Shown: positions 1 to 36,129 of the stretch, in pieces
Position numbering within the stretch: the stretch's first letter is position 1
How the letters are laid out: each line of letters begins with the position of its first letter
From: Planctomycetes bacterium RIFCSPLOWO2_12_FULL_50_35
GTDB taxonomy: Bacteria; Planctomycetota; Brocadiia; Brocadiales; Bathyanammoxibiaceae
Direction of reading: 5' to 3'
Length of the DNA: 36,129 nucleotides
Assembly: GCA_001828605.1 (NCBI GenBank)
Contig: MHZB01000065.1
Coordinates: forward strand, 1-36,129
The notes under the pieces: model-generated
Database searches by the model: none
What the model was told of the DNA's origin: nothing
Seen by the model: only the letters and a program-made list of their open reading frames with translations
Made by a program: the position numbers and the translations under genes

Positions 1-11
1 TGCAATTTGAA

Positions 12-40
12 TTGACAAAGATTTCTCCAGCTGATAACAT
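12..40 (+). promoter_or_regulatory. Sigma70-type promoter for panC-panD
   Basis: A perfect -35 box TTGACA (12-17) is followed by a 17-base spacer and a -10 box TAACAT (35-40, four of six consensus positions). Transcription would start near 47, about 20 bases before the panC ATG. The remaining bases 1-69 hold no gene that I can see. The promoter is read from the sequence only. Confidence 0.6.
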
Positions 41-69
41 CGCGATTTGGCAGATTCTCCGGTGACAAG

Positions 70-969
70 ATGATAGAAGTTATTGAAAAGACTGAGGATA
101 TGCGAAACAGAGTGGGCCTTATAAAGGCCCGTGGGCAGACCATAGGGTTTGTGCCTACCATGGGCGCCCTGCACGACGGGCACCTGAGCCTGATAAGAAG
201 GGCAAGGGCGGAAAACGACTCTGTTATATTAAGCATATTCGTCAACCCTATTCAGTTCGACAGGAACGACGATTTCCTGAACTACCCAAGGCAGCTGGAA
301 AGGGACCTTGATCTGGCGTCCGGGGAGGACGTTGACGTCGTCTTTGCGCCGGGTGCAGCCGATATGTACCCTGAAGGATATTCCACCTACGTTGAGGTGG
401 CCTGCAGTCTGACACGCGGTTTATGCGGCGCCTCGCGTCCGGGTCATTTTGGCGGTGTAGCTACGGTAGTAACAAAGCTGTTTAACATAGTGCGGCCCGA
501 CAGGGCCTACTTCGGCCAAAAAGACCTTCAGCAGGTAGCCGTTATCAAGAAACTGGTAAAGGATTTAGAGATGGACGTAGACGTGGTGGCACTGCCGACG
601 GTGCGTGATGCGGACGGCCTTGCAACAAGCTCCCGTAACCAGCGCCTGACAAACAAAGAAAGGCAGACTGCCCTGTCCATCTACAAGGCGCTTGAGAGGG
701 CGAGGGAACTATCTATCTCCGGTGAGAAATCCACCAAGGTCTTCGTTAAGGAGATGCGTGACATCCTTAAAAAGGCCGGTATAATCAGGATAGATTACGT
801 ATCTGTCGTTGACCCGGAGACCCTTGAAGAGCCTGACCAGGCTTATCCGGAGGCGGTGGCTGCCGTTGCCGCATGGGTAGGCAGCACCAGGTTGATAGAC
901 AACACGGCCCTTGGTGTCGGGCCTGAACCAAAGTTATTTCTACAGTACAAGACACAGACAGTTTCTTAG
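70..969 (+). CDS. panC: Pantoate--beta-alanine ligase (pantothenate synthetase)
   Basis: This cytoplasmic enzyme joins pantoate and beta-alanine using ATP to make pantothenate, the coenzyme A precursor. The 299-residue protein is a little longer than the usual 280. The N-terminal nucleotidyltransferase motif [10 protein letters not shown] is at residues 29-38, with both HIGH-like histidines present. FGQKD is at 148-152 and the conserved SSRN is at 187-190, as expected for ATP and pantoate binding. The start at the ATG of base 70 puts the catalytic motif at its usual distance from the N-terminus. panD begins 10 bases downstream, so the two are co-transcribed. The identification is secure. Confidence 0.97.
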
Positions 970-979
970 GAAGGATACA

Positions 980-1354
980 ATGTACAGGGAACTATGTAAA
1001 TCAAAGATTCAGCCTGCAACCGTGACCGACGCAAATCTCCATTATCAGGGGAGCATAACCATAGATGCCGCACTCCTGGAGGCAAGCAACATAGTTGAGT
1101 ACGAGAAGGTGCAGGTGTTGAACATAAACAACGGACAAAGGATAGAAACCTACGCTATAGAAGGCAAAAGGGATTCAGGCACAATCTGCTTGAACGGTGC
1201 CGCCGCCCGCTGGGCGCATCCCGGAGACAAGGTCATCATAATCTCCTACTGCCTTGTTGAGGATAATAAGGTAAAAGGCTGGAAACCGAAGGTAGTCCTC
1301 GTTGACGAGGCTAACAGGCAGCAGAAGGCCGTCTTTTCCACTCGAGGCGTATAA
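980..1354 (+). CDS. panD: Aspartate 1-decarboxylase precursor
   Basis: It converts L-aspartate to beta-alanine, the second substrate of PanC. The 124-residue length is typical of this pyruvoyl enzyme. The self-cleavage site Gly24-Ser25 sits in YQGSITID, exactly where the family has it; Ser25 becomes the pyruvoyl group. A frame-compatible upstream start at 911 lies inside panC and would misplace the cleavage site. The ATG at 980 has an AGGAAGGA ribosome-binding site just upstream, so it is preferred. PanC and PanD together supply the beta-alanine branch and the last step of pantothenate synthesis. Confidence 0.97.
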
Positions 1355-1386
1355 AAACCGTCCCGTTGGACACGCCTCCTTTTTCT
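1344..1386 (+). terminator. Possible intrinsic terminator after panD
   Basis: GAGGCGT (1344-1350) pairs with ACGCCTC (1372-1378), and a CTTTTTCT tract follows. The 5' arm overlaps the panD stop codon. The 21-base loop is long, so efficiency is uncertain, and lgt may be partly uncoupled from panCD. Confidence 0.4.
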
Positions 1387-1399
1387 CTGATAAAACAAC

Positions 1400-2251
1400 A
1401 TGCGGCGCACGCTTCTTGAGATACCTATCCCATTTCTTGACGTCAGCATCCCAATATATTCCTACGGGCTTATGATGATGATCGGCTTTCTCTTCGCCGT
1501 ACTGGTTGCGCGGAGGAAGGCCAACTACGAAGGAATCGACCCGTACCTGGTAACCGACTTGGCAATATATTCGCTGCTGGGGGGCATAGTGGGTGCAAGG
1601 CTGCTTTTCGTTACACACCACCTTAGTGACTATGCAAAGCACCCCTTGGAAATATTCATGATATTTAAGGGCGGCCTGTCGTTTTATGGAGGTCTGCTCG
1701 GCGCCATTGTAACCGGAGCAGTGTTTTGCAGAAATCGGGGACTGTCCGTGCTGAAGTGTCTGGACATGGGTTCCGTCGGCGGTGCGATAGGCCTGGCCTT
1801 CGGAAGGATAGGCTGCTTCCTTAACGGGTGCTGCTACGGTGACCCGGTGGCGGGCGACTTCATATTTATGGTGCTGTTCCCAAAGACAAAGGACGCCCAC
1901 GGTAATATTGACGGTAGTCCGGCATACCTGCATCACCTGGAAGAGGGTTGGGTAGGTTTTGCCGACCCGATATCCTTACCCGTCCATCCCGTCCAAATTT
2001 ACTCTGCGCTCGGCGCATTTGTGTTGTTTCTCGTCCTAAGCAACGTCTACGCCTACAAGAAGCGGGACGGCGAGATATTCCTGCTGTTTTGCATCCTGTA
2101 TGCACCCATGCGATTCTACTGGGAAATTCTGAGGGACGACAGCGCACCCGTGCTATACGGACTGACGGTGTCGCAGGTCATAAGCATCCCGGTATTCCTG
2201 CTGGCCCTGATATTCTTAATCCGTGGAAGGCGGCAGTTGAAGAAGGAATAG
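1400..2251 (+). CDS. lgt: Prolipoprotein diacylglyceryl transferase
   Basis: This inner-membrane enzyme transfers diacylglycerol from phosphatidylglycerol to the lipobox cysteine of prolipoproteins. At 283 residues it has family length and several hydrophobic segments. The signature GGLSFYGGLLGA is at about 91-102; it carries Tyr96 where the E. coli enzyme has His103, a substitution I recall as common in other phyla. GRIGCFLNGCCYG follows at about 135-147, with the essential Arg of the family at 136. The window itself encodes several predicted substrates: the TPR protein, the cytochrome fusion and three heme lipoproteins. The start lacks a strong ribosome-binding site. It is convergent with hflX. 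Confidence 0.96.
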   Translation: MRRTLLEIPIPFLDVSIPIYSYGLMMMIGFLFAVLVARRKANYEGIDPYLVTDLAIYSLLGGIVGARLLFVTHHLSDYAKHPLEIFMIFKGGLSFYGGLLGAIVTGAVFCRNRGLSVLKCLDMGSVGGAIGLAFGRIGCFLNGCCYGDPVAGDFIFMVLFPKTKDAHGNIDGSPAYLHHLEEGWVGFADPISLPVHPVQIYSALGAFVLFLVLSNVYAYKKRDGEIFLLFCILYAPMRFYWEILRDDSAPVLYGLTVSQVISIPVFLLALIFLIRGRRQLKKE

Positions 2252-2306
2252 CGTGTGTCCCGGTGCCGCACATTGTAATCGCCCCATTCATGAAACATTA
2301 ATTATA

Positions 2307-2330
2307 AGGGGCACGCTGCGGCGTGCCCCT
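2307..2330. repeat. GGGGC-shell palindrome between convergent lgt and hflX
   Basis: Ten-base arms AGGGGCACGC (2307-2316) and GCGTGCCCCT (2321-2330) pair perfectly around TGCG. It belongs to the short palindrome family scattered through the window. It lies between two convergent genes and could act as a bidirectional transcript end, although no strong T tract flanks it. Confidence 0.6.
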
Positions 2331-2395
2331 ACGAGGTTCAGATGTAAGGTCTGTCTTGATGCACCAAAATAAATGCCGGCGCGACCCTGCTGGAG

Positions 2396-3706
2396 TCATA
2401 ATCCTGACGGTTCACCGGCGGGGTAAGTGATTACCACGTCCTTGGACAGTTGCTTAATCTTCGGAATATATTTCTCCTCGATAAGCACGTGGAAGTGCAG
2501 CTTACTCTCGTGAAGCCTCTTACTTAAAACGCGGCCCTTATCGTACAGATAGGCAGACAGCTTTCCGTCCGCAGCGTCGCAGGCGACTCTAATGTCCACG
2601 CACCGGTCTTCCAGGAACGATGCTATGTTTCTCTTCAGGTCATCCAACCCCTGTCCATTAATGGCCGATACGGAAACGGCATGGCGGTGCTTAGCCATAA
2701 AGAGGGTAGGAAGGGTGTCGTCTGAAAGGGCGTCAATCTTGTTTAGTACCAGGATTGTAGTCTTTTTATCCGCACCCAGTTCTCTGAGCACGTCATTAAC
2801 GGACTCTACCTGTTCGACTGCCGACGCCGAGCTCACATCAACCACATGGAGCAGGAGGTCTGCCTGTCTCACCTCTTCCAGGGTAGCGTGGAACGAAGCC
2901 ACCAGGTGATGCGGAAGCTTCTTGATAAACCCCACCGTATCGCTTAACAGTACCTTTCTTCTATCACCCAGCCGCAGGAGACTGGTCTTTGTGTCCAACG
3001 TAGAAAAGAGCTTGTCTTCCACAAGAACGGCGGCGTCCGTGAGGGCGTTCATTAAGGTAGATTTGCCGGCGTTTGTGTAGCCGACCAGTGAGACTTTAAA
3101 ACATTCCACTCTGGCGGCCACCTCTTGACGCCTGTGGTCCTCTATTTCCTTCAGCCTCTTTTTCAGCTCCTGTATCTTTTTGGAAACAATGCGGCGGTCC
3201 GCTTCAAGCTGTTTCTCTCCGGGGCCGCGGGTGCCTATTCCGCCCTTGTATCTGTCGAGGTGGGTCCACATACGCCTCAAGCGGGGCAGTGTGTATTCGA
3301 GTTGGGCTAACTCTACCTGTATCTGGGCCTGTCTCGTCCTGGCCCTGTGGGCAAATACGTCTAAGATAAGTTCGCTTCTGTCTATAACCTTGGAGTTTAG
3401 TATCTTCTCAAGGTTTCTAATCTGTGCAGGCGTCAGGTCGTCATCGCATATGACCACGTTTATGTTCTGGTCCCTGCAAACTGCGGCCAGTTCGAGCGCC
3501 TTACCTTTGCCTATGTAGTAGGTGGGGTCTATTCCATGCTTCTTCTGTATTACGCCATCAACAACGACGGCCCCTGCCGTAGCCGCCAGCCTTGCAAGCT
3601 CATCCAACGACTCCCTGTCGTAGTTGCTGCCTCTTGGAGATATTACCCCCAGCAAAAGCGCCCTTTCAGCCCTCACTGAGAGGTCTGTTTTCTTTAACTC
3701 TATCAC
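2396..3706 (-). CDS. hflX: GTPase HflX
   Basis: HflX is a ribosome-binding GTPase that rescues or splits stalled ribosomes, especially under heat stress. The protein of about 436 residues has the N-terminal HflX domain with the glycine-rich GGIGTRGPGEKQLE segment and a coiled region. The G domain follows: G1 GYTNAGKS, G3 DTVGF, G4 NKID and G5 SAINGQG. I chose the GTG at 3706 because GGGAG lies five to eight bases upstream. A TTG at 3721 gives five more residues but has a poorer site. It is the last gene of the nusA operon, separated from yebC by a repeat element. Confidence 0.94.
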   Translation of the reverse strand: MIELKKTDLSVRAERALLLGVISPRGSNYDRESLDELARLAATAGAVVVDGVIQKKHGIDPTYYIGKGKALELAAVCRDQNINVVICDDDLTPAQIRNLEKILNSKVIDRSELILDVFAHRARTRQAQIQVELAQLEYTLPRLRRMWTHLDRYKGGIGTRGPGEKQLEADRRIVSKKIQELKKRLKEIEDHRRQEVAARVECFKVSLVGYTNAGKSTLMNALTDAAVLVEDKLFSTLDTKTSLLRLGDRRKVLLSDTVGFIKKLPHHLVASFHATLEEVRQADLLLHVVDVSSASAVEQVESVNDVLRELGADKKTTILVLNKIDALSDDTLPTLFMAKHRHAVSVSAINGQGLDDLKRNIASFLEDRCVDIRVACDAADGKLSAYLYDKGRVLSKRLHESKLHFHVLIEEKYIPKIKQLSKDVVITYPAGEPSGL

Positions 3707-3743
3707 TTGTCTCCCGTGCAAATATCCATGGGATTATCTTTAC

Positions 3744-3910
3744 GAGACCTCTAAAAACCTTGCAAAGTCGTAATTCTGAGTGGAGCGACTGAAGAATGTA
3801 GCGTCTGGTCTCCGTACCAGACGTCTTCCTTGTGCGTCCGATACGGAGATCGGACGCTACACGCTTCGCTCAGAATGACACATCCAACAAACCGAACCTT
3901 CGCAGAGGTT
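3744..3910. repeat. MITE-like element copy 1 (yebC-hflX spacer)
   Basis: Imperfect terminal inverted repeats (GAGACCTCTAAAAA at the left, CGCAGAGGTT at the right) enclose two hairpins. These are a 'GTCTGG/CCAGAC' hairpin (about 3801-3823) and a 'GCGTCCGAT/ATCGGACGC' hairpin (about 3834-3857). An inner ATTCTGAG/CTCAGAAT pair lies at 3773-3780 and about 3869-3876. The exact direct repeat TCTTTAC flanks the element at 3737-3743 and 3911-3917, as expected of a target-site duplication. It has no coding capacity, so a transposase would have to act in trans. Confidence 0.7.
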
Positions 3911-3958
3911 TCTTTACAAATCAATTATAGCACCTCAAAGTATCCTCATTCAAGGATG

Positions 3959-4714
3959 CTAGCGCTCCTCCTGCAACTCCAGGAGCAACTCTTTGGGCAG
4001 GTTGAAATTTGCATACACCTCTTGCACGTCGTCGTGGTCTTCTAAGGTATCCATCAGTTCAACCACCTTTTTGCCGGTATTTTCATCCAGTTCCATAAAA
4101 CTATTGGGTATCCAACTGATTTCTGCCGATTCAAAAGGGATGCCCCGTTCTTTCAAGGTATTCTTTACGCCTTCAAAATCAGCCGGGGCGCAGATTATCT
4201 GGTAGACATGCTCTACCCTGAGGACGTCCTCAGCCCCCGCCTCCAGGGCTATCATCATAAGCTGGTCCTCACCCACCCTGTCACTGTTCACAACGAACAT
4301 GCCCTTTTTCTCGAACATCCATGACACACAGCCGGCGCCCCCCAAACTGCCCCCGAATCTGTCGAATATATTCCTTATCTCTGAGGCGGTGCGGTTCTTG
4401 TTGTCGGTGACAATCTCAAGCATAATAGCCACGCCGCCAGGGCCGTAACCCTCGTACAGGCACTGGAAAAAGTCCTCTCCAGATGCCCCGCCTGCGCCCT
4501 TTTGAATGGCCCTTTCTATGTTTTCTTTAGGCATATTGGCGGCCTTTGCCTTATCGATGGCATATTGTAGTTTGAGATTGAGGTCCGGGTTTCCCCCGCC
4601 ACTCTTCGCCGCAACCGTTATGTTTCTTGCAAGCTTTGAGAATAACTTACCCCTCTTGGCGTCAATAACTTCCTTTTTCCTTTTTATACTTGCCCAATGA
4701 GAATGTCCTGCCAT
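3959..4714 (-). CDS. yebC: YebC/PmpR family translation/transcription factor
   Basis: This 251-residue protein starts with the family hallmark MAGHSHWASIKRKKEVIDAKRGKLFSKLAR and matches the usual length of about 240-250. YebC-family proteins were described as transcriptional regulators and more recently as ribosome-associated factors that help translate proline-rich stretches. No DNA-binding motif is evident here, and the placement in a translation operon fits the ribosomal role. The ATG at 4714 lies 14 bases after the stop of the TPR gene. The gene ends about 250 bases before hflX, with a MITE-like repeat between them. Family assignment is secure; the exact cellular role is inferred. Confidence 0.96.
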   Translation of the reverse strand: MAGHSHWASIKRKKEVIDAKRGKLFSKLARNITVAAKSGGGNPDLNLKLQYAIDKAKAANMPKENIERAIQKGAGGASGEDFFQCLYEGYGPGGVAIMLEIVTDNKNRTASEIRNIFDRFGGSLGGAGCVSWMFEKKGMFVVNSDRVGEDQLMMIALEAGAEDVLRVEHVYQIICAPADFEGVKNTLKERGIPFESAEISWIPNSFMELDENTGKKVVELMDTLEDHDDVQEVYANFNLPKELLLELQEER

Positions 4715-4728
4715 TTTTGACCCCGTTT

Positions 4729-6276
4729 TTACGATTCAGGCACTAGGTTCTGTTCTTGATATAGCTGACCTTCCAACATTTGTAAGGCCTCGAGTCTTTT
4801 CAACTGCTCGTTTATCCGTTTGATGACTGGATGGTCTCCGTATTCTTGAAATTCCTCAACGGCCATTCCCCACTGCTCCTGCGCCTTTTCCCAACGGCCC
4901 TGACTATAGTATATTTCCCCTATATGCTTATACGTCTCAGGGTCTGGATATACCTCAGCGGCCTCCGTGAGTTTTTCCAGAGCCATATCCATTCTCTCGT
5001 CAGTTTTATCCTCTGTCGCCCGTTTGTAATACACCCAACCCAAACTGTCCAGATAGGCGCCGTTTTCGGGCTGCACCTTAAGCGCCTCCTCTACAAGCCG
5101 CTGGGCCTCGTCCAGCTCTTCCCCTCTCTCAGCAAAGAAATAGCCCAAGAAGTTGCTGGCCTCATGAAAATTAGGGTCTGCCTTTAACGCCTCTCTGAGT
5201 TCTTTCTCAACCTGGCCCGTGTGGTTGGTTTCATAATACAGATTGGCAAGCATAAAATGCACTTCCCCTGCCTCCTCTTTGGTCTTCGACTTGTTGGCAG
5301 TCAACTCCATAATTCTCACGGCGTCATTTTTCTTATCCTCAGCCATAAGTAATCTGGCCAGCGTGATATGCTCTTTCGTGCTACTGTCGTCTTGAGCAAC
5401 CCTGACCTGAAGCAGTGATATTGCCTTGCCGCGGTGAAGGTTTGCATCCTCGTTCTTCTCCGCCTTCGCATATAGTCCCGCCAAAAAGGCATGTGCCGGC
5501 CACTCGTTGGGTGACGCCTCCAGGAAGGTATTCGCCTCGGCAATCGCCTTATCCAGCTCTCCCAGTTCATCATACGCAATAGCCAGGTATAACCGGGTTA
5601 CGGGGAGAGACGGATTTAGTTTCTCTGAGGTCTCCAGCTCCTCCCGGGCCTTGGCGTATTCTCCAGCCTCAATATATGCCATGCCTATCTCAGTATGTAA
5701 ACCACTCATGTCGCCGGGCGGAGCTAACTTTACGATGTCTTTTAGACAGGGGATGGCCTTTGCGGGCTCATTCTTGGTCATGTAGAGGTGCGCCAGGCGG
5801 TAAAGGGCATTGGCCAATACCATCTTGTCCACATTATCAATTTGACTCCTGCAGGCGCGCTCGTATTCAGTAATGGCCTCGTCCAGTCTGCCCTCCCCCT
5901 CGTGAATATTGGCGAGGGTGTAGTGTACGTCAAAATCTTTACTGTCAACGTCTGAGAGTTTGGTCATATACAGTACGGCGTTGTCGTTCTGATTCAGCTG
6001 TATATAACAGGCTATCAGGTACCGGAGAATTTTTTCTGATTCGGGGTCTCCCTCCAGGGCCTTCTTGAAGAATGTGGCTGCCGTTTCCCATTCCTGTCCC
6101 ACCATGGCATAATAACCCGCACAAAAGCTGGCGGCAGTCTCCACCGAGACCTCCTCCTTCTGAACGGGCTGAGCAGGCTGAACTGTCTCTGTGGCCACAG
6201 TCTTATCTTCTTTCAGTTGCTCTTGAGTCGTACAGCTGCAGAGGGTAAGCAATACGATAACAAATGCCCTTGTCAT
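4729..6276 (-). CDS. TPR-repeat lipoprotein
   Basis: A protein of about 515 residues made almost entirely of tetratricopeptide repeats, which form a protein-binding superhelix. The N-terminus MTRAFVIVLLTLCSC has a hydrophobic run ending in a cysteine pair that fits a lipobox, so it is probably membrane-anchored and periplasmic. About ten TPR-like units run from residue 50 to 490, for example the one containing FLGYFFAERGEELDEAQRLVEEAL. A GTG at 6324 overlaps the hisG stop (GTGA) and would add 16 residues; I prefer the ATG at 6276 because it gives a compact signal peptide. No specific partner can be named. It lies between hisG and yebC in the operon. Confidence 0.85.
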   Translation of the reverse strand: MTRAFVIVLLTLCSCTTQEQLKEDKTVATETVQPAQPVQKEEVSVETAASFCAGYYAMVGQEWETAATFFKKALEGDPESEKILRYLIACYIQLNQNDNAVLYMTKLSDVDSKDFDVHYTLANIHEGEGRLDEAITEYERACRSQIDNVDKMVLANALYRLAHLYMTKNEPAKAIPCLKDIVKLAPPGDMSGLHTEIGMAYIEAGEYAKAREELETSEKLNPSLPVTRLYLAIAYDELGELDKAIAEANTFLEASPNEWPAHAFLAGLYAKAEKNEDANLHRGKAISLLQVRVAQDDSSTKEHITLARLLMAEDKKNDAVRIMELTANKSKTKEEAGEVHFMLANLYYETNHTGQVEKELREALKADPNFHEASNFLGYFFAERGEELDEAQRLVEEALKVQPENGAYLDSLGWVYYKRATEDKTDERMDMALEKLTEAAEVYPDPETYKHIGEIYYSQGRWEKAQEQWGMAVEEFQEYGDHPVIKRINEQLKRLEALQMLEGQLYQEQNLVPES

Positions 6277-6320
6277 TGTTCTGCAGTCAGCCCCGGTATC
6301 TTGTTTGCGCGCGCCGGTCC

Positions 6321-7193
6321 TCACGGTATTACTTTATTAAGAGGATACTCTATGATCCCTTCTGCCCCGGCCCTTTTAAGCTCGGGTATAATGCGCCTTG
6401 CTATGGATTCGTCTATTACCGTTTCTACGGCATATCCGGAGCCTTCGGCGAGATTGGAGACAGTCGGCTTTCTAAGTGCAGGAAGCTTCTTTATAATCAC
6501 TTCCAGACGGTCACTCGGGACGTTCATTTTCAAGCCCACCTTTGCCCGGGCGGTAACGGCGCCGGAGAAGAGCATCGCAAGGTTTTCCGTCTTTTCTCTC
6601 TTCCACGGGTCCTTCCAGGATTTGTTATTGGCTATAAACTGCGTGGTGGATTCCATCACGGTGTCCACGATTCGGAGTCTATTTGCCCTCAGACTGGAAC
6701 CCGTTTCGGTGAGTTCTACAATGGCGTCAACCAGATGCGGGGCCTTTACCTCCGTAGCCCCGTGGGAGAATTCCACTTCGGCGTTTACACCCTTTCGTTT
6801 AAGGTACTTTCTTGTGACGTTGACAAGCTCCGTGGCAATCCTCTTGCCTTCAAGGTCCGAGGGGGTTTGAATGGCCGAGTCCTCGGGTACGGCCATCACC
6901 CATCGCACCTTGGTTTGCTGCTGCTTGGCGTAGACGAGGTCCGTCACAACCGTTACCTCTGAATCATTTTCCTCAACCCAGTCCGCACCGGTCAACCCCA
7001 CGTCTATGATTCCCTTCTCCACGTACCTGGACATGTCCTGGGGGCGGATCAGCCTGCACTGAAGCTCACTATCGTCAATGGCAGGATAATATGACCTGTC
7101 ACTGATACGCACCACAAAACCCGCCCGCTGCATCATCTCACAGGTAGACTGCTGTAAACTACCCTTGGGTATACCTAAAATAAGCGTTGACAT
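6321..7193 (-). CDS. hisG: ATP phosphoribosyltransferase (long form)
   Basis: It catalyses the first committed step of histidine synthesis, from ATP and PRPP to phosphoribosyl-ATP. The 290-residue length and the C-terminal segment from about residue 215 to the end identify the long, hexameric form with an ACT-like histidine-feedback domain; this form does not need His[11 protein letters not shown] is present near residue 68, and the PRPP-binding stretch [16 protein letters not shown] lies near 155-170. The rbfA stop and hisG start share a base in TAATG, so translation is coupled. No other his gene is in the window, which makes this position in a translation operon unusual. Confidence 0.95.
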
Positions 7194-7549
7194 TATACCG
7201 TCTTATCTCCATCTAGGGTCTCGTCTATAAGTCTGGACAAATGTACACTTTTATTAACCGAATCATCGAGGAAGAAACTGAGAATCGGCGTGAACCGAAT
7301 CTCAAGCCGTTTTCCCGCTATGGACTGGATATAGCCCCGTGCATGTCTGAGGGCATTAAGGGTACTCTTCTTTTTGGCCTCATCACCTATGACAGAGACA
7401 TAAACCTTCGCCGTACGCAGGTCATCTGACGGCTCGGTCTTTGTCACGGTAACGAGATTTATCCGCGGGTCCTTAAGTTCAGAAAAGATAATCCTGCTTA
7501 TCTCCCGCTTCAATGCCTCCGCTATTTTCTGAAGCCTTCTTGTACGCAC
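7193..7549 (-). CDS. rbfA: Ribosome-binding factor A
   Basis: RbfA binds immature 30S subunits and helps mature the 5' end of 16S rRNA. The 118-residue length is standard, and the single KH-like domain shows the family features: an N-terminal [16 protein letters not shown] helix, LKDPRI near residue 26, and [20 protein letters not shown]. The start is a GTG at 7549, seven bases after the DUF503 stop. The gene overlaps hisG by one base (TAATG). Its place after infB matches the usual nusA-infB-rbfA order in bacteria; truB, which often follows, is replaced here by hisG. Confidence 0.95.
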
Positions 7550-7555
7550 GGTATT

Positions 7556-7837
7556 CTATATAAAGTCCAGCTCGTAATCTACAAGTTCCACGCCGGGAAA
7601 CAGCCTGAAGGAATTCACAAGGGTAGACAGCACGCTGTTGACGTACCGTTTCTCGTTGCCAACCATCGCCACGGCCAGGAGACACTGCTTGTGGTTGTCC
7701 TGAGCTCCAACCTCGGATATTGAGACGTTGTATCTCTGCCTTGTCTTGTCCTTCAGACTTTTAATGACTTGACGCTTGTCCTTAAGAGAACGGGAATCCC
7801 TTACTACTATTTTTATGTTTAGTAATCCAACGACCAT
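7556..7837 (-). CDS. DUF503 (YlxP-like) protein
   Basis: A 93-residue protein of the DUF503 family, recognised by MVVGLLNIKIVVRDSRSLKDKRQVIKSL at its start and a compact alpha/beta fold. In Bacillus the relative YlxP sits in the same place, between infB and rbfA, and is linked to ribosome assembly; the biochemical activity is not established. Here it lies 41 bases after infB and 6 bases before rbfA, so it is an operon member. The ATG at 7837 has no strong ribosome-binding site. Family assignment is firm and function is inferred from context. Confidence 0.9.
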   Translation of the reverse strand: MVVGLLNIKIVVRDSRSLKDKRQVIKSLKDKTRQRYNVSISEVGAQDNHKQCLLAVAMVGNEKRYVNSVLSTLVNSFRLFPGVELVDYELDFI

Positions 7838-7878
7838 GAAAGACGACTACGGGGAAAAAGAGATTCGTGGTTTGGTGT

Positions 7879-10146
7879 TTATCCGAGCGTGCGCGCTATC
7901 TGCTTGATCTCGTATGCCTCTACGATATCGCCCATCTTCAGGTCATCGAAGCCGGCGACCTTCATACCGCACTCAAGCCCCTGACGTACTTCTTTCACGT
8001 CCTCTTTTACAATCCTGAGAGAGGTGAGCTTACCCTCATGGATGACACTTCCATCCCTCCGCACCCTCACAAGTGAATTCCTGGTAATCTTACCGCCCCT
8101 GACAATGCAGCCTGCAATGTTGCCAAGTTTGGAGGCCTTGAATATCTGCAGTATCTCGGCGTTACCCAAGGCAACTTCCCGCTGCTCAGGTTCCAATAAA
8201 CCCTCCATGGCAGACCTAATGTCTTTGGTAACATCATAAATCACCTGGTAAAGCCTTATCTCCACACCGCTTTTCTCCGCAAGGGCAGAGGCCCCGTCTT
8301 CAGGCACAGAATAGAAACCTATAATTACTGCGTCAGAGGCGTCGGCCAAGATAACGTCGGACTCCGTTATGTTCCCCACCCCGCTGTGGAGTATCCTGAC
8401 CTTTATTTCCTTCGTGGAGAGCTCCGCCAGCATACTATCCAATACCTCCACGGAGCCCTTTACGTCTGCCTTCAGTATAATCCTGAGTTCCTTGACCTTC
8501 CCGCGCTCTATGTTTGTATAGAGGTTTTCCAGGGTTATGTGCTGCCGCGCCTGGAGGCCCGCCGCGCGGAGGTTTTCCTGTCTCTTTGCGGCTATCTGTC
8601 TGGCCTTCTGAACGTCGTCCATGGCGTAGAACTTCTCTCCCGCATCCGGCACTACAGAGAGGTCCGATACGGCGACGGGATAGGACGGCCCTGCATGTTG
8701 AATGGCCTTTCCCTTATCGTCGTACATGGCGCGGGCCTTTCCATACGCATGGCCGCATATAATTACGTCGCCAAGGTGTAAAGTGCCGTCTTGGACAATC
8801 ACGGTTGCCACGACACCGCGGCCCTCGTGTAATCGCGCATCCAGCACTACTCCCCTGGCAGGGCTCTTGGGGTTTGCCTTAAGCTCCAGTATTTCCGCCT
8901 CGAGTAGAAGCCTTTCAAGAAGTTCGTCCAGCCCTTGTCTAGTAACGGCAGATGTCTCTATAAATTGCGTCTTTCCCCCCCACTCTTCCGGCACGAGTTC
9001 CAGCTTCGCCAGCTGCTGTTTCACCTTCAGGGGGTTGGCACTAGGTTTGTCTATCTTATTGATGGCTACGACAATGGGTACGTCGGCCGCACGCGCATGG
9101 TTAAGGGCCTCCTCCGTCTGCGGCATAACACCGTCATCGGCGGCTACCACTAACACCACAACATCGGTGGTCTGAGACCCCCTGGCGCGCATTGCCGTAA
9201 AGGCCTCGTGACCCGGCGTGTCAAGGAACACCACCGCACGACCGTTAGTTTCCACACGATAGGCGCCTATGTGCTGAGTGATGCCGCCGACCTCCCCGGC
9301 CGCCACATTCGCTTTCCTTATGGCATCGAGCAGCGATGTCTTGCCGTGGTCTACGTGACCCATAAATGTAACTATGGGCGGTCTGGGCACAAGGTCCTCG
9401 GGCCTGCTGCTGATGAATTCCTCAAACTCCTTTTCCATAGCCCGCCCTACCTCCTGCAGCTTCTTCAATTCTATCTCCACACCGTACTCCATGCCCAGTA
9501 CTACAACCACGTCCTCATCAAGTGTCTGGTTTATCGTTGCACGGACGTTATGCTCCATCAAGAGTTTTGTAATGATACTGCTTGCCTTTATGCCCAATCT
9601 GCCGGATAGTTCCTTAACCGTTATCGGCGGCTCCAGCGAAATCTTGAGTTCCTTTGCCTTGGGTGCAATTACGGCCTCTTTGAGTGGCCCACCAAACCTC
9701 TTTGGCTCTATTCTGCCCCTAAATCCGGGCCTTCCAATCCTCTTGAAGGGAGGACGTCTGTGCACCTCTATGTATTTAGGTGGACGTATGAGCGTGGGTG
9801 GTAATTTGGCTCCGATATCCGCCTTGCCCTTGCTCGGTAATACGGCAATATCTGCTGCCTTAATCGCCTCAGGCTTTGTGGCCATACTTGGTAACGGTTT
9901 ATGCTTCACCGGCTCGGAGACCTTCTTGGGCCCGACCTCCTCTGGGACCGCTTTTTTGACTTCCGCCTCCTTGGAGGGACGAACGGAAGGTTTTAAAAAG
10001 CCCCGTATAAGATTTATTTCTTTATCGTCTATGGTGTTGGCGTGGTGCGTAATGTGTTCGAGTCCGTGCTCCTTGCACTTTTCCAATATGAGCTGACTCT
10101 TTACGCCCATCTCTTTTGCCAGTGTACTTATCCTAATTTTAGTCAT
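7879..10146 (-). CDS. infB: Translation initiation factor IF-2
   Basis: IF-2 places initiator tRNA on the 30S subunit and drives subunit joining with GTP. The 755-residue protein has an IF2-N domain (MTKIRISTLAKEMGVKSQ), a basic, proline-rich linker to about residue 165, and a second IF2-N module near 175-225. The GTPase domain follows, with GHVDHGKT at 263-270, DTPGHEAF and NKID. Domains II-IV complete the C-terminus. It is shorter than the E. coli protein because the linker is brief. AAGGTGG lies six bases before the ATG at 10146. It is the second gene of the nusA operon. Confidence 0.98.
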   Translation of the reverse strand: MTKIRISTLAKEMGVKSQLILEKCKEHGLEHITHHANTIDDKEINLIRGFLKPSVRPSKEAEVKKAVPEEVGPKKVSEPVKHKPLPSMATKPEAIKAADIAVLPSKGKADIGAKLPPTLIRPPKYIEVHRRPPFKRIGRPGFRGRIEPKRFGGPLKEAVIAPKAKELKISLEPPITVKELSGRLGIKASSIITKLLMEHNVRATINQTLDEDVVVVLGMEYGVEIELKKLQEVGRAMEKEFEEFISSRPEDLVPRPPIVTFMGHVDHGKTSLLDAIRKANVAAGEVGGITQHIGAYRVETNGRAVVFLDTPGHEAFTAMRARGSQTTDVVVLVVAADDGVMPQTEEALNHARAADVPIVVAINKIDKPSANPLKVKQQLAKLELVPEEWGGKTQFIETSAVTRQGLDELLERLLLEAEILELKANPKSPARGVVLDARLHEGRGVVATVIVQDGTLHLGDVIICGHAYGKARAMYDDKGKAIQHAGPSYPVAVSDLSVVPDAGEKFYAMDDVQKARQIAAKRQENLRAAGLQARQHITLENLYTNIERGKVKELRIILKADVKGSVEVLDSMLAELSTKEIKVRILHSGVGNITESDVILADASDAVIIGFYSVPEDGASALAEKSGVEIRLYQVIYDVTKDIRSAMEGLLEPEQREVALGNAEILQIFKASKLGNIAGCIVRGGKITRNSLVRVRRDGSVIHEGKLTSLRIVKEDVKEVRQGLECGMKVAGFDDLKMGDIVEAYEIKQIARTLG

Positions 10147-10161
10147 CTAAACCACCTTTTA

Positions 10162-10332
10162 AGAGTTCCGAAAAAGCCTAACAATTGTCATTCTGAGGGA
10201 GTGAAACGACCGAAGAATGTAGCGTCTGGTCTCCGTACCAGACGTCTTCCTTATGCGTCCGATACAGAGATCGGACGCTACACGCTTCGCTCAGAAAGAC
10301 AACACGCTGTTAGAAGACTTTTTCAGAGGTCT
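10162..10332. repeat. MITE-like element copy 2 (nusA-infB spacer)
   Basis: This copy has the same internal hairpins as the copy near 3744, with the GTCTGG and GCGTCC hairpins in the same order. It ends in TTTTTCAGAGGTCT. An exact 7-base direct repeat CCTTTTA flanks it at 10155-10161 and 10333-10339, consistent with a target-site duplication. An inner pair, TTGTCATTCTGAG at 10185 and CTCAGAAAGACAA ending at 10302, forms the stem base. It separates nusA from infB inside the operon and carries no gene. Confidence 0.7.
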
Positions 10333-10350
10333 CCTTTTATACCTTACACA

Positions 10351-11391
10351 TCAACCGGTATTCTCAGGGGCAGAGGTTGCAAGTTCCTCCCGGTCATCCT
10401 CAGAAGGTGTTTGTGCCGGAGAAACACCTTCCTCGGTCGTAATCTCCTTTTTAGACAGTTCCTCCTCGGTCAGTATGTCAATGTCCCAGGACGTAAGTTT
10501 GGAGGCAAGTCGGACATTCTGCCCCCTCTTCCCAATGGCCAACGCAAGCTGATCGTTCGGCACCACTACCGTAGCCTGGTGTGTCTCCGGTGACAGCATA
10601 ATACCGACAATCTCCGCCGGCTTAAGGGTGTTGGGTATAAACGCCTCAGGGGCCTCTTCCCAGCGGATAATATCTATCTTTTCTCCGACCAGCTCGTCAA
10701 CTATATTCTTGATCCTTGAGCCTCGCACCCCGACGCATGCGCCTACACAGTCCACGCGCGGGTCTTGCGACTGGACGGCAATCTTCGTCCTGTACCCCGC
10801 TTCTCTGGCTATCGCCTTAATCTCGATTATCTTCTCTGATATCTCGGGAACCTCCAATTCAAACAGTTTCCTTACGAAATCAGGATGACTCCTCGACAAC
10901 ACCACCTTCACCCTCTGTGAGACCTTTTTTACGTCAAGAAGCATGGCGCGAACCCTGTCACCGAGGTGATACGATTCGTCCAAAATCTGCTCTGACTTGG
11001 GCAAAATGGCCTCGACCTTCCCCAGGTTTACCACGATGTTAGGACCCTCGAAACTCTGCACGGTACCAGTAACAATAGTACCTTTCCTCTTTACGAACTC
11101 ATCGTAAACCGCGTTTCTCTCGGCCTCCCTTATCTTTTGTATCATGACTTGCTTGGCGGTCTGGGCACTTATTCGCCCAAGCTCCGCAGGGTCAACCAGT
11201 CTATCCCCTTCCCGCGCAACAAGTTCCCCGGTTGTTCTATCTATCTTTATGGTAATGCCTTCCCTATGGGCGAAATGTTTCCGTGCGGCCGACATAAGTG
11301 CAGCCTCTATGCCCTCAAACACTATCTCTTTGTTTATGTCTTTGTCTCTACGCAGGGTTTCTACCAGCCTGAGAAGTTCTTCTCTATCCAC
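10351..11391 (-). CDS. nusA: Transcription termination/antitermination factor NusA
   Basis: NusA binds RNA polymerase and modulates pausing, termination and antitermination. The 346-residue protein has the N-terminal RNAP-binding domain (VDREELLRLVETLRRDK), an S1 domain around GTIVTGTVQSFEGPNIVVNL, and two KH domains, the first with GACVGVRGSRIKNI and the second with AIGKRGQNVRLA. The acidic C-terminal repeats of E. coli NusA are absent, as in many bacteria. The GTG at 11391 is chosen because GGAGG lies seven bases upstream and the first domain then begins as in homologs. An in-frame ATG at 11436 would place the leader hairpin inside the gene. It heads the eight-gene operon. Confidence 0.96.
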   Translation of the reverse strand: MDREELLRLVETLRRDKDINKEIVFEGIEAALMSAARKHFAHREGITIKIDRTTGELVAREGDRLVDPAELGRISAQTAKQVMIQKIREAERNAVYDEFVKRKGTIVTGTVQSFEGPNIVVNLGKVEAILPKSEQILDESYHLGDRVRAMLLDVKKVSQRVKVVLSRSHPDFVRKLFELEVPEISEKIIEIKAIAREAGYRTKIAVQSQDPRVDCVGACVGVRGSRIKNIVDELVGEKIDIIRWEEAPEAFIPNTLKPAEIVGIMLSPETHQATVVVPNDQLALAIGKRGQNVRLASKLTSWDIDILTEEELSKKEITTEEGVSPAQTPSEDDREELATSAPENTG

Positions 11392-11419
11392 TGGACACCC
11401 TCCTAAAGGGCAAAATAAA

Positions 11420-11439
11420 AGAGTGGAAAGGTCCACTCT
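11420..11439 (-). terminator. Terminator-like hairpin in the nusA leader (possible attenuator)
   Basis: On the minus strand AGAGTGGA, loop CCTT and TCCACTCT form a perfect 8-bp stem. The stem is followed directly by TTTATTTTG, the layout of an intrinsic terminator. It lies between the predicted promoter and the nusA ribosome-binding site, about 25 bases before GGAGG. No minus-strand gene precedes it in the window, so an attenuator of the operon is the likelier reading. Confidence 0.6.
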
Positions 11440-11517
11440 CTCGGCATGCCCATGTATTTTACAACCAACAAAATAATGGATATATTCTTAAAGCACTACG
11501 AACCTATCCTTTAACTA

Positions 11518-11546
11518 TTTGTAACCCTTATAAGAAACTTTGTCAA
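11518..11546 (-). promoter_or_regulatory. Sigma70-type promoter for the nusA operon
   Basis: Read on the minus strand, a perfect TTGACA (11541-11546) is followed by exactly 17 bases and TACAAA (11518-11523, four of six consensus positions). Transcription would start near 11511, giving a leader of about 120 bases that contains the terminator-like hairpin before the nusA start. Confidence 0.55.
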
Positions 11547-11785
11547 GCCATTTCTAGCGGTAAAGAAAATAGTTGAAGAATCCGGCCACAAATTCTATAA
11601 TTCCCTCGGATAAAAGTACTTCTGCAAAAGACAGACACTGCTATTTAGTATTATAACATACTTATAAAGAACAAACTACCCCAAAAAGCGCTCATAACGG
11701 AAACGACGCAGGGCTAAGGTCTCCCACCAGCTCACGGATGGGGTCTGCAGGAAGGGGCTTTTGAGGGATTACGGAGGTCTAACGA

Positions 11786-12469
11786 ATGTCTCTGGAAGGG
11801 TCTAAGGAAGGGCCAAAGACGCCGTTTGCAAGGCTTGGTGTCTTAATCTGCGCCTCCATTGGATACGTTTCATACAAAATAATGGCATTCATATCCATAA
11901 TTGTCCTAAAATTGTTCTTCAGGCTTGAAGTAAAAAATACAGAATACCTGCCTAGCGAGGGACCCATCATATTGGCGGCCAACCACTTTAGCATCTTAGA
12001 CCCCTGGGTCCTGCAAGTAGCTTGTCCCAGGAGGATAACCTACATGGTGGAGGACCTGTATTACAAGAGTTGGGGGTGGTGGTTTTACCGGATGCACAAT
12101 GCCATTCCTGTAAAAGAGAGGGGTCTAAACAAGAATGCCTTTGTCACGGGACTAAATGCCCTCAAAAAGAACGCCGTAATAGGCATCTTCCCGGAAGGGT
12201 GGGAAGGAAGGGTGAACGGCAAGGTTGGGAGAGGGAATCCAGGTGTGGCAATGTTGTCCTGCAAAAGCCGCGTTCCCGTACTACCCATATACATAGACGG
12301 TTCCTACGAAATATTACCCAAAGGCGCCATACTCCCGCGTTTTACAAAATTAGTGATTACGTACGGAAGGCCCATAAATTTTAACAACATTGATAGGCCC
12401 GACAAAGAAACATTGCGCAAGATGACAGACGAAATAATGGATAAGATTAGAGACCTGTCCGGAAAATAG
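11786..12469 (+). CDS. plsC: 1-acyl-sn-glycerol-3-phosphate acyltransferase (PlsC family)
   Basis: A PlsC-type membrane acyltransferase of 227 residues, which would add the second acyl chain to lysophosphatidic acid in phospholipid synthesis. The N-terminal hydrophobic segment (about residues 17-45) anchors it. Motif I is NHFSILDP (NHx4D), near residue 66. The glycerophosphate motif FPEGWEGRVNGKVGRG replaces the more common FPEGTRS-type sequence. A third motif, VPVLPIYIDGS, is present. GGAGGT precedes the ATG at 11786 by seven bases. Related enzymes with other acyl acceptors cannot be excluded. It is transcribed alone, divergently from the nusA operon. Confidence 0.88.
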   Translation: MSLEGSKEGPKTPFARLGVLICASIGYVSYKIMAFISIIVLKLFFRLEVKNTEYLPSEGPIILAANHFSILDPWVLQVACPRRITYMVEDLYYKSWGWWFYRMHNAIPVKERGLNKNAFVTGLNALKKNAVIGIFPEGWEGRVNGKVGRGNPGVAMLSCKSRVPVLPIYIDGSYEILPKGAILPRFTKLVITYGRPINFNNIDRPDKETLRKMTDEIMDKIRDLSGK

Positions 12470-12730
12470 CAGGTATGTGATGCGTATGCAATGGCCTGAT
12501 AAATCAGGCAGCTACAGAAATTTTTTGTAGGGGCAGACCTCTGTGTCTGCCCGTTTGTAGCTGCCCCATTTATGGGGCATGTGCAGGCTCGGCAAATAGA
12601 GACGTAGGGGCAATTCATGAATTGCCCCTACAAACCATTTATGATGCGCGCACAGGCTCGATAAATCGGGCAGCTGCAAAAACATTTCTACGGGGATAGA
12701 AAATAGTGTACATCTCGACGCACATCTCAA
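12470..12730. repeat. Cluster of short palindromes after plsC
   Basis: No gene is evident. Hairpins include CCTGATAAATCAGG (12494-12507), GGGCAGAC/GTCTGCCC (12531-12552), GCCCCATTTATGGGGC (12563-12578), and a perfect GTAGGGGCAATTCA/TGAATTGCCCCTAC palindrome with 14-base arms (12604-12631). A further imperfect one lies near 12658. They match the repeat families seen elsewhere in the window. Confidence 0.65.
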
Positions 12731-13894
12731 CTAATTACTTGGGCCGGAACCAATGGCGTAGAGACTATGGTCGTTAGAGCCCACGTATATTGTACCGTCA
12801 GACCCTATCGCCGGTGAAGACTCTATCCAGTCTTCCGTCTCAAACGTCCACAGCAATGTACCGTTAGAGTCAAAGGCACACAGCCGCCCAACCCTTCCAT
12901 CAACCCCCCTCAATTCACCCGTACCAAAGTAGACACCCCCGTCTGCACCCAACGCCGCGGAGGACTCGATGATACCACCGGTCTTGTATGACCACTTAAG
13001 GCGTCCGTCTTTGGTTATCACATAAAAACTGCCGTCGTAGGAGCCGAAATATACGTTGCCGTCCGCATCAAGGGCCGGCGAGGCGTGCACTGCCTTGCCC
13101 GTTTGCGCCCGGAATACAATGTTGCCTTCCTTATTCAGGCCGTAAAGGCGGCCGTTCTCGGAGCCTATAAACACCATCCCGTCGGACGTAACTGCCGGTG
13201 AAGAATACGAGGCGTAGATAGCCCTTCCAATCCTTTTGCTCCACCGAAGCCCGCCGTTCGGATCCAGTGCAAATACCACCCCGCCATTCGTCCCAAAATA
13301 CACGGTGCCGTCCGGCCCAACTGCAGGGGTTGCGCTGATGGGGCTTGGCGCATCATACGTCCATTTAGCACCGCCGTCCTTACCTACGGCGTGGAGCTTG
13401 TTGTCATCGGAACCCATGTAAATCGTTCCGTCCGACGCCAGGGCGGGTGATGAGAATATCTTTCCGCCCGTCTCGTAGGCCCACCTCAGCGTACCGTCGT
13501 TATTTACGGCATAGAGCCTCTTGTCTCTCGAACCCACGTAGATTGTACCGTCGGAACCAATGGCGGGTGACGAGGTGATTCCTTCCTTGGCGCGGAAGGC
13601 CCATTTCTTCCCGCCGTCAGCGGTAACTGCATAGAGATTTCCGTCTTCAGAGCCCACATAAACAGTACCGTCCCGGTCCACGGCGGGGGAAGAAGTGACG
13701 TTGCCGGCGGTAGAAAATTTCCACTTGAGGGCGCCGGTCCTTGTCCCAGGGTGCTGACTCTGACCGGTATGGGACGGATTATTTCTGAACATCTGCCAGG
13801 GTATCTTGGCATTCTCTCCGGCAGCGGCACCATTTGAACCACTAAATGACACTAACGAAATCAGTAGAGATATTTGAAAAAGTACCAACATCAT
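12731..13894 (-). CDS. Exported PQQ-type beta-propeller protein A
   Basis: The 387-residue protein consists of eight repeats of about 40 residues with the pattern LKW-(9)-SSPA-G-DGT-IYVGS-DG-LYAV, typical of PQQ-like/outer-membrane-assembly propellers, so an eight-bladed propeller is predicted. The seventh blade has an insertion (ELRGVDGRVGR). The ligands of quinoprotein dehydrogenases are not apparent, so a binding or scaffold role is more likely than catalysis. A signal peptide MMLVLFQISLLISLVSF is predicted from the ATG at 13894. The open frame extends another 100 residues upstream, but that part is repeat DNA and is rejected. A paralog lies directly upstream; partner and substrate are unknown. 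Confidence 0.82.
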   Translation of the reverse strand: MMLVLFQISLLISLVSFSGSNGAAAGENAKIPWQMFRNNPSHTGQSQHPGTRTGALKWKFSTAGNVTSSPAVDRDGTVYVGSEDGNLYAVTADGGKKWAFRAKEGITSSPAIGSDGTIYVGSRDKRLYAVNNDGTLRWAYETGGKIFSSPALASDGTIYMGSDDNKLHAVGKDGGAKWTYDAPSPISATPAVGPDGTVYFGTNGGVVFALDPNGGLRWSKRIGRAIYASYSSPAVTSDGMVFIGSENGRLYGLNKEGNIVFRAQTGKAVHASPALDADGNVYFGSYDGSFYVITKDGRLKWSYKTGGIIESSAALGADGGVYFGTGELRGVDGRVGRLCAFDSNGTLLWTFETEDWIESSPAIGSDGTIYVGSNDHSLYAIGSGPSN

Positions 13895-14046
13895 TCTGAG
13901 GAAGCAATGTCCGCCTGAGGCGGAAATGTAGCGTTGGAGCTTGCTCCAACGTTCGACGTAGCAGCAAGCTGCCACGCTACATAACGGATTAGATTCTTCG
14001 CTCCGCCCAGGGTGACTTACGGTATTTGTGGACTTCTGCAGGGGTT
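13867..14046. repeat. MITE-like element copy 3 overlapping the start of propeller gene A
   Basis: The left end, GAGATATTTGAAAAAG at 13867-13882, and the inner TCATTCTGAG (13891-13900) match the element family. The right end near 14031-14046 is degenerate. The interior differs from copies 1 and 2: it has CGTTGGAGC/GCTCCAACG and a GTAGCAGCAAGCTGC hairpin. No flanking direct repeat was found, so it looks older. Its left end holds the predicted start codon of the propeller gene. Confidence 0.55.
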
Positions 14047-14069
14047 TTTGTCCCTTTACCGGCACGACG

Positions 14070-15194
14070 TTATTTCCCAACGGCATAAAGTCCTCCGTCT
14101 GCAGAACCAAAGTATATAGTACCATCTGCCCCGATAGCGGGCGACGAGCGTATCGGTCCACGCGTGGGCAGCGCCCACCTGAACTCGCCCTCACCGTCTA
14201 CGGCGTACAGACTCTCGTCCCACGAGCCTACGTACACAATCCCATCTTTGTCCACCACCGGCGATGAAGTAATAACTCCTCCGGTATGGTACGTCCACCT
14301 AAGCACGCCATCGCCGCTGACCGCAAAGAGTTTACCATCATTTGAGCCAAAGTAAACCCCTCCATCCGGCCCAACTGCGGGAGAAGAATCTATCCATTGC
14401 TGCGTAACAATACTCCACTTGACGTCACCCTTGTCTCCCAGTGCGTACAACACACCACTGCTTGAACCCACGTATACCGTACCGTCGTCTGCAACGGCCG
14501 GACTGGAACTCACCGCACCCAGCGTGTTAAACCTCCACCTCAGCGCACCGTCCGGGCCGATGGCATAAATAAAGTGGTCGTTAGAACCAAAATACACAGT
14601 GCCGTCCGGCCCAACTGCCGGGGACGAATCAACGTACTTCCTGGTGTTAAAGGCCCATTTTACCTTTCCGTCCGTAGTTATGGCATACAGACGGTAATTG
14701 TCAGACCCCACGTAAATGGCACCTTCGCCGCTTCCTCCGGCATCTGAAACCACCGGCGATGAAGTAATCCTGCCGCGTATCTGGACCTGCCATCTGAGGC
14801 TGCCTTTGGCGTCGAGCGAAATTACCTTTCCGCCCCACGAACAGACGTATACGTTGCCGACCCCGTCCAGGGCGGGAGAGGAATATACCCTGTCATCCAA
14901 TGAATAGTTCCACTTCAGTTTACCATCCGGTGTGACGGCATATATACTGCCGTCAAGCGAACCAACGTATATAGTGCCGTCTTCCCCTATCGCCGGTGAA
15001 GAGTTCACCTCGCCATTAGTTCTAAAACACCACTTAAGGATGCCCTCTTTGCTGCCGGCATAACTACTCGATCCGGTATGTTGAGGATCGTGGCGGAACA
15101 TGGGCCAAGGCGAGACTGTGTCAGGGAAGGACGTGTTCTCTGTAACCAACAAAAAGAAAACCACTGGAAGACAATAACGGATGGGGCAAGTCAT
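14070..15194 (-). CDS. Exported PQQ-type beta-propeller protein B
   Basis: This paralog of the downstream protein has 374 residues: an N-terminal hydrophobic signal segment (MTCPIRYCLPVVFFLLV), the shared motif PWPMFRHDPQHTG, and eight propeller repeats with SSPA--G-DGTIYVGS-DG-LYAV. WPMFRHDPQHTG-type sequences are common at the mature N-terminus of exported PQQ-repeat proteins. The third blade has a short GGSGEG insertion. The second ATG (15194) is preferred over 15197 because GAGGG lies five bases upstream. The two genes are about 175 bases apart in the same direction, separated by a repeat element. They look like a recent duplication. No catalytic residues can be named. Confidence 0.83.
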   Translation of the reverse strand: MTCPIRYCLPVVFFLLVTENTSFPDTVSPWPMFRHDPQHTGSSSYAGSKEGILKWCFRTNGEVNSSPAIGEDGTIYVGSLDGSIYAVTPDGKLKWNYSLDDRVYSSPALDGVGNVYVCSWGGKVISLDAKGSLRWQVQIRGRITSSPVVSDAGGSGEGAIYVGSDNYRLYAITTDGKVKWAFNTRKYVDSSPAVGPDGTVYFGSNDHFIYAIGPDGALRWRFNTLGAVSSSPAVADDGTVYVGSSSGVLYALGDKGDVKWSIVTQQWIDSSPAVGPDGGVYFGSNDGKLFAVSGDGVLRWTYHTGGVITSSPVVDKDGIVYVGSWDESLYAVDGEGEFRWALPTRGPIRSSPAIGADGTIYFGSADGGLYAVGK

Positions 15195-15197
15195 CAT

Positions 15198-15791
15198 AAC
15201 CCTCTGACCGGCACAGGAGTTTATTCATAAAGGGAGACCTCTGAAAAAGTATCTTTTTATGGAGTCCACCCTGAATCCCCTGAATCAAGTTCAGGGCCAT
15301 GTCGCTGGGAGACACACCCCCGTCCCCTCTTTTAAGAGGGGAGAAAGGGGTGTGTATTAAATGCCCATTGACACGGTCAATGGACTCCAAAATTTTGCAT
15401 TCTTCAGAGCTCTCAAAGGATATTACAAGACATTCCCCCACTAATTCAACAACATTATGCCTTTTGTGGAGTCCATTGACTGTGTCGCCGGGTCAGACTG
15501 TAGGGGCGTATTGCCATACGCCCCTACAGGGATGTAACAAACGCCGTCTTTGGTAGTCAATGACCTTTACGGTCGTTGACCTGTAGGGGCGACCCGCCGG
15601 GTCGCCCCTACTTTAAATATCAGAAGCAAGACGTCCGTTACGGAGGCTTCGACGGTGAGCTCAGCCGAACCGAACGGACGCTACACAAAACTACTCCCTC
15701 CCCATTCCCCCCCGCCAAAGGGGAAGGCGGTAAACAAAAACATCTCGGCCACTGATGCGTTCTCCCGCCCGAACCGCCAATCTCTTTATTC
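15198..15791. other. Repeat-filled intergenic region (propeller B to DUF1573 gene)
   Basis: About 600 bases between divergent genes with no credible coding frame. Beyond the MITE-like element listed separately, it holds a CTGTAGGGGCGTAT/ATACGCCCCTACAG palindrome (15498-15529), GTCAATGACC/GGTCGTTGAC (15556-15580), a GTAGGGGCGACCC/GGGTCGCCCCTAC palindrome (15583-15611), and a CTTCGACGGTGAGC-type repeat (about 15645-15685). The composition matches the other intergenic repeat islands. Confidence 0.7.
15234..15414. repeat. MITE-like element copy 4 with a different interior
   Basis: The left end GAGACCTCTGAAAAAG (15234-15249) and the right end TCTTCAGAGCTCT (to about 15413) are inverted copies of the family termini. 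AAAGG flanks both sides (15229-15233 and 15415-15419). The interior lacks the GTCTGG/GCGTCC hairpins. It carries CACACCCC..CCCCTCTT paired with AAGAGGGG..GGGGTGTG (15313-15354) and CCATTGAC/GTCAATGG (15365-15383). Confidence 0.55.
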
Positions 15792-15820
15792 TTGACCGCT
15801 TGCGAGGGCTAAGGTATCAT
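15792..15820 (+). promoter_or_regulatory. Promoter for the DUF1573-cytochrome operon
   Basis: TTGACC (15792-15797), a 17-base spacer and TATCAT (15815-15820) give five of six consensus bases in each box. The start of transcription near 15827 leaves a leader of about 38 bases before the ATG at 15865. Confidence 0.6.
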
Positions 15821-15864
15821 ATTCAGCTATAGAGACTTATACAAGTTTGCATTTGTATTTGACC

Positions 15865-16878
15865 ATGAAAATAAACCCCGTACGGTTCTTCCTATACCTC
15901 TTGACGGCCTTAATAATCTGTGGGACGGTAAAGCACTCTCCCCTGGCGGCAGAGACAGGGAAGACGCCCCGCTTAGTCTTTGAAGAAGATTCGCACAACT
16001 TCGGCGACATATATAAGGGAGAAAAAGTAAGCCATTGGTTTGCATTCACCAACGCCGGCACGGGTGACCTTGTAATTAACAGCGTCAAGACCTCCTGCGG
16101 CTGTACGGCGGCCGCACCCTCTCAAAAGTCCATACCGCCGGGCACCGGCGCAGAGATAGAAGTAACCTTTAAGTCAGACGTCTTCAGGGGCAGCATCCGC
16201 AAGACCGTGACCGTTGACACAAATGACCCTGAGAAACCCCGCTATGCCCTGACAATAGAGGCAAACGTCCTGGAGGAGGTCGTCGCCGAGCCGCCAACTC
16301 TGTGGTTTAACCAGATAAAGTTGGGCCAATCAGTCGCAAAGGAGGTTGATATAAAGTCCCTGACAGACCTGAAACTAAAAATTACCAAGGTCAGGTCCAG
16401 CAGTCCTGTACTGGAGTTTCGCGTTAGAAAGAAGGACGGGGATGGCTCTCCCGTGCTCGAAGTTTCTACCAGGAAAGGCGCATCTCTAGGCAGGTTTGCA
16501 GGAGACGTCCAGGTATTTACAAACAGCAAGAGACAGCCTCTCTTAACCATACCATTTTTCGGGGAGATAGTAAGCGACGTATCCGTCTTCCCGCCCAAAA
16601 TATCTTACGGCGTGGTACGAAAGGGAGAGGAGGTCACAAGACAGGTGTTGATCACCATACACACGAACGACATAAAACTGGAGAAATTCGACCTCAAACC
16701 GGATTTCCTGGGCCTGCACCACGTCCCTGACAGTAACAATTACTTTCACCGGCTGGACATAATCCTCGGAAAAGACGTGCCGGCAGGAAGACTCGAAGGC
16801 AGTCTCACAATACACACTACCAGTAAGGACCAACCACTCTTGACGGTCCCCATCTACGGCGTCATTAAGGAAGGCTGA
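15865..16878 (+). CDS. Exported DUF1573 protein
   Basis: A 337-residue secreted protein with a signal peptide (residues 1 to about 29, ending in PLAA) and three immunoglobulin-like segments. The first is a DUF1573 domain (about 36-125) with the family's SCGC motif (Cys78, Cys80) in TSCGCTAAAP. The later segments repeat DUF1573-like phrases such as GSLTIHTTSKDQPLLTVPIYG. The family is common in Planctomycetota and Bacteroidota, has an ASH/MSP-like fold, and no enzymatic role is known. The ATG at 15865 is preferred over a TTG at 15847 because it gives a normal signal peptide. Its stop overlaps the next start (TGATG), so it is probably co-translated with, and possibly a partner of, the cytochrome fusion. 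Confidence 0.85.
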   Translation: MKINPVRFFLYLLTALIICGTVKHSPLAAETGKTPRLVFEEDSHNFGDIYKGEKVSHWFAFTNAGTGDLVINSVKTSCGCTAAAPSQKSIPPGTGAEIEVTFKSDVFRGSIRKTVTVDTNDPEKPRYALTIEANVLEEVVAEPPTLWFNQIKLGQSVAKEVDIKSLTDLKLKITKVRSSSPVLEFRVRKKDGDGSPVLEVSTRKGASLGRFAGDVQVFTNSKRQPLLTIPFFGEIVSDVSVFPPKISYGVVRKGEEVTRQVLITIHTNDIKLEKFDLKPDFLGLHHVPDSNNYFHRLDIILGKDVPAGRLEGSLTIHTTSKDQPLLTVPIYGVIKEG

Positions 16879-18230
16879 TGAGGATAAGAAGATTATCTGG
16901 CCTTGTCTTTCTTTGGCTCTTGATGCTACTATACGCAAGCTGCACCTACGGGAAATCACAAAATAGTGAGACGGAACTTATCATCGCATTTAGCGGCGAA
17001 GAAACTGGATACCTGGAACCGTGCGGCTGCGAACAAACCCGTACAGGCGGCATAGCCAAGAGGCACAGCCTGTTCCTATCTATACAGGGGGAAAATCAGA
17101 CACTTTTCCCGGTAAGCCTGGGAGACCTCACAAACCACCGGAAGAGACAGGACGAGATTAAGATGGAGACCCTGCTGCATGCCCTGGGAGACATGCGGTA
17201 CACACTCCACAACCTGGGGGAGAAGGACCTGGAGATGGGCCCGGAAGTACTCAGCTATATATTCTATTCAAGTCCTGTCAGGCTGCTCTCCTCCAACGTC
17301 GTACTGCCGGACACGCCGGGCATAAAGATTCACCCGTACGTTACCGGAGAAGTTAAGGTCGGTGACAGGACGATAAGGATAGGCTTCCTGGGCATCCTCT
17401 CCCCAAAGCTCCCTGGCGGCACGTCGTCACGGGTGAAAATAATACCCCCCTCTGAGGCAATCGCCCCCATAATCAAAGAACTGCGGGATGCAGACCTGTT
17501 AATCCTGCTTTCACACGCAGAATTTGAGGAATCAAAAAGGCTGGCCGGGGCCTTTCCCGAGTTCCAACTCGTCATATCGGGCCACAACTCAGACCATCCT
17601 GAGGTTACAAACGTCGGCGACACTATAGTAGCCGCATCTGGGAACAAGGGAAAGAATGTCGGCCTGTTTCGCTATCGCATCAGTGACGGAAAAGGAAGTC
17701 TCGATATGGTTGAATTGGATGACCGTTATGCAGATTCCAGTCAGATGCAGGACCTCCTGGACAACTATCAGCAGAGGCTGAGGGACGAAGACCTATTGGG
17801 CAAGGTAGATAAATTTCCATATGAGGAAGGGTCTACCTACGCCGGCAACGTCATCTGCGGCGCCTGCCACCAGGAAATCTTTCTGCACTGGGAGACGACT
17901 CCCCATGCCCCAGCCTACGAAACCCTGATCAGGGTAAAACATGACTACGACCCGGAATGTGTCGCCTGCCACGTTACCGGTCTTCTCAACGAGAGCGGCT
18001 TCACTTCGCTGGAGGAGACGCCCGGACTCAAGGGCGTCGGGTGTGAGGGCTGTCACGGCCCGGGCAGCCAACATGTAGATGAGGCCCAAAAAGGTCTTAA
18101 AACCGCAGCCTACGGCAAACTGAAACCCATGGACTGTGAGACCTGTCATGACATTGAACACAGTTCACAATTCCAATATGAGAATTACTGGCAGAGGATC
18201 GTCCACCCAAAGGAAAAACCCAAGGGCTAG
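16878..18230 (+). CDS. Lipoprotein fusion: 5'-nucleotidase-like domain plus tetraheme cytochrome c554-like domain
   Basis: A 450-residue exported protein. The signal peptide ends in a lipobox-like LYASC. Residues 33-290 resemble the UshA/5'-nucleotidase metallophosphoesterase fold, but the metal-binding motifs are altered. LEPCGCEQTRTGGIAKRH is where DxH is expected, GEKDLEMG stands in for GNHEFD-G, and SGHNSD for GGH-H, so phosphatase activity is doubtful. Residues 325-430 carry four heme c sites, CGACH (327), CVACH (361), CEGCH (389) and CETCH (420), with the spacing and surrounding histidines of cytochrome c554-type domains. The start ATG shares a base with the DUF1573 stop. A periplasmic electron-transfer role is inferred; donor and acceptor are unknown. 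Confidence 0.87.
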   Translation: MRIRRLSGLVFLWLLMLLYASCTYGKSQNSETELIIAFSGEETGYLEPCGCEQTRTGGIAKRHSLFLSIQGENQTLFPVSLGDLTNHRKRQDEIKMETLLHALGDMRYTLHNLGEKDLEMGPEVLSYIFYSSPVRLLSSNVVLPDTPGIKIHPYVTGEVKVGDRTIRIGFLGILSPKLPGGTSSRVKIIPPSEAIAPIIKELRDADLLILLSHAEFEESKRLAGAFPEFQLVISGHNSDHPEVTNVGDTIVAASGNKGKNVGLFRYRISDGKGSLDMVELDDRYADSSQMQDLLDNYQQRLRDEDLLGKVDKFPYEEGSTYAGNVICGACHQEIFLHWETTPHAPAYETLIRVKHDYDPECVACHVTGLLNESGFTSLEETPGLKGVGCEGCHGPGSQHVDEAQKGLKTAAYGKLKPMDCETCHDIEHSSQFQYENYWQRIVHPKEKPKG

Positions 18231-18739
18231 ACAAAATGAGGCCGGTAAGGACACGGTATGCTCTTGTAGCGTCCGATCTCCGTATCGGACGCCGCTCGTA
18301 GCGGTCTGGTACGGAGGCTTCGGCGGTGAGCCCTTCGGCGGTGAGCTCAGGGCCGAACCGCTCAGCCGAACCGACCAGACGCTACAGCAAATTTGGCCTG
18401 CTCGATTTGCCGAGCATATAAGCCCCATAAATGGGGCAGCTACAATCCAGATTGAGGCAGGGACAATCCGCCTGAGGTATATTTCCACACACTTATGTCC
18501 TTTCCACTTGATTTTAGCGCGTATGGATTCTAAAATCTCTCTCTGGACGTTCGTGCTTTTCCTCCCATAACTTACGTAATAGTTATCAGTTATGGTAGAC
18601 GCGATACTGCAACGGGGAAGGGGTGAATTAATCGCAACGTACTTGAAGAAATTCTCTCAGATACTCCTTCTGCTTCAAATTCAACTTACTTACCGGAAAT
18701 TTCCGCAAGATACCTTGGATAGGTGACAAAGGAGTCTAC
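18231..18739. repeat. Repeat-rich intergenic region before galT
   Basis: No coding sequence is credible. From about 18262 to 18390 the GTAGCGTCCGATCTCCGTATCGGACGC hairpin family recurs with GTCTGGT and GACCAGACGCTAC arms. The phrase CTTCGGCGGTGAGC occurs twice, at about 18319 and 18334, followed by CTCAG and CCGAACCG stretches. A CTCGATTTGCCGAG hairpin and GCCCCATAAATGGGGC follow (about 18400-18437). From 18440 to 18739 I see only CCGGAAATTTCCG (18692-18704) and the galT ribosome-binding site. Confidence 0.65.
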
Positions 18740-19759
18740 ATGCCAGAATTGAGAAAAGAACCGGTGTCGGGACGTTGGGTAATCATTGCCACGGAGCGGG
18801 CCCTGAGACCCACTGACTTTAAAGCCCCTTCCCACAGTATAAAAGGCGGCGGCTTCTGCCCCTTCTGCGTTGGCAACGAAGACAAGACCCCCCCGGAAAT
18901 CATGGCCTATAGAGATAAGGGCACGGAACCCAACACCAGGGGATGGAGGGTGAGGGTAGTGCCCAACAAATTCCCCGCCCTGGTCGTGGAAGGCAGTCTG
19001 GACAAGCGCGGCGACGGCATATACGACATTATGAATGGGATTGGTGCCCATGAGGTGATAGTGGAATGCCCACAGCATGAGATATCCCTCACCGCCCTCG
19101 AACCCAATCATGTGCAAGAGGTGCTCTGGACATACAGGGACAGGCTGGTAGACCTGAAAAAAGACAGGCGGTTCATCTATGGGATGCTGTTCAAGAACGT
19201 GGGGGCGGCCGCAGGAGCAAGCCTTGAACACACCCACACCCAGCTTATAGTCACCCCGATTGTGCCGCAGACCGTAGCGACCGAGATGGAAGGCTCGCTG
19301 ACGTTTTACAGGTACAGGGGCAGGTGCCTGTTCTGTGACATAATAGTGCAGGAGAACTCCACAAAAAGCAGGGTGGTGATGGAAGGAGACAGCTTTATCG
19401 CCTTTGCGCCCTTTGCCTCCAGATTCCCCTTTGAGCTCTGGATAATCCCCAAAAAACATTCCTCCCATTTTGAGAATATACAGAAGTCCGAGATAGAGGA
19501 ACTTGCGGTGACGTTGAGGTCCGCCCTGTGCAGCCTGGAAAGCGCCTTGGAAGAACCCCCTTACAACTACATAGTCCACACCAGCCCGTTCGACCAGCCT
19601 GAACTAGAGTATTACCATTGGCACATTGAGATCATCCCGAGACTAACCAGGATAGCCGGTTTTGAGTGGGGTACGGGCTTTTACATAAATCCCGTACCGC
19701 CGGAGAATGCGGCCGAACATCTCAGGAATGCTGCATGCATAGCAAAGGAGACGAAATGA
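18740..19759 (+). CDS. galT: Galactose-1-phosphate uridylyltransferase family protein
   Basis: GalT-type enzymes of the HIT superfamily exchange UMP between UDP-glucose and galactose 1-phosphate. The 339-residue length is normal. The zinc-type pair CPFC is at 40-43. The catalytic HxHxQ motif reads HTHTQ at 164-168 in place of the common HPHGQ-type sequence, with His166 as the expected nucleophile. YYHWHIEI near the C-terminus is also family-typical. AAAGGAG lies seven bases before the ATG. Overlap with glgA (ATGA) suggests that it feeds hexose phosphates toward glycogen, and an ADP-sugar or nucleotidyl preference other than UDP-galactose is possible. Family assignment is solid and substrate less so. 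Confidence 0.88.
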
Positions 19760-21201
19760 AGATTATCTTTGTGTCCTCGGAGGCTGCACCGTTTGCCAGA
19801 ACGGGCGGTCTGGGAGACGTAGTAGGTTCTCTGCCAAAGGGTCTGGAAAAGCTCGGACATAAGGTGTCTGTCTTTATGCCCCTCTACGGGCGTATCAGGC
19901 GTGACGGATTCAAACTCTCCCCCACCGGCGGAAGGCCGTCCGTTTCCGTTGACAACAGGCTGGTAACAGGCATTGTACACACGGCACAACTTCCCGACAC
20001 GAACATACCCGTATACTTTATAGAAAAGAATGAATACTACGAAAGGGAGGAGTTGTATATAGACCCCTCTACTGGAAAGGATTATATAGACAACTGCGCC
20101 AGATTCTCCTTCTTCTCCCGCGCCGTCCTGGAAACGATAAAGTCCATGGGCATAAGACCCGACGTCATACACTGTAATGACTGGCAATCCGCCATGGTCC
20201 CCACGTACCTTAAGAGTCTTTATAAGGACGATGACTACTTCAAGAACACACTTACCGTGCTGACCATCCACAACGTCGGCTATCAGGGGCTGTTCCCGAA
20301 AGAGGACTTCAGGTTTACCGGCATGGACGCCGGATACTACAACTGGAAGCAAATGGAGTATTACGGCAAGATTAATTTGTTGAAGGCCGGCATTGTCTTC
20401 TCGGACATAATAACGACGGTAAGCAAAAAATATTCCGAGGAGATACAGACGGAGGAGTTCGGTGCGGGCCTCAGCGGAGTGCTTAAGGAGAGGGGCAGGG
20501 ACCTGTACGGCATAATAAACGGAATAGACTACTCGGTATGGAACCCAGAGACGGACAAGCTCATCCCCTTCAAATACGGCCCAAACAACCCGGAAAAGAA
20601 GAAACAATGCAAGAATCACCTCCAGAAAAAGGTCGGGCTCGCAGGCAGGGAGGACGTTCCTTTAATAGGGATGATAGGCAGGCTTGCAGCACAGAAGGGT
20701 ATAGACCTGCTGGTTGAGTGCTGGGACAAGTTAATGAAGCTGGACGTGCAGCTCGTCCTGCTCGGTGCAGGCGACAAGGAATATCAAGAGGTCCTAAAGT
20801 CGCTCGCAAACAAATATTCGGGCAAGGTATCGGTCTCCATAGGCTTCGACAACCAGCTTTCTCATGAGATAGAGGCCGGCTCGGATATGTTCCTCATGCC
20901 GTCAAGGTACGAGCCGTGCGGACTCAATCAACTGTACAGCCTGAAATATGGAACGGTGCCCGTAGTGCGCAAGACGGGGGGTCTTGCCGACACCATAACC
21001 CCTTCCGTCGGATTTCTGTTTGAATCCTACTCTTCTGAGGAAATGCTGAAGGCCGTACAGAAGGCCCTGGAGGCATACAAAGATAAGGCCAGGTGGTCAA
21101 AGCTGATGCGGGCTGGGATGGCTCAGGACTGGTCCTGGGACAAGAGCGCCAAGATGTACGCTGAGCTCTACCAAGACGCCCGCAAGGGGATAAGACGCTA
21201 G
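19756..21201 (+). CDS. glgA: Glycogen synthase (ADP-glucose type, GT5)
   Basis: It elongates alpha-1,4-glucan from ADP-glucose in glycogen synthesis. The 481-residue protein has the two Rossmann domains of GT-B enzymes. The N-terminal motif reads [10 protein letters not shown] (residues 13-22), with Arg15 in place of the Lys of the usual KTGGL motif. The C-terminal [22 protein letters not shown] and TGGLADTI motifs are intact. The ATG at 19756 overlaps the galT stop in ATGA with AAAGGAG just upstream; the in-frame ATG at 19666 lies within galT and is rejected. The glgC gene for ADP-glucose lies about 3 kb downstream on the same strand. Confidence 0.95.
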
Positions 21202-21311
21202 GAATGGGCCATATGCGTTATCCTCGCATTGTGCAGTCATAGGTTGGCCAGGAACTTCAACCGTACTTCGGCCAGACGTACACCGGAGGTGTAAATTGCA
21301 TCTCTAAATTG

Positions 21312-21344
21312 AACCGCTGCGAACGCAGGGAACCTGCGGCGGTT
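21312..21344 (+). other. Structured leader element before the histidine kinase
   Basis: AACCGC (21312-21317) pairs with GCGGTT (21339-21344), and CGCAGG (21324-21329) pairs with CCTGCG (21333-21338) around a GAA loop, leaving a six-base bulge. A second hairpin, GTTAG/CTAAC, lies at about 21394-21417. It does not match a riboswitch consensus I know. It could be a leader RNA or a weak end to the galT-glgA transcript. Confidence 0.4.
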
Positions 21345-21446
21345 TTAGCCAGGAAAATTGAGGAATTCCAGCTGTTTATGGGGTAGAATTGATTGTTAGA
21401 GAAACCTCTCTGGCTAACGATTTTTAAGCGGTTTGGACTTCTGATT

Positions 21447-23687
21447 ATGAAAACAGCAGAAACATATGAGCTGCAGAGAGACGTGGTGGACAATATACAC
21501 AGAATAATTGCCACCTCACTCGATATAAAAGATACCTATGCCAATATAGCGGCTGAGCTGCGGAAAGTGATTGACTTTGACCGGGTAAGCATCTCGCTCG
21601 TCGGAGAGAAAAAGGACACGGCCATCACCTATGTAATATCCACCACGTATAACGGCCAGGCGCTGAGGGAAGGGGAGCCGTATCCACTGAAGAAAAGCAT
21701 CCTGGAAAGAACGATTGCCACCGGAAGACCCGTAATCATAGAAGACACCGAAAACAAAGAATTCTCCACAGATGCCGTACTGCTGCAGGAAGGGATACGG
21801 TCCCGATTAAGCGTGCCCCTCCGTGTAAAGGGAAACGTCATCGGCAGCATTAACCTCGGAAGCAAAAGACCGAACAACTTTTTCGCCGAGCACGTCCACC
21901 TTCTGGAGCAGATCTCGCCACAATTAGCCCTGGCAATTGAGAACACAATACTCTTCCGGAACATAAGAAAATCTGAAGAAAGACTGCGCTGGGAGAGAGA
22001 CAAGCTCCAGTACGTCGTTGACGCCCTGGACATAGGGATTTGTCTGATGGACAGGGAGCTTAATATAACATGGGCCAACAAAAAGATTTCCGAGATATGG
22101 AACCTCCACGAGTCGGCGGTGGGCATGGCATGTCCGGTAATATTCCACTGTGACGATATTATCTGTCCAGCAAGGAAGGCCTTTGAACGGGGAGAAGGCA
22201 GGTTCCATGACATCAAGGTCCTAACCAAAGACGGACGGCGGAGGTACATTGAAAACGTCGCCATACCAATAAGAGACCATGATGGTGACGTTAAAAGGGT
22301 CCTGCTGTTGTCAATAGACATTACGGACAGGGAAAAAAGAATACACCAGCTCTCCCTTCTGACCCAACTTGGCGACGCCCTGCAGTACACCCTCCAGCTT
22401 GACAAGGTGTTTCAACTGGTCCTCACCTGCGTAACGGCCGGCCACGCCCTTGGTTTTAACCGCGCACTGTTATTCCTTGTAAACAAGGAGCAGGACGCAA
22501 TCTGCGGTAAGATGGCGGTAGGTCCCTCAGACCCGGATGAGGCGCGCAGGGCATGGCAGGAAGTATCCAAGTATCAAACGTTAGAGGGCCTCTTAAAGCA
22601 CGTAGTGGAAATAGGCCCGCTGGACTCCCGGCTTGATATAAAAACCAAGCTTATAGCCTTTTCCACTTCCGACGAAAAAGAAACAGTCGTAAGGTGTATG
22701 AGGGAAAAAATCCCGCTGACAATAAAGGACGCACATAATGACCCCAGGGTGACTGCAGAGTTTCGGAATGCCCTGGGGCTGAAGGAGTTTGTATGCGTGC
22801 CTCTCATGGTAAAGAGTGAGGTAACAGGGGTAATTGTGGCCGATAATCTATACACCGGTGAACCGATAACGGAAGAACATGCGCATATCCTGAGTATGTT
22901 TGCGAAGTCGGCGGCGCTGGCTATAGATAATGCCGAGACATACAAGGAGTTGGAGGATAAGATACGCCAGCTGACGGAGACCCGCGAGAAACTCCTGCGC
23001 TCGGAAAGACTGGCAGCCATAGGCGAAATGGCCGCATACGTAGCCCACGAGATACGAAATCCGCTAACCACCATCGGGGGGTTTGCCCGCTCCATAGAAC
23101 GCCTCGGCGCAAACAATGAGAAGATAAGCACAAGCTCCAAGATCATCGTGCAAGAGGTACAGAGGCTCGAAAAGATACTGAACAGCATAAGAGACTTCAG
23201 TAAGCCGGAAGAACCTCAGAAAACCAAGACGCAAATAAACAAATTAATGGAAGATACCTTAGAATTGACAGCGGGCTATCTCAAGGAAATCGGCATAACC
23301 GTATACAAAGAACTTGGATACGACCTGCCGGAGGTCCTCGTTGACCCTGGCCAGATGAAGCAGGTGTTTTTAAATCTGGTAAAAAACGCCGCAGAGTCCA
23401 TGCCGAAAGGCGGCACACTAAACGTAAGGACCTGCGTCGAAAACGGCTCGATCAAAATAGACTTTGCCGATACGGGAGAAGGTATTCCCACGGAAGTGAC
23501 GGAAAAGATCTTCATGCCGTTCTTTACCACAAAATCCTACGGAACCGGCGTCGGCCTGGCGCTAAGTCAGAAGATAGTAGACGACCACGAAGGCAAACTC
23601 AGCGTCTTCAGCGAGACGGGGCGTGGCAGTATCTTTTCCATACGACTTCCCTTGGGCAACGACGAAAGAGGGCGTAAAAGGGGGTAA
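21447..23687 (+). CDS. Sensor histidine kinase (GAF-PAS-GAF-HisKA-HATPase)
   Basis: A soluble hybrid-free sensor kinase of 746 residues with no membrane segment. Domain order: GAF (about 20-170), PAS (about 195-315), GAF (about 325-505), a short coil, HisKA with the phosphorylated His534 in AYVAHEIRNP, and HATPase_c with NLVKNAAE, DTGEGIP and GTGVGLAL motifs. The PAS domain holds an unusual cluster, Cys229, Cys235 and Cys240, in CPVIFHCDDIIC, which could bind a metal or report redox state. The ATG at 21447 is chosen over the TTG at 21393, which adds 18 unremarkable residues. It pairs with the regulator four bases downstream. Confidence 0.9.
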   Translation: MKTAETYELQRDVVDNIHRIIATSLDIKDTYANIAAELRKVIDFDRVSISLVGEKKDTAITYVISTTYNGQALREGEPYPLKKSILERTIATGRPVIIEDTENKEFSTDAVLLQEGIRSRLSVPLRVKGNVIGSINLGSKRPNNFFAEHVHLLEQISPQLALAIENTILFRNIRKSEERLRWERDKLQYVVDALDIGICLMDRELNITWANKKISEIWNLHESAVGMACPVIFHCDDIICPARKAFERGEGRFHDIKVLTKDGRRRYIENVAIPIRDHDGDVKRVLLLSIDITDREKRIHQLSLLTQLGDALQYTLQLDKVFQLVLTCVTAGHALGFNRALLFLVNKEQDAICGKMAVGPSDPDEARRAWQEVSKYQTLEGLLKHVVEIGPLDSRLDIKTKLIAFSTSDEKETVVRCMREKIPLTIKDAHNDPRVTAEFRNALGLKEFVCVPLMVKSEVTGVIVADNLYTGEPITEEHAHILSMFAKSAALAIDNAETYKELEDKIRQLTETREKLLRSERLAAIGEMAAYVAHEIRNPLTTIGGFARSIERLGANNEKISTSSKIIVQEVQRLEKILNSIRDFSKPEEPQKTKTQINKLMEDTLELTAGYLKEIGITVYKELGYDLPEVLVDPGQMKQVFLNLVKNAAESMPKGGTLNVRTCVENGSIKIDFADTGEGIPTEVTEKIFMPFFTTKSYGTGVGLALSQKIVDDHEGKLSVFSETGRGSIFSIRLPLGNDERGRKRG

Positions 23688-23691
23688 AACG

Positions 23692-24057
23692 ATGATAACG
23701 ATCCTGATAGTGGAAGACGACAAAAACCAGTGTCTGCTTTATAGGCATGAACTGAGTGAAGAGGGCTACAGCGTAGAGATTGCCAGAGACGGCAAAGAGG
23801 CAGTGACCATGTCAAAGCTCAACCCCCCAGACCTGATAGTGATGGACATAAACATGCCCGGTATGGACGGCATTGAGGCAATGGGAAAAATCCTGGGGGA
23901 AAACAACAAGATTCCAATCGTCATCAACACCGCCTACTCAAGCTACAAAGACAACTTCATGACCTGGTCTGCCGACGCATACGTGGTAAAGTCCTCGGAC
24001 CTTATGGAACTTAAGAAAACAATTAAGACCGTACTGGACAAGAAGAAAGCATCTTAA
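23692..24057 (+). CDS. CheY-like response regulator (receiver domain only)
   Basis: A stand-alone receiver of 121 residues without an output domain. The acidic pocket (Glu8, Asp9, Asp10), the phosphoacceptor Asp52 in MDINMPGMDG, Thr80 and Lys100 are all in place. It begins four bases after the kinase stop, with an AAAAGGGGG ribosome-binding site, so it is the kinase's immediate partner. Without an output domain the signal must pass by protein contact or a phosphorelay. An upstream in-frame start at 23623 lies within the kinase and is rejected. Confidence 0.93.
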   Translation: MITILIVEDDKNQCLLYRHELSEEGYSVEIARDGKEAVTMSKLNPPDLIVMDINMPGMDGIEAMGKILGENNKIPIVINTAYSSYKDNFMTWSADAYVVKSSDLMELKKTIKTVLDKKKAS

Positions 24058-24384
24058 AAAAACGGAATCTCTTAAAAAGTTATCTGGCACCATGTTGTCA
24101 TTCCGGGCGAACCCCGTACCGAAACGGTACGGGGCGAAGCGTGTAGCGTCCGATCTCCGTATCGGACGCACAAAGAAAGACGTCTGGTACGGAGGCCAGA
24201 CGCTACATTCTTCGGTCGTTTCGCTCCCTAAGAATGACAACTGCACAGGCTTTTCCGGAGGTCTCAAGACATCGGATGTCTGAAAGACAGTAGGGGCGAT
24301 TCACGAATCGCCCCTACTTCACGTTAAAGAAAGAGTGCGTGCCGTAAGTAGCCTTTATTAATGGAGTTTTGCAGAGGCATAGAC
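24058..24384. other. Intergenic region before glgC
   Basis: Apart from the MITE-like element (24065-24265), it contains a GTAGGGGCGATTC/GAATCGCCCCTAC palindrome (24290-24317) just upstream of glgC. No gene is visible. I did not find a convincing -35/-10 pair for glgC. Confidence 0.6.
24065..24265. repeat. MITE-like element copy 5, inverted
   Basis: This copy is in the opposite orientation to copies 1 and 2: the GCGTCC hairpin precedes the GTCTGG hairpin. TTGTCATTC (24096-24104) and GAATGACAA (24232-24240) form its inner base. It has an extra CCCCGTACC/GGTACGGGG hairpin (about 24112-24134). The right end CTTTTCCGGAGGTCTC (about 24250-24265) is clear and the left end is degenerate. No direct repeat was found. 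Confidence 0.6.
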
Positions 24385-25626
24385 ATGTCAATAGCAGCCC
24401 CTGATATATTGAAGAAGACGTTGGTGATGATTCTTGCCGGCGGTGAGGGGGGGCGGCTCTATCCGCTGACAAAAGACAGGGCGAAGCCCGCCGTGCCGTT
24501 CGGGGGCATCTACAGGATAATAGACTTCACCTTGAGCAACTGCCTTAACTCGGGACTCCACAAGATCGTGATGCTTACCCAGTACAAATCCATGTCGCTG
24601 GACAGACACATCCGGCTGGGATGGTGGAATCTCTTCAACATTGAACTGGGAGACTACCTGGAAATCATTCCGCCTCAGTGGAGGATTTCTCACGAATGGT
24701 ACCGCGGTACCGCAGACGCCGTCTACCAAAACATATACACCCTGGAAATGGAAAAACCCGAAATGGTCTTGATACTGGGCGGCGACCACGTATACAAGAT
24801 GGATTACCGCAAAATGTTGAACTTCCATCTGGCGAAAAAGGCAGACATGACCGTCTCCTGTATAGACGTACCCTTAGGAGAGGCCCACCGCTTCGGCGTC
24901 ATGGAGATTGATGAAGAAAACAGGATAACTGGTTTTCAGGAAAAGCCCGAACGCGCCAAACCCATGCCCTACGACCCCGGCAGGGTGCTGGCCTCCATGG
25001 GTCTCTACCTCTTCAACACAAGGATACTTGTCCAGCGGATAATAGAAGACTCCAAGACAAATTCCACGCACGATTTCGGCAGAGACATAATACGGTCTAT
25101 GCTGGGTAGAGACAGGATTTATGCCTATAATTTTGAAGACGAAAACAAAAAACCAGTACGATACTGGCGGGATATCGGGACCCTCGATGCGTACTGGGAG
25201 GCAAACATGGACCTCGTCAGCGTAGACCCTGTATTTAACCTCTACGACACCGCGTGGCCTATACGTACCCACCAAGAACAATTTCCCCCCGCAAAGACCG
25301 TCTATGTCGGCAATCACGAACGGATGGGAGAGGTCTCCAACAGTCTTATCTCCGCAGGGTGCATAATCAGCGGAGCAAGGGTGGAAAATTCCGTACTCTC
25401 CCCTGACGTCAGAATAGAGGTAAACAGCGAAATATCCGCTGCTGTAATCATGGATGGGGTGAGAATAGGCAGGAACGTCAGGATCCGCAAGGCCATCGTA
25501 GATAAACGGGTGTACATACCAGACGGAATGGTTATAGGTTACAACCCCGAATACGACAGGAAACACTTCACCGTCACTGAAAATCAAGTAGTTGTTGTTC
25601 CCAAAGAATTACCTATAATAGAGTGA
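24385..25626 (+). CDS. glgC: Glucose-1-phosphate adenylyltransferase
   Basis: It makes ADP-glucose from ATP and glucose 1-phosphate, the control point of bacterial glycogen synthesis. The 413-residue length fits. The nucleotide-binding motif AGGEGGRLYPLTKDRAKPAVPFGG is near residue 20, followed by YRGTADAVYQN, GGDHVYKMDY, FQEKP and a C-terminal left-handed beta-helix (DVRIEVNSEISAAVIMDGVRIGRNVRIRKAIV). The ATG at 24385 has AGAGG upstream at good spacing; the ATG at 24361 lacks a ribosome-binding site. It supplies the substrate of the glgA product upstream. Allosteric residues cannot be read with confidence. Confidence 0.96.
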   Translation: MSIAAPDILKKTLVMILAGGEGGRLYPLTKDRAKPAVPFGGIYRIIDFTLSNCLNSGLHKIVMLTQYKSMSLDRHIRLGWWNLFNIELGDYLEIIPPQWRISHEWYRGTADAVYQNIYTLEMEKPEMVLILGGDHVYKMDYRKMLNFHLAKKADMTVSCIDVPLGEAHRFGVMEIDEENRITGFQEKPERAKPMPYDPGRVLASMGLYLFNTRILVQRIIEDSKTNSTHDFGRDIIRSMLGRDRIYAYNFEDENKKPVRYWRDIGTLDAYWEANMDLVSVDPVFNLYDTAWPIRTHQEQFPPAKTVYVGNHERMGEVSNSLISAGCIISGARVENSVLSPDVRIEVNSEISAAVIMDGVRIGRNVRIRKAIVDKRVYIPDGMVIGYNPEYDRKHFTVTENQVVVVPKELPIIE

Positions 25627-25782
25627 GTGGTAAGGGGCAATTCATGAATTGCCCCTACCACTGCCCAACGTAGCAGCCTGCAGGGGCGTATTGCAATACG
25701 CCCCTGCAAAAACTCAGAATAACATTGAGGCCTTTCCAGGGCCTTAGAACAGACCTAAATGCTGGAGGTACGGATTGAAGAC
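25627..25782. repeat. Two GGGGC-shell palindromes between glgC and the heme lipoproteins
   Basis: AGGGGCAATTCA/TGAATTGCCCCT (25633-25656) and a perfect 28-base palindrome GCAGGGGCGTATTG/CAATACGCCCCTGC (25680-25707). They lie between two plus-strand genes, so they may end the glgC transcript or cap the next one. Confidence 0.65.
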
Positions 25783-26277
25783 ATGAAACGGCGCCTTTTC
25801 CCGACATTGGCTCTATTATGCCTGCTGATGTGCCTCACGTCCTGCGACGTATCCTCCTACTACTCCTCTTCCTCGAAGGAGGAGACTGAAACGGAACAGG
25901 GAGAGGTGGACACGCCTAAAGAGACACAAGTCTCAGAGGGGGCAACCGACCAGGAACTGAAGGATGCCATGAAGTCGTCCGCAAAATACATGAAGAACCT
26001 GGAGTCTGCAATGGAATTCGGCAATTGGTCTTCCGCAAGGGCCTCGGCCAAAAAACTGGAAGACCTCATAGGTCAACGCTGTGTAAACCTTTACATAAAG
26101 ACCTACGGGTCCGCACCGGAAGAATTCGTCAACATAAGCCAGGACTTCTATACGCACGTACTCAAACTCCTCATAGCGGAGAAATACAACAAATACGACC
26201 TGGCCAGAACCCACTTCGAAGACATGAAGGCGGACTGTGAATACTGTCACAGCAAGTTCAAAAAAGAGAAAGGATAA
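25783..26277 (+). CDS. Class II cytochrome c-like lipoprotein, paralog 1
   Basis: A predicted exported 164-residue lipoprotein: hydrophobic signal with lipobox LTSC (Cys21), an acidic linker to about residue 57, then a helical domain ending in one heme c site CEYCH at 152-156. A C-terminal heme in a four-helix domain is the layout of class II cytochromes (c', c556). Met63 in LKDAM is conserved in all three neighbours and could be the sixth heme ligand. Cys100 in GQRCVNLY is also shared and is not expected for the class. The start at 25783 gives a clean signal peptide; the ATG at 25759 adds eight residues. Function as a periplasmic electron carrier or sensor is inferred. Confidence 0.78.
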   Translation: MKRRLFPTLALLCLLMCLTSCDVSSYYSSSSKEETETEQGEVDTPKETQVSEGATDQELKDAMKSSAKYMKNLESAMEFGNWSSARASAKKLEDLIGQRCVNLYIKTYGSAPEEFVNISQDFYTHVLKLLIAEKYNKYDLARTHFEDMKADCEYCHSKFKKEKG

Positions 26278-26286
26278 CGTGAAAAA

Positions 26287-26877
26287 GTGAGGGGCATCCT
26301 TCCTGCGGGCATAATTCTATTTCTTATCATCTTTGTCTATACACTCTCATGCGATAGGACTAAGGAGGAAGTCACGCAGAAGAAAAAAGAGATACCGAAA
26401 GAACAGGTGACTGCAAAGAAACAGGAGATTGCAGAACCCTCGGTTAAAGAAAAGGAACCGCCAGGAAAACCCGTACCTGAAGAACCGCCAAAACCCGTGG
26501 AAGAAGTGGTAACCATACTTAAAGACAGGGAGCAACTCAAGACTGTGATGGAAGCGGCAGAGCTTAATATGATTAAATTAAAAGACGCCCTGAGATTTGA
26601 GAACTGGGATGCGTCGAGACAGGCCGCGACCCGATTAGAGGAGCTCATAGGCAATTACTGTATCAATTTGTACCTGAAAATGAATCCCACCGTGTCGGAA
26701 GAGTTCGTAATCATCAGCCAGCGGTTCTACAACTCGTTATTCAACATCCTTATAGCGGAGATCTCAAACAACTTCGATGCGGCCTGGACCCAATATGTGC
26801 AGATGAAGGCCGATTGCGGCGAATGCCACAGCAAGTTCAGAAAGGAGGGTGGGGCTGTCACCCCTATGAAAAAATGA
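26287..26877 (+). CDS. Class II cytochrome c-like lipoprotein, paralog 2
   Basis: This 196-residue paralog starts at a GTG nine bases after the previous stop. Its hydrophobic signal ends in LSC (Cys22), followed by a long Lys/Glu/Pro-rich linker (about 24-78). The heme domain has Met88 in LKTVM, the shared Cys125 in GNYCINLY and a heme site CGECH at 177-181, 15 residues from the C-terminus. The linker is longer than in paralog 1, as if the domain must reach further from the membrane. The three genes are closely packed and co-transcribed. The redox partner cannot be identified from the window. Confidence 0.78.
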   Translation: MRGILPAGIILFLIIFVYTLSCDRTKEEVTQKKKEIPKEQVTAKKQEIAEPSVKEKEPPGKPVPEEPPKPVEEVVTILKDREQLKTVMEAAELNMIKLKDALRFENWDASRQAATRLEELIGNYCINLYLKMNPTVSEEFVIISQRFYNSLFNILIAEISNNFDAAWTQYVQMKADCGECHSKFRKEGGAVTPMKK

Positions 26878-27437
26878 GCAAAGCACTCTACCTTTGCCTG
26901 ATACTGCTGCTCGTCTCTGTAAATTTAATATCCTGCAGAAAAAAAGAACCTGAGGAGCAGCAGGTTGTACTGAAAGAGGAAGAGAAAGAATTCTTTAAAG
27001 AGGAAATACCCCCGCTTGAAGAGTGGGCAACGCAGGAGTGGGAAGAGAGGGAGGTAACGGAGGCGGAGCCGCCCATAGAGCTTGAAACCCCCGGAGGTCT
27101 CAAAGAGGCCATGGCCTCCACTTCCCGCGCCGTGAGAGAGCTTAGCAGAAGCGTGGAAAAAGACGACTGGGAGGAAATAAAAAATTCCGGGAGAAAGGTA
27201 GAAGACCTGATAGCCGGACGTTGCGTCACTCTATACTTCAAACAACACCCTTCAGGCGTACCCACGGACTTTATCGTCATAGGCGACAGATTCAGAAACT
27301 CCATACAGGCCCTCGTCAGGGAGGCACAGGCGGGCCGCGGCGACCTGGTGCGCGACGAATTCGGCAAGGTAAAGGCAACCTGCAAGGACTGCCACAAGCT
27401 CTTCAAAAAAGATGGTGGGGAGGAACCTCTGCCCTAA
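26874..27437 (+). CDS. Class II cytochrome c-like lipoprotein, paralog 3
   Basis: The ATG at 26874 overlaps the stop of paralog 2 in ATGA, so translation is coupled; the in-frame ATG at 26814 lies inside paralog 2 and is rejected. The 187-residue product has a signal with lipobox LISC (Cys21), a very acidic linker (about 24-70), Met80 in LKEAM, Cys117 in AGRCVTLY and a C-terminal heme site CKDCH at 170-174. It is the most divergent of the three in its first helix. The terminator at 27457 closes the cluster. Confidence 0.78.
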   Translation: MSKALYLCLILLLVSVNLISCRKKEPEEQQVVLKEEEKEFFKEEIPPLEEWATQEWEEREVTEAEPPIELETPGGLKEAMASTSRAVRELSRSVEKDDWEEIKNSGRKVEDLIAGRCVTLYFKQHPSGVPTDFIVIGDRFRNSIQALVREAQAGRGDLVRDEFGKVKATCKDCHKLFKKDGGEEPLP

Positions 27438-27456
27438 AAGACGGCCATTACATTTC

Positions 27457-27487
27457 GCAGGGGCGGGGTAACCCCGCCCCTGCTTTT
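27457..27487 (+). terminator. Terminator of the heme lipoprotein cluster
   Basis: GCAGGGGCGGGG (27457-27468) and CCCCGCCCCTGC (27472-27483) form a 12-bp GC-rich stem with a three-base loop, followed by TTTT. It lies 20 bases after the stop of paralog 3. It also belongs to the GGGGC-shell palindrome family. Confidence 0.75.
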
Positions 27488-27499
27488 AAAAAACAGACA

Positions 27500-27592
27500 T
27501 CCGCCTAAGGCGGACAATGTACCATCTATCCCAGTTCCCACTCCTGAGAAACGCTTGTTACGCCCCCGTAGGGGCGTATGGCTATACGCCCC
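27500..27592. repeat. Short palindromes upstream of selC
   Basis: TCCGCCTAAGGCGGA (about 27501-27515) and a GGGGCGTAT/ATACGCCCC palindrome (27571-27592) are present. The sequence between the terminator and the tRNA holds no credible gene. Confidence 0.5.
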
Positions 27593-27676
27593 ACAATATA
27601 CCCTGGACACGTAGACACGCAGGGTGCGTTTTAACGCACCAAGTCCACCCTACCAACCGCATCGACAGAGAAAAAA

Positions 27677-27773
27677 TGGCGGGAACGTGTGGGAGTCGAA
27701 CCCACCCATCCGCTTCTTAGGCGGATAAACCGGATTTGAAGTCCGTCAGGGCCACCGGGCCCCATCCATTCCC
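27677..27773 (-). tRNA. selC: tRNA-Sec (anticodon TCA)
   Basis: A 97-base selenocysteine tRNA including an encoded CCA. It shows a long acceptor stem (5' GGGAATGG; seven pairs and an eighth G-A mismatch), a six-pair D stem with a four-base loop, and anticodon loop CTTCAAA with TCA at 27737-27739. A long variable arm (ATCCGC/GCGGAT with a seven-base loop), a T arm of five pairs with loop TTCGACT, and G before CCA complete it. The overall layout matches bacterial tRNASec and differs from canonical tRNAs. The outermost anticodon-stem pair also looks mismatched. It implies that selenoproteins exist in this genome; none is evident in the window. Confidence 0.93.
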
Positions 27774-28217
27774 GTTCGACGCCAGCTTATCATATCACCA
27801 TACTTCAGGCAAGCGTCAGCAGCTCCGATACAGAGATGTAAAAGGGGTGTTCGAGGTATCTTTTTATGGTGTAGCTGCCCCATTTATGGGGCTTATACAG
27901 TAGCCTGATAAATCAGGCAACTACGTTGGGTTAGTAGCGGCGGGCTTCGGCCGTGAGCCCTTCGATGAACTCAGGGGCTGAGCCTGTCGAAGCCTCAGCC
28001 GAACGGTCTCCGCACCCGACGTGAAAACGGCTCATGCAGAGGCGCGCAGTGGGTGTCGCAGGGCTTAAGCCCTGCGACACCCACTGCCAATGTAGCGTGC
28101 GAGCCTGCCTCGCACGTTGATCTAGTCTGTAGGCGGAACAAATTATACCAAAGTCAAGATGACAACCAGCGACCACACACCATTTTTATGATGTAGTATC
28201 CGTCTTAGGCAGGGAAA
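27774..28217. repeat. Repeat island between selC and htrA
   Basis: No gene is credible. It contains GCCCCATTTATGGGGC (about 27876-27891), CCTGATAAATCAGG (about 27904-27917), a CTTCGGCCGTGAGC/CTGAGC composite (about 27943-28015) and a GTGCGA/TCGCAC hairpin (about 28098-28114). The 42-bp perfect palindrome listed separately is here as well. Confidence 0.6.
28046..28087. repeat. Perfect 42-bp palindrome
   Basis: The arms of 21 bases meet with no spacer at TT/AA (28066/28067). I checked every pair from GC at 28046/28087 inward and found no mismatch. No T tract follows on either side, so a plain terminator is not obvious. Confidence 0.85.
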
Positions 28218-29627
28218 CTACCTTGCCCTTAGACTTACGTAGCCCTGGTGCGCCCCGTACTGGTCTGTCCAGGCGAGACCCACGTCTACAATCTGTCCGC
28301 TCTTCAGTTTTTCGAGGAGGAGGGCCAACTGCTCAAGGTTTGATATGCTGTAATTCCCCAGGCTTGTTATGACATAATCCGCCCCCAGGCCAACCTCTGC
28401 CGCAGGGCCGGCGCGGTCAACGTCCGTTATCAAAACACCGCCGCTGACCCACCGGAGACCGAGGCGCTCGGCTATCTCCGGCGTCAGTTCCTGGACACCT
28501 GCGCCCAGTTTCTTCAAGGCCAGCTCCTCGGCCGAAGGCACAGGGACTTTGCCCAGCTTGAGGGAGAAATCCTTCTGCCTGCCGTCTCTGTCCACTACTA
28601 TCTTCAGGCTGTCCCCAGCCTCCTTCTTCAGCAGATATTTCTCAAACTCGAGTGCGTCTATAACCGTTTGACCGTCAACCTCGCGTATCACATCCCCTTC
28701 GTGAAGACCCGCTTTATCGGCGGGGCTGCCCTTCTCCACCGTTTCAACGCCGACACCCTGCTGACCTTTTGGCGGTTCTTTCACCACCGCCCCCAACCAG
28801 ACCTTGTTTATCTGCTGGAAGTCAAAGAGCTTTATGAGGGTCTTTCTGACCTTATCCACAGGTATGGCGAACCCGATCCCCTGCGCCGCGCTGACAATGG
28901 CGGTGTTTATGCCTATAAGCTCACCGTTTATGTTGACTAAAGGGCCGCCGCTGTTGCCGGGGTTTATCAGGGCGTCCGTCTGTATAAGCCCCTCGTACTT
29001 TATCACGCCAGACCTGCCCTGGAGGGTGATAGTCCTCTCTGTGGCGCTGAGCACACCTGTGGTCACCGAGTTCTTGAATCCAAGCGGGTTACCAAGCGCA
29101 ATCACAGACTCCCCTATCATCAGGTCTTCTGACGTACCCATCTCTACGTAGGGAAACGGCTTCGGCGAATCCATCTTCAGCACCGCCAGGTCGTTTTGGG
29201 GGTCGGAGCTGACCAGCTTGGCCTCATAAGTGGAGCCGTCCGACAGGGTAACAATGATCTTTGACGCTACGCTGATTACGTGCTCGTTGGTAACTATATA
29301 GCCCGTTGGGTCTATGATGACACCGGAGCCCAGCGGCGTCTCTACCTTCTTTTCTTCGTACGTGCCGAAAAAATCCTCAAATAATTTTTGAAAGAGGTCG
29401 CCCCTGTCCATAAACTGGTCGCCGCGCCGTGCCATAACCATGCGCTCGGTGCTTATATTAGCCACGGAAGGGCTCACCTTCTCCACCGCAATGACCACGG
29501 GGTTTCTTCTGTCAGACGCAGGTTCTCCCCAGGCAGTCCCCCCGTCCTGGTGGGAGGCTGCAGGCACATTAATCGTCATTGCTGCGCAAACGATAAAGAC
29601 AAGTATAATAAGGACCGGTATTCTCAT
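28218..29627 (-). CDS. degP: Do/HtrA (DegP-like) periplasmic serine protease
   Basis: An exported chaperone-protease of the S1C family that degrades misfolded envelope proteins. The 469-residue protein has a signal peptide (MRIPVLIILVFIVCAAMTINVPA), a trypsin-like domain with the triad His in TNEHV, Asp in NDLAVLK and Ser in GNSGGP, and two PDZ domains (roughly residues 265-350 and 370-460). The Q-linker and LA-loop region carry a FQKLFEDFFGTYEEKK insertion typical of DegP/DegQ. The ATG at 29627 is preferred over 29651 because AGGTG lies upstream and the signal peptide starts cleanly. DegP, DegQ and DegS cannot be told apart here, but two PDZ domains exclude DegS. Confidence 0.93.
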   Translation of the reverse strand: MRIPVLIILVFIVCAAMTINVPAASHQDGGTAWGEPASDRRNPVVIAVEKVSPSVANISTERMVMARRGDQFMDRGDLFQKLFEDFFGTYEEKKVETPLGSGVIIDPTGYIVTNEHVISVASKIIVTLSDGSTYEAKLVSSDPQNDLAVLKMDSPKPFPYVEMGTSEDLMIGESVIALGNPLGFKNSVTTGVLSATERTITLQGRSGVIKYEGLIQTDALINPGNSGGPLVNINGELIGINTAIVSAAQGIGFAIPVDKVRKTLIKLFDFQQINKVWLGAVVKEPPKGQQGVGVETVEKGSPADKAGLHEGDVIREVDGQTVIDALEFEKYLLKKEAGDSLKIVVDRDGRQKDFSLKLGKVPVPSAEELALKKLGAGVQELTPEIAERLGLRWVSGGVLITDVDRAGPAAEVGLGADYVITSLGNYSISNLEQLALLLEKLKSGQIVDVGLAWTDQYGAHQGYVSLRAR

Positions 29628-29882
29628 CGATAACACACCTCTAAGAAGCATTTGTTACATAACTGTAGGGGCGTATTGCAATACGCCCCTGCAGTTTGTA
29701 TTCCATTGACTGCATCAATGGGTTTTTCCAGAGACATCCGCCTTAGGCGGACTGGATTCCATGAAAAGACACCTTTACAAAAACCTCATACAATAAAAAA
29801 GGCCCTGTAGAGATGGTTAACCACTCCACAAGACCGAGATAAAGAAAAACCCTTTAAGTCTGCAACAACGGTCACATCAGTA
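29628..29882. other. Intergenic repeats between DUF4340 gene and htrA
   Basis: It contains a CTGTAGGGGCGTATTG/CAATACGCCCCTGCAG palindrome (29663-29694), a CCATTGAC/TCAATGG pair (about 29703-29721), and TCCGCC/GGCGGA (about 29737-29751). No coding sequence is seen. Confidence 0.55.
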
Positions 29883-32510
29883 TCAATGCCCTCCCTTCGG
29901 GGCAGATTCGTTACTGCCGTGGCCACCGCCACTGCCGCTTCCATGGCCGCCACCGTAGTCTGTGCCGTGACCGCCACCAGAACCACCTCCATGGCCACCG
30001 CCGTAGCTGTCTCCGTGACCGCCTTCATAGCCGCCCATACCATGACCACCGCCATAATCACCGCCATGACCGCCGCCGTAGCTGTCTCCGTGACCGCCTT
30101 CATAGCCGCCCATACCGTGGCCACCGCCATAATCACCCCCATGACCGCCGCCGTAGCTGCCTCCGTGGCCGCCATATCCACCGGTGCCGTGACCGCCTCC
30201 GTAGTCGCCCGGATCGCCGTAGCTGCCGCCCATGGACGGCATAGGCGGTTTGAGGTCCACAATAGCCTGCCCCTTTATCAGTTTCTGAACATCCGCATTA
30301 CTTAAGACAAAAATAAAGTCCGAGTTACTTATCTTTGCAAAATAGGGCTGCTCGGCGGCAGGCTGGCTCATTACCAATACCTTTTCGCCCTTGTTGTCAT
30401 TCAGTGTGATTGTTGCCTGGGGTTTATCCAGACCGTATTTTGCGAGGTCGGTTGATTTGTATTCGGCAATGGACTCGGCCTTCAGATTCTTCAGGCTGTA
30501 GAGGACTGCGTCTATCTCCTTGCTGAGCACCTCCTTCTTTTCCGGCTTGAGCATCTCCCATACCTCGGCCTTCTTTTCATAAAGCGTCTCTTTTTCCGGG
30601 AAATTCAGGTGCACTCTACTAACGGTATCGGAGTCAAACTGCGCGACAACCTTGGACGTCAAGTCTCCCTCCAGGTATCTGATATCCGTCCAGCTCATGT
30701 GAAATACAAGGTTGCCGCCGTCTATTATGGCGTAAGAGTCCACATTTTGACCTTCTTTTACCCTGTTCCCCACAAGGACGGTCTTGCTGATCATTTCAGC
30801 CTTCTTGTCGCTCTTTTCGGACAGGAAGATGTCTTCCCCCTTTCCCTCCGGAGCTTCTTCCTTTTCTTCTACATATACCTCTTCTTCGTAGGTAATGGTG
30901 GCCTTTATCCTTGGGTTGTCCAGCCCATACTGTGCAAGGTCCTTAGGTGACTCGACCTCGCAGTTCTCCGCCTTCAGGAAAGAGAGTGACCACACAATGT
31001 TATTTATCATCTCCTCGTCGGTATCTATCACCATCGGCTCGCTCAGCATCCATTTCTCGGTCGCACCCTTCTCCCTGCCGGCCACGAAACGCCGGTCCTT
31101 TCTGTCTATCACCAATTTTCTCGCATTATCCCTGTTAAATTCCAGCATCAGCCTGTCACGGAAGGTCAGGTAACCCCGGGTGGCCGGCTCGTAGAAATTG
31201 TCGGCCTTCACGGAGAACACAGGCTCCTCACCCGCACGCTTCACGTAACACAGGGCGCCCCTCTTGTCTTTACTGCCCACCTGCAGTCTTACGGGTTCTT
31301 TATCCTTGACGGCAATGGTTATCTCTGCGGCGGGTTCTTTAAGCCCGTAGGCGCTGAGGTCTGCCGGCTTATCATCGACAAAGTTCTGTATCTCCATATC
31401 CTTTATTGCGTCAAGAAAGCTCTTGAAGGCGTCCCTGTCGGCAAGCACCTCTACAGGCTTTTTAATCATATAGTCGTACTGCACCGTCTTCTCAATCTCT
31501 ATTTCCTGGTCCTTGGTCTTTATCGCACATTTTGTCACGTAAAGCGAGTCTACTTCCCTGGCCAGTTTTTTGGCCCTGAGTTCGTTGGGGTTCTTCTTAA
31601 AGAGCCCTGCGGTAGTGTCCTTAAGGAAGAATACGGCAGGGCCCTCACGGCGCTTGGCGTAGACCTTATTGTCGCGGGTATGACCGAGCAAAACGCCCTG
31701 TGATACGCCCTTCTGGTAGGCAACTGCGGTAATCTGGGGGTTGTCCAGGCCAAACGTGGAGAGGTCTTTCGGCTCATCGGTTATAAAGTCGTTCTTGTCT
31801 ACCACGAGCGCATTTAGATTATAGACGACCTGCATTATCTTTTCGTTATCGCCGCTGTCGGCTATGGGCTGCGTAACCCTCCAGTCAACTCCGCTCCTGG
31901 CGCATTCCACCACCTCGCCGGAGGCATATTTCAGCTCAATCCTGTCTATGGCGTTGGGGTCTATCTCCAGTACGTTTTTGCTCCGCAGTTCGCTAAGCGT
32001 TTTGGCAAGTCTCTCCAGAAGCGTACCGGATACCAGAAGTACATCCTTCGAACCTTCCAGCTTAATGTAGACCTCGTTGCCGCCCGCCCTCTTCTCGCCC
32101 ACGGAGAACGTGTGCTTGTCGTCGGGGCCCGTCCAATAAGAGAACACGATCTTCGGCTTCTCAAGTCCGTAGCCTGCCAGGTCGGTCCCCTCGCCGCCGA
32201 CTTCAACAGTACCTATCTTTTTAAGGAATTCCATCTCGGTAAGGATGCTGGTAACCTCTGCCAGGTCGGCCTTCAGCTCAAGGGGTTTTCTCATGGCCCA
32301 GTCACCCTGCTCCAGCTTCTCCATTACAAACAGGCCGTCTTCCCTGTTTATCTCGATCTTTCTGACCCTGTTAGACTCGTAACCCGGAAATACCTGTTTG
32401 GCTTGAAGCTGCCATTCATCGGTAGTAAGTTTATTCTTCTCGTAGAATTGGACAAACAGCGCAAGCACGGCAACTATACCCAGGAGTATTATGGTGGTTT
32501 TTAGTCTCAT
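29883..32510 (-). CDS. DUF4340 membrane-anchored protein with a Gly/His-rich C-terminal tail
   Basis: An 875-residue protein. The N-terminal segment LKTTIILLGIVAVLALFVQFY is a membrane anchor, and the rest faces the periplasm. About five DUF4340-type units follow, each beginning with DL--YGL--P (for example DLSTFGLDNPQITAV, DLAKYGLDKPQATIT) and continuing with V-G----G--YA. The last 115 residues are about half Gly with 13 His, Tyr and Asp, in the pattern YGGGHGGDYGGGHGMGGYEGGHG. DUF4340 proteins often sit next to gliding-type ABC genes, as here, but their role is unknown. The ATG at 32510 starts 10 bases after the GldG-like stop. The tail could bind metal or self-associate; that is inference. 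Confidence 0.82.
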   Translation of the reverse strand: MRLKTTIILLGIVAVLALFVQFYEKNKLTTDEWQLQAKQVFPGYESNRVRKIEINREDGLFVMEKLEQGDWAMRKPLELKADLAEVTSILTEMEFLKKIGTVEVGGEGTDLAGYGLEKPKIVFSYWTGPDDKHTFSVGEKRAGGNEVYIKLEGSKDVLLVSGTLLERLAKTLSELRSKNVLEIDPNAIDRIELKYASGEVVECARSGVDWRVTQPIADSGDNEKIMQVVYNLNALVVDKNDFITDEPKDLSTFGLDNPQITAVAYQKGVSQGVLLGHTRDNKVYAKRREGPAVFFLKDTTAGLFKKNPNELRAKKLAREVDSLYVTKCAIKTKDQEIEIEKTVQYDYMIKKPVEVLADRDAFKSFLDAIKDMEIQNFVDDKPADLSAYGLKEPAAEITIAVKDKEPVRLQVGSKDKRGALCYVKRAGEEPVFSVKADNFYEPATRGYLTFRDRLMLEFNRDNARKLVIDRKDRRFVAGREKGATEKWMLSEPMVIDTDEEMINNIVWSLSFLKAENCEVESPKDLAQYGLDNPRIKATITYEEEVYVEEKEEAPEGKGEDIFLSEKSDKKAEMISKTVLVGNRVKEGQNVDSYAIIDGGNLVFHMSWTDIRYLEGDLTSKVVAQFDSDTVSRVHLNFPEKETLYEKKAEVWEMLKPEKKEVLSKEIDAVLYSLKNLKAESIAEYKSTDLAKYGLDKPQATITLNDNKGEKVLVMSQPAAEQPYFAKISNSDFIFVLSNADVQKLIKGQAIVDLKPPMPSMGGSYGDPGDYGGGHGTGGYGGHGGSYGGGHGGDYGGGHGMGGYEGGHGDSYGGGHGGDYGGGHGMGGYEGGHGDSYGGGHGGGSGGGHGTDYGGGHGSGSGGGHGSNESAPKGGH
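29905..30240 (-). repeat. 75-bp tandem repeat encoding the Gly/His-rich tail
   Basis: Copies of CCGTAGCTGTCTCCGTGACC begin at 30001 and 30076, and a diverged one at 30151. The period is 75 bases, or 25 residues of DYGGGHGMGGYEGGHGDSY-type sequence. The two full copies differ at only a few bases, so copy number may vary between strains. Confidence 0.8.
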
Positions 32511-32520
32511 ATTCTCTCTG

Positions 32521-34038
32521 TTACCTCCTCCTCTTCCACCACACAAATGTGCCGGTCAGCAGTCCGAGTCCGGGGATTACGGCCACGGAGAGCCAGTATA
32601 TAAGCTTCATCTGCTCAGGGGCTACGTTTGCGCGCCTCACGTCGGGCGGTTTCGCAGATATACCCAGCTTGGTCTCTTTCTGGGTGAGCCAGTTTATGGA
32701 ATTCAAAAAGATGTCGTGGTTGCCCGGGTTCGGGGAATACTCGTTAGCGACAAAGTCAACGTCGCCGAAGACCGCAAGGCGCAGGCCCTCTACGGACGAT
32801 TCCTTGGGGAAAGAGCCATGGGCGACGGCCGCCTGTGCGGCGGTGTCCACCGGTTCGACCGTTGCGGCAATCGCTATGGGGCCCGGAATGTCCTTGTCCT
32901 GAGTGAATTCGGGTTTCTTGTTCGCAATCCCTATCTCCGTCTCGCCCCAACTGTTATCCGGACCCATCGCCAGGCTCTTGGTCTGATACGGCCTGTCGTT
33001 GGTAGGGGGAATACCCTCTACCGGGCATGCGCCAAAGAACACGCTGTTTATGGACTTCATGTCCTGCGTTATCCTGTGCTCCGGATACCTTTCCTGATTG
33101 ACGTATATCTCCGCAACCGTCTGCAGGCCGAAGAAAGGCAGTTGTACCCTGTTGTAGACCACGGCGTCGGTCCTTACGTTTATATTGTATTCTTTGAGTA
33201 ACTCCTCAAGCCCCGTCCTGGTATAGGGACCAAAGGCCGGCTCCAGACACACGAGGAGTTTACCTTTTTTATTGTCTACGTAGTTGCGCATAAGCGCTAT
33301 TTCCTCGGAACCGAACGGTTTTGTAGGACCGGCGATTATCAAGACGTCGCAGTCCGCCGGTACCTCTTTTCTGGTCATAAGGTCAAGAGGCACGACGTTG
33401 AAGTTATCCCTCTTCAGCGCCGTAATAATGTCCGAAAAACCCTGCCGGTCGTAGTCCTCGAGACCGCGTTCCCCGTGACCCGTAGTGATGTATATAGAGG
33501 TCTGCTTTTCTTCAGTAACGCTCAGTATTGCGGCCGTAAAGACCTCCTCGCCCTTAAACTTAAACGGGAATTCCTTTTCTATCACCTCGGCCTGGCCCAC
33601 GTGTTTTGCCTTGCTGCCGCACTCAACTATGACGGTATTGATCTGTATGTTCTCGGCCTTTATCCGCTCGGTAAGCTCCCTCATTTTGGTGGGATTACGT
33701 ATGGGGTCTACGTGCACCAGGCTGATCTTATCTGATTGATACTCGTACTCCCGAAGGATGTCCATAATCCCGTCAAAGAACATCTCACCTTCGTTGAAGA
33801 GCACGGTCACCGTTACGGGCGCCTGAAGGCCCTTTAAGATGTTTTTGGTCTTGTCGGATATGGAGAATCTGCCGCTGGAGGTGAAATCAAAACGCACATA
33901 ATGTCTGGCGTTAATGTAGCTTACAAAGGCAAAAATACCGATGGCAATAAGGGTCATCAGCACCACGTTCGTACCTATGACCGCCTTTTTCCTGAACAGC
34001 CCGCTGACGTTAAAACGCCTGGATTTCTCTTTTTCCAA
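32521..34038 (-). CDS. GldG-like ABC transporter auxiliary protein
   Basis: A 505-residue protein with one N-terminal membrane segment (AVIGTNVVLMTLIAIGIFAFV) and one near the C-terminus (LIYWLSVAVIPGLGLLTGTFVWW). The central region resembles the ABC_transp_aux / GldG domain: VHVDPIRN, YITTGHGERGLEDYDRQGFS and LIIAGPTKPF. In Bacteroidota GldG works with GldF and GldA in gliding and secretion; elsewhere the partner genes are kept without motility. The TTG at 34038, seven bases after the permease stop and with AAGG nearby, is preferred. An open frame reaching 34281 lies inside the permease gene. Translation is coupled with the permease. Confidence 0.85.
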   Translation of the reverse strand: MEKEKSRRFNVSGLFRKKAVIGTNVVLMTLIAIGIFAFVSYINARHYVRFDFTSSGRFSISDKTKNILKGLQAPVTVTVLFNEGEMFFDGIMDILREYEYQSDKISLVHVDPIRNPTKMRELTERIKAENIQINTVIVECGSKAKHVGQAEVIEKEFPFKFKGEEVFTAAILSVTEEKQTSIYITTGHGERGLEDYDRQGFSDIITALKRDNFNVVPLDLMTRKEVPADCDVLIIAGPTKPFGSEEIALMRNYVDNKKGKLLVCLEPAFGPYTRTGLEELLKEYNINVRTDAVVYNRVQLPFFGLQTVAEIYVNQERYPEHRITQDMKSINSVFFGACPVEGIPPTNDRPYQTKSLAMGPDNSWGETEIGIANKKPEFTQDKDIPGPIAIAATVEPVDTAAQAAVAHGSFPKESSVEGLRLAVFGDVDFVANEYSPNPGNHDIFLNSINWLTQKETKLGISAKPPDVRRANVAPEQMKLIYWLSVAVIPGLGLLTGTFVWWKRRR

Positions 34039-34045
34039 AACTACC

Positions 34046-34756
34046 TTACCTCCACTTCCTACTTTCAAGTATACGAACGGCCATGAATATGCAAAGGGCC
34101 GTAATAGTAACGTAATAGACAATGTCCTTGGTGTCCACCAGGCCCTTGGTAAACGATTCCCAATGGCTGTAGGTGCCGATGTACTGGAGGGCGGCGGCGT
34201 ACCATACCTCCGTGCCGGATACCGCGTAACCAATAAAGAAGAGTATAACCAGCGCCACAATCCCCGAGACCCCGGCCACAATCTGATTCCTGGTCATGGC
34301 GGACATCAGCAACCCTATGGAGACAAACATTGCGCCCATTAAGGCCAGCCCTATATAACTGGATATGATGGGCCCCATGTCGGGCTGTCCCACCCAGGTC
34401 AGAAACACGACGTAAAGAAGCGTGGGCGCCAGCATCACAAGATAGAGGAACCATGCGGCCAAAAATTTACCGAAGACGACCTCAAAGTCGGTCACCGGCG
34501 CCGTCATGAGCATCTCTATCGTTCCCGAGCGCACCTCCTCCGCCAAGAGCTTCATGGTAATGATGGGCGCAAGGATGGAGAGTATAAACTGCGTATTGGC
34601 AAGACTATATGAAAGGCTCGCCTGCTGGGTAAAGGCGAGAATCGTGGCAAAGAAATAACCTGAAAATAACAGAAATACCGCTATTACTATGTAGGCAATC
34701 GGAGAATAGAAAAAGCCGACCATCTCCCGCTTGAAAATTGTCGTTGCGCCGCCCAT
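34046..34756 (-). CDS. ABC transporter permease (GldF/ABC-2 type)
   Basis: A 236-residue integral membrane protein with about six hydrophobic helices, typical of ABC-2 permeases. The segment IITMKLLAEEVRSGTIEMLMTAPVTDFEVVFGKF is the conserved interface region between helices. It resembles GldF and NosY-like permeases. The gene begins with ATG at 34756 and lies 27 bases after the ATPase stop. It forms the channel part of the operon with the ATPase and GldG-like protein. The exported substrate is unknown. Confidence 0.88.
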   Translation of the reverse strand: MGGATTIFKREMVGFFYSPIAYIVIAVFLLFSGYFFATILAFTQQASLSYSLANTQFILSILAPIITMKLLAEEVRSGTIEMLMTAPVTDFEVVFGKFLAAWFLYLVMLAPTLLYVVFLTWVGQPDMGPIISSYIGLALMGAMFVSIGLLMSAMTRNQIVAGVSGIVALVILFFIGYAVSGTEVWYAAALQYIGTYSHWESFTKGLVDTKDIVYYVTITALCIFMAVRILESRKWR

Positions 34757-34783
34757 TGTCCTCTATCCCACAAAATCCTATAA

Positions 34784-35803
34784 TTAACTTTTCTTACCGA
34801 ACATACCTGAAACCATCCGCCCGATACCCGCACCTACGTTACCGGGTGCCGCCTCCGCAGTTGTTACGTACTCCTCCTTGGTGGTGAGCTGGTGGAAGAC
34901 GTCTTCCAACGTAACGGCCTCTTTCTTCATCTCCAACAACACCCAGTTGTTCTTCACAAATGTCTTGAAGATGTCCTCTCTGACGTCTTTGCCCTTCTCC
35001 GCCTCCACGACAAAATCCTTGACGGTATTGTCGCCGGCCTTCACCTCAACCTTCGTAACACCGGCAATGTCCTTTACAGCCTTCTCCATAGGCTGCACGG
35101 GGCCTTTTGCCTGCAGTTTCAAGATGGTCCCGCCCTTCAACTTGGCCAACAGGTTCACGGGCGTATCGTTCGCAACCAGCTTGCCCTTATCTATGATGAT
35201 TACCCTGCCGCATATCATCTCCACCTCAGGCAGTATGTGCGTGGAGAGAAGGATTGTATGTTTTTCTCCAAGTTCTTTTATAAGCTGCCTTACCTGCCGA
35301 ATCTGGTTTGGGTCCAGGCCTATGGTAGGTTCGTCCAGAACCAGTATCTTGGGGTCGTGTATCAGGACGTCCGCCAGCCCCACCCTCTGCCTGTAGCCCT
35401 TGGACAGGGTGCCCACCATCTGGTTCTGCACATCTACTATACCGCACCTCTCAAGGCACTCGCCCATCTTAGACCTTCTTTCCCGTCTGGGCACCTTCTT
35501 GAGTTCCGCGCGGAACATCAGATACTCATTCACCCTCATGTCCAGGTAAAGGGGAACGTTCTCAGGAAGGTATCCTATCTGCTCTCTGACCTTCAGGGAG
35601 TCGGTGAAGACGTCATTGCCCGCTACCCGGGCAAAACCCGACGTGGCGGGAATAAAGCACGTAAGGATGCGCATCGTGGTAGACTTGCCTGCCCCATTGG
35701 GTCCCAGAAAGCCCAAAACTTCACCCTCCTGCACCTCGAAGGATATATTGTCTACTGCTAGCTTGTCCGCATAACGCTTGGTCAGGTTCTCTACCTTAAT
35801 CAT
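34784..35803 (-). CDS. ABC transporter ATPase (GldA-like)
   Basis: A 339-residue ATP-binding subunit. The Walker A motif GPNGAGKST is at residues 34-42, the signature LSKGYRQR at 133-140, and Walker B ILVLDEP at 153-159, followed by the D-loop GLDP and the switch His in STHILPEV. The C-terminal 100 residues form an extra domain ending in a Gly/Ala-rich tail. It energises the permease encoded just downstream, and by order (ATPase, permease, auxiliary protein) resembles GldA. The ATG at 35803 has AAAGGGA upstream. A specific transported substrate cannot be inferred. Confidence 0.9.
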   Translation of the reverse strand: MIKVENLTKRYADKLAVDNISFEVQEGEVLGFLGPNGAGKSTTMRILTCFIPATSGFARVAGNDVFTDSLKVREQIGYLPENVPLYLDMRVNEYLMFRAELKKVPRRERRSKMGECLERCGIVDVQNQMVGTLSKGYRQRVGLADVLIHDPKILVLDEPTIGLDPNQIRQVRQLIKELGEKHTILLSTHILPEVEMICGRVIIIDKGKLVANDTPVNLLAKLKGGTILKLQAKGPVQPMEKAVKDIAGVTKVEVKAGDNTVKDFVVEAEKGKDVREDIFKTFVKNNWVLLEMKKEAVTLEDVFHQLTTKEEYVTTAEAAPGNVGAGIGRMVSGMFGKKS

Positions 35804-35824
35804 TGGTTCTATCCCTTTAGAGGT

Positions 35825-36070
35825 TTACTCCCTCTTTTTTTTCTCCTTAATCTGGAGAATGTCATCGGAGCTACGTTCTTCGGTGGCTTGCAACAGGTTC
35901 CGTCTATACTCCCCGAACGCAACGGTTATGGGATCAAATCCCTCTGAACGGAATGCGCCCAGAGACATCCTCACAAGCTGCCTTACCCTTTTTATCAATA
36001 TAGAACTGAGGCGGTAAGGCCCCCCAGCCCTATTTGACATGGAATCCAGCTCGCCGTAATATTCTTTCAT
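35825..36070 (-). CDS. rpoZ: Probable RNA polymerase omega subunit
   Basis: A short basic protein of 81 residues from the ATG at 36070 (a TTG at 36094 gives 89). NRAGGPYRLSSILIKRVRQLVRMSLGAF resembles the conserved NRF-L---A-KR-RQL helix region of omega. FDPITVAFGEYRRNLLQ corresponds to the place of the ALREI-E segment. The tail is rich in Lys and Glu. Omega stabilises the beta' subunit and promotes RNA polymerase assembly. The match is by pattern only, and the gene is at the window edge, so neighbours on one side cannot be used. It ends 22 bases before the ATPase start, on the same strand. Confidence 0.55.
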   Translation of the reverse strand: MKEYYGELDSMSNRAGGPYRLSSILIKRVRQLVRMSLGAFRSEGFDPITVAFGEYRRNLLQATEERSSDDILQIKEKKKRE

Positions 36071-36129
36071 ACCAGGTCGTTTCCCATCCGCCAATTGAAT
36101 GGCTAATTTTAAAGATTGGAATTAGGCAT

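Follow-up and report, generated by a model that had tools for sequence, protein, structure and literature searches.

Predicted membrane-anchored class II cytochromes c with a conserved central cysteine in anammox bacteria

Three tandem genes in a 36,129-nucleotide stretch of planctomycete DNA (the window, meaning the whole stretch analyzed) encode what sequence and structural models indicate are membrane-anchored class II cytochromes c, each with an added central cysteine. This cysteine is a constant, defining trait of a family known to date from two anammox families, and the conserved unit is a pair, LP1 and LP3. We favor, with modest confidence, a role for these proteins as membrane-tethered monoheme electron carriers in which a Met would be the sixth heme ligand, the Cys would act as a pocket thiol or alternative ligand, and LP1 and LP3 would form the working pair. 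The LP1/LP3 family offers membrane-tethered candidates for the small electron-carrying cytochromes of anammox metabolism.

The 2.0-Mb genome (122 contigs) falls within Brocadiales, the order of Scalindua and Kuenenia, and encodes hydrazine synthase alpha; the host is therefore an anammox bacterium. The locus contains the following features:

25783–26277, plus strand: P0001 (LP1), predicted lipoprotein class II cytochrome c, 164 aa; M63, C100, CEYCH 152–156
26080–26082, plus strand: codon of the P0001 central Cys, C100, invariant in 29/29 representatives
26287–26877, plus strand: P0002, GTG start, putative divergent LP1-type duplicate, 196 aa; M88, C125, CGECH 177–181
26659–26661, plus strand: codon of the P0002 central Cys, C125, read from the sequence
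26874–27437, plus strand: P0003 (LP3), predicted lipoprotein class II cytochrome c, 187 aa; M80, C117, CKDCH 170–174
27222–27224, plus strand: codon of the P0003 central Cys, C117, read from the sequence

The most likely start of P0003 is ATG 26874 rather than the upstream TTG 26814; from this ATG, P0003 overlaps the stop of P0002 by four bases (ATGA), and the three genes probably form a single transcription unit. When P0001 was searched against the whole genome, P0002 and P0003 were recovered with E-values of 1.3e-28 and 1.7e-18, so their likeness reflects homology rather than chance. Two remoter relatives encoded on other contigs of the same genome (C27 and C64) have no lipobox; both retain a Cys in the corresponding region.

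All sequence features listed for the three proteins in the initial annotation were found. Each has a signal peptide and a lipobox cysteine (P0001, C21 in LTSC; P0002, C22 in TLSC; P0003, C21 in LISC), and so do almost all proteins of the Cys family. A Glu/Lys/Pro-rich linker of about 37, 61, and 53 residues, respectively, leads from the lipobox to helix A, where the LKxxM motif lies (LKDAM 59–63, LKTVM 84–88, and LKEAM 76–80). The central Cys stands in a C[VI][NT]LY context (CVNLY at C100, CINLY at C125, and CVTLY at C117), and a single CxxCH is located near the C terminus (152–156, 177–181, and 170–174). Beyond the lipid- and heme-attaching cysteines, each mature protein contains exactly one Cys.

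The four-helix bundle expected for these proteins was borne out by AlphaFold2 models of P0001 and P0003. The P0001 model (residues 50–164, pLDDT 90.1) has helices at fragment positions 7–30, 33–59, 64–85, and 89–110, and P0003 (pLDDT 87.3) has the same layout. Foldseek comparison with the PDB returned cytochromes c' as top matches (E about 2e-3, probability 1.00), with chain A of NaxLS also among the matches (TM-score up to 0.76). Against the Pfam model Cytochrom_C_2 (PF01322, cut-off 26.5 bits), P0003 scored 36.0, while P0001 (23.8) and P0002 (18.7) fell below the cut-off; with E ≤ 0.001 as the limit, the model matched 27 of the 29 family members. A weak match of P0001 to the Tll0287-like heme Cache domain (PF11845, E = 0.09) was also considered. 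That domain holds heme c with Cys/His ligation (PMC12889525) on a Cache fold with beta strands, whereas the P0001 and P0003 models are all-helical; the fold and the E-value rule this assignment out.

To define the family, a profile built from the three proteins, which had matches in 53 of 59 relatives, was followed by a 29-member profile run across 392 genomes of the phylum. Scores of at least 115 bits came solely from the window's own family and from Scalinduaceae; Brocadiaceae copies were weaker (up to 72 bits) and mostly single. L59, M63, L73, W82, I96, C100, Y104, F115, C152, C155, and H156 (P0001 numbering) are invariant in the 29 diverse members. The proposal that the central Cys is conserved in orthologs thus held in 29/29 representatives, an alignment picked partly by the Cys motif, and also in every member of its clade in a tree of all homologs, which is the fairer test: sequences with this type of Cys form one clade with no Cys-less sequence inside. 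The fork of the clade itself is weak (79/94), and the LP3 (98/94) and Scalindua (98/99) subclades are well supported. M63 is invariant in all 60 homologs, Cys-less ones included; the Brocadiaceae type and Scalindua paralogs have SPVVFTG or a similar sequence at the Cys site and keep the Met. Searching for the Cys motif as a DNA pattern yielded noise only.

The idea that the three proteins form a functional set with three specific reaches from the membrane is not supported by comparison with relatives. Of the nine genomes in the window's family, eight have adjacent LP1 and LP3 genes, and an intact third copy is present solely in the window's genome. Many Scalinduaceae genomes also have tandem copies, and many keep the pair. 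P0002 sits on a long branch inside the LP1 clade (0.99). In a sister genome (G008), a P0002 fragment with stop codons lies between LP1 and LP3 (tblastn E = 1e-12; 81% identity across 88 bases of DNA), and there may be a weaker trace in another genome, G002. P0002 thus appears to be a fast-diverging LP1-type duplicate, reduced to a remnant in G008, and the trio an accident of duplication; the pairs in relatives and the decay of P0002 rule out the trio as the conserved unit. Linker length ranges from about 21 to 63 residues across the family, a spread so wide that three specific reaches are not conserved.

We estimated where the central Cys and the helix A Met lie relative to the heme by counting from the helix boundaries of the model along the antiparallel helices. 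Starting from CxxCH (fragment positions 103–107), the heme level falls near position 69 in helix C, near 54 in helix B, and near 9–14 in helix A, a region that contains M63, C100, Y104, and F115. When each helix was scanned against Alcaligenes cytochrome c', the best offsets were +2, +5, +13, and +13, which pair M63 with Leu16 and C100 with Trp56. HHalign reproduced the C100 pairing but set M63 opposite Met19, a register also favored by the comparison with NaxL(S). The register of helix A is hence uncertain by one turn, and that of helix B is moderately supported. The heme of cytochrome c' has Leu16 above it; when this residue is mutated, NO is directed toward Met19, Pro55, or Trp56 (PMC5390784). 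Given these pocket residues and the pairing with Trp56, C100 probably lies in the distal heme pocket. Because the Met is invariant even in Cys-less homologs, its ligation would be independent of the Cys; Met is the likelier sixth ligand, with Cys as an added pocket thiol or alternative ligand.

Three known groups of cytochromes offer points of comparison. Alcaligenes xylosoxidans cytochrome c' (PF01322, PDB: 1e83) shares the four-helix bundle, the C-terminal CxxCH, and residues that line one distal pocket; in contrast, the window proteins are lipoproteins with a long linker, with Met for Leu near the iron and an invariant Cys where Alcaligenes has Trp56. The heme of cytochrome c556 is ligated by Met. 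This low-spin class II cytochrome (e.g., PDB: 1s05) resembles the window proteins in its helix A Met as likely sixth ligand, and the latter add the helix B Cys, a membrane anchor, and tandem genes.

The hemes of the anammox protein NaxLS have Cys ligation (His/Cys). Consistently, its Kuenenia form (Kusta0087/Kusta0088, PDB: 6r6m, 6r6n, and 6r6o), which has Cys32 in helix A of Kusta0087 and Cys101 in the adjacent class I cytochrome, is represented by PDB entries titled C32G/wt (6r6o) and C32M/C101M (6r6n), mutants that fit such ligation. NaxLS comes from the same order as the window proteins, its class II subunit shares their fold, and it too has a Cys near the heme, a placement that is predicted for the window proteins. 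However, NaxLS has a class I partner and is not a lipoprotein, whereas the window proteins have a lipobox and no class I cytochrome is present among the open reading frames listed beside P0001–P0003. The NaxLS class II subunit has its Cys in helix A, where the window proteins have Met; the Cys of the window proteins lies in helix B, so that the positions of the two cysteines do not correspond. A separate NaxLS-type pair is also present in the window's genome (contig C64); together with the helix that bears the Cys and the missing class I partner, this rules out membership in NaxLS. In that separate pair, the class I partner (L055:6287-6676) has Met (GKDKMPSY) at the site of the ligating Cys of Brocadiaceae (GKGKCP[SG]Y), and Scalinduaceae have NDKGCT[QK]C. 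A third cytochrome c'-like gene lies directly upstream of the NaxLS pair both in the window's genome (L055:5075-5584) and in Kuenenia (L054:299-862); in the helix B region, the Kuenenia version contains a Cys (INLCKIAL), and the version from the window's genome contains none.

Could the Cys rather than the Met be the sixth ligand, giving a very low-potential His/Cys heme as in NaxLS, with the Met packed alongside or taking over in another redox or NO-bound state? The Cys is invariant, helix counting places it level with the heme, the His/Cys heme of NaxLS with its mutated C32 and C101 (PDB: 6r6n, 6r6o) is a precedent in anammox, and the uncertain helix A register might place the Met off the iron. 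Yet the Met is invariant also where the Cys is absent, and the Cys pairs with Trp56 at the side of the pocket, not with residue 16 above the iron; we regard this arrangement as unlikely. A related scheme, in which the two residues compete for one iron and redox state or NO switches the ligand, we consider unlikely as well; if true, anammox bacteria would have a second way of using Cys at a heme, at a position unlike that of NaxLS.

The cytochrome c' fold and pocket, together with the status of NO as an anammox intermediate bound by NaxLS (PMC7438415), would also suit NO binding or sensing, with the Cys as a nitrosation or gating site. The invariant Met instead predicts a six-coordinate heme, and no effector or kinase is fused to these proteins, which makes NO binding or sensing very unlikely. 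A GAF/PAS kinase gene lies upstream; it and glgC are neighbors of the genes in same-family relatives but not at the Scalindua locus that was read, and a sensor coupled to this kinase is unsupported. Finally, one free Cys per window protein and the joint travel of the LP1 and LP3 genes might suggest a covalent pair, held by a disulfide that joins LP1 to LP3 or that forms within a dimer. We find this highly improbable, as a heme-level site within the bundle suits burial better than an interface, and the second Cys seen in many Scalindua members has no fixed partner.

Electron transfer is a plainer reading than the relay or sensor suggested initially; a point against it is that no functional partner is encoded beside P0001–P0003. 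We propose that a lipoprotein anchor would be followed by a flexible charged linker and a four-helix bundle, whose C-terminal CxxCH would hold a single heme c. The helix A Met and helix B Cys would both face this heme, Met as sixth ligand of a low-spin His/Met center like that of cytochrome c556, and Cys as a thiol in the pocket, or as an alternative ligand, by which the heme is tuned or gated. LP1 and LP3 would be the working unit, with P0002 a spare LP1 duplicate, and may link membrane complexes to soluble multiheme enzymes by electron transfer, presumably on the side where c-type hemes are attached to proteins. The invariant pocket Cys offers a target for studying NO handling, or the unusual potentials attained, by anammox cytochromes.

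Several further features surround the locus:

27677–27773, minus strand: tRNA-Sec, just downstream of the trio
29883–32546, minus strand: DUF4340 protein with a long Gly/His-rich repeat tail

The tail of the DUF4340 protein is coded by 24- and 75-base tandem repeats and possibly binds metal. A 24-base palindrome, AGGGGCGTATNGCNATACGCCCCT, occurs in four intergenic copies (window positions 15502–15525, 25682–25705, 27570–27593, and 29667–29690), when none is expected by chance; two of the four copies flank the trio.
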